Shown here: positions 1 to 64,000 of the stretch, one piece after another
Layout of the letters: each line of letters begins with the position of its first letter
Numbering within the stretch: position 1 is the first letter of the stretch
Origin: Leptolyngbya sp. 'hensonii'
GTDB taxonomy: Bacteria; Cyanobacteriota; Cyanobacteriia; GCF-001939115
Assembly: GCF_001939115.1 (NCBI RefSeq)
Contig: NZ_MQTZ01000048.1
Coordinates: 62,138-126,137, forward strand
Direction: 5' to 3'
DNA length: 64,000 bases
Notes under the pieces: model-generated
Database searches by the model: none
Told to the model about the DNA's origin: nothing
Seen by the model: the letters and a program-made list of their open reading frames with translations, nothing else
Program-made: the position numbers and the translations under genes

Positions 1-2
1 GA

Positions 3-2225
3 CTAGCAGCGCTCTACACTGTTACCCATATTCTGACAGAATCTGCCACCTTTAATGAAGCCATGGTACAACTTCTGGAAGCCCTTTGCATGGCTCTGGA
101 TTGGCAGGTCGGTGTTTTATGGATGGTGGATCAACAGTCCAATGTCTTGAAGTGTCAGGAAGTCTGGACTACCCTGCCGGAATTCTTTGCCGAGTTCGAG
201 ACCCTGAATCGGGTGTTGACCTTTGCCCCTGGCACCGGGTTACCTGGGCAGGTGTGGGAAGAGCGCAAGACTGCCTGGATTGAAGACATCAGTTCTGACC
301 CGAACTCTCCTCGCCGATTACATGCCGTTCACAAAAGACTCCAGGGCGTTTTTGCTTTGCCCATTCAGGATGGGTCTGAGTTAATTGGAGTGCTGGAATT
401 TTTTAGCCATAAGCCCTGTCAGCCTGATGATAGTTTATTAGAAATGATGACTGACATCAGTATTAAAATTGGTCAGTTTGCCCAGCGAAAAATTATTGAA
501 ACAGCATTAATTAAACAAACAGAAATTTCAGAAAGCTTAAAATCAATTCTGGATAGCATGGGCGACGCCGTGATTGTGGCCGATGAACAGAAAAACTTTT
601 TGGTCTTTAATCCGGCAGCGGAGCGCATGTTTAAAACTCAGCCCCACAATCTGACCCACAATCAGTGGTTGCAACAGGTCGAGCTTTATCAGGACGACCA
701 TATAATTCCGTTTCACCCCGAAGATTTGCCCTTAGATCGGTCCATTCGGGGGGAAGAAGTGAATGATGTTGAAATGCTCGTCTGCCAACCCCATGCCCCC
801 GACGGGATCTGGATTACAGTCACAGGTCGGCCCATCAAAGATAAAGATGGGGTAGTCAAAGGAGGGGTTGTGGTCTGTCGAGACATCACGGAACGCAAAC
901 GGGTCGAAAAGCAACTATTGTATGATGCGTTCCATGATGGATTAACCGGTTTGGCCAACCGGGTTCTGTTTATGGAACGCTTGCAGCACGCCAGTGCCAT
1001 GGCCAAAAGGAATAAAACCTATCTGTTTGCGGTGCTGTTTCTTGATCTGGATCGCTTTAAGGTGATCAACGATAGCCTTGGTCACATGGTGGGCGATCAG
1101 TTGCTGATTGCCATTGCCCGCAGGCTGGAAGGCTGTCTCCGTGAAGGGGATACCATTTCCCGCTTGGGTGGAGATGAGTTTGCTATCCTGCTCGAAGGCA
1201 TCAAGAACAGTGACTATGCCACTCAAGTTGCGGAACGAGTGCAAAGGGAACTCATGAAGCCGTTTATGATTAACGGGAATGAAATCTTTGCCAGCACTAG
1301 CATTGGGATTGCGTTCAGCACGAATGAGTATGGGCAACCGGAAGATCTACTCCGGGATGCAGATACGGCCATGTATCACGCCAAAAATATGGGTAAGGCT
1401 CGATACCAGATTTTTGATTCCGCTATGCACCTCCGAGCAGTGAAACTGTTGCAGTTGGAAACGGATCTGCGACGGGCGATCGAGCGTCAGGAGTTTGAGG
1501 TTTATTACCAGTCTATAGTGTCGCTGAAAACCCAGAAGATCACAGGCTTTGAAGCCCTGGTCCGCTGGAAACATCCCGAGCGAGGGTTCATTTCTCCCGT
1601 TGAATTCATCCCGATCGCAGAAGAGACCGGCTTAATTCTTCCCCTGGGTTCCTGGGTTCTTCAGGAAGCCTGCCAGCAGATGCGTCGCTGGCAACAGGAA
1701 TTTCCCAATACCTTCGGTTTAACGATCAGTGTCAACATCTCTGGGAAACAATTTTTCCAGGAGGATTTCACCGCTCAAATTCAGCACATCCTCAAGGAGA
1801 CCGGGCTTAATCCCCGCTGTCTCAAGTTGGAAATTACCGAAAGTATCTTTATGGACAATGTGCCCTCGACAACAGCCACATTGTTGGATCTGCAAGCTTT
1901 AGGGATTCAGCTTTCCATGGATGACTTTGGGACAGGGTATTCCTCTTTAAGCTACCTGAATCGATTCCCGATCGACACCCTGAAGATCGATCGCTCCTTC
2001 ATTCAAGTGGTCGATACCGATATTGAGAAACTGGAAATTGTTCGCACTGTCGTCTTGCTGGCTCAGAATTTGGGTATGAACGTGGTAGCGGAAGGGGTGG
2101 AAACCGCCAGTCAACTGGATCAACTGAGGGAACTGAACTGCGAAAGTGCCCAAGGATATTTCTTTTCAAAACCCTTGACCTGGACTGCCGCAAGAACTTT
2201 GATTAAGGAAAGCCTAACGCTATAA
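3..2225 (+). CDS. GAF-PAS-GGDEF-EAL cyclic-di-GMP enzyme (5' partial)
   Basis: Cytosolic bifunctional signalling protein that can make and break cyclic-di-GMP. The frame is open to the left edge, and the residues before the first ATG (position 63) already read as the start of a GAF domain, so the true start lies outside the window. Domains in order, numbering from the ATG at 63: GAF 1-140, PAS 160-275 ending in the usual ITERK-type linker, GGDEF 285-450, EAL 465-720. The GGDEF motif is intact (369-373), with an RxxD inhibitory site five residues before it (R360-D363). The EAL half keeps its FEALVRW, LEITES, DDFGTGYSSL, KIDRSFI and AEGVE signatures, so both activities look possible. It ends 39 bases before the H-NOX gene on the same strand and may be co-transcribed, which would make it the NO output enzyme; that role is inferred. 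Confidence 0.95.
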   Translation, partial: LAALYTVTHILTESATFNEAMVQLLEALCMALDWQVGVLWMVDQQSNVLKCQEVWTTLPEFFAEFETLNRVLTFAPGTGLPGQVWEERKTAWIEDISSDPNSPRRLHAVHKRLQGVFALPIQDGSELIGVLEFFSHKPCQPDDSLLEMMTDISIKIGQFAQRKIIETALIKQTEISESLKSILDSMGDAVIVADEQKNFLVFNPAAERMFKTQPHNLTHNQWLQQVELYQDDHIIPFHPEDLPLDRSIRGEEVNDVEMLVCQPHAPDGIWITVTGRPIKDKDGVVKGGVVVCRDITERKRVEKQLLYDAFHDGLTGLANRVLFMERLQHASAMAKRNKTYLFAVLFLDLDRFKVINDSLGHMVGDQLLIAIARRLEGCLREGDTISRLGGDEFAILLEGIKNSDYATQVAERVQRELMKPFMINGNEIFASTSIGIAFSTNEYGQPEDLLRDADTAMYHAKNMGKARYQIFDSAMHLRAVKLLQLETDLRRAIERQEFEVYYQSIVSLKTQKITGFEALVRWKHPERGFISPVEFIPIAEETGLILPLGSWVLQEACQQMRRWQQEFPNTFGLTISVNISGKQFFQEDFTAQIQHILKETGLNPRCLKLEITESIFMDNVPSTTATLLDLQALGIQLSMDDFGTGYSSLSYLNRFPIDTLKIDRSFIQVVDTDIEKLEIVRTVVLLAQNLGMNVVAEGVETASQLDQLRELNCESAQGYFFSKPLTWTAARTLIKESLTL

Positions 2226-2264
2226 CGTCTTCAAGTACCCACACTGTTCTACAAGGAGGATTCT

Positions 2265-2828
2265 ATGTACGGCTTAGTCAACAAAGCGATCGAAGATATG
2301 GTCTGCAGCCACTTTGGTGAGGAAACCTGGCAAACCATTAAACAAAAAGCAGAGCTGGAAATTGATGCCTTTATCAGCATGGAAGGCTACCCTGACGATG
2401 TCACCCACAAATTGGTCAAAGCCGCCAGTGAAGTCCTGGGCTTATCAGCCTCAGAAATCATGCAGGCTTTTGGGGAATATTGGGTGACCTACACCGCCAG
2501 TGAAGGCTATGGTGAAATGATGGAGATGAGTGGGGACAATCTACCGGAATTTCTGGAAAATCTGGACAACCTGCATGCCCGTGTGGGTGTCATTTTTCCG
2601 CAACTGCAGCCCCCTTCTTTTGACTGCAGTGAGCAGACGGAAGAATCTCTCCATCTCCACTACTATTCCAGCCGCGAGGGTTTAGCCCCGATGGTTGTGG
2701 GGTTGGTAAAAGGACTGGGAACTCGATTTGATACTGAAGTCGATGTCACCCAGACCCAAAGTCGGGAGACGGGTGCTGACCATGATGAATTTCAGATCAA
2801 CTACAAAGCCAAAACGGATGAATCATGA
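2265..2828 (+). CDS. H-NOX heme nitric-oxide-binding sensor
   Basis: Soluble heme sensor of gaseous ligands, 187 aa, the usual length for a stand-alone H-NOX. Visible signatures: [12 protein letters not shown] at the N-terminus, EYWVTY with the distal-pocket Trp, the proximal heme ligand His104 in LDNLHARVG, and the heme-propionate YxSxR motif at Y133-S135-R137. The position where O2-binding H-NOX proteins carry a distal Tyr (near residue 140) is Leu, which in this family goes with NO selectivity over O2. A strong AAGGAGGA site (2253-2260) sets the start. Its stop overlaps the start of the HNOBA kinase (ATGATGA context), so the two are translationally coupled, as expected for a sensor and partner kinase. 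The family call is firm; ligand choice is inferred from the pocket. Confidence 0.97.
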
Positions 2829-4279
2829 TGACGCCCCACCTGAGTCTTTCCCCCTCTCTATTTGCCCGTGCCTTTCCCTTTCACTTTATATTTAATCGGG
2901 AGGGGGAAGTCATTCAGGCTGGAGAGGTGATGCAGCGCATCACCCTAGATGGATTAATTGGCAGTCAAGTTGAACAGTACTTTCAAATTATTCGCCCTAA
3001 AGTCGAGTTCGACTTTGAGGCCATACACAAGCAATCTCGCTCTCTTTTTCTGCTGGAATCCCTCCACAATGGGATGCAACTCAAAGGGCAAATGATGCTC
3101 CTGGAAGATCAGGAGGTCATGTGTTTTCTGGGGTCTCCCTGGGTGACGGATACGGCTAGCCTGGGACCTCTGGGGCTAAAGTTGAAGGATTTTGCCATTC
3201 ATGACCCGATCGTGGACTTCCTGTTTCTCCTGCAGGCCAAAAATACGGCCCTCATGGACACCAAAAAGTTGACCGATGAACTGACCCAGCAACAGGCCCA
3301 GTTACGGAGTGCCTTGCAAATTAAGGAAAGTCTGGCAGAAATTGCTGAAGCGCAGGCCAAAAAGCTGAAAAAGGCCCTGCATGAGTTGCAGAATACCCAG
3401 ACCCAATTAATTCAAACAGAGAAGATGTCGGGCCTCGGGCAACTCGTCGCCGGGATTGCCCACGAAATTAACAATCCCATTAATTTTATCTACGGTAATA
3501 TCCAGCATGCCAATGAATATATCCAGGATTTAATCGGGCTTTTGCAACTCTATCAACAGTCCTATCCAGAGCCCAGATCAGACATTCAAGCCCGAACCGA
3601 GGAAATAGATATTACGTTTCTGCTGGAGGATCTGCCCCAACTCCTGAATTCCATGAAAGTGGGGACCGATCGCATCCGTCAGATTGTCCTGTCACTGCGC
3701 AACTTTTCCCGGCTGGACGAGGCGGAAATGAAGGCTGTGGATATTCATGAAGGTATTGATAGCACCTTACTGATTTTGCAAAGCCGATTAAAAGCCAGGG
3801 GAGACTGTCCAGCAGTCAAAGTGATCAAAAATTATGGCAATTTGCCCCTGGTGGAGTGTTATGCCGGACAACTGAATCAGGTGTTTATGAATCTGCTGAG
3901 CAATGCGATCGATGCGTTGGAGGCTCCCCAACCTCATCATTCCCGATCAGGAACGAGCTGTCATACCAGCACCATCACCATTACCACAGAAGTCGATGAC
4001 TGTGATCAGGCCGTCATTCGGATTGGGGATAATGGACCCGGCATGACCGAGGCCGTGAGAGCCCGATTGTTTGATCCATTTTTCACCACCAAGCCCGTCG
4101 GTAAAGGCACGGGCCTGGGCCTATCCATCAGCTATCAGATTGTTGTTGAGAAGCATCAGGGAACGCTCCATTGTATTTCTGAACCCGGTATGGGAGCTGA
4201 GTTCCGGATTGAGATTCCCCTGCGGCGGTTCACCGATCGTGAGACTGTGCATCAGGCCAGGGCCTATTCCATTTCCTGA
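2825..4279 (+). CDS. HNOBA-domain sensor histidine kinase
   Basis: Histidine kinase of 484 aa, expected partner of the H-NOX sensor. The N-terminal 1-140 region has the features of the heme-NO-binding-associated (HNOBA) PAS-like domain, with the typical FPFHFIFN start and a conserved [11 protein letters not shown] end. A coiled coil follows at 140-200. The kinase core has the phospho-acceptor H213 in GIAHEINNP, an N box around N360 ([11 protein letters not shown]), a G1 box at DNGPGM (402-407) and a G2 box at GKGTGLGLS. There are no membrane segments, so it acts in the cytosol. It overlaps the H-NOX gene by four bases. No receiver domain or response regulator follows directly; the preceding GGDEF-EAL protein has no receiver domain either, so its phospho-target is unknown. 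Confidence 0.94.
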
Positions 4280-4506
4280 TAGTTTTGAATGGGCACGCGG
4301 CAGATCCAAAACAAGGCTGGATTCAAAACCATCAGCGGTTTGGCAACAGACGAAGTGCGCGATCGGCAGATGAGGGCAGATTCTGATCGGGATATTGCCT
4401 GGGTTCACCCCGGACGGGAGCAGTTTGGCCCCCAATGCAATCAGAGCCTAATTAGAGCCTTGCAGCCCGTTTCCCCGGCTTGGAGAGCAAACTGCAAGGC
4501 ACCCCC

Positions 4507-4791
4507 CTACTTCTCGACCTGAACGCCTTTCCAGAAAGCGACATAACCAGTAATATTCTTGGCCGCATCCTTGGGTGTGGGATAGTACCAGGCTGCATCA
4601 GGGTTAACTTTGCCCCCTACTTCCAGGTTGTAGTAGCTGGCGACCCCTTTCCAACCGCAGGTCGTGTGGGTGTTGCTTTCCTTGAAATATTCCTTGTGAA
4701 GGGCATCGGGTGGGAAGTAGTAGTTCCCTTCCACCACTTCACAACGATCGCTCTCGGCTAAAACAGCCCCATTCCAGATTGCTTTCGACAT
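4507..4791 (-). CDS. DUF427 family protein
   Basis: Small protein of 94 aa matching the DUF427 family (typical length about 90-95 aa), whose biochemical role is unknown. Recognisable features are the MSKAIWNGAVLAESD start, YFPPDAL and TTCGWKGVASYY, and a C-terminal DAAWYYPTPKDAAKNI segment ending in VAFWKGV. The reading frame is open 19 codons further upstream, but the ATG at 4791 starts the family domain at its usual place and is preferred. It stands alone, facing the HNOBA kinase gene. The family is known from bacteria and fungi; no function should be read from it. Confidence 0.88.
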   Translation of the reverse strand: MSKAIWNGAVLAESDRCEVVEGNYYFPPDALHKEYFKESNTHTTCGWKGVASYYNLEVGGKVNPDAAWYYPTPKDAAKNITGYVAFWKGVQVEK

Positions 4792-5319
4792 AGGGTTTTC
4801 TCTAGAGGTTTCTTTTCCTATTCTCTCCAAACTTTTAGGAGGGAACAAGTTTATTCCGCTTCAGGTCAGTCTATATCTCTCTCAGGAGAACCCTAGCGTC
4901 AAGTTGTAGCTCTCTAGGGTTGTGCTGATATCCGGCGGCAGGTTGTCAATTTATTATTTCTGAGAGTAAATTAGAAGGGCTGGAACTTTCCTGTTGATTG
5001 ATCCTGAACAGGATTTACGATGCAGACCATTCCCTGCCCATTGAATTTCACGCAGCTATACAGTGGGCTAGTTGCATAGCCCTCCCGTTGCTAGAGGTAT
5101 ACGGGGATAGCCCAGGGGAGGATTCAGGCTAGAACGAGGTTGCAATGGATCATACCAATGAATCCTTGGAAAGGATGCGTTAGGTTAAGCACTCAAAATA
5201 CTGGATCCGAGCCTATGGGAGCAACTGGAAGTTGGTATTCCTTTGCCCAATAGCTATTGTCGAAAAGCTTTGCCATGAACACATCCCATCTAATTCAAGC
5301 ATAGGGAATTAGGACAACC
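4792..5319. other. Gene-free stretch
   Basis: About 530 bases between the divergent DUF427 gene and the metallo-hydrolase gene. No convincing frame is present. A weak inverted repeat (CCTGTT...AACAGG, about 4991-5013) is visible. This stretch must hold the promoters of both flanking genes, but no clear -35/-10 pair could be assigned. Confidence 0.5.
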
Positions 5320-6852
5320 ATGGTCAGTCAATCTGTGATTAATGTTGATCTCGCTGATGTATTTGAACAGCCCGATCGCAAGGGTTTTCTTCATACTCTC
5401 GCCTGGGGAGATTATGTTGAGGTGCTGGAAACCACTGATACCTATCTGCGGATCAGCACCGTGAAGTATGAGGAGACAAGCAACGGCAGTATTCTGCCTG
5501 TTAAAACTGAAGCCTATATTTGCCCTACCAAGTCCTCTAACCTGTCGCCTGCTGATATTGCCATTCCCCAAGCAGACAGTAAAGTTCTCAAGGTCAATTT
5601 TGTCGATGTGCAACAGGGCGATGGCGCGGTGATTGAGTCACCAGACGGGAAGATCATTCTGGTAGATGGTGGCGATAACCAGCTCTTCGCCCGCTATCTG
5701 GCCGCCCGGTTTCGGGGGACAAGCCTAACAAATCCCAAATCGATCGACTGCATTCTCGTCACCCACGGTGATGCAGACCATTTCGATGGGCTGACCCAAA
5801 TTCATGCATCGGAAACCAATCCTGAGCCGAGAAAACGGCTCTTTATTGAGCCCAAACGGGTCTATCACAACGGTTTGGTGAAGCGTCCGAGCAAGGACAA
5901 ACACAACAAAACCATCCCTGAAAAAGAACTGCTGGGGCCGACCCAAGTTGTGGATGGCGAAACAATCCTCACGGGACTGGTAGAGAGTTTGCTGGATGTG
6001 CCGAATGAGGAAATGAACCAGCCCTTTCGCCAGTGGAAGGAAGCCCTGAAAAAATGGAATGACCGGAGCAACATTGAGTTTCGCAGGCTCTCCTTTGGGG
6101 AGAAGGATGCCTTCGATTTCTTCAACAATGGTGACCTGGAGATCTCTGTTCTGGGGCCGTTCGTGACCGAAAAGGGATCAGTGAGGGGACTCAAATTCCT
6201 AGGCAATCCTCCTAAAGGACCCCGAATCGGGCACGAGTCCATGAGTTTGGGGGAAGCCGACTTCAAAGGCTTTTCAGCCTCCCACACCATCAATGGTCAT
6301 TCCATTGTCTTCCGACTTCGATATGGTGGGTTTAGCTATCTATTCTGCGGCGATCTGAATGATGAAGCCAGCCGTATCCTGGGCCGCAAGCATCAGAAGG
6401 GCGAAATTAATCTCCGGTCTGAGGTCTTCAAGGTGCCACACCATGGCTCAGCAGATTTTTCTGGGGCTTTCTTTCAGATGGTTTCCCCCATTGTGAGTGT
6501 GATTTCCAGTGGCGATGAATCGGCGAAGCAAGAGTATATCCATCCCCGTGCCACCCTGGTTGGTGCCCTCGGACGACATTCCCGAGTTGATGAGCCCCTC
6601 ATCTTTGTCACCGAGCTCGTGGCCTTCTTCAACCTTGAAGGTTGGGCAAGTTTAACGGATCAGAAAAAGGCCGAAAAGAGAGGGGAGTTTTTCGCGTTCA
6701 GCCGGAGGGCCTACGGCATCGTGAAGACCCGCACAGATGGCACTCGCCTGCTGGTCTACACCGACAGTGGCAAGACCAACATGAAGGAAGCCTATTGCTA
6801 CTCATTAGACCAGAACGGCTTGCCAGTGCCCGCACCCCTGGTGAGGGCATAA
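5320..6852 (+). CDS. ComEC-like metallo-beta-lactamase-fold hydrolase with N-terminal SH3-like domain
   Basis: Predicted cytosolic metal-dependent hydrolase of 510 aa with no signal peptide or membrane segment. Residues 1-75 look like a bacterial SH3-type beta domain. Residues 88-395 form the metallo-beta-lactamase fold: VDGGDN, the metal motif THGDADHFDG (H149, D151, D153, H154; the HxDxDH form typical of ComEC and not the HxHxDH of class B lactamases), YLFCGD with D345, and KVPHHGSADFS with H374/H375. An unusual insert of about 160 residues sits between the metal motif and the late Asp. The ComEC-type catalytic domain is regarded as a nuclease in competence; substrate here is unknown. It is followed after 66 bases by the DUF2278-lamin-tail gene on the same strand, suggesting a two-gene operon. 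Confidence 0.87.
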   Translation: MVSQSVINVDLADVFEQPDRKGFLHTLAWGDYVEVLETTDTYLRISTVKYEETSNGSILPVKTEAYICPTKSSNLSPADIAIPQADSKVLKVNFVDVQQGDGAVIESPDGKIILVDGGDNQLFARYLAARFRGTSLTNPKSIDCILVTHGDADHFDGLTQIHASETNPEPRKRLFIEPKRVYHNGLVKRPSKDKHNKTIPEKELLGPTQVVDGETILTGLVESLLDVPNEEMNQPFRQWKEALKKWNDRSNIEFRRLSFGEKDAFDFFNNGDLEISVLGPFVTEKGSVRGLKFLGNPPKGPRIGHESMSLGEADFKGFSASHTINGHSIVFRLRYGGFSYLFCGDLNDEASRILGRKHQKGEINLRSEVFKVPHHGSADFSGAFFQMVSPIVSVISSGDESAKQEYIHPRATLVGALGRHSRVDEPLIFVTELVAFFNLEGWASLTDQKKAEKRGEFFAFSRRAYGIVKTRTDGTRLLVYTDSGKTNMKEAYCYSLDQNGLPVPAPLVRA

Positions 6853-6918
6853 GGACCTGCAAGCAGCCCACCGCATCGATCGCCTCATCCACAATCAATT
6901 TTTACAATGGAGTGACCC

Positions 6919-7974
6919 ATGAAGAACTACGGTGTTTTGAAAGGAATAGCTGTCAAATACGAGCGAGATGACGACAAAGATCCTCACTCAGAGCTGCTCA
7001 TGAACGTTAAGGGCGTGAGTTATCGGATCGCCATTAATGTGCGATCGAGTCGGGGTCCAGTCCACCAGCGGTTGGTCGAGTATTTGATTATGCACGACAT
7101 CAAGCATCCGATCGTCGATCGGGCGCGAGAATTACCTGAAGGGTGGAACGATCTGGAAGATGGGATCAAGGATGGGGCTGCGATCGACTACATTCGCAGT
7201 AACATTTTCCGGGCAACGGACATGAAACCAATTACCCATTTCGCACCGGGTCCAAACAACGATCTATTCGAACACGTAGAAGATCTGTTGCAGCGTGCTA
7301 TTCACGAGGATGGTGCAGTGGTGTATGCATTTGGTGAACGCTGGGGGCCTGAACAAAATAAGCAGGATGCTTACTTCGGCTTTCTGCCGGGCAATGGGGT
7401 CCACTTGATTCACATGAACCAGGGGGGAACTGGGGAAAATCATGGGACTTTCCATGACGGGGCACTGATCATCGATTTCCCGAAATCGGGCACGGCTTCA
7501 GCCCTGTTTCTGAAGTTCCAGAACCAGATCTGGCACACGGATGAGGGAACTGCGACCCCCATTGTCCATGCTCCAACTGTACCTGTTGTCCCGATTCCAG
7601 GCAGTGGCACGATCGAGCCCTGGCCTGTGGTGGCCTCGGATTCGCCCTACCATCTGGCTCGCATCATTGCTGCCATGGTCAATCCTCGTTCCGAGGATCC
7701 GGGTCGCGAGTTCGTGACGATTCTCAACATCGCAGACCAGGCGTTAGACCTAACTGGCTGGCAGATTCTCGATAAACAGGACAAGGCGGACACTCTCTCC
7801 GGTTCGCTTCAGCCCGGTGAAGCGGCTATTTTCCGGCTCAGCGGCAAGGGGGCACAACTGTCGAACAAGGGCGGCACCATCACCCTATTGGACTCCCGAG
7901 GACTCAAGGTAGATGGGGTAGCCTATACCAAGGATGAGGCAAAGGCTGAGGGTAAACCAATTGTTTTCTCGTGA
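6919..7974 (+). CDS. DUF2278 (YukJ-like) protein with C-terminal lamin-tail domain
   Basis: Protein of 351 aa in two parts. Residues 1-215 match DUF2278/YukJ: the start MKNYGVLKG, then YRIAINVRSS, an FRATDMKPI segment, AVVYAFGERWGPE and GNGVHLIHMNQG. After a Pro/Val-rich linker (about 220-240), residues 245-351 form a lamin-tail-like Ig fold (LARIIAAMVNPRSED, FVTILNIADQALDLTGWQIL, LQPGEAAIFRLSGKG). No signal peptide is seen. Function unknown. Bacterial lamin-tail domains are often linked to metallo-hydrolase and nuclease proteins, and here the gene directly follows such a hydrolase, so a joint role on DNA is a reasonable inference only. Confidence 0.87.
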   Translation: MKNYGVLKGIAVKYERDDDKDPHSELLMNVKGVSYRIAINVRSSRGPVHQRLVEYLIMHDIKHPIVDRARELPEGWNDLEDGIKDGAAIDYIRSNIFRATDMKPITHFAPGPNNDLFEHVEDLLQRAIHEDGAVVYAFGERWGPEQNKQDAYFGFLPGNGVHLIHMNQGGTGENHGTFHDGALIIDFPKSGTASALFLKFQNQIWHTDEGTATPIVHAPTVPVVPIPGSGTIEPWPVVASDSPYHLARIIAAMVNPRSEDPGREFVTILNIADQALDLTGWQILDKQDKADTLSGSLQPGEAAIFRLSGKGAQLSNKGGTITLLDSRGLKVDGVAYTKDEAKAEGKPIVFS

Positions 7975-7980
7975 GCCAAA

Positions 7981-8068
7981 TTAAGGATCACGAATTAAAT
8001 AAGATGAATAATTAGGGTTTGGGGGCTTCGCCCCCAAACCCCTACTTTATTTAGGTTTCGATCCTAAC
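7981..8068. repeat. MITE-like inverted-repeat element / bidirectional terminator
   Basis: An 88-base element between convergent genes. Ends are imperfect inverted repeats (TTAAGGATC at 7981-7989 against GATCCTAAC at 8060-8068, with A/T-rich arms inside). The centre is a perfect 11-bp stem, GGGTTTGGGGG (8015-8025) with CCCCCAAACCC (8031-8041), and a 5-base loop. It overlaps the last codons of the ABC-2 permease gene. Its ends resemble those of the element at 29192-29335. It could act as a terminator for both genes. Confidence 0.65.
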
Positions 8069-8846
8069 TAGAAGCACTGGTATAAAACCGAAGTGCAAAT
8101 CGCCAGAAGATACTTGAAGCAATGAATAATAGTAGGGCCAGTAATCCTGCACCAGCCAGCCAGGGGAGTTGTCCCCGACCCAGGATGGCTTCAGCCGGAA
8201 TGCTGGTCAGAAAGGCTACGGGGACCACGAATGTGAAGAAAAACCGGTAGATTGCCGGGTAAGCGACGATCGGGTATCGGCCCGCTTCAATCAGCCCCCG
8301 CAGGACTTCCGTGACATTGTAAATCTTGACAAACCAGATGCTGGTTGCCCCCAGCATGAACCAGAGGCTGTAAAGGCTGACGAGACCAAACAGCACTGGG
8401 ATACTGCCCAACAGGTAATTGTCCCAGCGCAGGTGCAACTGGCTACCAGCATAGCCCAGCAACATCAGGGAGAAGCACAAATCCGGCAACCCCCAGAGGG
8501 AAACGGTATGGGCCGACAGCCAGAACTGGGAGTTAATCGGTCTGAGCAACACAAAATCCAAGGTGCCCTGCTGAATATGATTCACAATGCGATTCAGGTT
8601 GGGGGCCAGGAAGGTGCTGGAAAAACCCTGGAGCAGGGTGAAGAGGCCCAGGACAACCAGGGCCTCTTCCCATCGCCAACCACTAAAGCTATAACCGGTG
8701 CGATAGAAGAGGAAGAGACCAAACAGGCTGCCGACAAAATTTCCCAGACTGGTCAGGGTCGCCAGCAGGAAATTCAGGCGATATTCCATCTCGGCGGCGA
8801 TCGCTGTACTCCAGAAGGTCCCCAGCAATTTGATATATCTGAACAT
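8064..8846 (-). CDS. ABC-2 family permease (ABC2_membrane_6 type), second of pair
   Basis: Polytopic inner-membrane protein of 260 aa with about six hydrophobic segments, of the DUF990/ABC-2 type permease family (COG3694-like). Family marks are the N-terminal EMEYRLNFLL and the internal IQQGTLDFVLLRPINSQFW motif, the latter shared with its neighbour as EGRLSPRLLQPIDPVW. It starts five bases after the stop of the other permease, so the two are co-translated and probably form a heterodimeric channel. These permeases normally work with a separate ATPase, which is not in this window. Substrate unknown. Confidence 0.88.
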   Translation of the reverse strand: MFRYIKLLGTFWSTAIAAEMEYRLNFLLATLTSLGNFVGSLFGLFLFYRTGYSFSGWRWEEALVVLGLFTLLQGFSSTFLAPNLNRIVNHIQQGTLDFVLLRPINSQFWLSAHTVSLWGLPDLCFSLMLLGYAGSQLHLRWDNYLLGSIPVLFGLVSLYSLWFMLGATSIWFVKIYNVTEVLRGLIEAGRYPIVAYPAIYRFFFTFVVPVAFLTSIPAEAILGRGQLPWLAGAGLLALLLFIASSIFWRFALRFYTSASS

Positions 8847-8851
8847 CTGAA

Positions 8852-9643
8852 TCAGGCTCCCATGCCCGAATATCGTTTCAAACCCTGTCGCCAGAGCCAG
8901 CGATTGATCACCAGGAAGGTTCCGCCCCAGGCAAACACAACCAGGAACGCCCGTCCCAGATCCACCGGCAACCCTACCAGCAGGGCTGCCGGGAAGTAAA
9001 TCATATAGGGAAAAGGTGTCCAGGAAAGAATTTCGCGCATCAGAGGAGGAAAGATTTCGAGCGGGGCAATGAGGCCAGACAAGAACAGATACAGCAGGAA
9101 CCAGAATTGTTCGATCGCCGCTGCCCGTTCAATCCAAAAGGCAAACAGGGCAAAGGTGTACTGAATAACAAAGCGCAGGCAGAAAGCCATCGTCACAGCC
9201 AGCAGGAACAGGACAAAATTCAGCAACGTCGGGACCCAAAACGCTTCGGGGTAGAGAACAAAGAAGAACCCGACCAGGAGGAGGGCAAAGGGAAGACGGG
9301 CAAAGCGTTCGGCAAAGTGGGAGATGAAATGGTGCCAGACGGGATCGATCGGCTGCAACAGGCGGGGAGAGAGTCGGCCTTCGACCACTTCTTTCTCAAA
9401 CTCCCAGATCACCCAGACAATACTGAACTGACGGGCAATAAAGGCTGCCAGAAAGTAGCGGGCGAAATCCAGAGGGGTGAGGCCAAACTGCCCCCCCTGG
9501 GCTGCCTGCATCCAGGCTCCCATCAGAATAAAGGGCAATACTCCGGCCAGCGTCCAGAGCAGCAGTTCAGCCCGGTATTCCAGCATGTAGGCGTAATAGA
9601 CGGACAGTAAGACTTTGGTAATCCGAAGTAGTCTGGAGAACAT
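8852..9643 (-). CDS. ABC-2 family permease (COG4587-like), first of pair
   Basis: Polytopic membrane protein of 263 aa with about six transmembrane segments. It has the family's N-terminal YAYMLEYRAELLLW and the cytoplasmic motif VEGRLSPRLLQPIDPVWHHF, followed by FAERFARLPFALLL. First gene of a two-permease operon on the minus strand. Its role is export or import with a missing ATPase partner; homologous pairs are known in Streptomyces and cyanobacteria, with few substrates defined. The ATG at 9643 gives the usual short cytoplasmic N-terminus. Confidence 0.88.
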   Translation of the reverse strand: MFSRLLRITKVLLSVYYAYMLEYRAELLLWTLAGVLPFILMGAWMQAAQGGQFGLTPLDFARYFLAAFIARQFSIVWVIWEFEKEVVEGRLSPRLLQPIDPVWHHFISHFAERFARLPFALLLVGFFFVLYPEAFWVPTLLNFVLFLLAVTMAFCLRFVIQYTFALFAFWIERAAAIEQFWFLLYLFLSGLIAPLEIFPPLMREILSWTPFPYMIYFPAALLVGLPVDLGRAFLVVFAWGGTFLVINRWLWRQGLKRYSGMGA

Positions 9644-9716
9644 GGGTTTGGAGGGTGCTGCCTTTCTATTCTGAATCGATTTCAGGTACTCTAGTCAATC
9701 GACAGTTATCAGTCAC

Positions 9717-10409
9717 TTGAGCATGCAACATCCCCTTAAAAAGATCACAGTCCTGTGGGAGGATTTCTTCTGGTATCTGCGGTGGATTGTGTTGGCGATC
9801 GTGGCCACAGGGATTATCTTTCCCCTCTTGATGAGCGCCTATGTCTACCTGACGACACGCGATCGGCGTTACCTTGAGGCTAGAACTGTGCCCTCGGAAC
9901 CGGTGGCGATCGTCTTTGGGGCTGGGGTCTACACGGATGGAACCCCCACGGCCATGCTGGCCGATCGGCTCCAGGCAGCGGTCCAACTGTACAAATCAGG
10001 GCGGGTCCAGAAGCTCCTGATGACGGGCGATAACAGCACGATTTACTACAATGAAGTGATTGTGATGCAGCAGTACGCCATCCGGCTGGGGGTGCCCGCT
10101 GAAGACATTACCCTGGATTATGCCGGTTTCAGCACCTATGAGAGTTGCTACCGGGCCAGGAGGATCTTCGGGGTGTCCCAGGCGGTTCTGGTGACGCAGC
10201 ATTTTCATCTGGCCAGGGCGATCTATACCTGCGATCGGTTGGGTGTAGAATCCATTGGCCTGGGGACACCGGACTGGTCCACCTATGGTCAGTGGACGAT
10301 CTTCCCCTACGCCATTCGAGAGATCATGGCCACGGTCAAGGCCCTCTGGCAGGTTCATGTCACCCGGCCCAAACCCACCTTTCTGGGTCCCTTTGAAGGG
10401 ATCAAATAA
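9717..10409 (+). CDS. SanA/YdcF (DUF218) family membrane-anchored protein
   Basis: Protein of 230 aa with one N-terminal membrane segment (about residues 20-45) and a DUF218 domain. Family marks: AIVFGAGVYTDGTPTAMLADR, KSGRVQKLLMTGDN, GVPAEDITLDYAGFSTYESC and AVLVTQHFHLARA. SanA in enteric bacteria supports envelope barrier function; the enzyme activity is not settled. The listed start is TTG; an ATG two codons on (9723) is also possible. It converges on the TPR-like gene with only three bases between them. Confidence 0.88.
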   Translation: MSMQHPLKKITVLWEDFFWYLRWIVLAIVATGIIFPLLMSAYVYLTTRDRRYLEARTVPSEPVAIVFGAGVYTDGTPTAMLADRLQAAVQLYKSGRVQKLLMTGDNSTIYYNEVIVMQQYAIRLGVPAEDITLDYAGFSTYESCYRARRIFGVSQAVLVTQHFHLARAIYTCDRLGVESIGLGTPDWSTYGQWTIFPYAIREIMATVKALWQVHVTRPKPTFLGPFEGIK

Positions 10410-10412
10410 CCC

Positions 10413-12338
10413 TCACGGGGAAAGGCAGGCGAAGGGAGGGGGAGCGCCTTTTTTAGAGGGGGGGCGTTGGCTGGATCGGGCCACCTGGCGCGCTTTGGAT
10501 AACAAGGCTGCCATTTGCTCGCTGCCCTGCGGAGCCTCAATCGCCGTCACAGCCATAGCCCCCAGGATCATGGCTTTGGTGAAGGAGTCAGGAATTTGTT
10601 CGGCTACCTGCAGGGCCTGATCGGCCTGACCCTGCTGCTGCAGCATCACGGCTGTGACCCCCAGTAAGGTTGACTTCAACTCCGGCCCGGTGACAATGCG
10701 GGTAATATTCGTGAACTCGTCCGGGTCATTGATCCGGAGATTGTCCGGGAATCCATTGATCAGCTTCAGAGCCCGATCGTACTCCCCAGCTTTCAGGAGA
10801 AGAGTCGTGATTTGGATCAGCGCCTCTGTTTCCATCCTTTGCTCCCGGATGGTCCGGGCCACCTGTAACCCCTGGTCGTACCGTTTGGCCGCCACCATTT
10901 CCAGGGCCACCAGCCCCAGAACCCGATCCTTCACGTTGGGCTGCCGAATCATTTGGGTCACCTTCAGGGCCTGCCCATACTGACCCAGTTTGGCCCAGTT
11001 GAGGGCCAGTTCTCTCTGAACCTGGGGTTTCTCATAGGACTTGGGGGGAATCTCCGGAGAGTCCAGCAGTTTCAGAACCTGTCGGAGCAAGGAATCTGCC
11101 TTTTCAGGCTGTCCCGTTTCCAGGGCAGCGACAGCGAGACTATTGAGCATCACAGCCCGGAACTCCGGTTCTGGGATCTGTTCCGCCAGCTTCAAGGCCC
11201 GATCGGGCTGCCCCCGCTTCCAGAGCCGATAGGCTACGGCAGTCTGGGCATAGACCTGGGTATCCAGAAACGGGATCGTCTCTGCCACTTCAAGGGCCCG
11301 ATCGTACTCCTGCTGTTCAGCCAGGGCAACGGTAATATTTCTCACGGCCATGGCCCGCCACAATTTGTCCTGCAGGAGGCGGCTGGTCTGCAGGGCAAAC
11401 TCAATCTGCCCATTGCGGGAGGACTCGGTTACCAGCTTGATCAGCAGGTACTCCCGTCCAAACCCCTTACCGGACATCTGTTGGGTCAATTGCAAGGCCC
11501 GATCGTACTGGCCCATTTCCACCAGTTTTGTCACAACCTGCAGAGCGATCTGATTGTTGCCATAGGCCACCCGATCGCGGGAGGTTTGCTGCAGTTCTTC
11601 TATGAACTGGGCAATTTTCAGGGCTGGCTCTATCTGCCCCCGCTTGATCAGCCCGTCTGTCGTGGACTCCAGCAACATGACAACTTGAAAATTGCCCTGA
11701 TATTGTTTCAGCAACCGCTTCGCTTCGGAGTACAGCGGCTCCGCCTGCCTCAGGTTGCCCTGGCTTTCCAATTGTGCTGCCAGGGAGAACAGCAGAATGG
11801 GTCTCATGGTTTTATCCGTAATCTTTTCAGCCAGGGATAGGGCTTTCTCTGGCTGGCCTGCGGCGGCCAACTCAAAACTGATCACGGCCAGGGCCTGTTG
11901 CTGGAAGTTTTCGCCCAGGGGACTGAGGGAAAAAGGGGGAGGGCCGCTGTCGTTCATATCCCTTAGGGCCTGGGCTACAGTCAGGGCCAGATCGAAATTC
12001 TGTGCTTGAGCCAGTTCCGCCACCAGGTAAACCTGGACCATCGATTTCGGGGTAGCGTCCTGAATCTCGGTTGTTAATTGCAAAGCCCGATCGTATTGCC
12101 CGATGTTAGCCAAGGCTGCCGCCAGATTGGCCAACAGAGAATCTTCTGGGGTACAAATATTAAAATAAGAGAACCGAGGTTTGCTGGGATGGCTCCGGTC
12201 AAGCTTGTCTGGAGATGTGGCAGATGGTGGCATTTGAGCAACGCCCAACCCTTGCAACCCTGGCATCAGGATCATCAGGGAGGTTAAGGTTAGCGCCACC
12301 CCAGTACCGGAAAATCGGAAGTTGTGAAATAGGCTCAT
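10413..12338 (-). CDS. Secreted or anchored TPR-like repeat protein
   Basis: Large protein of 641 aa. An N-terminal signal-like hydrophobic stretch (about residues 12-35, ending VAQMPP) suggests export. The rest is a run of about 14-15 helical repeats of 34-40 residues, with a recurring core G-Q-Y-D-R-A-L-Q-L-A-x-x-I followed by a second helix rich in A and L. These are degenerate TPR units, and several start with QYDRAL or QPEKAL. Such proteins are scaffolds and no catalytic motif is seen. The C-terminal tail (SSQRPPSKKGAPPP) is basic and Pro-rich. No partner is evident from the neighbours. Confidence 0.85.
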   Translation of the reverse strand: MSLFHNFRFSGTGVALTLTSLMILMPGLQGLGVAQMPPSATSPDKLDRSHPSKPRFSYFNICTPEDSLLANLAAALANIGQYDRALQLTTEIQDATPKSMVQVYLVAELAQAQNFDLALTVAQALRDMNDSGPPPFSLSPLGENFQQQALAVISFELAAAGQPEKALSLAEKITDKTMRPILLFSLAAQLESQGNLRQAEPLYSEAKRLLKQYQGNFQVVMLLESTTDGLIKRGQIEPALKIAQFIEELQQTSRDRVAYGNNQIALQVVTKLVEMGQYDRALQLTQQMSGKGFGREYLLIKLVTESSRNGQIEFALQTSRLLQDKLWRAMAVRNITVALAEQQEYDRALEVAETIPFLDTQVYAQTAVAYRLWKRGQPDRALKLAEQIPEPEFRAVMLNSLAVAALETGQPEKADSLLRQVLKLLDSPEIPPKSYEKPQVQRELALNWAKLGQYGQALKVTQMIRQPNVKDRVLGLVALEMVAAKRYDQGLQVARTIREQRMETEALIQITTLLLKAGEYDRALKLINGFPDNLRINDPDEFTNITRIVTGPELKSTLLGVTAVMLQQQGQADQALQVAEQIPDSFTKAMILGAMAVTAIEAPQGSEQMAALLSKARQVARSSQRPPSKKGAPPPFACLSP

Positions 12339-12519
12339 AAGCGACCGCTTGCATGAACTGAAAGCAGGACAGAAACCGTCAGTAGAATCACTATCAGCAC
12401 AATCTACACCTATGATGATTCGGGCTACGGAAAAGGCATTAATATACTTAATGCCATAGAAAATTTCTTATCGTATTAAATTCCATTTACATCCAGTAAA
12501 GGTGTGGAGTTCCGTCCCC

Positions 12520-12541
12520 ATGCAGGGGGTATACCCTGCAT
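12520..12541. promoter_or_regulatory. Inverted repeat upstream of DUF4870 gene
   Basis: Perfect 8-bp arms ATGCAGGG and CCCTGCAT around a 6-base spacer. A good -10 candidate (TATAAA, 12571-12576) follows about 30 bases on, which puts the repeat near or above the -35 position. It may be a protein operator. No known regulator matches it. Confidence 0.4.
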
Positions 12542-12608
12542 CTCCCATACCGCGTCTATCCGGGAAGCGCTATAAAATAGACTTGAACGAACCAGATTGC
12601 GGGGATTT

Positions 12609-12953
12609 ATGTACGACAATGATAAGCGCAAACTCTTTTCAGCGCTCAGCCACGGTTCCATCTTCTTCAGTGCAACCCTGGTGGCGATCGGGGTGCCGAT
12701 CGCATTTTTAATCGTCTCTGATGATCCTGTTGTTAAGGATAATGCCAAAGAAGCGGTTAACTTCCATTTGAATGTCTGGTTTTACGGAGCGATTATTGCA
12801 GCCCTGTCTTTTGTCACTTTTGGGCTGTTTGGTTGGGTCTTTGGTCCCTTCTGGTTTCTGTTGCACTGGGGCCTGACCATCTGGGCCATTATCCACTGTT
12901 TGGGAAATACAGAGCAGCCTTACCGTTATCCCTTCATTTTCCGCCCCCTTTAA
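12609..12953 (+). CDS. DUF4870 small membrane protein
   Basis: Integral membrane protein of 114 aa with three hydrophobic segments, matching DUF4870. It has the family start MYDNDKRKLFSALSHGS, the AKEAVNFHLNVW motif between the first and second segments, and a C-terminal hydrophobic hairpin ending LGNTEQPYRYPFIFRPL. The frame is open four codons further up to a TTG, but the ATG at 12609 follows a GCGGGGA site and is the expected start. Function unknown. Single gene with its own promoter region (see the inverted repeat upstream). Confidence 0.9.
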   Translation: MYDNDKRKLFSALSHGSIFFSATLVAIGVPIAFLIVSDDPVVKDNAKEAVNFHLNVWFYGAIIAALSFVTFGLFGWVFGPFWFLLHWGLTIWAIIHCLGNTEQPYRYPFIFRPL

Positions 12954-13024
12954 ATTTCCGAAAAATTGTCCTGATTTCCCCTGGCCAGAATAGCAAGATA
13001 GGGCAGGCAATGTGAAATTCCCCT

Positions 13025-14491
13025 ATGAGCAGTCTGTATCTTCTGGCCACAGGCATTTTGATCAATGGTCCTCTCGCTGATGGGACCAAACCTTTTGAAC
13101 CTCCAGTTTTACCCGATCAGGTTCCAGCGGTGTCGGCTCCAGACGCAAAGGACAATGCACCCAACCTTTCTGCCCGATCGAGCGCACCAGATCAGGGCAC
13201 GGCCTGCCTGGAGTTCAGCCCATCTCCCTGTGCACCCCAGGCTCAAGACTCTGCTCAGCCCATCAGTCAGGACTTGAGTCTGGAGCTTTCGGATGCGGTA
13301 ACTCAATCCCTGGCTAATCTGGTGGAGCAATGGGGCACTGTACAGGCATCCCAATCCGAGCTATCCGCTAAATCTCTGGCCCAGGAGCCCGTTAAACTGG
13401 CTGGCATGCCAAATCAGTCTGCTGTTCGGCAAACAGATTCAGATCCCAATCTGGAGTTTGCCGATGCCGTGGCCCGATCGCTCTATCGGCTGGCAGAACA
13501 ATCTGTCCAGACTCAGGCTTCCCAGGTAGAATCCATATCCGCCCCGATCGCCTCATCGCTGCCTGCCACCAAATCCGTGGATCCCCTACTGCCACCAGTG
13601 GCTCAGGTGAAGCCAGAAATGTCCAGGACCCTGACCGAATTCTCCAAAGCTTTAGGGCCAGCCTCTGGTATTCAACTCTTTCAACAACGAGCTGCCGCCT
13701 TGAAGTCAGGAAGATTATTTACCCGCCTGTCTCCCGATAGCTACCGATCTCGCTGGGTTCAGGCCAAAGGACAGCCCACCTATCAACAGTGGAAGCAGTT
13801 GCTAGCTCAGGAGGCCAGGGCAGTGTCCAGAGGGAAAGGAAACAACCGACTCTCGGTCTTGCTGGGAGATTCCCTCAGCCTGTGGTTCCCGTCCAACCGT
13901 TTGCCAGGAAGCCAGTTCTGGCTCAACCAGGGGATTTCTGGAGATACTTCGGCGGGTGTGTTGCGTCGTCTATCTGCCCTATCTGGCGTTCAGGCTGACA
14001 CGATTTATCTCATGGTCGGCATTAATGATCTGCGCCGGGGGATTGGGGGTCAGCAGATTGTGGCCAACCAGCGGCGAATTGTGCGGGAACTGCGACAAAG
14101 CCATCCCCAGTCTCAGATTATCCTCCAGTCAGTTTTACCAACCGATCTCGCCACAGTTTCGAATCAGGAAATTCGCTGGATTAATCAACAGCTCGCTGCA
14201 ATCGCTGCCGAGGAAGGGGCGAGTTATCTCGATTTGCATACCCTATTTGTAGATGGAACCGGTCGGATGAATCCAGAGTTCACTACAGATGGACTGCATT
14301 TGAATCCACGCGGCTATGAAATGTGGCAGTGGGCCATCAATCAGGTGGATTCCCAACTGATCTATGCCAGGGGACGGCAACAGGGGAAAGTCAGGACGGT
14401 CAGCGATCGCCGCCTGAGCCCACGCCTGAACCTGATTCCCAACAGCCTTCTGGTGCCAGAAGTTGCCCATAGCCTTTCCTGGAGTAGCTAG
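13025..14491 (+). CDS. SGNH/GDSL hydrolase with long low-complexity N-terminus
   Basis: Esterase-like hydrolase of 488 aa. The catalytic domain is 275-450: block I GDSLSLW (nucleophile S283), block II Gly in NQGISGDTS, block III N334 in GINDLRRG, and block V D422-H425 in DGLHLNPRGY. The N-terminal 270 residues are rich in Ala, Ser, Pro and Gln and hold a duplicated segment (about 87-113 and 143-169; see findings). A weak hydrophobic N-terminus (SLYLLATGILING) may anchor or export it. Likely substrates for this family in cyanobacteria are acyl groups on surface polymers or lipids; none can be fixed here. Confidence 0.9.
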   Translation: MSSLYLLATGILINGPLADGTKPFEPPVLPDQVPAVSAPDAKDNAPNLSARSSAPDQGTACLEFSPSPCAPQAQDSAQPISQDLSLELSDAVTQSLANLVEQWGTVQASQSELSAKSLAQEPVKLAGMPNQSAVRQTDSDPNLEFADAVARSLYRLAEQSVQTQASQVESISAPIASSLPATKSVDPLLPPVAQVKPEMSRTLTEFSKALGPASGIQLFQQRAAALKSGRLFTRLSPDSYRSRWVQAKGQPTYQQWKQLLAQEARAVSRGKGNNRLSVLLGDSLSLWFPSNRLPGSQFWLNQGISGDTSAGVLRRLSALSGVQADTIYLMVGINDLRRGIGGQQIVANQRRIVRELRQSHPQSQIILQSVLPTDLATVSNQEIRWINQQLAAIAAEEGASYLDLHTLFVDGTGRMNPEFTTDGLHLNPRGYEMWQWAINQVDSQLIYARGRQQGKVRTVSDRRLSPRLNLIPNSLLVPEVAHSLSWSS

Positions 14492-14529
14492 ATTAGGGCA
14501 AAATTGATCATTCCATGTTTGAAGGCAAT

Positions 14530-15363
14530 ATGACCCAGACCCATCCTGTGGTTTCAGCAGCGTGGCTGCAGCAACATCTGGAGAATCCGGGAATCGCGAT
14601 CGTCGATTGTCGCTTTTCCCTCATGGAACCAGCAGTAGGGCAACAGCAATATAGCCAGAGCCATATTCCAGGGGCACATTACCTGGATCTGAATCAGGAT
14701 TTGTCCGGGCCAGTGGGTCAGCATGGGGGGCGGCACCCGCTACCTGATCCGGTTTTGCTGGCCGAGAAACTGTCAGCACTGGGGATTGATTCAGAGGGAC
14801 CGGCTGGGCCAACTCTGGTCGTGGCCTATGATGATGCCCGGTTTGCCTATGCAGCCCGACTCTGGTGGCTGCTGCGCTACCTGGGGCACGATCGGGTGGC
14901 TGTGCTAGATGGGGGTTGGTCTGGGTGGCTGGCAACTGGCTATGGCACAACAGAAGTTATCCCAAAACCCAAGCCAGGTCACTTTATTCCCCAAGTTCGC
15001 TCAGATCATGTGGTGGATATTGAGGCGGTAAAGAAATTACGGGATCAACCGGGCGCTGTGTTGATTGATTCCCGGGAGGGCGATCGCTATCGGGGAGAAC
15101 GGGAACCGATCGACCCGGTGGCAGGTCATATCCCCGGTGCGGTTAATTATCCCTGGCAGGAAGTTTCGGACGGGCAGGGGTATATCAGAGCGATCGAGGA
15201 GCAGAAACAGCACTGGGCTCAGGTGCAGACAGATGATCCGATCGTGGTCTACTGCGGGTCTGGGGTGACTGCCTGTGTTAATCTGCTCTCTTTGGAGTTG
15301 GCCGGGATTACTACAGGAAAGCTGTATGCAGGTAGCTGGAGTGATTGGTGTAGCTGGCTTTAA
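14530..15363 (+). CDS. sseA: Sulfurtransferase (3-mercaptopyruvate/thiosulfate type)
   Basis: Two-domain rhodanese of 277 aa that moves sulfane sulfur from thiosulfate or 3-mercaptopyruvate to a thiophile. Each half has the rhodanese fold: the N-terminal half carries SHIPGAHYLDLN and LDGGWSGWLATG, and the C-terminal half carries VLIDSREGDRYRGE, GHIPGAVNYPW and the active loop CGSGVTA with Cys242. CGSGVTA is the loop associated with mercaptopyruvate sulfurtransferase, but substrate choice is not certain from sequence. The ATG at 14515 is in frame, but MTQTHPVVSAAWL at 14530 is the usual start. Confidence 0.92.
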   Translation: MTQTHPVVSAAWLQQHLENPGIAIVDCRFSLMEPAVGQQQYSQSHIPGAHYLDLNQDLSGPVGQHGGRHPLPDPVLLAEKLSALGIDSEGPAGPTLVVAYDDARFAYAARLWWLLRYLGHDRVAVLDGGWSGWLATGYGTTEVIPKPKPGHFIPQVRSDHVVDIEAVKKLRDQPGAVLIDSREGDRYRGEREPIDPVAGHIPGAVNYPWQEVSDGQGYIRAIEEQKQHWAQVQTDDPIVVYCGSGVTACVNLLSLELAGITTGKLYAGSWSDWCSWL

Positions 15364-15421
15364 TTGTGAATGTATGTTGAGCTTGTAAACACAAGTATAG
15401 CCTTGGTCACAACATCAAAGG

Positions 15422-15649
15422 CTATCGCATCACCTGCAATGTGCCCTGGCGTACCTGCTCAATCACCTGTTCAATTAATTCCAGTTCCTCGTCTGTGGTC
15501 TCTTCATGCAGCAGAGCCTGTCGTAGCTGCTGCCGATCGGTCATGGTCAATAAGCCATTGGCTAGGACTTGAGCCACAACAGGCTTGATATCAAATGGTG
15601 AAGCTGCACCCTGGGTAGATGGGAGGTAATCGGTAGCAAGGGAACTCAT
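15422..15649 (-). CDS. Small conserved cyanobacterial protein
   Basis: Protein of 75 aa that resembles short hypotheticals found in many cyanobacteria. The N-terminal SSLATDYLPSTQG segment precedes two predicted helices (VVAQVLANGLLTMTDRQQLR and EELELIEQVIEQVRQG) with no Cys and no membrane segment. Function unknown. The start ATG is at 15649. Single gene facing the sulfurtransferase. Confidence 0.75.
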   Translation of the reverse strand: MSSLATDYLPSTQGAASPFDIKPVVAQVLANGLLTMTDRQQLRQALLHEETTDEELELIEQVIEQVRQGTLQVMR

Positions 15650-15717
15650 AGAAATACGGGTATAGACCTTAACAAAATTGTAAGGAATATTCTCGGAGAA
15701 GGATAGGGCTTTAAGGG

Positions 15718-16818
15718 TCAGGTTAAGGCCAGCTTGAGGATGATCTGAACCGATGTTCCCTTACCAGGCAGGCTGTCAACCGTAAAGCCCCCATCCTGAA
15801 CTTCCAACATCCGCTTCACGATCGCCAACCCCAACCCACAGCCCTGCTGCTCGTACAAGCGACGCTCAAATTGCATGTAGGCTCCAATATTGTCGATCTG
15901 CTCGGTGGTCATTCCCTGGCCCTGATCGCTCACCACCAGATGGTAAGCCCCGTCTAGTTGCTTGCCCGTCAGTTGCACAGGGGTGCCTGCTGTTGAAAAC
16001 TTGAATGCATTGTCGATCAGCTCTTCCGCTATTTTTTGCAGGTCTTTACCAGCCAGTAAAACTGTAGCCCGTTCCAGATCCAGTTCCAGGTCAGCTTCTC
16101 GGTGATAGTGGGCCGCTTTTGAGCGTGCAACCTCTTCCACAATGGAGGGGATATAGGATTCAGCTCGATTGGTCCGCAGTTCAGCCAACCGCTGCCGATC
16201 GGTCATGATCAATTCCAACTGGGCAAATAGCAGAAAATTCTTGGTCAATCGAAGCAGTCTTGCGGCTGAGGTATGGAGAATCTGTAATAGTTCCAACCCT
16301 TCCCCTTCATTAATAGACCCATGCTGGCTGATCAGCAGTTCTGTAATTCCAATGATGCCGTTTAACGGCGTATTCAGCTCGTGGGGGAGCGATCGGGCAA
16401 TACTCCCCCGTAATTCATCCAGCTTGGTTTGGGTTTCCTTTTGCCGGATTGTCTTTTTCTGCAATTGGCTGGTAACTGCCTGTCGTAACTCATCAACCGT
16501 AAAAGGCTTTGTGAGGTAATCTTCAGCTCCCAGGGTCATCCCTTGCCGAATATCAGAGCGACTCACCTTGGCCGTCAAAAAGATGACTGGAATGGTAGCC
16601 GTATCCCAGTCTTGACGAAGGGTCGAGAGAAACTGGTAGCCATTCAACTCAGGCATCTCAATGTCACATAGAACCAAATCTGGCATCTGAGTTTTGGCCA
16701 CCTGCAATCCGACCCGACCATTCTCTGCAGCGATGACGTCATAGCCATCTAATTCGAGAATTTCCACGATTGACTCGCGGATAATGGGTTCGTCCTCAAT
16801 TACGAGAATTTTCGTCAT
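15718..16818 (-). CDS. Response regulator receiver-histidine kinase hybrid
   Basis: Cytosolic protein of 366 aa with an inverted order: an N-terminal receiver (1-120) with acidic pocket E8/D9, phospho-acceptor D52 in LCDIEMPELNG and K104 in YLTKPF, then a kinase core. The kinase has H146 in SLPHELNTPLNGI, an N box LIDNAFKFS, G1 DQGQGM and G2 GCGLGLAIV. It has no input domain other than the receiver, so it probably takes phosphate from another kinase and relays it or changes kinase activity. This REC-HK form is common in cyanobacteria. No partner lies next to it. Confidence 0.93.
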   Translation of the reverse strand: MTKILVIEDEPIIRESIVEILELDGYDVIAAENGRVGLQVAKTQMPDLVLCDIEMPELNGYQFLSTLRQDWDTATIPVIFLTAKVSRSDIRQGMTLGAEDYLTKPFTVDELRQAVTSQLQKKTIRQKETQTKLDELRGSIARSLPHELNTPLNGIIGITELLISQHGSINEGEGLELLQILHTSAARLLRLTKNFLLFAQLELIMTDRQRLAELRTNRAESYIPSIVEEVARSKAAHYHREADLELDLERATVLLAGKDLQKIAEELIDNAFKFSTAGTPVQLTGKQLDGAYHLVVSDQGQGMTTEQIDNIGAYMQFERRLYEQQGCGLGLAIVKRMLEVQDGGFTVDSLPGKGTSVQIILKLALT

Positions 16819-17030
16819 CGGGCCTGTCTTGGGTTCCTATAAAGCTAGTTATATAGATTTGGAGAAAAATTGCAATAGATAAAGTTTTTGTCAAAGCAAA
16901 TTACTACATTCTTAACATCTTCACAATAAAAAACAGGACAGCCTATCAAATTAGCAGTCCTTCTAAAATTATCCCCTAATCCCCTGGCGTCCTAACGGGG
17001 CTAACAGGAGAGAACCCCAAAGCCAGAAGC

Positions 17031-17071
17031 CAGAAGTCAGGCGCAAGGTGAATTCTGACCCCTGACTTCTG
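17031..17071. terminator. Inverted repeat downstream of gap1
   Basis: Perfect 10-bp arms CAGAAGTCAG (17031-17040) and CTGACTTCTG (17062-17071) around a 21-base loop, 26 bases beyond the gap1 stop on the minus strand. It lacks a clear T-run, so it may be a dispersed repeat and not a classic terminator. Confidence 0.4.
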
Positions 17072-17096
17072 ATCAAATTTCCCCAGCCTTCAGCTT

Positions 17097-18763
<1,667 letters not shown>

Positions 18764-19789
18764 ATGAAAGTCGCTGTTTTCAGTACCAAATCCTACGATC
18801 GGCAGTTTCTCGAAACGGCCAATACCGAACATCACCATGAGCTGGTCTTCTTCGAACCCCGGCTGACCCCCGCTACGGCTACCCTGGCCAGTGGCTTTCC
18901 TGTCGTCTGTGTTTTCATCAATGACCAGATCACAGCAGAAACCCTCCAGACCCTCGCCGCCAATGGCACCCAACTGCTGGCCTTGCGATCGGCGGGGTTC
19001 AACCATGTAGACCTCCAAGCTGCCACCGAACTAGGAATTCGGGTGGTGCGGGTGCCCGCCTATTCTCCCTATGCCGTGGCCGAACATGCGGTGGGTCTGA
19101 TTCTCATGCTAAATCGTAAGCTCTACCGGGCCTACAACCGGGTAAGGGATGATAACTTTGCCCTGGATGGGTTGCTGGGATTTGATATCCATGGCTGCAC
19201 CGTTGGTGTCGTTGGGACGGGTAAAATCGGCCAGTGTTTTGCTCAAATTATGGGGGGCTTCGGCTGCCGATTGGTGGGTTACGACGTTTACCCAAACCCC
19301 GCCTGCCTGGCTCTGGGGATGGAATATCGAGAACTGCCGGATTTGCTAGCCAACGCCGATATCATTTCTCTCCACTGTCCACTGTTACCAGCCACCTATC
19401 ATTTAATTAACTCTGACACGATCGCCCAGATGAAGCCGGGAGTCATGCTGATCAATACCAGTCGGGGGGGGCTGGTGGATACCCGAGCCGTGATTCAGGG
19501 GATCAAAACGGGTACGATCGGCTACTTTGGCACCGATGTCTACGAAGAAGAAGCGGATCTCTTCTTTGAGGATCTGTCCGATCAGGTGATTCAGGATGAG
19601 ACCTTTCAACTCCTGCAATCCTTCTCCAATGTGGTGATCACAGCGCATCAAGCATTTTTCACCCGCAATGCAGTTGCCGAGATTGCCAAGGTTACCTTAA
19701 ACAACATCACTGATTTTGAGCAGGGTCGTTCCTGCTCTAATGAAGTCAAGGCAGAAGAAAAGGTTGTACATGCCTCTGGTTCCCACTGA
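18764..19789 (+). CDS. ldhA: D-lactate dehydrogenase (2-hydroxyacid dehydrogenase)
   Basis: NAD-dependent D-lactate dehydrogenase of 341 aa that reduces pyruvate to D-lactate in dark fermentation. Features: the N-terminal [15 protein letters not shown] typical of Ldh[11 protein letters not shown], the Rossmann motif [25 protein letters not shown], the catalytic Arg in [10 protein letters not shown], and the His in [11 protein letters not shown]. These residues match the D-LDH/VanH branch and not the glycerate or phosphoglycerate dehydrogenases. It is followed by a hairpin and then the transaldolase gene on the same strand. Confidence 0.92.
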
Positions 19790-19843
19790 ATTCAGAATTA
19801 AAAATTAAAAAGACAAATCAATTTTGAGTTTTTAATTTTGAAT
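19790..19843. terminator. AT-rich hairpin after ldhA
   Basis: Arms ATTCAGAATTAAAAA (19790-19804) and TTTTTAATTTTGAAT (19829-19843) pair at 14 of 15 positions. The hairpin starts on the base after the ldhA stop. Such AT hairpins recur in cyanobacterial intergenic regions; terminator action is inferred. Confidence 0.45.
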
Positions 19844-19857
19844 GGATCGCACCCACT

Positions 19858-19885
19858 CCCTTTGTAAACCCATCCCTTTGTAAAC
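19858..19885 (+). repeat. Two direct copies of CCCTTTGTAAAC
   Basis: Exact 12-base copies at 19858-19869 and 19874-19885, 16 bases apart from start to start, just before the ribosome site (AGAAGGA) of the transaldolase gene. They may be an operator or a local duplication. Confidence 0.5.
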
Positions 19886-19898
19886 AGAAGGACACCCT

Positions 19899-21071
19899 AT
19901 GACGAGTTTGTTAGAACAACTGCGGGAAATGACTGTCGTTGTTGCCGATACCGGGGATATCAACGCGATCGAGACCTTCACCCCCCGAGATGCAACCACG
20001 AACCCTTCCCTGATTACAGCTGCGGCTGAAATGCCGCAATACCAGGGCATTGTCGAAGACACCCTGAAACAGGCCCGCCAGGATCTGGGAGCCCAGGCTC
20101 CGGCTGACCAGGTAGTGACCCTAGCCTTCGATCGCCTCGCCGTTGCCTTCGGCTTAAAAATCCTGAAAATCATTCCGGGTCGGGTTTCCACCGAGGTCGA
20201 TGCTCGCCTGTCCTATGACACAGCGGCGACGGTGGAAAAGGCCCATTCCCTGATTGCTCAGTATGAGGCGGCTGGTGTGTCCCGCGATCGGGTACTGATT
20301 AAGATTGCCTCCACCTGGGAAGGAATTCGTGCTGCTGAAATCCTGGAACGGGAGGGGATTCACTGTAACCTGACCCTACTATTTGGTCTGCATCAGGCGA
20401 TCGCCTGTGCCGAAGCAGGGGTAACCCTGATTTCTCCCTTTGTCGGTCGGATCCTGGACTGGTACAAGCAAAATACCGGCAAGGACTATACTCCAGCGGA
20501 AGATCCGGGAGTTCTGTCGGTGACTCAAATTTATAACTACTACAAAAAGTTTGGGTATAAAACAGAGGTGATGGGAGCCAGCTTCCGCAGTATTGGTGAG
20601 ATTACAGAGCTGGCCGGGTGCGATCTGTTGACGATTTCACCTAAATTGCTAGAACAACTGCAGGAAACCACCGGAGAATTGCCCCGCAAGTTAGATCCAG
20701 CTATGGCTGCAGGGATGGACATCGAAAAACTGGCCATGGACCAGGACCTGTTCGATCGCATGCATGCAGAAGATCCCATGGCTTCGGAAAAGCTGGATGA
20801 GGGTATCCGGGGATTTACCAAAGCTCTGGTTGCCCTGGAAAGATTGCTGGCTGAACAACTGGCCCGCTTAGAAGGCAATACCCTGTTGCATCATGCAGCG
20901 AAAGATGTCTTCCAGGTTTACGACCTGGACGGAGATGGTTTTATTACCCGCGAGGAATGGATGGGTACAGATGCCGTATTTGATGCCCTGGATGTGAACC
21001 ATGACGGTAGAATTACTCCAGATGAGCTACTGGCTGGCTTGGGAGCAGCCTATCAGTTAGCGCCCGCCTGA
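19899..21071 (+). CDS. tal: Transaldolase with C-terminal EF-hand pair
   Basis: Transaldolase of 390 aa for the oxidative/non-oxidative pentose phosphate pathway. The TIM-barrel part (1-315) has [14 protein letters not shown], the Schiff-base Lys135 in [20 protein letters not shown] and VMGASFRS. Residues 335-385 hold two canonical calcium-binding EF-hand loops, D342-x-D344-x-D346...E353 and D365-x-N367-x-D369...E376. This fusion is a known feature of cyanobacterial transaldolases and suggests calcium control or calcium-linked assembly, though that is not proven. Upstream lie two 12-base direct repeats; pgi follows on the same strand 61 bases on. Confidence 0.95.
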
Positions 21072-21132
21072 TCCCGAGATGATGGGATGATGGTATGAGT
21101 GAGCATGGGCTAAAGGAAGGAGTAGTTTGAGC

Positions 21133-22719
21133 ATGGATAATCTGGAGCTCTGGCAGCGCTATCAGGAATGGTTGTACTATCATCCAGGTATAAATCTTTA
21201 CCTGGATGTCAGTCGAATGCGATTCAATCCTGAGCTGGTACAGGCGTTAGAGCCAAAATTTGTCAGAGCATTTCAGGATATGGCCGCCCTGGAGGGGGGG
21301 GCGATCGCTAACCCAGATGAGGACCGCATGGTTGGTCATTACTGGCTGCGAGATCCAGACCTTGCCCCCTCTGAGGCATTGAAGCAGGAAATCCGGGAGT
21401 CCCTGGATCAGATCGAAACCTTCGTTCGGAAGGTCCATAGTGGTGCCATCCGGCCCCCCCATGCTGAGCGATTCACGGATATTCTTGCGATCGGCATTGG
21501 TGGTTCTGCTCTAGGTCCCCAGTTCGTAGCCGAGGCCCTGGCTCCCCATCATCCACCGATGGCCATTCACTTTGTGGATAACATCGACCCGGCTGGGATC
21601 GATCGGACCTTGGCCCAACTGGGCGATCGGCTCGATCGGACCCTGGTCATTGTCACCAGTAAGTCAGGCGGAACGCCCGAAACCCGAAACGGCATGCTGG
21701 AAGTGAGCCATGTCTATCAGCAGAAAGGATTAGCCTTCAGCCAGCACGCGGTTGCCATCACGATGAAAGGCAGCAAGATGGATGAGTATGCGACCTCAGA
21801 ACACTGGTTGGCCAGTTTTCCCATGTTTGATTGGGTGGGGGGCCGCACTTCCGAACTGTCTGCCGTGGGTTTGCTACCGGCGGCCCTGCAGGGGATTGAC
21901 ATTCGGGCGATGCTGGCGGGAGCCAAAGAGATGGATGGGGCAACCCGGATTTCGGACTTAAAAACGAATCCGGCGGCCCTCCTGGCCCTCGCCTGGTATC
22001 ACGCTGGTGGAGGCAAAGGCGAAAAGGATATGGTGATCCTGCCGTACAAAGATAGTCTGTTGCTCTTTAGCCGTTACCTGCAACAACTGGTAATGGAATC
22101 CCTGGGCAAGGAGAAAGATCTGGAGGGTCAGACGGTTTACCAGGGGATTGCAGTGTACGGGAATAAGGGGTCTACGGATCAACATGCCTATGTGCAGCAG
22201 TTGCGGGAGGGGGTGCCTAATTTCTTTCTCACCTTCATTGAAGTCCTGGAAGATCGCCAGGGTAATGTTCTGGAGTTAGAACCCGGAATTACCAGTGGCG
22301 ATTACCTGAGTGGGCTGCTGATGGGAACCCGGCAGGCCCTTTATGAAAATCAGCGAGATTCGATTACGATCACGATTCCCCGGGTGAATCCCTATACTGT
22401 CGGGGCTTTAATTGCGTTGTATGAACGGGCAGTGGGTCTGTATGCGTCTCTGGTCAACATCAATGCTTACCACCAGCCCGGTGTCGAGGCTGGGAAAAAA
22501 GCCGCAGCCTCGGTTCTGGATCTCCAGAAAAGGGTGCTTCAGGCCCTGCAGGTGACGACAGAACCGATCGGGCTGGCTACCCTGGCCGCCAAAGCGGGTG
22601 CAGCAGATCAGGTCGAGGCCGTTTACAAAATCGTGCGCCATCTGGAGGCTAATCATCGGGGGGTCAAACTGGAGGGTGATCGGGCTCGACCCGGTATGCT
22701 GAAGGTTCTGGCTGGTTAA
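21133..22719 (+). CDS. pgi: Glucose-6-phosphate isomerase
   Basis: Interconverts glucose-6-phosphate and fructose-6-phosphate. At 528 aa from the ATG at 21133, it has the usual cyanobacterial length; a TTG two codons earlier is possible. Motifs: [14 protein letters not shown], the sugar-phosphate loop [13 protein letters not shown], a [14 protein letters not shown] signature and the active-site Glu/His region around [14 protein letters not shown] and [14 protein letters not shown]. It lies downstream of transaldolase on the same strand, so the two may be co-regulated in sugar breakdown at night. Confidence 0.95.
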
Positions 22720-22776
22720 AACCATCAACCTGTACAATCGATTTGTTATTGATGCGCTGCTAGAGGGAGGAATAAC

Positions 22777-24006
22777 CTGTCTACTGATCTTCTAGAAGTT
22801 CCTTCAGGCCCTCTCAATATCCCCGATCGAGCTCCATCTCTGATGGTCGGGGAGGGGTCAGTTTATTTTTCGCTGATTATTCCCACCTATAACGAAGCGA
22901 AGAACATTCCAGATATCGTCAGGCTATTAACCCGTCTTCTGGATGAATTTATTGCGGGTCAGTATGAGCTGATCATCGTAGACGACAACAGTCCCGATCT
23001 GACCTGGGAAGTGGCACAGGCAATGGCGGTTGATTACCCTCAATTGCGGGTGATGCGGCGGCAAACAGAACGGGGACTCTCAACCGCAGTGATTCGAGGC
23101 TGGCAGGCCGCTCGTGGGGAAGTGTTAGGGGTCATTGACGGAGATTTGCAACATCCGCCAGAAGTTCTGCGAAAGCTCCTGACAGAAATTGGCCAGGGCG
23201 CTGACCTGGCGGTTGCCAGCCGCCATATTGAAGGGGGAGGCGTCAGTCAGTGGAGCTTTGTCCGGCGATTTCTGTCCCGTGGGGCGCAACTCCTAGGGCT
23301 GTTGATTCTGCCAAATGTGGTTGGGCGTGTTTCTGACCCCATGAGCGGATATTTCATGTTCCGCCGTCGGGCGATCGCAGAACGGATTCTCAATCCCATG
23401 GGATACAAAATCCTGCTGGAGGTGATTGGTCGTGGGGATGTGCAGCAAATTGCCGAAGTTGGCTATGTCTTCCAGGAACGGCTGGAAGGAGAGAGTAAGG
23501 TCACCTGGCGGCAATATGTGGATTATCTCCTACACCTGGCCCGCCTGCGATCGCGGGGGCGTATCAGTCGCCTGCGAAAACGCTTTCAGCCTCCTCTGGT
23601 GCGGTTTTTCCGCTTTGGGCTGGTTGGGTTGAGCGGTGTCTTTGTAGATATGGCCATGTTTTATCTTTTGAGCGACCCCTCGGCCCTGGCTCTGGGGTTA
23701 ACCCGCAGCAAGATTTTGGCGGCAGAAACAGCCGTCATTAATAACTTCCTCTGGAACGACTTCTGGACTTTCCGAGATCTGGCGGCCAATCAACAGGGCT
23801 GGCGAAAACGCCTGAAGCGCTTCCTCAAGTTCAATATCATTTGCTTGATCGGGCTGGTTCTGAACGTGCTGCTCCTGAATCTGTTCTTTAATGTGTTCCA
23901 TCTCAACCGGTATCTGGCTAACCTGATTGCGATCGTGCTGGTGGCAGTCTGGAACTTCTGGATTAGCTTGAAGCTGAGTTGGCGAGTGACCGAAGTTGGG
24001 AAGTAA
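22777..24006 (+). CDS. DPM-like glycosyltransferase fused to GtrA membrane domain
   Basis: Membrane glycosyltransferase. The N-terminal GT2 domain (about 230 residues) has SLIIPTYNEAKNI, the metal/nucleotide site VDDNSPD, VIDGDLQHPPEV and SRHIEGG, as in dolichol/polyprenyl-phosphate mannose synthases. The C-terminal part has a GtrA-like four-helix membrane domain (VRFFRFGLVGLSGVFVD, NFLWNDFWTF). It probably charges polyprenyl phosphate with a sugar for envelope glycans. Start: the first ATG is at 22843, but a good GGAGG (22766-22770) sits six bases before an in-frame CTG at 22777. The extra 22 codons read sensibly, so a CTG start is preferred here with moderate confidence. Confidence 0.85.
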   Translation: MSTDLLEVPSGPLNIPDRAPSLMVGEGSVYFSLIIPTYNEAKNIPDIVRLLTRLLDEFIAGQYELIIVDDNSPDLTWEVAQAMAVDYPQLRVMRRQTERGLSTAVIRGWQAARGEVLGVIDGDLQHPPEVLRKLLTEIGQGADLAVASRHIEGGGVSQWSFVRRFLSRGAQLLGLLILPNVVGRVSDPMSGYFMFRRRAIAERILNPMGYKILLEVIGRGDVQQIAEVGYVFQERLEGESKVTWRQYVDYLLHLARLRSRGRISRLRKRFQPPLVRFFRFGLVGLSGVFVDMAMFYLLSDPSALALGLTRSKILAAETAVINNFLWNDFWTFRDLAANQQGWRKRLKRFLKFNIICLIGLVLNVLLLNLFFNVFHLNRYLANLIAIVLVAVWNFWISLKLSWRVTEVGK

Positions 24007-24157
24007 TGACTGGGAATTGGGATACCATCATGATCAGTTCTTGCCTTCAAGAATAGAATCAGTATCAGCGCCCCTACAACCTGGGCTTTCGCGGATGATT
24101 GATTCTAAATGGCTGACCTCGTCCAACCAATTGTTCTGTTCAGAATAGAATCTTGTC

Positions 24158-24541
24158 ATGACCAGAAACAGTCTTCCATCAACCCCAATGGGCACCCCTC
24201 AGGTTGTCATCTGGATGAAAGTCTATGCCGGTGTGATGTGCGTCGTCTATCTACTCTTGGCCGCCGTCTCAATCATATTTTTTGCCATTGATCCAAGCGG
24301 TATGCCTGACACCAGCCTGGGAGAATTGCGGTTTCTGGGGGCTTTGTTCCTGGTCATGGGGCTGTTCTTTTTCGTTGTTTTTCTGCTCCCGATTCTGTTT
24401 CCACCGCGCCCCTGGGTGTGGGTCTATGATCTGGTGATCATTTGTCTGGGGCTGACCAGTCCCTGTCTGCTCCCATTTTGCGTGCCCCTGCTAATTTTCT
24501 GGTTCAAACCAGAGACAAAGGCATACTTCGGCAAAGCATAA
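24158..24541 (+). CDS. Small polytopic membrane protein, unknown
   Basis: Protein of 127 aa with three or four hydrophobic segments (about 18-45, 60-82, 90-115) and a short polar N-terminus. There is a PPRPWVWVYDL loop and a C-terminal FWFKPETKAYFGKA tail. Resembles short conserved membrane proteins of cyanobacteria, without a named family that I can assign. Start could also be the ATG at 24188. It converges on the metal permease gene. Confidence 0.65.
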   Translation: MTRNSLPSTPMGTPQVVIWMKVYAGVMCVVYLLLAAVSIIFFAIDPSGMPDTSLGELRFLGALFLVMGLFFFVVFLLPILFPPRPWVWVYDLVIICLGLTSPCLLPFCVPLLIFWFKPETKAYFGKA

Positions 24542-24551
24542 CATCGACGTT

Positions 24552-25391
24552 TCAACCTTGCCGTTTCAGCCAGATTCCTCGAACCAGGTTAATCGCCAGC
24601 CCCACCAGGAACAGGCCAAAACTCACCAACGCAATACAGGGGCCTGACGGAACATTCAGGTAATAGCTGATATAAAGCCCGATCACACTGGCACCAGCCC
24701 CGATCGCCGCTCCCCAAATCATCATCTGGTAGAGTTCTTGCACCAGGAGATAGGCTGTCGTCCCCGGCCCCACCAGCAAGGCAATTACCAGAACGACCCC
24801 CACCGTCTGCATACTGGCAATGATGGTCAACGCCACAGCCGACATCAAACCCAGATAAATCCAGGTCACGGGCAGGCCAATCGCCTGAGCCCCCAATCGA
24901 TCAAAGGTATAGAAGAGTAACTCTTTATAGAAGCCTTTGACCAGCAAGAGGACAAATGCGGTAATCACCCCCGTTCGCACCACATCAGCCCCAGTGACAC
25001 TGAGAATATCTCCAAACAGAAAACTGTTTAGATCTAACCGGTTATCCAACAAACTGAATAATAAGACTCCCAATGCAAAGAAACTGGAAAAAACCAGGGC
25101 CATGGCTGCATCCACTTTGACTCGGGTCTGACTGCGAATCCAGGCAATGACAAAAGCGCTGACAAGGCCAGAAATGAAGGCCCCTACGAGAATGTTAGCT
25201 TTCAGGAAGAAGGCGATCGACAAGCCCGGCATGACAGAGTGGGCCATCACGTCTCCCAGCAGAGAAATCCGCTGCACAATCAGATATGTGCCCACCACTG
25301 CACAGAGGACACCCACCAGGATGCCCACCAACAGAGCATTCCGCATGAATTCATAGTGGAGGGGTTCTAACAGAAAATGCACCATCAACAA
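24552..25391 (-). CDS. Metal ABC transporter permease (ZnuB/MntB family)
   Basis: Integral membrane protein of 279 aa with about eight transmembrane segments, of the Zn/Mn/Fe ABC-3 permease family. Family marks: GTYLIVQRISLLGDVMAHSV, the repeated ALxFGDIL-type motif (SFLFGDILSVTG) and LVGPGTTAYLLVQ. It overlaps the ATPase stop by seven bases, so they are one operon. The substrate-binding protein is not in the window. The operon is preceded by a Fur/Zur-type box, which favours zinc or iron, but manganese cannot be excluded. Confidence 0.9.
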   Translation of the reverse strand: MLMVHFLLEPLHYEFMRNALLVGILVGVLCAVVGTYLIVQRISLLGDVMAHSVMPGLSIAFFLKANILVGAFISGLVSAFVIAWIRSQTRVKVDAAMALVFSSFFALGVLLFSLLDNRLDLNSFLFGDILSVTGADVVRTGVITAFVLLLVKGFYKELLFYTFDRLGAQAIGLPVTWIYLGLMSAVALTIIASMQTVGVVLVIALLVGPGTTAYLLVQELYQMMIWGAAIGAGASVIGLYISYYLNVPSGPCIALVSFGLFLVGLAINLVRGIWLKRQG

Positions 25392-26134
25392 AACAACATC
25401 GCGTCTGCAGCATCATGCTTATACCTGTCGAGGGTGGGTACCCCGTAGGCCCGCTGAATATTTTCAGGGGTCATCACCTGTTCTGGGAATCCCTCCGCTA
25501 TGAGCCAGCGATTGAGTAGGAGCAGTCGATCGTAGCGGTTCAGACCGGCTCCCCACTCATGACAACTGATTAACAGGATTTTATGTTGCGCTTTTAGCTC
25601 AGCATAAACCTCAAATAACAGCGCCTCTGTTCGCTTGTCTACCCCAGCCAGCGGTTCATCTAACAGAAATACATCCGCTTGCTGGGCCAGGGCGCGGGCC
25701 AGGAAAACCCGCTGTTGTTCACCACCGGATAGCTCTCCAATTTGTCGATGGCGCAGGTGCTCCATTTCAACCCGTTGCAGTGCTGCTTGGACCAGATCTC
25801 GCGTTGCCGGTCCAGGGGAGTGGAACCAGCCCAAATGAGCAGTCCGTCCCATCATCACCACATTCCAGACGGTGATGGGGTAGTCCCAATCAATTTGCGA
25901 TCGCTGAGGCACATAGGCAACACGCCGCCGTTGCCGCCGCAGGGGTTGCCCCTGGTACAATACTTGCCCCCCTTCCAGCGGAATCAGACTCAACAGGGAC
26001 CGAATCAGGGTGCTTTTTCCCGCTCCGTTAGGCCCAATCAAACCTACCAGACTACCCTCAGGGAGGCGAAAACTAACCCGTTCCAGAGCCTGAACCTCCC
26101 CATAATTGACAGACACATTGCTAACATCTAACAT
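25385..26134 (-). CDS. Metal ABC transporter ATP-binding protein (ZnuC/MntA family)
   Basis: ATPase of 249 aa from the ATG at 26134 that drives uptake of a divalent metal with the neighbouring permease. Walker A GPNGAGKST, the Q-loop region VPQRSQIDWDYP (an Asp-Tyr-Pro form typical of Mn/Zn transporters), signature LSGGEQQR, Walker B VFLLDEPLAGVD and the switch His in ISCHEWG. The frame is open 15 codons further upstream, but the stretch is the regulatory region (see Fur/Zur-like box). The C-terminal tail ends with a Cys-Phe-Leu-rich stretch that may be a metal ligand; that is a guess. Confidence 0.92.
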   Translation of the reverse strand: MLDVSNVSVNYGEVQALERVSFRLPEGSLVGLIGPNGAGKSTLIRSLLSLIPLEGGQVLYQGQPLRRQRRRVAYVPQRSQIDWDYPITVWNVVMMGRTAHLGWFHSPGPATRDLVQAALQRVEMEHLRHRQIGELSGGEQQRVFLARALAQQADVFLLDEPLAGVDKRTEALLFEVYAELKAQHKILLISCHEWGAGLNRYDRLLLLNRWLIAEGFPEQVMTPENIQRAYGVPTLDRYKHDAADAMLFC

Positions 26135-26150
26135 GCCAGATCGAACAGAA

Positions 26151-26170
26151 TGAGAATCATTTTCATTGTA
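26151..26170 (-). promoter_or_regulatory. Fur/Zur-like operator and -10 box
   Basis: The 7-1-7 inverted repeat TGAGAAT-C-ATTTTCA (26151-26165) is close to the cyanobacterial Zur/Fur consensus TGATAATnATTATCA. It lies 17 bases upstream of the metal ATPase start. A TACAAT (-10 candidate on the minus strand, 26165-26170) touches its edge, so a bound repressor would block the polymerase. Confidence 0.7.
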
Positions 26171-26342
26171 GCCCAGCAATTATTCTAAAGTGATCCCTTT
26201 TAAGTAGGTCGGCACAATTAAATTAAGGATGAGAGTCGGGGTGAAGGGGGCACGCCCCCAGACCCCCCTTCTTATAATTAATCTCACCCGATTACTTAGG
26301 GTTTTTCATCGTAGCCGATGGAGATTTGAGGAGGAATTCATC

Positions 26343-26482
26343 GAGAGCATCCCAGTTTTGCAAGGTTGCCCTCATCCCCCAGCCCCTTCTCCCAAAGAGG
26401 GAGAAGGGGAGCCAGATTCAAAGTCCCTCTCCCGTTCTGGGAGAGGGATTTAGGGAGAGGGCTACAAAAGTGGGATGCACTC
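26343..26482. mobile_element. MITE (140 bp, 18-bp TIRs, 9-bp target duplication)
   Basis: Left terminal repeat GAGAGCATCCCAGTTTTG (26343-26360) and the inverted right one (26465-26482, read as GAGTGCATCCCACTTTTG) match at 16 of 18 positions. Directly outside both ends is the same 9-mer GAATTCATC (26334-26342 and 26483-26491), a target duplication. The interior is a GC-rich pair of hairpins and no frame long enough for a transposase, so it is a non-autonomous element. The DUF760 gene begins 102 bases beyond. Confidence 0.85.
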
Positions 26483-26583
26483 GAATTCATCGCGCTTCCA
26501 GCGATGGCCGCTCTGCCCTCCACACATTACAATCTGGAAATGTAAAAATAAATTGGATAGCCCCCATTACTTTTCAGGAAAAT

Positions 26584-26946
26584 ATGGTCTTCAACCCTGA
26601 CAATGCTGGTTTTATCAACTCAAATCATGACGAAACCCAAGCAAACTCATTGCTGCAGTACCTCCAACTCCAGTCCCCTGAGGTCTTATCACGGGTCGCC
26701 CGATCGGTGACACCTGATGTGAAGCAGATCATTTCCCACAACGTTCAGGGATTGGTCGGCATGCTTCCCAACGAAAATTTCAATGTTCAGATCACCACAG
26801 ATCGGGAAAATCTAGCCAGTCTGCTCGCTTCAGCCATGATGACAGGCTATTTCCTGCGCCAGATGGAGCAATGGATGGAACTGGATGGCTCTCTGGCCGG
26901 TTCCTTCTCTCTGTACCGAGAGTCCCGCCCTGGCGATCAGGCCTGA
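26584..26946 (+). CDS. DUF760 family protein
   Basis: Protein of 120 aa matching DUF760, found in cyanobacteria and plastids. Features: LLQYLQLQSPEVLSRVARSV, VKQIISHNVQGLVGMLP, NFNVQITTDRENLASLLASA, and MMTGYFLRQMEQWMEL. It is soluble with a helical character. The reading frame is open far upstream, but the ATG at 26584 follows an AGGA site and starts the family domain; the sequence before it belongs to the MITE region. In plants DUF760 members are chloroplast proteins of unclear role. Confidence 0.88.
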   Translation: MVFNPDNAGFINSNHDETQANSLLQYLQLQSPEVLSRVARSVTPDVKQIISHNVQGLVGMLPNENFNVQITTDRENLASLLASAMMTGYFLRQMEQWMELDGSLAGSFSLYRESRPGDQA

Positions 26947-26992
26947 CCCACCGCACTCCCAATGTTTCATCCCTTGTCAATCACAGACCCAA

Positions 26993-28207
26993 TCAGGATT
27001 TCAGATCCTGGGCTGGGAATTTACCGGGGCGAACTCTGATCACCTGTGCTTGTCCATTACGGCTCACTTCCAGTTCCAGTTCCCCCCCAATCTGGCTTGA
27101 CTCAACCCGTTCCTGCACTTCAGTAGAGGATTTAACGGGTTGACCATCAATTTTCCGAATCACATCTCCCCGGCGCAGACCTGCTTCGCGGGCGGGGGAT
27201 CGCTCCATCACCCGAACGATCAGGACACCCTGGTCCTGGGTGATTTTGAAGTCATCCCCATCTTGCTGGTTCAGCTCCTCCCTGATATTGGGGGTCAGAT
27301 CCACCATCTGAATCCCCAGGTAAGGATGATCAGCCTGCCCCTTCGCCACTAACTGATTGGCAATTCGGAGTGCCGTCTCAATGGGAATGGCAAAACTTAA
27401 ACCCTGAGCATCGACCCGAATCGCGGTATTAATCCCAATAACTTCTCCCCGATCGTTCAATAGTGGCCCGCCTGAATTGCCGGGATTAATCGCCGCATCC
27501 GTTTGAATAAACCGCACGCGCTTATCGGGAGCCCCGATCTGGGAACTAGAACGACCGGTAGCGCTGATAATACCGGCAGTGACGGTATTGTCCAACCCGA
27601 GGGGATTACCAATCGCGATCGCCCATTGCCCCGGCACCAGATTTTCGGAATTGCCCAGTTTGACCACCGGTAGCCCAGTGGCCTCAATTTTGATCACCGC
27701 CACATCCGTCACCGGATCGCTGCCTAACACACGCCCCTTAAAAATACGCCCATCTTTCAAGGTCACGGTTACGGTATCGGCTTCAGCGACCACATGGGCG
27801 TTGGTGATGACTTGGCCGTTCTCACTCAAAATAAACCCAGATCCTGTCCCTCGCTCCACCTTTTCCGAGATGGGGGGCTCAGTCTCCCCAAAGAACCGTC
27901 GCAGGAAAGGATTTTGAAAGGTTTCAGGCAGGGGACTGGCAATTTTCCGGGCTGCATCAATGCGGACCACTGCTGGTCCCACCTTTTCCACAGCTTCCGC
28001 AATAAAATTTGTATTATGGCCTTGTAAGGGTAAGCTCTGACCTGAAGTTAACGCGGTTTTGCTCCCCATCTGCCGTGGCTCGACCATCTGGGGAGAAGAT
28101 GCATTTGAGGATTGAATGGGCAGATATCGGCTACCCCACAATCCTGCACCTCCACCGATCGCGACCAATCCGAGGTAAATTGCTAACTGCTTGGACAACA
28201 GGGTCAT
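26993..28207 (-). CDS. HtrA/Deg family serine protease
   Basis: Periplasmic or membrane-anchored serine protease of 404 aa that degrades damaged proteins. Residues 5-28 form a signal anchor. Trypsin-like triad: His138 in TNAHVVAEAD, Asp168 in DPVTDVAVIK, Ser245 in GNSGGPLLN. One PDZ domain lies at about 300-395 (DLTPNIREELNQ, GVLIVRVMERSPAREAGLRRGD). One-PDZ layout matches the cyanobacterial HhoA/HhoB/HtrA group; the exact member is not settled. The first ATG in frame is at 28231, but the one at 28207 (MTLLSKQLAIYLG) gives the expected signal. Confidence 0.92.
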   Translation of the reverse strand: MTLLSKQLAIYLGLVAIGGGAGLWGSRYLPIQSSNASSPQMVEPRQMGSKTALTSGQSLPLQGHNTNFIAEAVEKVGPAVVRIDAARKIASPLPETFQNPFLRRFFGETEPPISEKVERGTGSGFILSENGQVITNAHVVAEADTVTVTLKDGRIFKGRVLGSDPVTDVAVIKIEATGLPVVKLGNSENLVPGQWAIAIGNPLGLDNTVTAGIISATGRSSSQIGAPDKRVRFIQTDAAINPGNSGGPLLNDRGEVIGINTAIRVDAQGLSFAIPIETALRIANQLVAKGQADHPYLGIQMVDLTPNIREELNQQDGDDFKITQDQGVLIVRVMERSPAREAGLRRGDVIRKIDGQPVKSSTEVQERVESSQIGGELELEVSRNGQAQVIRVRPGKFPAQDLKS

Positions 28208-28286
28208 AATCTTCAGGTCGAACAACGGCAATCAGGTTCTTCTACTCTAGATCAAATCCCCTATCAGGGAAGTCAAATTTAAATCG

Positions 28287-29165
28287 ATGAAGGTTAACAG
28301 CCTGTTGTGTCTATTCTGCTTTCTGGCCGGGTTCCTGCCACCTGCCGCAGCCCAGTCCGACCCCACCTGCCCGCCGCCCGTTCTCTCCCGTCTGGTACGG
28401 CATCGGGTCACCCCTAATGAAACTCTCGAGAGTATTGCCCGCCGCTATAATTTGCTGCCTGCGACCTTGATGGGGCTCAACCCCAGCCTGCGTTCCGGCA
28501 AGGTTACGATCGGCAGTGAGATTCTGATTCCCCCCCATAATGGCATTCGGGTCGAGGTGCGTCCGGGGCAAACCTGGCGGGATATTGCTGTTATCTATAA
28601 GGTTCGAGCTGATGTGCTGTTTGAAGCCAATGGCTGCCGCCTCAAACCCGATCGGGTGGTTTTTGTGCCAGGAGTCAACTGGTCGCCCCTGAACACCAGG
28701 AATTCAGCCAATCCAGCTTCCCTGGCCAAAAATCTGACAGGCTACCCTCTGCCCTTCCAGGCCACGATCGCGCTAGGTTATGGCTGGCAACTCACCCCCG
28801 ATACCTATCAGGTCGCTTTTCATGGAGGTCTGGATCTGCAGGCCGCGATCGGCACCCCTGTGCTGGCAGTAGGAGATGGCCTTGTTGCTTTTGCGGGTAA
28901 TCAGGGAGCCTATGGCAATCTGGTTGTGATTAACCATGAGGCTGGACGGCAAACTCGCTATGCCCAACTGGCCACCCTTCAAGTCAAAACGGGGCAGTCG
29001 ATTCAGGTAGGGCAGCAACTGGGAACCGTCGGCTCAAGCGGAACTCCCAGTTCCAAAGTTCCCCATTTACACTTCGAGGTTCGGATCAATTCTGATGTAG
29101 GGTGGGTGGCTGAAGATCCGACCCCTTACCTGAAAATCATGCGGATCACCGAGGCCCAACGATAG
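28287..29165 (+). CDS. LysM-M23 peptidoglycan endopeptidase
   Basis: Exported protein of 292 aa. Signal peptide 1-22 (CLFCFLAGFLPPAAAQ). Two LysM-like domains at about 38-82 (HRVTPNETLESIARRYNL) and 88-130 (VRPGQTWRDIAVIYKV). The M23 zinc peptidase is at 170-280, with metal ligands in FHGGLDL and HLHFEVR, so it looks active as an endopeptidase on peptide cross-links. It is divergent from the HtrA protease gene and probably works on the cell wall during growth or separation. Confidence 0.93.
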   Translation: MKVNSLLCLFCFLAGFLPPAAAQSDPTCPPPVLSRLVRHRVTPNETLESIARRYNLLPATLMGLNPSLRSGKVTIGSEILIPPHNGIRVEVRPGQTWRDIAVIYKVRADVLFEANGCRLKPDRVVFVPGVNWSPLNTRNSANPASLAKNLTGYPLPFQATIALGYGWQLTPDTYQVAFHGGLDLQAAIGTPVLAVGDGLVAFAGNQGAYGNLVVINHEAGRQTRYAQLATLQVKTGQSIQVGQQLGTVGSSGTPSSKVPHLHFEVRINSDVGWVAEDPTPYLKIMRITEAQR

Positions 29166-29508
29166 TCATTGGTCATTGGTTATCCGAACTACTAAGGATC
29201 GTGGATTTAATAACTCCGAGATTTTCAGCCCTCACCCCCAACCCCCTGCCCCCTCCCCCTCTCCCGGCGGGAGAGGGGGCAGGGGGGTGAGGGCAAGCAG
29301 AAGTTTATCGGTGTTATTTAATTCTCATTCCTAAGACGACTAAGGGAGAGAGATTTGGTTTGAGTGGGGGGTTGAGGGTAATGCCCCTGCACTCTGATTA
29401 GCCGCTTTATCAAAACCATGATCCTAATCATTCGGACTGACTGGTGGCAGTAGCCAAATGACCCATAACTAATGACTAAAATAAATTCTGGCGTTCATCA
29501 ACAGCACT
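29166..29508. other. Gene-free region holding a MITE-like element
   Basis: About 340 bases with no frame. It carries the inverted-repeat element described at 29192-29335 and then an unremarkable stretch before the inositol-phosphatase gene. Confidence 0.5.
29192..29335. repeat. MITE-like inverted-repeat element with GC-rich core
   Basis: A 144-base element. Outer arms 29192-29219 and 29308-29335 are inverted copies matching at 21 of 28 positions (ends CTAAGG / CCTAAG). The core is a long, almost perfect hairpin: GCCCTCACCCCC (29228-29239) pairs with GGGGGTGAGGGC (29283-29294). Its ends resemble the element at 7981-8068. No target duplication could be seen. Confidence 0.6.
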
Positions 29509-30321
29509 ATGACTTCTCCCCCTCCTGATCAGCTTCAGGTATTTCTCGATATTGCGACTGAGGCCGCTCTTTCTGGTGGAACAGTTCTACAAAATTACTG
29601 GGGCAAGCTAGAAAACGTGCAGGAGAAAGGCCGTCCAGGCGATCTGGTTACAGAGGCAGATAAAGCCTCGGAAGTAGCAGTCCTGGAGGTGCTGCGACGT
29701 CACTTTCCGCACCACGGTATTCTGGCCGAGGAATCAGGCCGATCGGGGGAACAAACCGATGCCTACCTCTGGGCGATCGACCCCCTGGATGGAACGACCA
29801 ACTATGCCCACCAGTACCCCTGCTTCGCGGTTTCGATCGGGTTGTTGATTGAGGGCATTCCCCAGGTTGGCGTCGTTTTCGACCCTTTCCGCCAGGAGTT
29901 GTTTCGAGCTGCCCGAGGGTTAGGGGCAACTCGAAATCGCTCTGCGATTCGGGTTTCTCAGGCACAAACCCTGAGTCAGAGTTTACTGGTGACGGGCTTT
30001 GCCTACGATCGGCGGGAAACCTCTGACAACAATTACGCTGAATTCTGTCACCTGACCCACCGGACCCAGGGGGTCCGGCGCAGTGGCTCGGCCTCCATGG
30101 ACCTGGCTTACGTGGCCTGTGGTCGTCTGGACGGTTACTGGGAACGGGGCCTTTCCATCTGGGATATCGCTGCTGGGGTCGTGCTGGTAGAGGAGGCTGG
30201 AGGCCGGGTATCCGCCTATGATAGCAGTCCCGTGGTGCTGGCTTCTGGCCGAGTCTTGGCCACGAACGGGCGTATTCATACTGAATTGAGTTCTGAACTG
30301 TTGCAGGTTCGTCCCCTTTAG
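29509..30321 (+). CDS. Inositol monophosphatase family protein
   Basis: Mg-dependent phosphatase of 270 aa, of the IMPase family (substrates include inositol, histidinol and other sugar phosphates). Metal motifs: the Glu of ILAEESG, the WAIDPLDGTTNY block (Asp-Pro-Leu-Asp-Gly-Thr), and the Asp in GLSIWDIAAGVVLVEEAGG. RRSGSASMDLAYVACGRLDGYWE also fits. The neighbouring hisZ might hint at histidinol phosphatase, but no specific link is clear. Confidence 0.9.
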   Translation: MTSPPPDQLQVFLDIATEAALSGGTVLQNYWGKLENVQEKGRPGDLVTEADKASEVAVLEVLRRHFPHHGILAEESGRSGEQTDAYLWAIDPLDGTTNYAHQYPCFAVSIGLLIEGIPQVGVVFDPFRQELFRAARGLGATRNRSAIRVSQAQTLSQSLLVTGFAYDRRETSDNNYAEFCHLTHRTQGVRRSGSASMDLAYVACGRLDGYWERGLSIWDIAAGVVLVEEAGGRVSAYDSSPVVLASGRVLATNGRIHTELSSELLQVRPL

Positions 30322-30470
30322 AGGGTGACCGTAAATCCTCTGACTACATTTTTCAGGTATATTACAGGTTCGCGCATTTTCACGGTACTGCTTCCCCATA
30401 CCAGAGGTGCAGTTTCTTTTTTGCAGAGTACACTAGAAGGAGCCCAATCATAGGGAAGTCGGAACGCAGC

Positions 30471-31460
30471 ATGTCTTTCCAGATTCAGCGAGGATTGTTC
30501 AATTTAGATTTCATCGATTGCCACGCAATTTTAGGCGTGCCGGTGGATGCGGACGCGAAGGAAGTCCGTAAGCGATATCTTAAAATTGCCCGTAGTCTTC
30601 ACCCAGACAGCTTTTCCGCCAGTAGTGAAGTAGAAAAGCAGAGAGCCGTTGAGATGCTTTCCAAGCTGGTTAACCCGGCTTATGAAAAACTATCTCAGGA
30701 AAAAGAGCGGACGGAGTACACGGTGATGTTGCGCCTGAAAGGACAGCAGGCAGCCAGACAGCAGGATTCCCTCTCCCTGGCGAGCGAACTGGCTCAGCAG
30801 CTCTCCCGCGCCAATGAGATCGATCAGAATTATAAGAAGTATGTCCAGCAACTGTCAGAACAACAGTACCAAACCCTGGATCAAATTATTGAGGTGACGG
30901 GTCAACTGAGTGAGTTGAATCTGGTTTACCTGATGCGTAAAACAGCTAAGAATGAAACTGTAACCTCATCCGCTACACCTAATACAACGGCCACCCCTTC
31001 CCAGGCAACGAATGCAGGTCGAAGTAGCACCGTTCCAAACTACACTCCCCCGGCGGCTCGGGTTAATATCATTGATCAGTTTTATCGCCGTGCCGAAGAA
31101 TACCTCAATGGCAATAACCTGGCTAAGGCTGTTCTGGAATTACGGGATGCGCTGCAGGCAGAACCCAATAATGCCCGCTGCCATAGTTTGCTAGGGACGG
31201 TCTACCTGAAACAAAATCAAATGACAATGGCCAAGATTCATTTCAATAAGGCTCTGCAGATTAATCCAGCAGATGAGATGGCCCAAAAAGGGATCAAGCA
31301 GTTAGAGAAGTTGTCTGGTAAACCTGCAACTTCAACTGGCGGCAAGAGCACTGGTGCAAAAGCAACACCTAAAACAGGCCAGAAAACGCCACCCAAATCC
31401 GATCAGTCTGGTGGCGGTGGCTTCTTTGGTGGTTTATTCGGTGGTGGTAAGAAGAAGTAA
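30471..31460 (+). CDS. J-domain protein with TPR and glycine-rich tail
   Basis: Cochaperone-like protein of 329 aa. J-domain at 15-85 with the key HPD at 44-46 (ARSLHPDSF), which stimulates a Hsp70 ATPase. After a Ser/Thr/Ala-rich linker (170-195), two TPR-like units occur at about 205-285 (AEEYLNGNNLAKAVLELRDAL, LGTVYLKQNQMTMAKIHFNKAL). The C-terminal GGGGFFGGLFGGGKKK tail is Gly- and Lys-rich. Its stop overlaps the start of hisZ by one base (TAATG), implying translational coupling, for no obvious functional reason. Confidence 0.92.
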   Translation: MSFQIQRGLFNLDFIDCHAILGVPVDADAKEVRKRYLKIARSLHPDSFSASSEVEKQRAVEMLSKLVNPAYEKLSQEKERTEYTVMLRLKGQQAARQQDSLSLASELAQQLSRANEIDQNYKKYVQQLSEQQYQTLDQIIEVTGQLSELNLVYLMRKTAKNETVTSSATPNTTATPSQATNAGRSSTVPNYTPPAARVNIIDQFYRRAEEYLNGNNLAKAVLELRDALQAEPNNARCHSLLGTVYLKQNQMTMAKIHFNKALQINPADEMAQKGIKQLEKLSGKPATSTGGKSTGAKATPKTGQKTPPKSDQSGGGGFFGGLFGGGKKK

Positions 31461-32734
31461 TGGTTCACCAGTTGCCTGCCGGAGCCAGAGATCTGCTCCC
31501 CATTGATGTTGTGCAAAAACAGTGGATTGAAGATCGGCTGCAGCAGGTCTTTCACCAGTGGGGGTATCACCGAATTATTACCTCAACCCTGGAACGCCTG
31601 GATACGCTGATGGCCGGGGGGGCAGTTGAGCGGGATACGGTCATCGATGTCCAAGATGCAGATGATGATGACCTAGGGCTGAGACCGGAATTAACCGCCT
31701 CGATCGCCCGCACGGCTGTAACTCGTCTGGCCAAAGCCCCCTTTCCTCAGCGGCTTTGTTACAACGCCAATGTGTTCCGTCGAGCCCAAAGAGGCAGCCA
31801 CAATCACCAACAGGAATTCTACCAGGCGGGGGTGGAATTGCTGGGAGGGGGAGGACTGATTGCAGATGCCGAAATTCTGCTCCTTATCATTGACTGCGTC
31901 CAACGCCTGGGTTTTGCGACTCAAAATCAGCAGTCTCCAGAATCTGGACCAGGCTGGCACCTGATTCTGGGGGAAGCCGGGTTGACCCGATCGCTCCTGT
32001 CCGTCTTCCCCGAACCCTGGCGAGATAAGGTGCGCTGGGCTATTGCCCACCTGGACCGGATGGCCCTGGAAACCCTACCCCTCTCTCCCGACCTGCGAGA
32101 CCGGGCCTTGTTCTTGCTGGATTTACGTGGGCAGCCAAGGGATGTTTTACAACGGCTATCCACCCTAGATCTGGATAGCCCTCAACAGGAGGCTGTAAAT
32201 CACTTGAAGGCTCTGGTGGATTTGTTGGCTGATTCCTTCGCTGAACAATCCGGTGGTGCTGTGGTAGGCCCCCAGTTGGTCCTGGATCTGAGCCTGATCC
32301 AGACGATCGACTACTACACGGGAATTGTCTTTGAGATCGTCAGTGATGCCGCCAGCGGGCAACGGATCCTGGGTCAGGGGGGCCGATACGATCAGTTGCT
32401 GGGGCTGTACCATCCCCAGGGGCAAGCCTACCCTGGCATCGGTTTTGCTCTCAACACAGAAGAAATTTACCAAGTTCTGCTCCCCCAGGGTCATCTTCCC
32501 TATAAAACCCCGGCCATAGACTGGCTGATCGTTCCAGCCTCACCTCAGGTTTATGAGGCGGCTTTTGCCCAGGCCCAACAGCTACGGGATGGGGATCAAC
32601 AGGTGCGGGTAGAAATGAGTCTGGGCAACTATTCCACCCCCGAAGCCATTCGGGAGTATGCCTACCAGAGGCGGATTGGCCAGATCGTCTGGATTAATAC
32701 GGATAGTGTCTCTACAATTGAAACAGTAAGTTGA
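31460..32734 (+). CDS. hisZ: ATP phosphoribosyltransferase regulatory subunit HisZ
   Basis: Regulatory subunit of 424 aa for the short-form HisG enzyme, the first step of histidine biosynthesis. It is a HisRS-like fold lacking tRNA-binding parts: LPAGARDLLPIDV, LGLRPELTASIARTAV, the Arg/Gln region RRAQRGSHNHQQEFYQAG, TIDYYTGIVFEIV and GQGGRYDQLLG. It overlaps the J-domain gene by one base. Start is fixed by the TAATG junction. HisG is not in the window. Confidence 0.95.
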   Translation: MVHQLPAGARDLLPIDVVQKQWIEDRLQQVFHQWGYHRIITSTLERLDTLMAGGAVERDTVIDVQDADDDDLGLRPELTASIARTAVTRLAKAPFPQRLCYNANVFRRAQRGSHNHQQEFYQAGVELLGGGGLIADAEILLLIIDCVQRLGFATQNQQSPESGPGWHLILGEAGLTRSLLSVFPEPWRDKVRWAIAHLDRMALETLPLSPDLRDRALFLLDLRGQPRDVLQRLSTLDLDSPQQEAVNHLKALVDLLADSFAEQSGGAVVGPQLVLDLSLIQTIDYYTGIVFEIVSDAASGQRILGQGGRYDQLLGLYHPQGQAYPGIGFALNTEEIYQVLLPQGHLPYKTPAIDWLIVPASPQVYEAAFAQAQQLRDGDQQVRVEMSLGNYSTPEAIREYAYQRRIGQIVWINTDSVSTIETVS

Positions 32735-32750
32735 TCCGAGAGAGAACACT

Positions 32751-32978
32751 GTGCCGCATACAATTGTTACAAATATTTGTGAGGGTGTCGCTGACTGTGT
32801 AGATGCTTGTCCAGTAGCCTGCATTCATGAAGGTCCTGGTAAAAATACCAAGGGGACGGGCTGGTACTGGATTGATTTTACAACTTGTATTGACTGTGGA
32901 ATTTGCTTGCAGGTTTGCCCGGTTGAGGGCGCGATCGTTCCCGAAGAACATCCTGATCTGCAACAAACTCCGCGCTAA
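32751..32978 (+). CDS. 7Fe-type bacterial ferredoxin
   Basis: Small electron carrier of 75 aa with a GTG start. Eight Cys: C10, C16, C20 (CP), C24 and C46, C49, C52, C56 (CP). The spacing C10-x5-C16-x3-C20-P in the first half differs from CxxCxxCxxxCP and fits the [3Fe-4S][4Fe-4S] ferredoxins, while the second half has the canonical 4Fe motif. Extra Trp/Tyr (GTGWYWIDFTT) before the second motif is typical of this group. It follows hisZ closely but is not functionally linked to it. Confidence 0.92.
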   Translation: MPHTIVTNICEGVADCVDACPVACIHEGPGKNTKGTGWYWIDFTTCIDCGICLQVCPVEGAIVPEEHPDLQQTPR

Positions 32979-33037
32979 TAGAGTCTCAGACAGTCAAGGG
33001 TGTATCCGACGGGTGAGACAACGGAGGAAATGTGATC

Positions 33038-33502
33038 ATGTCTGCAACCGGGACAAGTCAGCAAACCCTGCCTGTGATTGCTGCCGAACTGCTGGCCGCT
33101 TTAAGCGAACAGAAAACCAGATGTCGGCGTAACAATGTTCCTTTTTGTACCCCTTATGTATTTCTGGCTTTGCTGGATAATCCCCTGGGTATCACGTATC
33201 GCTCTCTGGAGACCCTTCGAAAAGGACTGGCTCTAGAGGTCTGGAACTCGCTGGAAACCTACGATCGGGAAATCCGTAAAAAGCCAGAACAACCCTTCTT
33301 CGATTTTCTCTGGGAATCCCGAGAAGATGTGTGTCGAGCCCAGGATTATGCCGTCCAGGATGGGCACCAGGAGATTACCGATAAGTATCTATTTCTCAGT
33401 GTTCTGAATACCAAAAGCAGAACGCAGCAGAGCTTCAAGCGATTTCTGGGAGAGAAGCAGTTCAATCGGTTAGTGGAGATTGTGATCCAGACCTCAGCCT
33501 GA
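33038..33502 (+). CDS. Orphan Clp N-terminal-like (Clp-R) domain protein
   Basis: Protein of 154 aa from the ATG at 33038 (a GTG two codons earlier, with a GGAGG four bases before it, is also possible). Two repeats look like the double Clp-R motif of ClpC/ClpB: the first PYVFLALLDNPLGITYRSLE and the second ITDKYLFLSVLNTKSRTQQS, each followed by a helix with a conserved Leu pattern. No AAA ATPase part follows. It could be a Clp adaptor or decoy domain, by inference. It has Cys at about 32 and 40. Confidence 0.75.
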   Translation: MSATGTSQQTLPVIAAELLAALSEQKTRCRRNNVPFCTPYVFLALLDNPLGITYRSLETLRKGLALEVWNSLETYDREIRKKPEQPFFDFLWESREDVCRAQDYAVQDGHQEITDKYLFLSVLNTKSRTQQSFKRFLGEKQFNRLVEIVIQTSA

Positions 33503-33565
33503 TAGGATGATGGGCTTTAAGAGTAATCAGCTCGGCACCATTCCCAGAATGGTCCAGTAAAGGTC

Positions 33566-35188
33566 ATGCTTCGTCAAATTCTATCCAGACTCAGTTTATT
33601 CTGCCTCAGCCTCTGCCTGATTGTCAGTTGCAGTACTCGCCCGATCCCCACTTCTTCTCCCTCCGCAGAGCTAAAATCTGGGGAGGGTCGAATTGCGATC
33701 GGCACAACCTCTCGAATTCGGACCCTCGATCCTGCCGATGCTTACGAAATCTTTCCCGGTATCCTGCTCAATAATCTCAGCGATCGTCTCTACACCTATG
33801 CTTCAGAGTCAACAGAGCTGGAGCCTCAATTGGCCACAGCCTTACCCAGAGTCAGTCCTGACGGGTTGACCTACACCATTCCCCTGCGACAGGGCGTTGT
33901 CTTCCACGATGGCACCCCCTTCAATGCCAAAGCGATGGCATTTTCCCTGAATCGGTTGATCCAAAATGGGGGGCAACCCGCATTTCTATTTTCCGAAAAA
34001 ATAGCCAGTATCCAAGCTCCAGAGGAGTATGAGCTGGTAATTCGTCTGCGGGAACCCTTTGCAGCCTTTCCTTCCCTACTCACCTTTTTTGGAGCCTGTG
34101 CGGTTTCACCTCAAGTTTACGAGCTGGGAACCGGGAAATTTAAGCCAGAAACCTTGGTGGGGACAGGTCCCTATCGGCTAGCAGCCTATGGCCCGGACTC
34201 TTTACGCCTGGAGGTGTTCGATCGCTACTGGGGCAAAAAACCTCAAAATCGAGGCATTGATATCCAACTGCTCTCCAGTCCGGCAAACCTGTACAACAGC
34301 TTTCGCACGGGTGGTGTGGACGTGGCTTACCAGAACCTGGAACCAGAACAGGTGCAGCAGCTCAAGCAAGATGCCAAGCGGGAAGGCTGGCAGGTGGTGG
34401 AAACCCAGGGCAGCGCTGTTACCCTCTGGGCTCTGAATGTGCGCCAGAAACCACTGGACAATCCCCTGGTCCGGCAGGCGATCGCAGCGGTGGTCAACCG
34501 CCCCCTGATCAACGATCGGGTCTTTCAGGGGCAGGCAGCCCCCCTGTATAGTCTTATCCCTGACAATTTTGCAGCCTCTCGACCTGTCTTTAAGGATCAG
34601 TTTGGCGAGAACAACCCGGCACTGGCTCAAAAACTTTTGATCCAGGCTGGGTATTCAGCTACCCATCCTTTAAAGGTGCAGGTCTGGTATCCGGCCAATT
34701 CTACAGTCAGAGGGCTCATTGCTGGAGTCCTGAAGGCTCTGGTACAGGAGCAACTGGGGGGGATCTTACAGTTGGAGCTCAAGAGTGTCGATTCTGCTAC
34801 TGCCAATCAAAATCTCGATCAGGGTGTTTATCCCTCTTTTTTACTGAGCTGGTACCCCGATTTTTATGATGTAGATACCTATATTCAGCCCTTTCTTCAC
34901 TGTGCCCGGGGCTCAGAGAAGCTGGGCTGTCAGTCCGGAGCAAGCCAATCCCAGGGCTCGTTTTACTACAATCTGCAGGTCAATAAGCAGGTAACCGCCC
35001 AGCGCCAGACCCATGATCCTGAGGCAAGGCGCAAAATTCTGGCAGAACTACAGCAAGCCCTGGTTAAAGATGTGCCTTACATTCCCCTGCTCCAAAATAA
35101 AGAGTATGCGTTTGCCCGGCAGAGGGTGGAGGGAGTCAGGGTGAGTCCGACGCAACAATTTCCCTTCTGGACCATTCGGAAATCTTGA
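33566..35188 (+). CDS. Peptide-type ABC transporter substrate-binding lipoprotein
   Basis: Periplasmic solute-binding lipoprotein of 540 aa of the SBP_bac_5 family (dipeptide, oligopeptide or nickel uptake). The lipobox IVSC places the lipidated Cys at 22. Family marks: TSRIRTLDPADAY, LATALPRVSPDGLTYTIPLRQGVVFHDGTPFNA, VGTGPYRLAAYGPDSLRLEVF, IAAVVNRPLINDRVF. The two permease genes follow directly on the same strand, so this is an operon. The ATPases are not in the window. Exact solute unknown. Confidence 0.92.
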   Translation: MLRQILSRLSLFCLSLCLIVSCSTRPIPTSSPSAELKSGEGRIAIGTTSRIRTLDPADAYEIFPGILLNNLSDRLYTYASESTELEPQLATALPRVSPDGLTYTIPLRQGVVFHDGTPFNAKAMAFSLNRLIQNGGQPAFLFSEKIASIQAPEEYELVIRLREPFAAFPSLLTFFGACAVSPQVYELGTGKFKPETLVGTGPYRLAAYGPDSLRLEVFDRYWGKKPQNRGIDIQLLSSPANLYNSFRTGGVDVAYQNLEPEQVQQLKQDAKREGWQVVETQGSAVTLWALNVRQKPLDNPLVRQAIAAVVNRPLINDRVFQGQAAPLYSLIPDNFAASRPVFKDQFGENNPALAQKLLIQAGYSATHPLKVQVWYPANSTVRGLIAGVLKALVQEQLGGILQLELKSVDSATANQNLDQGVYPSFLLSWYPDFYDVDTYIQPFLHCARGSEKLGCQSGASQSQGSFYYNLQVNKQVTAQRQTHDPEARRKILAELQQALVKDVPYIPLLQNKEYAFARQRVEGVRVSPTQQFPFWTIRKS

Positions 35189-35200
35189 GTTTTTTTATCC

Positions 35201-36211
35201 ATGTGGGCCTATTTTCTCCGCCGTCTTCTGAGCCTGATCCCAGTTCTGCTAGGCATTACCCTGGTGGTTTTTTGCTTTCTCCATCTCATTCCTGGGGATC
35301 CAGTGGTAGCAATGCTGGGGGAGCGGGCCACCCCCGATCAGATCGCTGCAACTCGGCAACAATTGGGGCTGGATCAACCCCTATCGCTGCAGTACTTGAC
35401 CTTTCTCAGTCGCCTGCTCCGTTTGGATCTGGGCCATAGCTTGATTAGCGGTATTCCTGTGATCGAAGACCTCAAAGGTCGCTGGCCTGCCACCTTTGAG
35501 CTGACGATCGTAACCCTGTTGCTAGCCCTCTGTTTGGGCATTCCGATGGGCATTCTGGCGGCTGTATTTCAGCATCGCTGGCCCGATCGCCTGACCCTGG
35601 TCGGCTCTCTGCTGGGGGCGTCCTTCCCCGTCTACTGGCTGGGGTTACTTTTAATTTATTTGTTTGCGATTTATCTGCAATGGTTACCTCCCAGTGGGCG
35701 ACTCAGCACAGACCTGGGGCTGAGGTTTCAACCCATCACCGGCTTTTATTTGGTCGATGCAGTGCTCAAGCGTGATCTGTCTCTCCTGCTCGATACCCTG
35801 GCCCACCTGGTGCTGCCTGCCCTCACCCTGGGAACCGTTCCCCTGGCGGTGCTAGCCCGTATGACCCGCACAGCCCTGCTGGATACCCTATCCCAGACCT
35901 ATATCAGCACTGCCAGGGCCAAGGGTCTGCCAGAAGTCCTGGTGATCCTCCGGCATGGTTTGAAAAATGCCCTGTTGCCGATCGTAACTGTGATTGGCCT
36001 CCAGTTTGGCACTCTACTGGGAGGAGCCATTCTTACAGAGACCATTTTCGCCTGGCCCGGCATTGGCTCCTGGTTATATGACGGGATTCTGGCCAGGGAT
36101 TATCCCGTGGTGTTGAATGGGGTGGTGATTGTTTCCACCACCTTTGTCATGATTAACATCGCCGTTGATCTGACCTATGCCTGGATTGATCCCCGAATTC
36201 AACAGCAGTAA
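35201..36211 (+). CDS. Peptide-type ABC transporter permease (DppB/OppB family)
   Basis: Inner-membrane permease of 336 aa with six transmembrane segments. Family marks: the N-terminal YFLRRLLSLIPVLLGITLVVF, PGDPVVAMLGERATPDQI, YISTARAKGLPEVLVILRHGLKNALLP (EAA loop) and ETIFAWPGIGSWLYDGI. It starts 12 bases after the binding protein stop. Together with the next permease it forms the membrane channel. Confidence 0.93.
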   Translation: MWAYFLRRLLSLIPVLLGITLVVFCFLHLIPGDPVVAMLGERATPDQIAATRQQLGLDQPLSLQYLTFLSRLLRLDLGHSLISGIPVIEDLKGRWPATFELTIVTLLLALCLGIPMGILAAVFQHRWPDRLTLVGSLLGASFPVYWLGLLLIYLFAIYLQWLPPSGRLSTDLGLRFQPITGFYLVDAVLKRDLSLLLDTLAHLVLPALTLGTVPLAVLARMTRTALLDTLSQTYISTARAKGLPEVLVILRHGLKNALLPIVTVIGLQFGTLLGGAILTETIFAWPGIGSWLYDGILARDYPVVLNGVVIVSTTFVMINIAVDLTYAWIDPRIQQQ

Positions 36212-36219
36212 TCTTCGCC

Positions 36220-37107
36220 ATGCCTCCCATGCCCCCTGTTATTTCTCTGGCTCTGCGGAACTTCTGGCGATCGGCCCCTAGCAGACTGGGCTCCACCATG
36301 ACCTTGGGACTACTGATTCTGGCCCTAGTCGCTCCGTTGTTGCGACCCTATAATCCTGCTGTAGAACAGGGCTACCTGAACCGTCTCCAATCCCCCAGCC
36401 TGGAACACCCTCTGGGCACCGATGGTTTAGGGAGAGATGTGTTGACGGCCATCTGGCACGGTATTGGGACTTCCCTCGGGGTTAGTCTAACCGCAGTCAG
36501 TCTGGGGCTGCTGATCGGTCTGCTCCTGGGGCTAGTGGCAGGATACTTTCGGGGCATGCTGGAGCTGACGATCGGCTGGCTGACGGATATCCTGCTGGCG
36601 TTTCCTTCAATTCTGCTGGCGATCGCCATTGTGACAGTCACAGGCCCCTCCTTGCAGAGCGTCATCCTGGCGGTGGGCATAATCCAGATCCCCATCTATA
36701 TCCGGTTGACCCGCAGTATGGTACTCTCTCTACGAGAGCAGGAATTTATCCAGGCTGTACAGGCTATTGGCGCATCTCCCCCATACATTCTGCAACAGCA
36801 TATTCTGCCAGCTGTGCTGGCACCTCTGATCGTACAGGCTACCCTATCCATCAGTATGGCCACCCTGGAAGCCGCAGGTTTGGGATTTTTGGGGTTAGGG
36901 ATACGACCTCCCACACCGGAATTGGGAACAATGTTAGCGGATGCCTTTAAAGGGGGATATGCACTTTCAGCCCCTTGGACTACCCTCTTTCCAGGTCTGA
37001 TGATTACACTGATGGTGGTAGCCTTTAATCTCCTTGGAGATGGATTACGGGATAGTCTCAATCCTGGTCCCCTCATTAAACCTGCCAGAAATGCTTCTGC
37101 TCCTTGA
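36220..37107 (+). CDS. Peptide-type ABC transporter permease (DppC/OppC family)
   Basis: Inner-membrane permease of 295 aa with six transmembrane segments. Family marks: LNRLQSPSLEHPLGTDGLGRDVL near the N-terminus, the EAA loop (FIQAVQAIGASPPYILQQHILP), and ISMATLEAAGLGFLGLGIRPPTPELG. Starts eight bases after its partner permease. The ATG at 36229 is an alternative start. The ATPase subunits must be encoded elsewhere. Confidence 0.93.
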   Translation: MPPMPPVISLALRNFWRSAPSRLGSTMTLGLLILALVAPLLRPYNPAVEQGYLNRLQSPSLEHPLGTDGLGRDVLTAIWHGIGTSLGVSLTAVSLGLLIGLLLGLVAGYFRGMLELTIGWLTDILLAFPSILLAIAIVTVTGPSLQSVILAVGIIQIPIYIRLTRSMVLSLREQEFIQAVQAIGASPPYILQQHILPAVLAPLIVQATLSISMATLEAAGLGFLGLGIRPPTPELGTMLADAFKGGYALSAPWTTLFPGLMITLMVVAFNLLGDGLRDSLNPGPLIKPARNASAP

Positions 37108-37186
37108 TCCCCAGTTCCGTATTATTGACGTGTAATCCTGTACGTAATCAACCTAGCATTGTAGCGACCCTCGTCGGTGGTTCCCT

Positions 37187-39127
37187 ATGGAAGACTCAGT
37201 TTCGACGTCAGGCTTGAGAGGACAACGTACCCTGGCTGCTGTTGTTTTTACGGACGGGGTCAACTTCAGTGCTCGGATGTCCCAGGATGAAGAGGGGACC
37301 TTAGATCGCATCAGCCAGGATCTGGATGTAATGCGGGAACTCTGTCAGCGCTATGATGGGCGCGTTCTCAAATCAACCGGCGATGGGCTGCTCATGTGTT
37401 TTTCCAGTGCGTTGAATGCAGTCACCTGTGCGCTGGAAATCCAGAAGGAAATTACAGAAGCAGCCAGCCTACTTCCCCCGGATAAAGCCTTACAACATCG
37501 CATTGGCATCCATCTCGGAGATGTCTTTATCAGCGAGTCAGATGTCATGGGCACTGGAGTCAACATCGCAGCACGGCTGCAGTCCCAAGCGGAAGCGGGG
37601 GGCATCTGTATTTCCCAAACGGTCTATGACGTGGTTAAAACGGGTATCAGCGCGAAGATGACCTATATAGGTCCCCGTAAGCTGAAAAATATTCAGGAGG
37701 AAATTCCCATCTACCGTGTTTCTGCTCAGGGAGCGGAAGAGACGTGGGATAATGCCCAGGCCCAAACGGACTCGCCCTCCCCTCCAGCCAGTACTGTGAC
37801 TGTATTCACGCCTCAGGTTGATCCTTACGATCGGGCAGCCAAAAATCTGGCAGAGCATGAGCACTCCCTACGAATTCGCAAACTGATGCTTTGTGTCTGT
37901 CAAAACACCTGGGAAAACGATACCCATAAGCTGAATCAGATTGATTTGCGCAGCATGGTACGGGAATTGCATGCGATCGCCCCCACCACCGTAGCGCTCA
38001 AATTGGGGCTGTACCGGGTGATCCAGAACTTGAGTAAACGGGCAGAATATGAGCTGGTGGCCAGGATTATCCTGGATAATTTTGAGCCCCTGTATCCCGA
38101 TCGGCCCCAGATCTCGCTGGACCTTCTAACTGAAGTGGCCCAGAAGTTAGAACAGAACCCCAATCTGGAGCGGATTAAAAAATTGATTCTATGTGTTTGC
38201 CGCGATATTTGGGAAAGCGATCCTGTTAAACTCAGAATCCTGAAGCTGGTGGACCTGTTACCGGAGCTGCTGGAAATTGCCCCCACCCAGGACCACCTGC
38301 AGGTTAAGCTAGACGCGGTGGTCAAAACACTCAATAAACAAATGGAGTACCGGGTCCTGGCGAGCATGATCAGTCAGACCACCCAACCGTTATATGTTCC
38401 ACCCACTCATTTAACTGCGCCGGTTCCTGAACCCATTGCCCAGGAGTCTCCTGGAGAATCCCTGCCATCTCCCACCCCAACCAGCACTCCATCCCAACCC
38501 ATGCCGCCCCCAACGGGAGGGGCTGAGCCTACAGAGCAAACAGTGGCGATCGGGCCAGCAGAGTCAGCCCAGAACCTTGTCACAGCCCCACCTGAGCCAG
38601 ACCAGAAACCATCCCCCAGTGCCAAGATCACGCCCAACTGGTTTGACATCCGAGCCGATTTGATGCGTTACACCAATCCTCTGCGGGCCAAGATGTTAAT
38701 CTTCTCGGTCCTCCACGACGATTTCACAGCCAGTGAAATCAACCTGCTGTCTCTCAGACTGCACCCCCTGGATGCATTACTGAAAACCCTGATCCAGACC
38801 TATCCCACTCAAACTGAAGTTGAGACCAAGCTCTACACAACAGCCCGCCAGATGGAAGACCCTGATTTATGTTTTCAATCTGCCAATTCAATTCTGCAGG
38901 CTCTGAGGTCCATCTACCGGTCTGGCGGTTGTTTAGAAACAGCCTCGGGGTCTGAGTTGGATGAGCAAACGATCGTGCGCAATGAATTCAATCCCCTATC
39001 GCACCCAGCTCAAACAATCTCATTTGAGGATAATGATGCCACCTGTCAGTTTTTTGCTCCTTCAAAAGCAAACGACCCTGCTCCAGAAGAACCGGAAGCC
39101 TCAAAGGCTGAAACTCTGGCCGGTTAA
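37187..39127 (+). CDS. Class III nucleotide cyclase with three copies of a helical repeat domain
   Basis: Soluble adenylate/guanylate cyclase of 646 aa. The N-terminal catalytic domain (10-180) has both metal Asp residues (D23 in FTDGVNFS, D66 in KSTGDG), the purine-selecting Lys62 and Asp119 expected for ATP, and N126/R130 in GVNIAARL, so adenylate cyclase activity is likely. Then come three copies of an about 80-90-residue helical unit: 226-305, 325-405 and 487-580. They share a core (R/I)KLxLCVC...W, LRxMVRELxxIAPT-like helix and a final helix before PLY. Copies two and three are separated by a Pro/Ser/Thr linker (410-485). The unit matches no family I can name. Genes for a pentapeptide-repeat protein and a small membrane protein follow on the same strand. 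Confidence 0.9.
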   Translation: MEDSVSTSGLRGQRTLAAVVFTDGVNFSARMSQDEEGTLDRISQDLDVMRELCQRYDGRVLKSTGDGLLMCFSSALNAVTCALEIQKEITEAASLLPPDKALQHRIGIHLGDVFISESDVMGTGVNIAARLQSQAEAGGICISQTVYDVVKTGISAKMTYIGPRKLKNIQEEIPIYRVSAQGAEETWDNAQAQTDSPSPPASTVTVFTPQVDPYDRAAKNLAEHEHSLRIRKLMLCVCQNTWENDTHKLNQIDLRSMVRELHAIAPTTVALKLGLYRVIQNLSKRAEYELVARIILDNFEPLYPDRPQISLDLLTEVAQKLEQNPNLERIKKLILCVCRDIWESDPVKLRILKLVDLLPELLEIAPTQDHLQVKLDAVVKTLNKQMEYRVLASMISQTTQPLYVPPTHLTAPVPEPIAQESPGESLPSPTPTSTPSQPMPPPTGGAEPTEQTVAIGPAESAQNLVTAPPEPDQKPSPSAKITPNWFDIRADLMRYTNPLRAKMLIFSVLHDDFTASEINLLSLRLHPLDALLKTLIQTYPTQTEVETKLYTTARQMEDPDLCFQSANSILQALRSIYRSGGCLETASGSELDEQTIVRNEFNPLSHPAQTISFEDNDATCQFFAPSKANDPAPEEPEASKAETLAG

Positions 39128-39141
39128 ATGAGATAAATCCC

Positions 39142-40137
39142 ATGGATGCTGATGAACTTCTGCAACGGTATGCAACTGGAGAGACAGATTTTAGTGGTGC
39201 CAACCTGAACAGCGTCAACCTGAAAGGGGCCGATCTGATTGGCAGTGACTTCAGCAAAGCGGATTTACGAGGCGCTAATTTGACTCTGACTTACCTGAGC
39301 CGGGTCAATTTAAGTCGAGCCGACCTGACGGGTTCCAAACTGAGTGGCGCTAATCTGAATCAGGCCACCCTGAGCGGGGCCACCCTGAGCGGGGCAGATT
39401 TGCATGGGGCCACCCTGCAAGGAGCGGATCTGCGAGGGGTGGATATTACCCTGGCTACCTTGCTGGATGCTAACTTGGTGGATGTTGATCTACGGGGCGC
39501 TAACCTGAGTGGAGCCAGTCTGCGGGGTGCCTGTCTACGGGGCGCTAACCTGCGAGTGGAGAGCCGGGTTTACGATGGGGCCAACCTGCGTGGGGCTGAT
39601 CTGCGCTATGCCGATTTACGGGGTGTGAATCTGACCGGGGCCGATCTGAGCCGGGCTGACCTGCGGGGAGCCAATCTGCAAGAAGCCATTCTGCGGGACA
39701 CCAACCTGAGTGAGGCCAACCTGTCCCATGCCAGCATGGTGGATGTATTTCTGACCGATGCCAATCTGACGGACAGTAATCTGGAGCATGCCAACCTGCT
39801 GCGAGCCAAGCTTGGTCGCAGTATTTTGAGCAATAGTCGGCTGAATCAGGCGGATCTGACCGAAGCCAATTTAACCGATGCCAAACTGGGGCGGGCCCGC
39901 TTAAACGGGGTAACTTTATTACGGGCTAACTTAACCCGAGCTGATCTGAGTCGCGCCAGTCTGCGTGAGGCAAACCTGGTGGATGCCAGCCTGGTGGATG
40001 CCTATCTGGCCAGAGCCGATCTGACTGGGGCCAATTTAACCCAGGCTGTTTTGCTCAGAACCGAGTTGAGTTCGGCAAATCTGGCAGACGCAAAATTAAC
40101 TGGGGCCACGATGCCGGATGGGAAGATTCACCCATGA
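39142..40137 (+). CDS. Pentapeptide-repeat protein
   Basis: Protein of 331 aa made almost entirely of pentapeptide repeats of the form A(D/N)LxX (for example LSGAN, LRGAD, LSRAD), about 60 copies, giving a right-handed quadrilateral beta-helix. A short non-repeat cap (MDADELLQRYATGETDFSG) comes first. Pentapeptide proteins of cyanobacteria have no general known activity; a few bacterial ones mimic DNA, which is not indicated here. It starts 14 bases after the cyclase stop and overlaps the next gene by four bases, so three genes may be one operon. Confidence 0.93.
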   Translation: MDADELLQRYATGETDFSGANLNSVNLKGADLIGSDFSKADLRGANLTLTYLSRVNLSRADLTGSKLSGANLNQATLSGATLSGADLHGATLQGADLRGVDITLATLLDANLVDVDLRGANLSGASLRGACLRGANLRVESRVYDGANLRGADLRYADLRGVNLTGADLSRADLRGANLQEAILRDTNLSEANLSHASMVDVFLTDANLTDSNLEHANLLRAKLGRSILSNSRLNQADLTEANLTDAKLGRARLNGVTLLRANLTRADLSRASLREANLVDASLVDAYLARADLTGANLTQAVLLRTELSSANLADAKLTGATMPDGKIHP

Positions 40138-40538
40138 GCAGTTTTTCTCTCCTAAAACCCAGGGCAGTTTTACTGGGATTGCTGGTGGCACTTGGGGGAG
40201 CCCCGATCGTTGGTCTGCTCAGCCGCCTGGTTGCCAGTCTCCTGTTTCGATGGGCTGGCGGTTCATCAGAAGATTTCCAGAGCTTTTTTGTCTCAACCCT
40301 GTTACTGCCGATCGTTGCCCTGTTGTTTGGCCTGGGGCTAACGGTAGCAGGTGGAATCACAGTGGCCTTTCTGGCTCCCAAAGCCAAACTGCTCAACAGC
40401 ACAGTCCTGGGACTGGTGACTTCTGCTCTGCTCCTGCTCTCCTGGGGCTGGATGCCTGACTGGTATAGTCTGGCAACTCTGGTTCTCACCCTACCCTGCA
40501 CAGTTCTGGGTAGCTGGCTGATGGGCACCAAGCAATAG
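40134..40538 (+). CDS. Small polytopic membrane protein, unknown
   Basis: Protein of 134 aa with four hydrophobic segments (about 8-35, 45-70, 75-100, 108-130). No family is recognised. Start is the ATGA overlap with the pentapeptide stop, so it is translationally coupled to it. The pair may act together at the membrane; unknown. Confidence 0.7.
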   Translation: MSSFSLLKPRAVLLGLLVALGGAPIVGLLSRLVASLLFRWAGGSSEDFQSFFVSTLLLPIVALLFGLGLTVAGGITVAFLAPKAKLLNSTVLGLVTSALLLLSWGWMPDWYSLATLVLTLPCTVLGSWLMGTKQ

Positions 40539-40586
40539 GATCAGGCATCCTCTAAGATCAGGCAGTCCCCATCATACCGCCTGATC

Positions 40587-41531
40587 GTGCTTGGCTTTTT
40601 TATTGTTCTATTGGCATCTTTCTTTTTCTGCTTCCAGAACGTGATTGTACGGGTGCTTTTTACCGAGCATGCCTTCCTGGGGCTGTTTCCCCTGGGTGGA
40701 TTTGTCACTCCAACCTTGCCCCACTCCTTCCTGCTCCTGGCCATGCGGATGCTGCTGGTCGTTCCCTTGATGTCGATTCTGGCATCCAGGTTCTATCCTC
40801 CCACATGGAAAGAACTGGCTTCCTTAGCTCAGCCCCCACAACGGGGAATCCTGTTGCAGTCGATCGCCGGTGGCGGACTCATGTTTCTCTACCTGGCCCT
40901 GCTGTACCTATCCGTGGGAATGATTCCCACGGGGATCGCCATGACCCTGTTTTTCACCTATCCCGTATTTACAGCCCTCTTCTCCTGGGGCTGGTTTGGC
41001 GATCGGCCCACCCGCTTACAGTGGGGGGTGATGGGGATTGTGCTGCTGGGCAGTGCCCTGACGATGCCCCATCCCAGTGCCGTGGCTCCTGGGTATAACT
41101 GGATCGGGGTGACAACCGGAATCGCCTCTGGTGTCGCCTATGCCTTCTATACCGTGGTCGCTCAAAAAAGCTTCACAGACTTGCATCCCGTGCCTTACAC
41201 CTGGGTAAGTTTTGCCACCACCCTGGTTCTCTCCTGCTTATGTCTGCCCTTTGGACAGAGTCAGGAAACCCTGCCCTGGGTTGCCCTCTGGATTGGGGGT
41301 CTCTGCTCCGCGATCGTCACCTTTGCCGGACATGTACTGACTAATATTGGCATTCGGTTGATTGGGGCTACGACTGCCGCCATGATTGGCACGGCTAATC
41401 CCGCGTTTACGGTGGTGTTGGCCTGGGGAGCAATTCAGGAGACTCTGAAGGGAGGCCAACTGATGGGCGTGGCGATCGTGACGGTCGGCGTCGTGCTCCT
41501 GAGCCGCGATCGCAGCCTGAAAAAGCCGTAA
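40587..41531 (+). CDS. EamA/DMT-family transporter
   Basis: Drug/metabolite transporter of 314 aa with ten predicted transmembrane segments and two EamA domains (FFIVLLASFFFCFQNVIVRV..., PPQRGILLQSIAGG... and a second half with GVAYAFYTVVAQKSFT...). The start used is GTG at 40587; the frame is open for 16 codons further up, with no better initiation codon, so it may begin a little earlier. Substrate unknown: family members export amino acids or other metabolites. Confidence 0.9.
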   Translation: MLGFFIVLLASFFFCFQNVIVRVLFTEHAFLGLFPLGGFVTPTLPHSFLLLAMRMLLVVPLMSILASRFYPPTWKELASLAQPPQRGILLQSIAGGGLMFLYLALLYLSVGMIPTGIAMTLFFTYPVFTALFSWGWFGDRPTRLQWGVMGIVLLGSALTMPHPSAVAPGYNWIGVTTGIASGVAYAFYTVVAQKSFTDLHPVPYTWVSFATTLVLSCLCLPFGQSQETLPWVALWIGGLCSAIVTFAGHVLTNIGIRLIGATTAAMIGTANPAFTVVLAWGAIQETLKGGQLMGVAIVTVGVVLLSRDRSLKKP

Positions 41532-41565
41532 GCTCTAGTGTTGCAAACAATAAATTTTGCCCCAT

Positions 41566-41594
41566 AGGGGTTTGGGGGTAAAACCCCCACCCCT
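41566..41594. terminator. GC-rich hairpin after DMT gene
   Basis: Stem AGGGG-GGGGGT (41566-41570, 41574-41579) pairs with ACCCCC-CCCCT (41583-41588, 41590-41594), with an asymmetric internal loop. It lies between converging genes and could stop transcripts from either side. It may be another dispersed repeat. Confidence 0.5.
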
Positions 41595-41737
41595 AACAAT
41601 TGCCTTGACCAAGCATTAGGCTGCGATCGTTGCATATCGCTGCAACTGCGCCTCGCATTGCTGAAATAGATGGTTGACTACTCCAAACAGGGTTAATGGC
41701 AGGGGTTATCCCGATTTCCATTAGACCTGAAACCACG

Positions 41738-42466
41738 TCATCCCAGGTAAGCCTGCCTGACCCGTGCATCATCTACCAGAGTAGCCGCATTGCCGCTCAG
41801 GGTAATCTGCCCAGCTTCCAGCACATAGCCCCGATCGGCATGCTGCAGGGCCAGGGTAGCATTCTGTTCCACCAGTAGAATCGTGACCCCTGTCTGGCGC
41901 AGGTTCTGGATGATCGAGAAAATCTCCCGGACGATCGCGGGAGCCAGACCCAGGCTGGGCTCGTCCAGCAGCAGGAGTTTGGGCCGACTCATCAGGGCGC
42001 GGGCAATCGCCAGCATCTGCTGCTCTCCACCGCTCAGAGTCCCGGCCAGTTGCAGTCGCCGCTCGGCTAACCGGGGAAAGAGCTGGAACTGGCGATCGAG
42101 GTCTGCCTTGATCCCGGCGGTATCCGATCTAACATAAGCCCCTAACTCCAGGTTGTCCAGAATCGTCAGGCCCGCCAGCACTCGCCGTCCTTCGGGGCAA
42201 TGGGCGATGCCCAGGCCGACGACTTCATCGGGCCGACGGCGCACAATGCTGCGATCGGTATAGTAGATCTCACCCTTTCCCAGGGGAATCAGGCGGGAAA
42301 TAGCCCGCAGGGTGGTGCTCTTTCCGGCTCCGTTGGCCCCCACCAGGGTCACAACTTCGCCCCTGTTAACCGTTAGATGAATATCCTGCAGAGCCTGAAT
42401 GCCACCATAGTTAACACTCAAGCCCTTCAATTCCAGCAGAGGCGCTGGTGCTGCTTCAATTCCCAT
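41738..42466 (-). CDS. livF: Branched-chain/neutral amino acid ABC transporter ATPase (LivF type)
   Basis: ATPase of 242 aa, last gene of a four-gene operon. Walker A GANGAGKST, Q loop, signature LSGGEQQMLAIARAL, Walker B LLLLDEPSLGLAP, and EQNATLALQHADRGYVLEAG as in LivF. It overlaps the LivG stop by one base. With its partner ATPase and the two permeases it forms a HAAT-type transporter; cyanobacterial Nat transporters of this type take up neutral amino acids. Confidence 0.92.
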   Translation of the reverse strand: MGIEAAPAPLLELKGLSVNYGGIQALQDIHLTVNRGEVVTLVGANGAGKSTTLRAISRLIPLGKGEIYYTDRSIVRRRPDEVVGLGIAHCPEGRRVLAGLTILDNLELGAYVRSDTAGIKADLDRQFQLFPRLAERRLQLAGTLSGGEQQMLAIARALMSRPKLLLLDEPSLGLAPAIVREIFSIIQNLRQTGVTILLVEQNATLALQHADRGYVLEAGQITLSGNAATLVDDARVRQAYLG

Positions 42467-43272
42467 TATTCCCCCCCCAGGTAGGCGTCAATCACAGCCG
42501 GGTCGGTGCGGACGGCTTCAGGTTGCCCCAGGGCAATCAGTTGGCCGAAGTCCAGAACGGCGATCCGATCGCACAGACCCATCACCAGGGGTACATGGTG
42601 TTCAATCAAGATCACGGTCAGGTTGAACTGATCCCGAAGCTGGCGAATGAACTGGCTCAACTGGTGCTTTTCATTCGGGTTCATGCCAGCAGCAGGCTCA
42701 TCCAGCAACAGAACCTGCGGTTCCAGGGCCAGGGCGCGGGCAATTTCCAGCCGCCGCTGATCCCCGTAGGGGAAATTGCGGGCTTTTTCGTCCTGTCGAT
42801 CGCTCAATCCCACCAACTCCAGCAGAGACAGGGATTTCTGTTTGATCTGGCGTTCCTCCCGTCTGGCTCCGGGCAAACCCAAAACCCCCTGCAGGACATT
42901 ACTACGAGCATGGATCTGCTGGGCAATCATGACATTTTCTAGGGCCGACAGATCCCCAAACAGCCGAATGTTCTGAAACGTGCGGGCAATTCCCTGGGAA
43001 GCAATCTGGTAAGGCCGAAGTCGGGTCATCATTTTTCCCTGGTAGAGCAAACGCCCGCTACTGGGCTGGATCAGGCCCGTAATCAGGTTGAACAGGGTGG
43101 TTTTACCGGCTCCGTTGGGACCGATCAACCCAAAGATTTCGTGGGGATTGACCTGGAAAGACACTTCGTTAACGGCAACCAGTCCACCAAAACGACGAGT
43201 CAGCCCGATCGCTTCCATGATTGGAGCAGGGGCAGGCAGGGGAGAAACCATGGGGATCATTTTCGACGCCAC
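42466..43272 (-). CDS. livG: Branched-chain/neutral amino acid ABC transporter ATPase (LivG type)
   Basis: ATPase of 268 aa. Walker [17 protein letters not shown], LivG-type Q-loop [15 protein letters not shown], signature [16 protein letters not shown] (degenerate C-loop, as usual for LivG), Walker [13 protein letters not shown], and switch [12 protein letters not shown]. It overlaps the LivM gene by 16 bases; the start ATG at 43272 is inside that gene. A second ATG at 43251 is possible. Confidence 0.92.
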
Positions 43273-44243
43273 TGTAATCGTTGTAGTAACCCAGGCGTAA
43301 CCAATCCCTGGGGAAAAAAGAGCGTACCCAGGACAATCAACAAGCCGAAGACGATCAGGCGAATGTCAGCAGTAATTCGCAGCACTTCCGGTAAGGCCCG
43401 AAACACCATACCGCCCAGTACAGGCCCCAGATAAATCCGGGAGCCGCCAATCAGGACTGACGCCAGGTAGTCAATACTGGCTTCAAAGGTTCCCTGGCGG
43501 GCATTCCAGGTATTGAGGAAGTGGGCACTAACTGCCCCAACCATGCCAGCTAAAACCGCTCCCAGGGTGAAGGCCATCACTTTGTAAGCGGTGGTATTAA
43601 TACCCATGGCATCAGCAGCCAGTTCATCTTCCCGAATAGCAATTAAGGCCCGCCCTGCCCGAATCTTCTCCAGGCGATAAATCAGGGCCATGCTGATCGC
43701 CAGCATGGGAACTGCAATCCACAGGTATTCGATCGGGGTGGTAAAGGGTTGGGGGATCCCAAAAATACCCACTGCGCCACCGGTGGAAATCTTGAAATCA
43801 AAGAACAATAGCCGCACCGGATCTTGCATTTCCAGGTTGAGGGAGAGGACGCGCAGAATTTCGACAAAGGCGATCGTGGCGATCGCCAGATAAATGCCCC
43901 GCAGACGGAGTACCAGTACCCCAACCAGCAAGCCCAATCCCCCGGAGATGATCCCGGCAATCCCCATTTCCAGCAGCAGTAGGTGCAAGGGATAGATGGC
44001 CCCTGTAGCGGGAAAGACCTGGGTGGAGAGAATGGCGGCGATATATCCCCCCAGAGCGTAGAAACCCGGACTGGCCAGGGAAAGCTGACCGGCCATCAGC
44101 GGTAAATACAGCGATAAAGCCAGCATGGCTCCAAACAGCATGGAGACGATCAGAAAACCGTAGTTAGTGAAGAATCCGGTCATTGGGGATGGGAGTGAGT
44201 GACTGGGGGAATTTGTGACCGCAGAGGCATGGAGAAGACTCAT
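43257..44243 (-). CDS. livM: Branched-chain/neutral amino acid ABC permease (LivM type)
   Basis: Inner-membrane permease of 328 aa with eight or nine transmembrane segments. Family marks: [44 protein letters not shown], and the EAA-like loop [22 protein letters not shown]. The start at 44243 overlaps the LivH stop by four bases; the ATG at 44183 ([11 protein letters not shown]) would also give a normal protein. Confidence 0.92.
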
Positions 44244-45205
44244 ACTTTCTGGATCAATTTTCGGCCTAACAGGCCCTGGGGGCGGACCAGAAGAATGAAA
44301 AATAATAGACCAAAGGCCACAGCATCTTTGAAGGCGGAATATTCTGAGGGGACAAAAGCTTCAAACAGGCCGATCGCCAGCCCTCCGACTACAGCTCCCG
44401 GGATGCTGCCCAGGCCCCCCAGAACAATAACGGCAAGTCCCTTTAAACCAAAGGCAATACCGAAATAGGGACCCGCAATACTGATGCTGGATCCCACCAG
44501 TGCCCCGGCCAGCCCAGCCAGGAAACTGCTGACGAAAAAAGTCAACACAATGTATTGATCGGTGTTGATGCCCAATAGACCTGAAGTGATGGGGTCTTCT
44601 GCCACAGCCCGCATGGCTTTGCCGAATTTTGTCTGGTTGATCAGGTAGGTAAGCAGAACCAGAAAAAAGACGGAGACGATGAAGATGACAATCTGAACGG
44701 TGCGAATGGGGATGGGTTTCTCCAGGCTGCCAAAGTTGATGGCAGGAGGAAGGGTACCATAGGTATCCGAGGGAAAGGTATAGATCTCGGCACCGACCAG
44801 GGCCTGGATCAGGTTCACCAGCACAACGGCGACTCCCAGGCTGGAAACAACGGTCAGGAGCGGGTCGGCTCTCTGGCGGCGCAGGGGGCGGAAAGCCAGA
44901 CGCTCGATCGCAATCCCTACCAGACCAGCCAGGGCACTTCCCAAAAGCAGGGCCAGGGTAAAGCGCAGGGTTCCGGGCAAAAATGGAATGGTGGGCAGGG
45001 CAAAATTGGCCAGCAGCCCGCTATTGAATCGACCGCCCATGAGGGCATAGGTAAAATAAGCGCCCAGGGTGAACACAGCACCATGGGCGAAGTTAATGAT
45101 CCCCAGGATCGAAAAAACCAGCGTGTAGCCAAGGGCAAAAATGGCATACACGCTGCCGATGGAAAGACCATTTAAGAACTGTTGCAGAATCAGAGACAGA
45201 TCCAT
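44240..45205 (-). CDS. livH: Branched-chain/neutral amino acid ABC permease (LivH type)
   Basis: Inner-membrane permease of 321 aa, first gene of the operon. Family marks: QFLNGLSIGSVYAIFALGYTLVFSILGIINFAHG, IERLAFRPLRRQRADPLLTVVSSLG and FGKAMRAVAEDPITSGLLGINTD. Homology could also fit the urea UrtB family, but the N-terminal pattern and the lack of urt neighbours favour amino acids. The substrate-binding protein is not adjacent. Confidence 0.92.
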   Translation of the reverse strand: MDLSLILQQFLNGLSIGSVYAIFALGYTLVFSILGIINFAHGAVFTLGAYFTYALMGGRFNSGLLANFALPTIPFLPGTLRFTLALLLGSALAGLVGIAIERLAFRPLRRQRADPLLTVVSSLGVAVVLVNLIQALVGAEIYTFPSDTYGTLPPAINFGSLEKPIPIRTVQIVIFIVSVFFLVLLTYLINQTKFGKAMRAVAEDPITSGLLGINTDQYIVLTFFVSSFLAGLAGALVGSSISIAGPYFGIAFGLKGLAVIVLGGLGSIPGAVVGGLAIGLFEAFVPSEYSAFKDAVAFGLLFFILLVRPQGLLGRKLIQKV

Positions 45206-45275
45206 AAGTTCCGGAGACTCGCCTTAGGGAGACACCTGCCCCATCCGGATAGTCGTGAATGGATCAGATTCGACT

Positions 45276-46466
45276 TCAATTCTGCGTGGAAGCAGTTTGC
45301 CGAACGCCCAGAATATCCAGTCGGACCGGGGCTACGCCTGACTGCATCATACCAAGAACCTGCGCGGCTCCCGCCGAGAGGTCGATAATTCGACCCTCAG
45401 CATAAGGACCCCGATCGTTAATCCGAACCACGACAGAACGGCCATTGTTCAAATTAGTCACACGCACCCGAGTCCCAAAGGGAAGGTTGGGAGAGGCAGC
45501 CGTGAGGGCATATTGATTGAAGACTTCCCCATTGGCACTGGTGTTACCGTGAAAACCAGGTCCGTACCAGGAAGCCCATCCTTGAAACACAGAAACCACG
45601 GGCTCAAAGGCCGCTTGTATCTGACGATTGGGAAGACCCTCGACTTCCTTCAAGGGGGTAGCGTTGCCAATCAGGCGGCGCAGACGATTTGTGGCCTGCA
45701 GGGCATCCTTCAGCGGATCTTTGGTGGTGTCTGGCAGGATGGTATTGGGATTGATTTCAACCAGGTAGCGGCCATCAACAGTAATGACGTAGTTGGAGCG
45801 GGCAGCATCCCACTTCACTTTAATCGCTTCTGCATTGACGCCTTCCCGTTTGAGCTGGTTCAGGGTCGCAGCGATCGTGGTGGCCCGCCAAATGGGATCG
45901 TTTTTGTACTGATCTTCGGAATTCAACCCCCCGGCCTGATTGACAGAACCCAAAACGGGTTGAAATTTAGCATTAGACCACTGGCTATGGTCAAGCGTTT
46001 CGCCCAGTTTCACCCCAGTCTCAACAGGCTGCTTGGGGGAGCCCAGGAAAGTAATCACAGGGATATTTCGGATATAGAGGGTTGCTGCATTTCGCCCAGA
46101 GAGAGGATGGGACTGAACTTTGGCAATGGCCTCTGATTCGGTAGTCTCTAAAGTTCGAGTTTTATATTCTCCAACTTTTAAGGGCTCTAGCCGACTCGCG
46201 TCGGAACCGGTCAAAGCAAGATCTGAAACTGTTTTTTCTGGATTGGCGGGTTGTCGAACTAGTTTTTGTGAATTGGTCTGTTGTTGGCTTTGGAGATGCG
46301 GTGCTTCAATCTGGACGTCAACCTGGAGAGAAGCTTCCGCCGAAGCAGTCTCGGTTTCGATTGCCTGATTAACTGGATTGGCCTGATCAGCATAGCTGGA
46401 AGACCCTGCACTCAGTGCAGTGACCAGCAACGTAGCAGTGAAACTATTCAGAATGTATTGGTTCAT
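45276..46466 (-). CDS. rlpA: RlpA-like septal ring lytic transglycosylase
   Basis: Exported protein of 396 aa with an N-terminal signal (about 1-27) and a long low-complexity region. The C-terminal double-psi beta-barrel (about 290-385) has GWASWYGPGFHGNTSANGE and VRINDRGPYAEGRIIDLS; the latter includes the acidic residue and the RGPY signature of RlpA, which cleaves naked glycan strands at division septa in other bacteria. No SPOR domain is seen. Cyanobacterial RlpA-like proteins also carry an extended middle part like this one. Confidence 0.88.
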   Translation of the reverse strand: MNQYILNSFTATLLVTALSAGSSSYADQANPVNQAIETETASAEASLQVDVQIEAPHLQSQQQTNSQKLVRQPANPEKTVSDLALTGSDASRLEPLKVGEYKTRTLETTESEAIAKVQSHPLSGRNAATLYIRNIPVITFLGSPKQPVETGVKLGETLDHSQWSNAKFQPVLGSVNQAGGLNSEDQYKNDPIWRATTIAATLNQLKREGVNAEAIKVKWDAARSNYVITVDGRYLVEINPNTILPDTTKDPLKDALQATNRLRRLIGNATPLKEVEGLPNRQIQAAFEPVVSVFQGWASWYGPGFHGNTSANGEVFNQYALTAASPNLPFGTRVRVTNLNNGRSVVVRINDRGPYAEGRIIDLSAGAAQVLGMMQSGVAPVRLDILGVRQTASTQN

Positions 46467-46881
46467 ATATCCATCGTGAAAGGGAACTTGAGCCTGGAGC
46501 AGGTCAATGAAAGAGTCTGGAAATCCGTAACTCGGGCTGCAACAAACTCATAATCGTACCGTGTTCACTTTTGGTTCAGGAACTGCAACAGACTATCACG
46601 ATTTTTTTGACTAGGGGATCAGGGATCAGGGAAAACTTTAGACAACTTTACAAAAAAAATACTCGAAAAAATACTCCGAAAGTCTTTCCCAACAGGGATT
46701 TTAGGGCATTTTGTAGCATCCGCTACTTCATCGTATCTTGATAGTTTCTTGACATTACTTAACCTGAATAGATTGACTGATGACTGCGTAAATTGATACT
46801 GTTCTAAGTTCTACTAAAGACCCTTCTAGCCTTTGGCGGGAACCCATATAGGCTCTGCGGTTCAGGGCGGTAAAAGTACCT
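46467..46881. other. Gene-free region upstream of purM and rlpA-like gene
   Basis: About 415 bases between divergent genes. It contains a short repeat (GGGGATCAGGGATCAGGGA near 46615) and promoter-like sequences (see separate entry). No frame or RNA is recognised. Confidence 0.5.
46773..46802 (+). promoter_or_regulatory. Possible purM promoter
   Basis: TTGACT (46773-46778), 18-base spacer, TACTGT (46797-46802), about 80 bases before the purM start. A second TTGACA at 46749-46754 lies just upstream without a matching -10. Recognised by eye only. Confidence 0.35.
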
Positions 46882-47925
46882 ATGGATTATCGAGAAGCAG
46901 GAGTCGATGTTGAGGCTGGGCGTGCTTTTGTCCAGCAAATCCGAAGTCTGGTGGAAAGCACTCGCCGTCCAGAAGTTCTGGGTGGATTAGGTGGCTTTAG
47001 TGGGTTATTTCAACTCCCAGGGGGTTATCAGGAACCGGTGCTGGTTTCTGGCACAGATGGTGTGGGCACAAAACTGAAGCTGGCTCAGACCCTCGATCGT
47101 CACGATACGGTTGGGATCGATCTGGTCGCTATGTGTGTGAACGATGTCCTAACCTGTGGGGCCGAACCCCTGTTTTTTCTGGATTATCTGGCTACCGGCC
47201 ACTTGAATCCAGCGCAGTTGACCCAGGTGGTTGCCGGAATGACAGCCGGATGTCATTTGGCCGGATGTGCCCTCTTAGGGGGGGAAACCGCCGAGATGCC
47301 AGGATTCTACCAGGTGGGCGAATATGACCTGGCTGGTTTTTGCGTTGGCATTGTGGAGAAACGCCAGATTCTGGATGGGTCTCAGGTCGAGTTTGGGGAC
47401 GTGGTCATTGGTCTGGCCAGCCAGGGGGTACACAGCAATGGCTTTAGTCTGGTCCGTCGGATTTTGCAGGAAGCTCCAAGCCTGACAGGCAAAGGATTTG
47501 ACCTGAGCAACTGTCCAGATATCCTGGGAGGAAAGAGTCTGGGAGAGGTCTTACTCACGCCTACCTCTATCTATGTGAAGCCAGTTTTGCAAGCACGCCA
47601 AGCTGGACTGGTGCTCCATGGGATGGCTCATATTACAGGGGGGGGGTTGCCGGAAAATTTGCCCCGTTGCTTGGGGCCAGACCAATCGATTCAGATCGCC
47701 CCAGCCAATTGGCCAATCCCCCCCATTTTTCAATGGCTGGCTGCAGCCGGGCAGGTCAACCCCAGAGACATGTTTAACACCTTTAATATGGGGATTGGTT
47801 TTGCCTTACTGGTCCCTCCCCAGCAAGCAGAACAGACCCAACAGTGGTTTGTCAACCAGGGCATCCCGGCCTACCCGATCGGAACCGTCATCCCAGGTAG
47901 GGGGGAATTGGTGGGATTGCCGTAG
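46882..47925 (+). CDS. purM: Phosphoribosylformylglycinamidine cyclo-ligase
   Basis: AIR synthetase of 347 aa, fifth step of purine biosynthesis; ATP-dependent ring closure of FGAM. Family marks: [80 protein letters not shown], and [15 protein letters not shown]. Length and motifs are complete. Single gene with its own upstream region. Confidence 0.96.
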
Positions 47926-47970
47926 GGGTTAATCATTCAAATCAACCACTGTAGATTAATCCATTGTAGA

Positions 47971-48336
47971 TTAACCGTTTAATAGCTGTTTAACAGCAGC
48001 CATCATTTCTTCCTGGCGGAAGGGTTTGGCGACATAGGCATCGCCTCCCTGTTTCATGCCCCAATAGCGATCGAATTCCTCGTTCTTGGTAGAACACATG
48101 ATCACAGGAATGGCCTGAGTTGCTGGATTACTTTTAATCCAGCGACATAACTCATAGCCATTCATTCTGGGCATGACGATGTCCATAATCACCAAGTCAG
48201 GCGGATCTGCCTCAATCCGCTCCTTGGCTTCCAGCCCATCAACGGCCTGGGTTACGCTGAGTCCGCTTTTGGTTAAGAGATCTGACAGCATTTCCCGGAG
48301 CATGGGGCTATCGTCAACAACCAGAACTGTAGTCAT
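47971..48336 (-). CDS. CheY/PilH-like response regulator
   Basis: Single receiver domain of 121 aa with no output domain. Acidic pocket D8/D9, phospho-acceptor D52 in IMDIVMPRMNG, and Lys in AKPFRQEEM. The start at 48336 (MTTVLVVDDSP) is preferred to the in-frame ATG at 48369, which would add 11 residues. Its C-terminal EEMMAAVKQLL helix and sequence resemble PilH/TaxP-type proteins that steer type IV pili motility in cyanobacteria. No pil genes lie close by. Confidence 0.9.
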   Translation of the reverse strand: MTTVLVVDDSPMLREMLSDLLTKSGLSVTQAVDGLEAKERIEADPPDLVIMDIVMPRMNGYELCRWIKSNPATQAIPVIMCSTKNEEFDRYWGMKQGGDAYVAKPFRQEEMMAAVKQLLNG

Positions 48337-48401
48337 AAACCTCAGTTTACTCTCCGGGTCAAACATCATTGGTGCTAGAGGTACTTTATTTTACCAGAAT
48401 T

Positions 48402-48442
48402 CGCGGAAAGCTCCGTCCTTCAGGGCAGAGTCTGAATAGTCA
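48402..48442. repeat. Possible IS200/IS605 end remnant
   Basis: Sequence with CTCCGTCCTTCAGGGCAGAG (48411-48430) forms a short hairpin (CTCCGTCC/GGGCAGAG, imperfect) that resembles the right-end hairpin of IS605-family elements in cyanobacteria. No tnpB frame is present. Similarity is from memory and weak. Confidence 0.3.
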
Positions 48443-48598
48443 GGTTAGACTGCTCCATTTTTTCATCTTTAATTTCCCCTTCTCAGGATTTTTTGCCAGC
48501 CTGTTCGGCAGTTCGGCCCCCTTCAGGGTTGAAAAGGAGACACAGACATACGGAGATATGGACATTGTAGAATAGAGCAACAAGAAGGAACCCAACCC

Positions 48599-49348
48599 AT
48601 GGACTATGAACACCATTCGGTTCGCCCCCGCCAGGTTGGACTGTGGCGCATCTTCAAGTATCTGTTCGCCATGTCCAGTGGCGGGATCGTGCTGTTGTCT
48701 CTGGTTGGCCTGTTTGGGTTCTGGCGAACGGGCGGTCATCTCCTCAGCAGTATCGGTCGGATTTTTGACTTGACTCAACCTGCTGCGACAGTGGATATGA
48801 AATCGATCGTAGTCCAGCAGATTCGCGGTGCCAGTGATCTGACCACGGCTGTTTTCACCATGGAGGCCGTGGTCCCAACCCAGCAAGATCGGGAAATCGG
48901 TGGGCTGGTGGTGGGCCGCACCCGTTTGCTTTATATTGCCCGGGGCGAGGTACGGGCAGGTGTCGCTCTGAGTGATTTGAGAGACGAAGACATTACTCTA
49001 ATTGGCGATCGGATCCAGATCCGACTCCCACCCCCCCGCATTCTGGACAGCAAAATTGATGTCCAACGCTCTACCGTCTATGACTATGATCGGGGGTTTT
49101 TGGCCTTAGGACCGGATGTTGGAACCCAGTTACAGACCATGGCCGAGCAGCAATCTCTAGATAAAATTACGGAGGCAGCCTGTATAGAAGGGCTGCTTCA
49201 TGAGGCCAACCAGCGAGCCTCTGATCTGGTGTCCCGGCTTTTGAATTTGGCGGGCTATCAAAATGTCTTAGTTACGACCCAACCCCCCTCTCCCACCGCT
49301 TGCGCTGACTTTAAAGCAGGTCAAGCTTCTGCCCCCGCCCATCCCTGA
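48599..49348 (+). CDS. DUF4230 membrane-anchored protein
   Basis: Protein of 249 aa with one hydrophobic segment near residues 26-48 followed by a DUF4230 domain (SIVVQQIRGASDLTTAVFTME, REIGGLVVGRTRLLYIARGEVRAGVALSDL, IQIRLPPPRIL). Fold and role of DUF4230 are not known. The C-terminal part (residues 175-240) is helical, with two Cys at about 187 and 237. It heads an operon with a TPR protein two bases downstream and a small membrane protein. Confidence 0.85.
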   Translation: MDYEHHSVRPRQVGLWRIFKYLFAMSSGGIVLLSLVGLFGFWRTGGHLLSSIGRIFDLTQPAATVDMKSIVVQQIRGASDLTTAVFTMEAVVPTQQDREIGGLVVGRTRLLYIARGEVRAGVALSDLRDEDITLIGDRIQIRLPPPRILDSKIDVQRSTVYDYDRGFLALGPDVGTQLQTMAEQQSLDKITEAACIEGLLHEANQRASDLVSRLLNLAGYQNVLVTTQPPSPTACADFKAGQASAPAHP

Positions 49349-49350
49349 CC

Positions 49351-50052
49351 ATGAGTAGCCCGGTGCTGTCGAAGAAGATCGTCGTTCTACCCTTAATTCT
49401 GGCGGGTTTGGGCCTAGCTTCATCGGGCCTTTGGCTTATAACAAAACTGGCCACCAAAGATTCCTCCCATTTGGCCCTTAAACCAGCTCGGGAGCTTTAT
49501 TATCGAGGACTGGAGAAACAAGAACAGGCTGATCTACCCGCTGCGATCGACCTCTGGAATCAGGCCATTCAGGTTGACCCCAGTTACAGCAGTGCCTACA
49601 GCAGTCGGGGGTTGGCCCGCCGCCTGTTGGGAGATTATCCGGGAGCGTTAGCTGACTATACCCAGGCCATCCGACTGGCTCCCCGCTCCCTGATGGCCTA
49701 CCATAATCGGGGCGTGCTCCGGATCCTGATGGGAGAACATCGAAAAGCGGTGGCTGATTTCAACCAGTCCTTGCAAATCAATCCTCGGTTCAGCCTCTCC
49801 TATTACAATCGGGGCATGGCCCTGGCTCGCCTGGGGGAATATCAGGCTGCACTGGAAGATCTGAACCGGGCGATCGCAGCTTACAGTACCCTGGCCGGGG
49901 CTTTTCACGAACGAGGCCGGGTTTACCTGCAGTTGGGCCAGCAACGGCAAGCGATCTCCGATCTGGAAAAGGCGTTAGATCTGTTTGCTGAAATGGAAGA
50001 TGAGGTTAACTACAACAAGGTATTGGCTGACCTGAAGAACATACGTCATTGA
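49351..50052 (+). CDS. Membrane-anchored TPR protein
   Basis: Protein of 233 aa. A hydrophobic stretch at 10-32 (VLPLILAGLGLASSGLWLITKL) anchors it; then four TPR units span 45-225 with the usual DY..AI.L.P.....Y..RG..... pattern (YSSRGLARRLLGDYPGALADY, YHNRGVLRILMGEHRKAVADF, YYNRGMALARLGEYQAALEDL). It starts two bases after the DUF4230 stop, so the two proteins probably meet at the membrane. No enzymatic motif. Confidence 0.88.
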   Translation: MSSPVLSKKIVVLPLILAGLGLASSGLWLITKLATKDSSHLALKPARELYYRGLEKQEQADLPAAIDLWNQAIQVDPSYSSAYSSRGLARRLLGDYPGALADYTQAIRLAPRSLMAYHNRGVLRILMGEHRKAVADFNQSLQINPRFSLSYYNRGMALARLGEYQAALEDLNRAIAAYSTLAGAFHERGRVYLQLGQQRQAISDLEKALDLFAEMEDEVNYNKVLADLKNIRH

Positions 50053-50061
50053 GGAAGCATC

Positions 50062-50280
50062 ATGATGGAACTGGTGATTGCAATTGGGGCGCTGATTGTT
50101 GCCTTTCTGGTTTTTACTTGGCTGGTTAAGGTGGTCAAGGCGACGATCGGAACGGCCATCACGATTGCGATCGTGGTTCTGGTCCTGCAGTTAATCTTTG
50201 GTATCGGTCCCAGCCAGCTCTGGAATTACCTGACCCATCTGCCCCAGGTTATCTGGCAGATGACTCGGGGAGGAAAGTAA
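50062..50280 (+). CDS. Small membrane protein, unknown
   Basis: Protein of 72 aa: hydrophobic segments at 3-22 and 32-52, joined by a KVVKAT loop, and an amphipathic tail with LWNYLTHLPQVIWQMTR. Ten bases after the TPR gene with an AGGAAGC site, so it is the third gene of the DUF4230 operon. Function unknown. Confidence 0.7.
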   Translation: MMELVIAIGALIVAFLVFTWLVKVVKATIGTAITIAIVVLVLQLIFGIGPSQLWNYLTHLPQVIWQMTRGGK

Positions 50281-50371
50281 GACCTGGATCGCAAGTGGGT
50301 TGGCCATCAGCAGACCCAACTATTAAAATACCCCCCCATTTTTTTGCGGTTAGCGGTGAGAGTCGTTACTT

Positions 50372-50872
50372 TCAGCGACTCCTATTGCCCGCCGCAGACA
50401 ACCGGGCCAGCACATCCTGCACCGTCGCAGGGAGCTGACGCAGGATCTTGCCCTTCTCCCGATCGACGGCGACCAGGGTCACCTTGGCCGTAACATAGAG
50501 TTCTTGAGCATCCTGGGATTGAATCTGATAGTCCCAATTAATTCGGACCCCTTCAAACCCCAGAAGGCGAGTTCTGACCACAGCCATCATCCCCATCCGC
50601 AAAAAACGGTGATAGCGAATGGACAGATCAACCACAGGTAACTCACAGCCCAGGGTGACCAGATCGGCATAGCCAATACCCAGGGTTCTCAAGCACTCAA
50701 TCCGTGCTGCCTCCATCCAGGCAATATAGGTTCCATGCCAGACCACACCTGCGTAGTCTGTATGTTGTGGGTAAGCCCGAACAGGATATTCAAACCAGCT
50801 CTTAGAGGCGACGTCACTCAGGCTTTGCATGGCGGCTTGCCCCTGAGGTTGTATTTGCTCTTCAACTGACAT
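50372..50872 (-). CDS. Acyl-CoA thioesterase (4HBT hotdog fold)
   Basis: Protein of 166 aa matching the 4-hydroxybenzoyl-CoA thioesterase/YbgC group. The active-site block RAYPQHTDYAGVVWHGTY has the catalytic-type Asp (QHTDYAGVVW) and a following Glu helix (WMEAARIECLRTLG). Hotdog strands are seen at FEGVRINWDYQI and LYVTAKVTLVAVD. Substrate unknown; some cyanobacterial members act in phylloquinone synthesis, but sequence does not show it. Its N-terminus is a 25-residue extension of low complexity. Confidence 0.85.
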   Translation of the reverse strand: MSVEEQIQPQGQAAMQSLSDVASKSWFEYPVRAYPQHTDYAGVVWHGTYIAWMEAARIECLRTLGIGYADLVTLGCELPVVDLSIRYHRFLRMGMMAVVRTRLLGFEGVRINWDYQIQSQDAQELYVTAKVTLVAVDREKGKILRQLPATVQDVLARLSAAGNRSR

Positions 50873-51260
50873 AGGAATTCAACTCTGCAACAATCTCTTC
50901 ATAAATTTTTATATCATTTCTAACCCCCAATTCATTTATTTTTACAGAACTCATTTAACTAGGGCCAAAAGTGCTCGATTCATGGGATCAGAGGCTTACT
51001 CTCTTGATATTTCTTAACGGCATAAATATCATCACAAAACATTAAATTTAAAGAATAAAAAGTTGTTAGAGGTATCATCAAGTATTAGAGAGTCGGGCTT
51101 TTGGGCTTTCTTTATTTTGCGGTAACTGGTACTTAAATCATCCAATATTCAGTCATTGGTTGAGAGCTAAAAAGTTTTTAGAAGCACAACAATCTCAGGT
51201 TTCATTTAGGGCTAAAAACCTGAATTATTAGAGTTATTTTGTCAGTAATGAGGCGAGCTC
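50873..51260. other. AT-rich gene-free region
   Basis: About 390 bases between divergent genes. No reading frame or RNA is recognised. The stretch AGTCGGGCTTTTGGGCTTT near 51090 could be a weak hairpin. Confidence 0.45.
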
Positions 51261-52115
51261 ATGATAGAGAAGATTTTGCTTGCAGATTCCGGAACTGGAC
51301 ATTCCAAGGAAATGCTCAAGGCATTAATGGAAATTCCTTCAATTCAGAGAGCAACAGTGACTGTCTTGCATGTTGTTCCTCCTCAAGTCACTTCTGAAGG
51401 AATGACCGAGAAATGGGAAGAGGGAGGCAAACTGCTGGCCTCAGCGATCCAATCCCTGAACTTAGACCCGAACCATGTTGCAGCCATCCTCAGACAGGGA
51501 GATCCGAAGGACATTGTCTGTAAGGTAGCCGAGGAAATCGATACTGATCTGATTATCATGGGCTCAAGAGGGCTGAAGCGGCTTGAGTCTATTCTAGAAA
51601 ATTCTGTCAGCCAGTATGTGTTCCAATTATCGTCCCGTCCCATGTTATTGGTGAGAGATGACATCTACGTCAAGCGGATTAACCGGGTGATGGTGGCGTT
51701 AGATGGCTCAGAGGCATCCAATGAATGCCTGAAACTGGCTCTCTTCCTGTTACGGGATATTAAGGGAGGGCAACTTTTCCTGGCCCACGTCAACAAGGGA
51801 TCTGTCACCAAGACGAGTGAAAGTCTGTTAGCCCATCCTGAACAAGATCCACTGATTGCCCCTGCAGTCGCCGAAGCCAAGAAATTTGGTGTGAGCTATC
51901 GCTGCGTCACGGGGACTGGGAATCCGGGTGAAGAAATTTGCCGTCTGGCTGAAGACAATAATGTAGACCTGTTGATGATGGGGTCCCCCGATCGGCGTCC
52001 CTCGATCGCAAAGGGATTGCCGGATCTGGACAGGTTGCTGGGTGCCTCTGTCTCAGATTATGTGCGGGTGTATGCCGAATGCCCGGTCTTGCTAGCCCGT
52101 ACTCCCGCTGCATAA
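51261..52115 (+). CDS. Tandem universal stress protein
   Basis: Protein of 284 aa with two UspA domains (1-138 and 140-280). The second has a GxxG-type nucleotide loop (GSPDRRPSIAKG...GASVSDYV) and the first GSRGLKRLESILENSVSQYV, in which the final Gly-Ser is replaced by Asn-Ser. Usp proteins bind ATP in part of the family and help survival under stress; this one's exact role is unknown. A hairpin terminator follows. Confidence 0.9.
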   Translation: MIEKILLADSGTGHSKEMLKALMEIPSIQRATVTVLHVVPPQVTSEGMTEKWEEGGKLLASAIQSLNLDPNHVAAILRQGDPKDIVCKVAEEIDTDLIIMGSRGLKRLESILENSVSQYVFQLSSRPMLLVRDDIYVKRINRVMVALDGSEASNECLKLALFLLRDIKGGQLFLAHVNKGSVTKTSESLLAHPEQDPLIAPAVAEAKKFGVSYRCVTGTGNPGEEICRLAEDNNVDLLMMGSPDRRPSIAKGLPDLDRLLGASVSDYVRVYAECPVLLARTPAA

Positions 52116-52136
52116 TTTGCAGCAGGTAGGGGTATT

Positions 52137-52173
52137 CCCCTGCTTCCAGATTCAAACTGGAGGCAGGGGTTTT
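52137..52173. terminator. Bidirectional hairpin between usp and fraD
   Basis: Arms CCCCTGCTTCCAG (52137-52149) and CTGGAGGCAGGGG (52157-52169) pair with one wobble; TTTT follows on the plus strand. The fraD stop codon lies inside it, so it can end both converging transcripts. Confidence 0.75.
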
Positions 52174-53228
52174 GGTCGGCCCGGAATCCGATCGCTGATC
52201 GCCCCACAGTTGACCCAGCTATTGCCATTGCCAGTATCTGGAGTTGCAAGTTCATCCTCCTGTTCTGGCGGGGTGGGCAGCGGAGAGGGAAACAGTCTCC
52301 GCTGTATGGGAGAACGCTCCTGTAACTGGCAAGAGAGCTGCAGGTAATATCCCCGATTGTCCAGGCTGGGTCCCTGCCAGATAGCCAGCACCTGGAGTTC
52401 ATAGGCGTTGCCAGAAACTTTACCCGGTAAAATGCGGGGTTCGATCGACCAGAGATTCTTCTCTCGAATCGGAAGAGATTTCCGAGCCTGGTTCTCTGCC
52501 TGAACTCTGGCCATGACTCGATCGCCAAAAGCCTCGGGAGCATCCTTCAAGTTCAGAAGCCAACGTTCCACCTCAGGCCAGGAAAGACGATTGACTTCGG
52601 TCGTAATCACTTCTTTCGCCTGGGTAAGAATGATGTTTCCCTGGGAAGGACGGGATCTGAAAAGGCCAAGTTTAATCACAAAGGCACTGCGTCCAAAACT
52701 CTCACTAGTGAGACTAGGGTATTCCTGGGTCCAGCTTTCCAAGACAAAATAGAACTGCAACCAGCAACTCAGAATCAAATTGCTCAGGATGAGAATAACG
52801 AGGAACTGGCGGTCTTTAGGGGGAGGGACTTTATAGGTTTTGAAATCGGAAGTCAGAAACTTGGAAAGCGAGGCGATCGTGACAGAAATAATTGGCCAGC
52901 ATACCAGGGCTAAATTCCAGGAGTCTGCCAGCAGCCTCCGAAAGAGGAAGACACTAATTAAGGCACCTGTGATCCAGGGACCTAAATTTAACTTCCAGTT
53001 AGGGATTTTAACGGGATGCTCTGTGGTTTCCCAGCCCACAGCTAGAACCAGAAAAATCCAACCACAGAAAGACAAAAACTCCCGCACCAGAGGTGACGCT
53101 GGAAGTGCCATCAGATAGGAAAAAAGACACAGCGCCAGCAAGGTCTGCCAGGAAAATGCCTGCCTGGGGATCAATTCCTTGCGCAAGTTGTCCACGGAGT
53201 CCTTAATTCTCTGTCTTACCGTAGGCAT
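52152..53228 (-). CDS. fraD: Filament integrity protein FraD
   Basis: Septal-junction membrane protein of 358 aa. It has about five transmembrane segments in the first 200 residues, with marks remembered from Anabaena FraD: PRQAFSWQTLLALCLFSYLMA, REFLSFCGWIFLVLAVGWETT, GALISVFLF and SCWLQFYFVLESWTQEYPSL, then a long periplasmic C-terminal domain. In Anabaena FraD is part of cell-cell septal junctions. It overlaps the end of fraC, as expected for a fraC-fraD operon. The listed start at 53228 (MPTVRQRIKD) follows a short alternative. fraE, the third gene in heterocyst formers, is absent here. Confidence 0.88.
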   Translation of the reverse strand: MPTVRQRIKDSVDNLRKELIPRQAFSWQTLLALCLFSYLMALPASPLVREFLSFCGWIFLVLAVGWETTEHPVKIPNWKLNLGPWITGALISVFLFRRLLADSWNLALVCWPIISVTIASLSKFLTSDFKTYKVPPPKDRQFLVILILSNLILSCWLQFYFVLESWTQEYPSLTSESFGRSAFVIKLGLFRSRPSQGNIILTQAKEVITTEVNRLSWPEVERWLLNLKDAPEAFGDRVMARVQAENQARKSLPIREKNLWSIEPRILPGKVSGNAYELQVLAIWQGPSLDNRGYYLQLSCQLQERSPIQRRLFPSPLPTPPEQEDELATPDTGNGNSWVNCGAISDRIPGRPKPLPPV

Positions 53229-53235
53229 AAGGCAC

Positions 53236-53775
53236 TTAACCGACAGCACGCAGTAACAGAACTAGCAAGATTAACCCATAGCTACAAGCATTGGCCAGCA
53301 GCATAGTCAGGGTACGGTTACGGGTGGCGTCTGCAGCTTCCGTGCGAAGCTGTTTATCCCGATACCGGTTAATCTTAGTTTCGTTTAAGTCCTTAAGCTT
53401 CTTTTTCTCCAGCAGAATGTCTAACAGGGTGAGGCTGGTCAACTCTACAAACACGGTACAGAAGAAGGTGAGTAAGCCAGACAGAATCAGAAAAGAATTG
53501 ACACTGGAGGCCCAAGGACCTGGAAAGGGTTGATCATAAAGAATGTAGCTGATTAACTGGACTTTCATCTCTACCGGCAGTAAAGCCTGCACCTCGAAAA
53601 AAGCCAGCCAGCCCATGAAAGTCGATAGAAGATTTAACGAAGCGGCATATTCAATCGCCACCTTGCGGCTGAACAAGAGTCGCTGATGCAGGATGGCTGC
53701 CTCAATCAACGTCGAGGAGAACAGGAACAACAATTGGAACAGGATGGCCCGGATGGGTAGGATGGTAGGGAACAT
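53236..53775 (-). CDS. fraC: Filament integrity protein FraC
   Basis: Septal-junction membrane protein of 179 aa from the ATG at 53775, the same length as Anabaena FraC. Marks: FPTILPIRAILFQLLFL near the start, EAAILHQRLLF, YAASLNLLSTFMGWLAFFEV, and a C-terminal hydrophobic segment (LANACSYGLILLVLLLR). FraC is needed for filament integrity and for correct septal protein placement in Anabaena. First gene of the fraC-fraD operon; the stop lies seven bases before the fraD start. It suggests a filamentous host. Upstream ATGs exist, but the family start fits 53775. Confidence 0.88.
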   Translation of the reverse strand: MFPTILPIRAILFQLLFLFSSTLIEAAILHQRLLFSRKVAIEYAASLNLLSTFMGWLAFFEVQALLPVEMKVQLISYILYDQPFPGPWASSVNSFLILSGLLTFFCTVFVELTSLTLLDILLEKKKLKDLNETKINRYRDKQLRTEAADATRNRTLTMLLANACSYGLILLVLLLRAVG

Positions 53776-53782
53776 GGGGATA

Positions 53783-53800
53783 GGGCGCATACATGCGCCC
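53783..53800. promoter_or_regulatory. Palindrome between fraC and cobO-like gene
   Basis: Perfect inverted repeat GGGCGCAT-AC-ATGCGCCC in the divergent intergenic region, eight bases before the fraC start. It could be an operator for either gene, or fold in the fraC leader over the ribosome site. No regulator is recognised. Confidence 0.5.
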
Positions 53801-53840
53801 ATCATATAAGATTGATAGGGGCAGCAAAGACTCTAGCTTT

Positions 53841-54995
53841 ATGGTAAAGACGGGCGTTGGTATTCGGACTGCTCAGACTCGCTCAGAGCGGATCGTGGGT
53901 CAAATTCATGTTTATGATGGAGCAGGGAAAGGCAAGTCTCAGGCTGGGCTGGGAGTCGTGTTGAGATCGATCGGGTTGGGGATCAACAGCTCCCAGCAGA
54001 CCCGAGTCCTGCTGCTGCGGTTCTTGAAGGGACCTGGACGCACCTATGACGAAGATGCAGCGATCGAAGCCTTGCAGCGAGGGTTTCCCCACCTGATTGA
54101 CCAGGTCCGAACCGGCAGAGCAGAATTCTTTGGCCCAGATGAAATTACCCGTTTTGATCGGATGGAAGCCCAGCGAGGATGGGATGTGGCCAAAGGTGCG
54201 ATCGCTTCAGGGCTTTATTCGGTCGTCGTCCTGGATGAGCTGAATCCAGTCCTAGATCTGGGGCTGCTCCCGGTAGAGGAGGTTGCCCGGACATTGAAAA
54301 ACAAGCCGGAGCACATGGAGATCATTGCCACAGGCCGGGGCACTCCCCAGGCCCTGCTGGATATTGCGGATCTGCATTCGGAGATGCGGCCCGTGCGGCC
54401 CTATCGCCAGGAGGATTCCCTGAACAATGGGTACAGTTCGGGGAGCGGAAAGATTGAGATCTACACAGGGGACGGTAAAGGCAAATCTACCAGTGCCCTC
54501 GGAAAAGCCCTACAGGCAATCGGTATTGGCATCAGCCAGGATAAATCCCATCGGGTGCTGATTATCCAGTGGTTAAAGGGAGGGAGCGGCTATACCGAAG
54601 ATGCAGCCATCTCAGCCCTGCAACAGAGTTATCCCAGCCTGGTGGATCATCAACGGTGTGGTCGGGACGCGATCGTCTGGCGGGGGCAACAACAGGAGAT
54701 CGACTATGTAGAAGCTGAACGGGCCTGGGAAATTGCCCGTGCAGCCATCGCTTCCGGATTATACAAAACGATCATCCTGGATGAGCTGAATCCCACCGTG
54801 GATCTGGAGTTGCTTCCTCAGGAACCGATCGTGCAGGCTCTGCTGCGGAAACCACGCGATACGGAAATCATCATCACTGGTCGCTGTAAGAACCCCCCAG
54901 CCTATTTTGACTTAGCCAGTGTGCATTCGGAAATGATCTGTCACAAACACTATGCCGAAAAAGGGGTGGATCTAAAACGAGGTGTGGATTTCTAA
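53841..54995 (+). CDS. Tandem CobO/BtuR-like P-loop protein
   Basis: Protein of 384 aa with two P-loop domains of the cobalamin adenosyltransferase (CobO) family. Domain 1 (about 15-195) has Walker A DGAGKGKSQAG, and domain 2 (about 210-380) has GDGKGKSTSALG; both have VVLDELNPVLDLGLL or IILDELNPTVDLELL (Walker B) and the TGR motif. Normal CobO is a single 180-aa domain that adenosylates cobalamin; a fused pair is a distinct cyanobacterial form and may not have that activity. The C-terminal RGVDF tail matches CobO. The ATG at 53841 is preferred. It is divergent from fraC. Confidence 0.85.
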   Translation: MVKTGVGIRTAQTRSERIVGQIHVYDGAGKGKSQAGLGVVLRSIGLGINSSQQTRVLLLRFLKGPGRTYDEDAAIEALQRGFPHLIDQVRTGRAEFFGPDEITRFDRMEAQRGWDVAKGAIASGLYSVVVLDELNPVLDLGLLPVEEVARTLKNKPEHMEIIATGRGTPQALLDIADLHSEMRPVRPYRQEDSLNNGYSSGSGKIEIYTGDGKGKSTSALGKALQAIGIGISQDKSHRVLIIQWLKGGSGYTEDAAISALQQSYPSLVDHQRCGRDAIVWRGQQQEIDYVEAERAWEIARAAIASGLYKTIILDELNPTVDLELLPQEPIVQALLRKPRDTEIIITGRCKNPPAYFDLASVHSEMICHKHYAEKGVDLKRGVDF

Positions 54996-55060
54996 ACAAT
55001 TACTGTGTCAGTCCCGAAGAAAAAAGTTTTTGATCCATTCATTGAACGCTGCTGTAAGTT

Positions 55061-55492
55061 ATGAAGTTTGAACACATTTTTACAGTTCCGGCCCTTGTCC
55101 TCACCTTTGGTTGGAGTTCTGTGGTCATCGCTCAAAATCGAATCTATAACCCAGTTCCATTTCAACCGGGGGGGCAAGTCAGCGATCGGTTGAGCAATAA
55201 GGACATTCCCACAGGCCAGGGAGGCTTTGCTCGGGATTATCTCCTGACCCTAACCGCAGGCGATCAGATTGCGATCGATCTGTCTTCGGATGAGTTTGAT
55301 ACCATCATCATCCTGATGGATGCAGACGGGACGACGATCGCGGAGAATGACGACGGTCCCGATGGCAGTACGAACTCGCTCCTGTTTACCCGCATTACCA
55401 AGACTGGGAGCTATATTGTGCGGGTTCGGGGCTTTGGTGAAACAGCGGGGGGAGCCTTTAAGCTAAAAATTACGCGATTAAAACCTGCTTAG
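55061..55492 (+). CDS. Exported PPC-domain protein
   Basis: Protein of 143 aa. Signal peptide 1-24 (FTVPALVLTFGWSSVVIA|Q) followed by a single pre-peptidase C-terminal (PPC)-type beta domain: YLLTLTAGDQIAIDLSSDEFDTIIILMDADG, NDDGPDG, and SLLFTRITKTGSYIVRVRGFG. These domains often sit at the ends of secreted proteases, but here stand alone. Function unknown. It is the last protein-coding gene before tRNA-Phe. Confidence 0.9.
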   Translation: MKFEHIFTVPALVLTFGWSSVVIAQNRIYNPVPFQPGGQVSDRLSNKDIPTGQGGFARDYLLTLTAGDQIAIDLSSDEFDTIIILMDADGTTIAENDDGPDGSTNSLLFTRITKTGSYIVRVRGFGETAGGAFKLKITRLKPA

Positions 55493-55582
55493 GACAGCGG
55501 GAACGTGTAAAATGATCTTAGCGTTAGATTTTCCTTGCAGAAGTAAGTTGAGTTTTGCTATCATAATAAAGCGCTGAAAAAC

Positions 55583-55655
<73 letters not shown>

Positions 55656-55679
55656 TTCAAGTAAAATAAGCTAAAAGCA

Positions 55680-55706
55680 TCGCCAGAATAACCTTCTGGC
55701 GATTTT
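55680..55706 (+). terminator. Rho-independent terminator after tRNA-Phe
   Basis: Stem TCGCCAGAA (55680-55688) with TTCTGGCGA (55694-55702), a 5-base loop, then TTTT. It ends the tRNA transcript. Confidence 0.8.
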
Positions 55707-55763
55707 GCTTTTGGCATTGATGTTCGACGGATGGACATTTCCAGACAAATTTAGACAAGAAAT

Positions 55764-55796
55764 TGGTGTAAAACTGGTGTAAAGCTGGTGTAGAAA
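55764..55796 (+). repeat. Three tandem 11-bp repeats before integrase
   Basis: TGGTGTAAAAC, TGGTGTAAAGC and TGGTGTAGAAA in a row, one helical turn apart. Placed between tRNA-Phe and the integrase start (55845), like arm-type or regulatory sites for a tyrosine integrase. Confidence 0.65.
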
Positions 55797-55844
55797 TTCA
55801 GTACGTTTGATCTAGACTTGGGAAGTAGCGCTCAAGTGGATCTC

Positions 55845-57044
55845 ATGTACTCCTCTAAGTCTAGTGACCGCGCACACAAAGGGTCTGTTGCCATCCTTAG
55901 CTCTAATGGCAGGCTCCAACTAAGATTTAGCTACGGTGGAAAGCGTCATTACATCACGACAGGCTATCCCGATACGGCTGAGCATCGCCGTTTAGCCGAA
56001 ATTAAAGCTAAAGAAATTGAAAAAGACATACTCTACGAGCGATTTGACCCCAACAACCTTGACAAGTACAAACCCAAAGCTGCTCTCAGCACCGTTACAC
56101 CAGTTACACCAATTCATAAACAACAGCCTTCATTAGCCGACCTATGGGGTAAGTACACGGACTATAAGCGACCCAGCTTATCGCCCAGTACTCTGGCAAA
56201 GGATTTTGTTCGAGTGTCGCGCTGTATTGACCTCAAGTTACCCAGCAAGTCTCTTAGCGAAGCTGTAGCTATCCGTGATTGGCTAATTGCCAACAAAACG
56301 CCTAACGCAACTAAACGCCTTTTAACTCAGTTTCATGCCTGCTGTGATTGGGCAGTCAAGTCCCATCTCATCCGTGAGAATCCTTTCATAGGAATGGCTG
56401 CTGATATCAAAACACCAAAAGGTAGCTCGGAAGACACTGATATTGTCCCATTCACCTTAGAGGAACGCGATCGCATTATTAATGCATTCAAAGCTGACCG
56501 ATACTATAGCTATTACGCTAGCTTCATAGAATTCTTATTCTTGACGGGGTGCCGTCCCTCGGAAGCAGTTGCTCTGCAATGGAAATACATTTCTCCAGAT
56601 TGCCGCCTCATTCGGTTTGAGCAAGCTGTTGTTATCTCTGAACAAGGTTTGGTTTGTAAGAAGGGATTAAAAACCCAGAAGAAACGTTCTTTCCCAGCTA
56701 ACGATAAGTTAGCAGAATTACTCAAATCTATCCGACCAGAAACTGTTCAAGGAGAGGAAAAGGTTTTTCCTTCTCCTGAAAACCATTGGATCGATATTCA
56801 TAATCTAACAAATCGGGCTTGGCGAACCGTTCTCTCCAAACTGGATGGCATTGAGTACCGCAAGCTTTACCAAACTCGCCATACCTTTATCACGGCTGCA
56901 TTGGAAACTGCTGTCCAGAAACCTGATGGAACAGTCAAAATGCTAGATGCCAAGGATGTAGCTAGATTGGTTGGAACAAGCCCCAAGATGATTTATGAAC
57001 ACTATGCAGGTCAGACAAGGGAGCTATTTGTGCCTGAGTTTTGA
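55845..57044 (+). CDS. Tyrosine site-specific integrase
   Basis: Phage/island-type tyrosine recombinase of 399 aa. N-terminal arm-binding part (residues 10-70) with SVAILSSNGRLQLRFSYGGKRHYIT; a SAM-like core-binding region (about 100-190) and catalytic domain (200-390). The catalytic residues seen are Arg in LTGCRPSEAVAL, box II YQTRHTF where the usual His is Tyr, and the nucleophile Tyr in MIYEHYAGQ. The His-to-Tyr change in box II occurs in other active recombinases. It lies just after tRNA-Phe, so it is the likely enzyme for island integration. The listed start ATG follows in-frame upstream TTG alternatives. Confidence 0.9.
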   Translation: MYSSKSSDRAHKGSVAILSSNGRLQLRFSYGGKRHYITTGYPDTAEHRRLAEIKAKEIEKDILYERFDPNNLDKYKPKAALSTVTPVTPIHKQQPSLADLWGKYTDYKRPSLSPSTLAKDFVRVSRCIDLKLPSKSLSEAVAIRDWLIANKTPNATKRLLTQFHACCDWAVKSHLIRENPFIGMAADIKTPKGSSEDTDIVPFTLEERDRIINAFKADRYYSYYASFIEFLFLTGCRPSEAVALQWKYISPDCRLIRFEQAVVISEQGLVCKKGLKTQKKRSFPANDKLAELLKSIRPETVQGEEKVFPSPENHWIDIHNLTNRAWRTVLSKLDGIEYRKLYQTRHTFITAALETAVQKPDGTVKMLDAKDVARLVGTSPKMIYEHYAGQTRELFVPEF

Positions 57045-57118
57045 GGAACCTGGGATAGCTTTGGCAGCTTAACCTGTTCCAGACATCTCAGGAGTCTTTT
57101 CATAGAAAAAGATTCGAG

Positions 57119-57145
57119 GAGGGAAGTCTAAGCTTCCCTCTTTTA
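57119..57145 (+). terminator. Terminator after integrase
   Basis: Stem GAGGGAAG (57119-57126) with CTTCCCTC (57133-57140), loop of six, followed by TTTT. About 75 bases after the integrase stop. Confidence 0.8.
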
Positions 57146-57312
57146 CTGTTATTACAAAAATATAACTCTGTTTAATACCAGTAATTCTTGGTATGAGAAA
57201 AATTCTCACTTGGATTTTTAAACTCAACAGCTTTGAGGAACTGAAACCTGCAATCTGCTGTTTAGAAAATCTAATAAGGGCAAACGGCCCTGTATGAACA
57301 AGATAGTAATAC

Positions 57313-57471
57313 TTATTGATTTTGCTGCTGTTGATAGTCCTGATATGCCTTCGTGAGTAAATAGGCAGTCAGGCTAGAGAGCGATCGCCGCTCCTTCTTT
57401 GCCCAAGCAGCTAAACCTTCTTTTACTTCAGGCTCTATATATACCGTCACGGGTTCTAGTTGTGTCGTCAT
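57313..57471 (-). CDS. Ribbon-helix-helix (CopG-like) regulator
   Basis: Small protein of 52 aa from the ATG at 57471. Beta strand PVTVYIEPEV and helices EGLAAWAKKE and LSSLTAYLLTKAYQDYQQQ are typical of an RHH DNA-binding fold. A perfect 9-bp inverted repeat lies right before the start (57476-57504), which suggests autoregulation. The in-frame start at 57501 is rejected because it would sit inside that repeat. Could be an antitoxin, but no toxin partner was recognised. Confidence 0.8.
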   Translation of the reverse strand: MTTQLEPVTVYIEPEVKEGLAAWAKKERRSLSSLTAYLLTKAYQDYQQQQNQ

Positions 57472-57475
57472 GCTT

Positions 57476-57504
57476 GATGTGCTGTCTCCTACTGCCAGCA
57501 CATC
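57476..57504. promoter_or_regulatory. Inverted-repeat operator of RHH gene
   Basis: Perfect arms GATGTGCTG (57476-57484) and CAGCACATC (57496-57504) with an 11-base spacer, four bases upstream of the RHH start. Probable autoregulatory site; binding is inferred. Confidence 0.6.
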
Positions 57505-57690
57505 TTATGCCACTGCTATCCCCAGCAGGGTAATGTGTTTCGCTGCTTATAACTGTGTTTAGCTGTAGAGTGCTGCACTTATGTTATGATGTTGGGGAGC
57601 TAAAGCAAAGGACATACAATAGAGGCACAAATCCTCGGCGTGCTCCTGAGCACGGCTCGGTATTCGTCTACCCCAGTTCTTAAGCAGCGC

Positions 57691-58161
57691 ATGAAACTGA
57701 AGGAACTCAAGCAAAAGGTTTTCGAGGAATGGCAAGATTACTGCTGGTTTAAGCAGGTCGTTTGCCAACCGGAAACGTTTAAGCCTGAGATTAGAGAGCG
57801 TTTTGGCGATATGCGTCGGAAAGTCACATGGGAAAAGGCCCTTTGCCATTTCAAGGCACTCAATGCCCAGATTGGACTCCTCGATGCTCACACGCTCATT
57901 CTCTACACCTTCAATTTCACGCCTGACCGCTGGGATTATGAATATCGCCATCAAATTCTGGAAGAGTTTCTCACTCTCCCAGATGGGCTTGAGCTGATCA
58001 AGCTTGGCTTAGAGCAACTGTTTTCCCGCGACTTCACATCTGAAGAGAGAGGACAAGCCGATGGGTTTTATCAATTGGTTGAGGAATCAACCGGAAGAGA
58101 ATTCGGAAAGCTCCCAGTTGAGTCTATTAGAAGAATCGAAGCCAGTCCGATCTCGCGTTGA
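57691..58161 (+). CDS. Unknown island protein A
   Basis: Protein of 156 aa from the ATG at 57691; the frame is open upstream to 57640. No named family found. Cytosolic, with an acidic helical region (LKELKQKVFEEWQDYCWF) followed by PETFKPEIRERFGDMRRKVTWEKAL and a C-terminal GREFGKLPVESIRRIE stretch. It overlaps the next gene by 101 bases in another frame. Confidence 0.7.
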   Translation: MKLKELKQKVFEEWQDYCWFKQVVCQPETFKPEIRERFGDMRRKVTWEKALCHFKALNAQIGLLDAHTLILYTFNFTPDRWDYEYRHQILEEFLTLPDGLELIKLGLEQLFSRDFTSEERGQADGFYQLVEESTGREFGKLPVESIRRIEASPISR

Positions 58162-58492
58162 CGGGGCAACGGTTCGGAAGGATTTCACAAGAACGATTCA
58201 GGATAAGGGTGGGGACAGTCGTACCCAAGCCCATGCTACTGAAAGGATGACTCGCAGACTGTTCGGATGTGGTACCGATGAACTCTACGAGGAAACCGAG
58301 GGGAGACGAGGCGATCGCACCACGCTGCCGCAGGATGCTCAATCTGCCTATATCGTCGGTGAAACTGCCGCGACCCATCGCCTGAAAGCAACCGATATCG
58401 ATGGCAATAAACGTGAACGGCATCAGCAGATCATCGATACCGTAGAGGATGCCTCAGAACAGGTCAAAGGAATTTTCCCCTGGAACTGGTGA
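58061..58492 (+). CDS. Unknown island protein B
   Basis: Protein of 143 aa overlapping the previous gene by 101 bases. Start supported by an AGAGAGGA site (58046-58053) at good spacing. The C-terminal half (RRLFGCGTDELYEETEGRRGDR, AYIVGETAATHRLK, DGNKRERHQQIIDTVEDASEQV) looks globular and well conserved in style with proteins on cyanobacterial mobile DNA. Function unknown. Confidence 0.65.
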   Translation: MGFINWLRNQPEENSESSQLSLLEESKPVRSRVDGATVRKDFTRTIQDKGGDSRTQAHATERMTRRLFGCGTDELYEETEGRRGDRTTLPQDAQSAYIVGETAATHRLKATDIDGNKRERHQQIIDTVEDASEQVKGIFPWNW

Positions 58493-58577
58493 GTGAAGAA
58501 TCTGTCTCACGTTCCCGGCAATTAGGTTTGGGTGCATTTGCCTGATCACCAAATTTTCTCTCAATAAGGAGTTACGT

Positions 58578-58781
58578 ATGACGACCCAAAATAGTCTGAA
58601 AGTGCTTGTTCGTCCCTGTGATAGCGGTATGTGTCCAGCGCTTTATACCGATGAGGCTGGTCGAGTATTCGTACAAGGAAGCAAACTGAATCCAACACAA
58701 CATGCAGGTCTTATGGTGCCCGATCATGAGGCAGTAGTTGAAATTTCTCCTGAGCTGATTACGTTTCTGAAGTCACAGTAG
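58578..58781 (+). CDS. Small unknown protein with Cys pair
   Basis: Protein of 67 aa with a clear ribosome site AAGGAG (58566-58571) and start at 58578. The motif VRPCDSGMCPALYTDE has two Cys with a CxxxxC layout, then VFVQGSKLNP and PDHEAVVEISPELITFL. Similar short proteins occur in actinobacteria; function unknown. Confidence 0.75.
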   Translation: MTTQNSLKVLVRPCDSGMCPALYTDEAGRVFVQGSKLNPTQHAGLMVPDHEAVVEISPELITFLKSQ

Positions 58782-58845
58782 TCAGCCACCTACATCTAAT
58801 TTATCTTGCTCCCGGCTTCTCTTCTAGGGGTCGGGAATTTTTGTA

Positions 58846-59373
58846 TTAGGTGGCTCCATCCTCACGCCAGAGCAACTCCGTATCGACAAACCGACGAAAC
58901 TCCTCTGAGTGGGCTAACCGAACCTTCTGCCAGTGCGATCGCACCGTCTCATAGGAGAAGACATCCTGGGCATCCCGCTTAAAACCCTCAAAGTGGCTGG
59001 AGCAGATGATGCCATTCCTAAAGTTGAGAAAGCCAATCATCACCTGATTGACGAGAAATGAGCTAACCTTCTTAAGCTCCCATTCGGCTGGGTTCAGCCC
59101 GTTAGCTTTCGCAAATCTCTCCAGCAAGGGTGGATTGTTAAGAATCTGAAAAAAGAGGTCACGGTGAGCATCCACAATGCTTCGCTGAGCCTCGCTATAT
59201 CCGCTTGCCATTTGGTGCTGAACCTGTCCTAGCAAAAGCAGTACTGTTTGCCGTGTAGAAATCCAAAGCAGGATGTTGGCTATCGTCGTGACAAACGTTA
59301 GTCCCATCATCAAAAGTGCTGTCAGATCAGCAATGCTTAAACCCAAGATAGTCGTAGCTTCTCCGCTCTCCAT
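58846..59373 (-). CDS. Single-pass membrane protein, unknown
   Basis: Protein of 175 aa with one strong hydrophobic segment near residues 13-40 (LSIADLTALLMMGLTFVTTI) followed by a soluble helical region with an AHRDLFFQILNNPPLLERFAK motif and a FKRDAQDVF region. No family recognised. Only gene of its strand in this part of the island until the membrane protein at 60980. Confidence 0.7.
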   Translation of the reverse strand: MESGEATTILGLSIADLTALLMMGLTFVTTIANILLWISTRQTVLLLLGQVQHQMASGYSEAQRSIVDAHRDLFFQILNNPPLLERFAKANGLNPAEWELKKVSSFLVNQVMIGFLNFRNGIICSSHFEGFKRDAQDVFSYETVRSHWQKVRLAHSEEFRRFVDTELLWREDGAT

Positions 59374-59533
59374 CGCTCCTCCACTAAATTCCTCGCTTCC
59401 GCTGGATGCTAGGGATTCTGGGCTACATGGTCAAACATTTTCCTGAAGGCAGAGTACTCTTTTTGATTGAAGTTTCGATTCTCCTTTGATAACCCACTCC
59501 TGAAGTTATAGGTTGACCCAGGAGGTCAGGTTC

Positions 59534-60043
59534 ATGTTTCACATTTATTTTGGTGGGTTTGATTTTGTGATGTACGCGATCGCAGCCCTGATTGCGATCT
59601 GCCTAGCAGATGTGATCTGTAACGAAATGGAGGAGCAAGAGCAGTTCGGAAAAGAGTCTAAAGAGGTTATTACAACTCAGTCAGCACATTTATCAGGTTC
59701 ACAAGAAGGGGTAGCAAAAGACTCACCGCTTATTCTGGATATCCAAATTTACGAGCTTCATGGACAACTTGTTGTGAGGAGGGACGATATTTCGATTGCA
59801 GTTCCAGGTAATATCAAGACGTTCTCCCTGCGTGGGAATCGGGTCATCCGGCTTTCAGATCTTCAAAACGTTTACGGGACAGTAGCGATTGAGGCTGGTC
59901 AGGTGATCTCTAAGTGGGAGCAGTGGAACCAACAGAGGAAGGCAAAGCCTAAAAGACAGCACCGAAAGCCGATACAGGAAGTAGCATCACTCAACGGCAA
60001 TGGAGGTGCTGGGCATGGAACCCTTTCAGCTTTCTCTGTTTGA
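59534..60043 (+). CDS. Membrane-anchored unknown island protein
   Basis: Protein of 169 aa. Start at the ATG (59534) after an AGGAGGT site (59520-59526); a longer TTG start would place that site inside the gene. N-terminal hydrophobic segment about residues 5-25, followed by an acidic linker and a beta-rich middle (LDIQIYELHGQLVVRRDDISIAVPGNIKTFSLRG), then a basic tail. Function unknown. Confidence 0.7.
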   Translation: MFHIYFGGFDFVMYAIAALIAICLADVICNEMEEQEQFGKESKEVITTQSAHLSGSQEGVAKDSPLILDIQIYELHGQLVVRRDDISIAVPGNIKTFSLRGNRVIRLSDLQNVYGTVAIEAGQVISKWEQWNQQRKAKPKRQHRKPIQEVASLNGNGGAGHGTLSAFSV

Positions 60044-60293
60044 CCCATCCTTTCTGGTCGAGGAAGAGGGTGATATCGAAGCTCGCGCTGAACAGTTGGC
60101 TGATTGGGTAATTCAGGAGATGGAAAAGGAGGGATTGGATCGCGCTGCCCAGCAGCAGTTTCTTATGCGCTTGCAGATCAGGACGTTGGTAGACCAGTAC
60201 TTAGCAAAGATTCCGCCACAGCATCGCTGGCAGTTTGTGGTTCGGCTTATTAGTGCCATCCAAGCACTCGAACAGTGCCCAGAAGGTTGTTAA
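60015..60293 (+). CDS. Small unknown acidic protein
   Basis: Protein of 92 aa from the ATG at 60015, preceded by GGAGGT (60003-60008). It overlaps the upstream gene by 29 bases. Helical, with EARAEQLADWVIQEMEKEG and a C-terminal LISAIQALEQCPEGC ending with two Cys. No family recognised. Confidence 0.65.
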   Translation: MEPFQLSLFDPSFLVEEEGDIEARAEQLADWVIQEMEKEGLDRAAQQQFLMRLQIRTLVDQYLAKIPPQHRWQFVVRLISAIQALEQCPEGC

Positions 60294-60308
60294 GAAACTT
60301 CATAATGT

Positions 60309-60338
60309 GGGGAATGGCGATCGCTTCAGCCATTCCCC
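60309..60338. terminator. Strong hairpin after gene at 60015
   Basis: Perfect 10-bp arms GGGGAATGGC (60309-60318) and GCCATTCCCC (60329-60338) around a 10-base loop that includes GATCGC. No T-run follows at once (TTTTTT comes 16 bases later). Probable terminator. Confidence 0.6.
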
Positions 60339-60534
60339 AATCATCATCAGTCATTTTTTCCTTGAACCTGGAAACCAGAACAGTTACGCTCACCTCTGCT
60401 GTGTGGTCTGGGTAGAAGGCAGCTAATTCGGGTCAGAAGACCATGCTGGGCAAAGCTTTGTGGTTTAGCCATAGGGTTGTATCGGCATGGCCTGTGATTG
60501 CAGGAACTCTCTGTTGTTTTGAGGGCACTGCCTT

Positions 60535-60909
60535 ATGACTCAATCACCACAGCCACTTACAGAAGCTGATCTCGCTCAGTTCACGGGAACGAGCACCTAT
60601 TATCAGCACTCGCTAAGGGTTCAGTATACGGATGGGGTTCGATACTTGGCAGAACGTGCGGGAGCTTATTGGCTCATCGACGCGATCGCCTCATGGCAGA
60701 TCGATCCACGGGTACATCGAGATCCTATGCTTCAGCAGATTCAGTTCTGGAAGCTTGTCGTCAATGACGATCGGTCAGCACTCCTGGTTTGTGAACGAGA
60801 TGAAGGGGATGTTGCAGTTTCGCAAGAAATTCCCTTCACTGACTTTCCGCTTAAGCAAGTAAGATTGTACTTCCAAAATGGAGTAGCGCTACTACCGTCC
60901 GAATACTGA
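60535..60909 (+). CDS. DUF6876 family protein
   Basis: Protein of 124 aa matching DUF6876: ADLAQFTGTSTYYQHS, DGVRYLAERAGAYWLIDAIASWQ, and FPLKQVRLYFQNGVALLPSEY. The family is common on plasmids and phages and has no known activity. Its presence fits a mobile region. Confidence 0.85.
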   Translation: MTQSPQPLTEADLAQFTGTSTYYQHSLRVQYTDGVRYLAERAGAYWLIDAIASWQIDPRVHRDPMLQQIQFWKLVVNDDRSALLVCERDEGDVAVSQEIPFTDFPLKQVRLYFQNGVALLPSEY

Positions 60910-60979
60910 GGATGATGTTTGATCACAGCCATGCAGGATAGGGGAGTATAGGTTCCTTTGCCCTGCATGATTTGCTGAT

Positions 60980-62302
60980 TTATGGCACCCATACAGATGT
61001 GCGAACTAGGCAAAAAGAATCTCCACAAGCACGGAGAGTAACTGTCCATTTTCTAGCAGCTACTCCGTCAAAATGAATGGGAAGAGTTGCTTCCCCTTTC
61101 TGAACAAGTCTATTGACAGCCTGGTTCCATTTGAGGGATTCATGATGTCTTTGGAACTTTGGCAATGCATTTAGTACTGCAAGTGCTAAGCAGATAATAG
61201 CAGGAATACGCAAAACATTACTTTTCTGATGCGATATTTGGACAAGAATCCAACTGAGCAAAATAAATGGATAAAAAAAGTATCGAGGGCCTGCAAGATA
61301 GGGATGAATACTAGAAACAGATACCCGAAAGGCAACAAGTCCAATGTTCAAAAACAAGAGAAAGCTAAGAGATATTAGAGGATTTTCAAAAGCTATTTCT
61401 TTCTTTTTAGCTATGAGTAAGATTGCCGAAGCAATAATAGTAACGATGACGAAGCCAAAATACAGATTAGCCTCATCATTACCAAAAGAGTAAAACGAGT
61501 AATAGCCAAATAACTTCGAGATGATTTTGTCCAAGTGGTCAATTGAAATTTTATTCAAATTCATTAAGCTGGCAGATTGATCGCTAGATTGCAGATTCCT
61601 AGAATAAATATAGATTTGAATACCTGCTATCAAAAGAGCTTGTAGAGTAAACAATGCTTCAAACAGCCTCTTGCTAATCAAAGATTTTACAAGCAATACA
61701 GTAGACACAGGAACAATCGCAGGGGATGAGAGTCCACAAAACCAAAGAGTAATCGTCCTTAATATTTTTTGAGATTTGGAATCGTCAGGATTCCAGAATG
61801 GTAGTAGAAAGAGTGCAAGACCAGCAAACCAAAAAGTATATGACGGTAATACAAAGCACTCCACATCAGTTGGAATAAACAGAGCAAAAATGACTAGAAG
61901 AACCTGCCCCTTCAAAGATATTGGTGAAAGGGCTATAAGCGACATCACCAATCCAGAAAACAGTGTTGAGAATACCGTGCTTACAATCGGATAATAGTGC
62001 AGTCCTACCAACCAAAGCGATATGCCAGAAATTAATTTTGGAATAACGGTAAGATATCCACCTACTGGGGGAACTGGCTCCAGAAGAGATCTAAAGCTAT
62101 CTTCTAAAAAAGACGGCAAGTAATAAATTCCATCTTCCACCCAAACTTGGGGATCTAGGAATTGATCTGATCTTCTCAAAAAGAATACAAGGATTGTCAG
62201 GCAACAAATCAGAAGAACTTTAGGTCTGGTACTGGTACTATCCCAAAAACATCTCAACTTCTCAGAAAATTTTCTCGCATAGATTAGCGGCTCATACTTC
62301 AT
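60980..62302 (-). CDS. Polytopic membrane protein, GT-C-like
   Basis: Protein of 440 aa with about eleven hydrophobic segments and an early DPQVWVEDGIYYLPSF loop with Asp and Glu, as in GT-C-type glycosyltransferases of phages and islands. The base composition is much more AT-rich than the rest of the window (long A/T runs throughout), a sign of transfer. The exact family is not recognised; a role in surface glycan change is a guess. On the minus strand, converging on the DUF6876 gene. Confidence 0.7.
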   Translation of the reverse strand: MKYEPLIYARKFSEKLRCFWDSTSTRPKVLLICCLTILVFFLRRSDQFLDPQVWVEDGIYYLPSFLEDSFRSLLEPVPPVGGYLTVIPKLISGISLWLVGLHYYPIVSTVFSTLFSGLVMSLIALSPISLKGQVLLVIFALFIPTDVECFVLPSYTFWFAGLALFLLPFWNPDDSKSQKILRTITLWFCGLSSPAIVPVSTVLLVKSLISKRLFEALFTLQALLIAGIQIYIYSRNLQSSDQSASLMNLNKISIDHLDKIISKLFGYYSFYSFGNDEANLYFGFVIVTIIASAILLIAKKKEIAFENPLISLSFLLFLNIGLVAFRVSVSSIHPYLAGPRYFFYPFILLSWILVQISHQKSNVLRIPAIICLALAVLNALPKFQRHHESLKWNQAVNRLVQKGEATLPIHFDGVAARKWTVTLRACGDSFCLVRTSVWVP

Positions 62303-62416
62303 ATTTTTGATTTCAAAAAGTCTTATTCCTGCTATTCAAATCAGAAAAGTGATGATTAATGCTTGATTTTTATAAGCTCTAAAAAGCATAGATATTATCA
62401 CCTCTAACCAAAATTT

Positions 62417-63400
62417 CTATAGTCGTATCCTCTCTATTTCATCCAAGCTAATCGTATCCTCCCTTCGGTCATACAGCGCCGTAGTTTTGCTATTTTCATG
62501 CGCTGCAATTTTCTGAGCGTTGTCCCTGCTGCCGCCATTCCTCAGGTAATTCGTGATTCCTGAAGCTCGGAAAGTGTGATTGCAGGCATCAGTGTTGACT
62601 CCCGCTGCCAGTGCTCGTCGTTTAATCATTGCCCAGGCTTCCTGTCGCTGAAGTCCCCGCTCAGTAAGCTTTCGTGTTTTCCCAATCGTTGTGCGGAAGA
62701 GGGGAGTACCTTTCTCATTCCAGAGATCAGCTTCATCTATATATTGGTCGAGGTATTCTTCAGCTTTGTGGTGGGTTGGCACCTCATGGTACTTACCGCC
62801 TTTCTCATGAAGTCGAAGCCAATATCGTTTGCCCTTTTGAAAGTAATCTTCTACCTGCATCCCCAACACGGCACCGATCCGGGCAAAGCTAAAAAACATG
62901 GTAGCGATCAGTGCCCGATCGCGTAGCCCAACGATGTGGGATACATCGATGGAGTCGAGTAGCTCCCGCATTTCCTCATCGGTGAGCACTGGCGTTTTGC
63001 CTTTCTTGATTCGGTACTTTGGCCCCCGTACTTCCGCCGCTGGACTTTCCTTGAGAATCCCACCTGTCACCATCCATCTGAACATGATGCGAATTGCTGC
63101 GAGATGTTGGTTGATCGTTGGGGCTGATCCAGGATGACGTTCAACATATGCTGCGATCGCAAGTGAGTTAATGTCAGAGAACTCTAAGCCGTATTCGTTA
63201 CACCAATCAAGGAACTGCTTGATAGCACGAGCATAAGCTTCTCTGGTGTTTTGATTGCGGATACTAACAATGAAAAACTCTATAAAACGGCGAGCAGTTT
63301 CTTGCCCAGCATTTGTAATTAGAACTGGTAATGAAAGACCTGAGCCTTGAGTAGGTGAAGGTGTGGTTAAACCTTTTTGTGATATTCCAATAAGGCTCAT
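62417..63400 (-). CDS. Tyrosine recombinase (XerC/D-like)
   Basis: Recombinase of 327 aa. SAM-like N-terminal domain (30-130: FIEFFIVSIRNQNTREAYARAIKQFLDWC) and a catalytic domain (145-325) with the Arg in FFSFARIGAVLGM, HTFRASG for box II (His-x-x-Arg), His in IAAHENSKTTALYDRR and the nucleophile Tyr in that motif. The start ATG at 63400 is preferred to an in-frame TTG at 63409. A second recombinase in the same island may serve integration, excision or a nested element. Confidence 0.9.
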   Translation of the reverse strand: MSLIGISQKGLTTPSPTQGSGLSLPVLITNAGQETARRFIEFFIVSIRNQNTREAYARAIKQFLDWCNEYGLEFSDINSLAIAAYVERHPGSAPTINQHLAAIRIMFRWMVTGGILKESPAAEVRGPKYRIKKGKTPVLTDEEMRELLDSIDVSHIVGLRDRALIATMFFSFARIGAVLGMQVEDYFQKGKRYWLRLHEKGGKYHEVPTHHKAEEYLDQYIDEADLWNEKGTPLFRTTIGKTRKLTERGLQRQEAWAMIKRRALAAGVNTDACNHTFRASGITNYLRNGGSRDNAQKIAAHENSKTTALYDRREDTISLDEIERIRL

Positions 63401-63641
63401 GACATACAAAGAAACGCCGAAATCGGCTTAGTTTTTTGCTTCTGCACTATATGACATAAAGAGGAGTTATGTAAGATAAAAACTCAGAAGATAGTGGATT
63501 TATTTAGGCTTTTTTAATTGGTTGAGGTGTTTCCCTCATTAAGGATTTGACTGATTGCTGTGGTTAGCTTGCACTCACCACGACCATTGATATAGTCGTC
63601 GCTATCTCTCAAATTCTGTTTAGCAGCGCCAGGGAAAATGC

Positions 63642-63962
63642 ATGATTACGACACCCGATATTAGTTCCGAAAAAATCAAGCTCACAAAAATGAGCAAGTT
63701 GGCATTGAGTTTTCCGTCTCTGCAAAATGCTCCAGGAGTGTCCCCCTGGGATCAGCACAAGCTTGATGCATGGGCAACGACTGCCATCTCCCACGGGGAA
63801 CGCTGTACTGCTCAATTTGTGCTTGCCGTATGGGGGCACACCACGATGAAGAACTGTCCTTGGAAATGTGGACCATTTGATTTCATTGAAGCTTTTTCGG
63901 TGTGGGATGATACCCATCGAAACGCTTTTCAGGCATGGCTTGGAGATCCGTGGTGGCCTTAA
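63642..63962 (+). CDS. Small unknown protein with Trp-rich C-terminus
   Basis: Protein of 106 aa. It ends in GPFDFIEAFSVWDDTHRNAFQAWLGDPWWP, part of a domain also met in other cyanobacterial small proteins (a Phe-Asp-Phe-x-Glu-Ala then Trp-Asp pattern). The N-terminus is polar. Function unknown. It is the last complete gene in the window. Confidence 0.6.
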   Translation: MITTPDISSEKIKLTKMSKLALSFPSLQNAPGVSPWDQHKLDAWATTAISHGERCTAQFVLAVWGHTTMKNCPWKCGPFDFIEAFSVWDDTHRNAFQAWLGDPWWP

Positions 63963-64000
63963 TTCCCGCACTCCATTTCAAGGACACTACCTGATAAGTA

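Follow-up and report, generated by a model that had tools for sequence, protein, structure and literature searches.

Two adjacent genes in a 64,000-nucleotide stretch of the genome of the cyanobacterium Leptolyngbya sp. 'hensonii' (the window) raise the question whether a metallo-beta-lactamase (MBL) hydrolase and a DUF2278 protein ending in a lamin tail domain (LTD) act together, and if so, in what process. An earlier note had proposed that this split pair is one two-gene functional unit, with a candidate role in DNA processing, defence or repair. Both open reading frames lie on the forward strand, the hydrolase gene (510 aa) at 5320–6852 and the DUF2278-LTD gene (351 aa) at 6919–7974. The 66-nt gap between them (6853–6918, forward strand) carries a Shine-Dalgarno-like GGAG at 6909–6912, and a terminator scan predicted no terminator within it. 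The strong predicted terminator is found 3' of the DUF2278-LTD gene, as a hairpin at 8015–8041 that is terminator-like on both strands and lies between convergent genes. We infer from this sequence layout that the two genes are co-transcribed. The surrounding genes have housekeeping functions, no protease is present among the examined neighbours, and the locus lies outside any defence island; a role in defence is thus unsupported at this site. Further upstream, at 2265–4279, the gene of a haem-NO-binding protein comes first and overlaps by 4 nt that of an HNOBA-histidine kinase, which is likely a NO-sensing two-component input.

The hydrolase matched the Lactamase_B profile above the Pfam cut-off (4e-8), and an AlphaFold2 (AF2) model built from a 22-sequence alignment reached a pLDDT of 89.4 and a pTM of 0.91. 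The model comprises an SH3-like beta barrel with six strands (aa 4–67) in the N-terminal region (aa 1–70; 5320–5529, +), an MBL core and a C-terminal beta subdomain. The core (aa 88–435; 5581–6624, +), delimited by alignment to ComEC, conservation and the model, contains the metal-ligand motif HGDADH (HxDxDH type, aa 149–154; 5764–5781, +) and a ComEC-type PHHGS motif (aa 373–377; 6436–6450, +). Residues H149, D151, D153, H154, D345, H374, H375 and G376 are invariant in 22 homologues. The description of an HxDxDH-type MBL protein with an SH3-like N-domain was therefore accurate, and the barrel also gave a weak structural match to the bacterial SH3 domain 2krs (E 0.095). Weak matches of the hydrolase to DRHyd-ASK and Peptidase_M10 were judged to be due to chance.

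The large insert that had been noted is likewise present, at ∼aa 165–320 of the core; in the alignment, aa 161–322 stand opposite ∼66 ComEC residues. The insert amounts to roughly 95 residues. It is mostly ordered in the model, where low confidence is limited to aa 301–310 and 401–410, two short loops that adjoin active-site motifs in the sequence. The first of these blocks (pLDDT 52) belongs to a loop at aa 296–315 (6205–6264, +) just before an INGHS motif, which is kept in the close hydrolase clade and missing from distant homologues, and which is a possible gating loop.

Comparison with solved structures using Foldseek placed the MBL nuclease domain of ComEC/Rec2 first (PDB 9ic4; E 1e-15, TM 0.78 on the target), six orders of magnitude in E-value ahead of the second match, the phosphorylcholine esterase Pce; yeast PDE1 was also found. 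ComEC/Rec2 (TIGR00361) is the best match by both sequence and structure, with the same fold and the same HxDxDH and PHHGS motifs, and this ranking suggests that the hydrolase belongs with the ComEC nucleases and not with lactamases that act on small molecules. It differs from true ComEC, as previously remarked, in having no transmembrane channel, with a score of 49.6 bits against a cut-off of 190, and in carrying its own SH3-like N-domain and C-terminal beta subdomain as well as the mostly ordered insert. Neither protein of the pair has a signal peptide or membrane segment, the highest 19-residue hydropathy means being 1.41 for the hydrolase and 0.98 for the DUF2278-LTD protein. The hydrolase is probably cytoplasmic, and probably a soluble metal-dependent DNA-cutting enzyme, with DNA deduced as its substrate from family and fold.

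Soluble ComEC-like MBL proteins are known from several defence systems. HamM of Hachiman is a DNA-specific pro-nuclease that is unlocked by a trypsin-like protease, Avs1a of AVAST is cleaved and activated likewise, activation in Canu, whose MBL is CanC, is by a caspase, and the MBLs of Lamassu and DRT have been grouped with the Hachiman/AVAST DNases or gated nucleases (PMC12799240). The best PADLOC matches of the hydrolase were three such proteins, LmuA, RTasMBL and Avs1a; membership in a known defence family was rejected, with scores below the curated cut-offs (60.8 bits against 420 for the Avs1a model). Like Avs1a, HamM, LmuA, DRT RTasMBL and CanC, the hydrolase is a soluble ComEC-like MBL encoded as a separate gene in a small operon, but it lacks an adjacent trypsin or caspase, carries an extra SH3-like domain and has DUF2278-LTD as its partner. 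HamM-type gating is not readily transferred to it, because the main insert is ordered, in contrast to the two disordered gates of HamM, only two short low-confidence loops are present and there is no neighbouring protease. A phage or prophage origin was also rejected: a phage collection contained no relative of DUF2278 and, for the hydrolase, no more than a short ComEC-like match, and scans of viral contigs gave one weak hydrolase match and one contig with an LTD-less DUF2278.

The second protein is a clear member of the DUF2278/YukJ family and, as had been recognised, ends in a lamin tail domain. Its DUF2278 domain (PF10042; aa 2–210; 6922–7548, +) scored 190 bits against a gathering score of 25 (E 5.4e-56), with D90, R93, H162, H165, Q168, D180 and Q203 conserved in alignments. 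The LTD (PF00932; aa 250–337; 7666–7929, +) scored 41.9 bits against 34.3 (E 1.5e-10) and belongs to a subfamily found in other bacterial LTD proteins. DUF2278 also occurs without an LTD. It contains no recognised protease motif, no solved structure is convincingly similar to it by sequence, and the AF2 model, made from a three-sequence alignment, was poor (pLDDT 55). In the collection of papers searched, none names DUF2278 or describes a function for it, and none of the titles retrieved for YukJ and DUF3616 concerned the function of these families.

An LTD linked to a nuclease-type hydrolase has precedents in bacterial fusion proteins (MBL, synaptojanin/EEP and calcineurin fusions, ExeM, and the PADLOC candidate C3a212, SNase+LTD), which are largely secreted or membrane-associated (PMC6085458). 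In the window, unlike in these fusions, the LTD and the hydrolase are on separate chains and the LTD is fused to DUF2278.

If the two genes formed a dedicated system, they would be expected to travel together. When 84,980 species genomes were scanned for the hydrolase, 80 loci were returned; ∼31 of them carry a member of its SH3-like family, most of the others being ComEC and other MBLs. Two further SH3-like records came from plasmids. DUF2278 matches occurred in just three of the 35 genomes or records that carry the hydrolase, leaving 32 without one. The genomes with the four closest orthologues (50–65% identity; Hyphomonadaceae, Variovorax, Abditibacterium and Myxococcota) all lack DUF2278. 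Conversely, a hydrolase of the window type was present in one of the 25 other DUF2278-LTD loci, and most sampled LTD-bearing members of the DUF2278 family, unlike that of the window, have no MBL beside them. The hydrolase is missing from six of the seven sampled cyanobacterial DUF2278-LTD loci (all except the window), and among 339 cyanobacterial genomes it was found (E below 1e-20) only in this one, DUF2278 being found in nine. Because neither the closest orthologues nor the other six cyanobacterial loci are paired, a dedicated two-gene system is not supported, and the earlier proposal of a single functional unit fails in this form. Some hydrolases of the family have other hydrolases as neighbours: a calcineurin-like phosphoesterase gene lies a few nt 3' of the orthologue in a Myxococcota MAG (L025:8001-10568), and at L032:6681-10068 further MBL-fold proteins are encoded on either side in the same direction.

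Among the hydrolase loci, adjacency to DUF2278-LTD outside the window recurs only in Dyadobacter flavalbus (Bacteroidota, L039), with DUF2278-LTD directly upstream of a hydrolase of the same family, so that the gene order is reversed. Each of the two hydrolases belongs to a different half of the family tree (midpoint-rooted, with a long-branch warning), both halves having 100/100 support, and the pairing must therefore either have arisen twice or be ancient and mostly lost. DUF2278 is found in ∼1.4% of sampled genomes, and the number of chance adjacencies expected over the 34 other hydrolase loci is ∼2e-4, a rough figure that assumes ∼5,000 genes per genome and ignores the clustering of genes on islands and plasmids. 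The window pair is not a chance juxtaposition.

A survey of 26 DUF2278-LTD loci, a small and plasmid-rich sample in which neighbours on unannotated records were called by a mechanical choice of open reading frames, uncovered a wider set of recurring neighbours: a PLD-like family, DUF3616, S1/P1 nuclease, trypsin-like proteins and a second MBL family (MBL-B). Tandem arrangements of DUF2278(-LTD) with MBL, PLD or S1/P1 genes recur in several phyla, and tight tandems with nuclease-type hydrolases are repeated in Alpha- and Betaproteobacteria, Bacteroidota and Cyanobacteria. The order in Mesorhizobium AR10 is a metalloprotease-like protein, MBL-B, DUF2278-LTD and DUF3616, with an S1/P1 nuclease further on, and Paraburkholderia caribensis has a five-gene run of DUF2278-LTD, DUF3616, PLD, subtilase-metalloprotease and MBL-B. 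PLD genes are found near DUF2278-LTD on the same strand at four loci (L013, L017, L130 and L138), and an LTD-less DUF2278 lies beside PLD in a cyanobacterium (L124) and in Undibacterium, which indicates that the link is to DUF2278 itself. DUF3616 adjoins DUF2278-LTD at three loci, and on R. leguminosarum pSK02 a hydrolase of the window type is flanked by DUF3616 and an S1/P1 nuclease. Both DUF3616 (3 of 142, ∼2%) and the PLD family (2 of 190) are rare in Alphaproteobacteria, so that chance is an unlikely source of these recurrent neighbourhoods. Many plasmids also carry the PLD family, for example in Sinorhizobium meliloti, with no DUF2278 among the matches listed there. Thus a fixed pair finds no support, while the idea behind the earlier proposal survives in a wider sense, in that the adjacency recurs in Dyadobacter and DUF2278(-LTD) is encoded beside other hydrolases of nuclease or phosphodiesterase type. 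Around most DUF2278-LTD genes of cyanobacteria, gammaproteobacteria and actinobacteria no such neighbour is present, and the proteobacterial examples are mostly on large plasmids with transposases nearby.

MBL-B (∼500 aa, LmuA-like) is encoded directly 3' of a ∼630-aa protein in all seven loci examined (L015:4316-7892, L141, L142, L143, L144, L145 and L146). The upstream protein has no informative Pfam match and an invariant HE[TV]TH motif, by which it is probably a metalloprotease of the HExxH type and not a subtilisin-like enzyme; a subtilase is fused to it in a single species (Paraburkholderia). The two may constitute a pair of nuclease and protease that involves another class of protease. 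The MBL-B pair of R. leguminosarum 248 is located between CBASS and Hachiman-like genes.

Several plasmid loci showed additional features. At L133:8969-11017 one protein combines a trypsin-like peptidase with a DNA/RNA non-specific endonuclease (Endonuclease_NS), and its gene lies beside an S1/P1 nuclease and a frame-broken DUF2278-LTD. The DUF2278-LTD genes at L137:7061-8019 and L133:6950-8044, on rhizobial plasmids, are split over two frames and are apparently decayed copies; the PLSDB resistance table lists a stretch of the former as AAC(3)-IIIb, which is clearly an error. A Sinorhizobium plasmid (L020:487-10375) encodes a caspase-family protein, a non-DUF2278 LTD protein, an Avs1a/LmuA-like MBL and a patatin, and its LTD is of the same subfamily as that of DUF2278-LTD. 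A Nostoc plasmid protein (L019:4074-5357) resembles this Sinorhizobium LTD protein in its N-terminus and LTD, with no MBL annotated nearby.

The reading that we tentatively favour is that the locus encodes a soluble ComEC-like metal-dependent nuclease and a DUF2278-LTD accessory, the nuclease being one of several nuclease-type hydrolases that are combined in modular fashion, which points to a system that has yet to be described. The fact that the closest hydrolase orthologues lack DUF2278, together with the many DUF2278-LTD genes without such neighbours, the housekeeping surroundings of the pair and the second rank of a small-molecule phosphodiesterase, Pce, among the fold matches, counts against it. 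A rival reading is that the two genes are functionally independent, separately acquired and neighbours by accident, with the wider set of neighbours explained as accessory hydrolases piling up on plasmids and islands. Both families are sporadic and mostly apart, and the association of the proteobacterial examples with large plasmids and transposases points the same way, but the recurrence in Dyadobacter, the repeated tight tandems in several phyla and the rare DUF3616 as a neighbour common to both families speak against independence, and we consider it unlikely, if a serious contender. That the hydrolase instead cleaves a small phosphodiester or a lipid headgroup, as Pce and cyclic nucleotide phosphodiesterases do, with DUF2278-LTD as a membrane or envelope adaptor, is more doubtful still. 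Pce and PDE1 among the fold matches are consistent with such a substrate, as is the membrane-targeting role proposed for LTDs (Mans et al. 2004, as cited in PMC6085458); against it stand the lead of ComEC by sequence and structure, the two ComEC-type motifs and the absence of a signal peptide or membrane segment.

The likeness to proteolytically activated nucleases bears on two further readings. The hydrolase could, like HamM, Avs1a and CanC, be a pro-nuclease whose loops keep it inactive until cleavage activates it, with DUF2278 or an unlinked protease performing or triggering the cut. The position of the two low-confidence loops next to active-site motifs, the similarity to LmuA and Avs1a, and the constant place of the related MBL-B behind a predicted metalloprotease are in keeping with this, but the window pair has no adjacent protease, its large insert is ordered where the gates of HamM are disordered (PMC12799240), and DUF2278 has no recognised protease motif, which makes such gating quite improbable. 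In a bolder version, to which we give little credence, DUF2278 would be a hitherto unrecognised regulator or processing enzyme controlling several unrelated nucleases (ComEC-like MBLs, PLD-like and S1/P1) in trans, with the LTD for docking. The loci would then make up a new, modular system against invaders, with DUF2278 as the activator, as trypsin and caspase proteases do in Hachiman, AVAST and Canu.

In the reading that we favour, the hydrolase would be a soluble, probably cytoplasmic nuclease of the ComEC-MBL type with its SH3-like N-domain serving in binding, and DUF2278-LTD would be its co-transcribed accessory, from a family encoded beside interchangeable hydrolases of nuclease or phosphodiesterase type (ComEC-like MBLs, PLD-like, S1/P1). 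The accessory would most likely position, process or restrain the hydrolase, with the LTD giving the docking or targeting that in other bacteria comes from an LTD fused to the hydrolase in one chain. The domains, the fold, the conserved metal ligands, the tandem arrangement and the recurrence of the set of neighbours are observed; the substrate of the nuclease, a physical interaction of the two proteins, the direction of regulation and an anti-invader rather than a housekeeping role are inferred. A part in conflict or defence is suggested by the relatives of the hydrolase and by the place of the MBL-B pair, with CBASS genes on one side and Hachiman-like genes on the other. Several bacterial immune systems have lately been found to share soluble ComEC-like nucleases as killing modules. 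A subfamily with DUF2278-LTD in place of a protease as its partner, in a set of loci where DUF2278 recurs next to unrelated nucleases, would, if true, provide the first functional handle on DUF2278, and it would give bacterial lamin tail domains a testable role as trans-acting partners of hydrolases.
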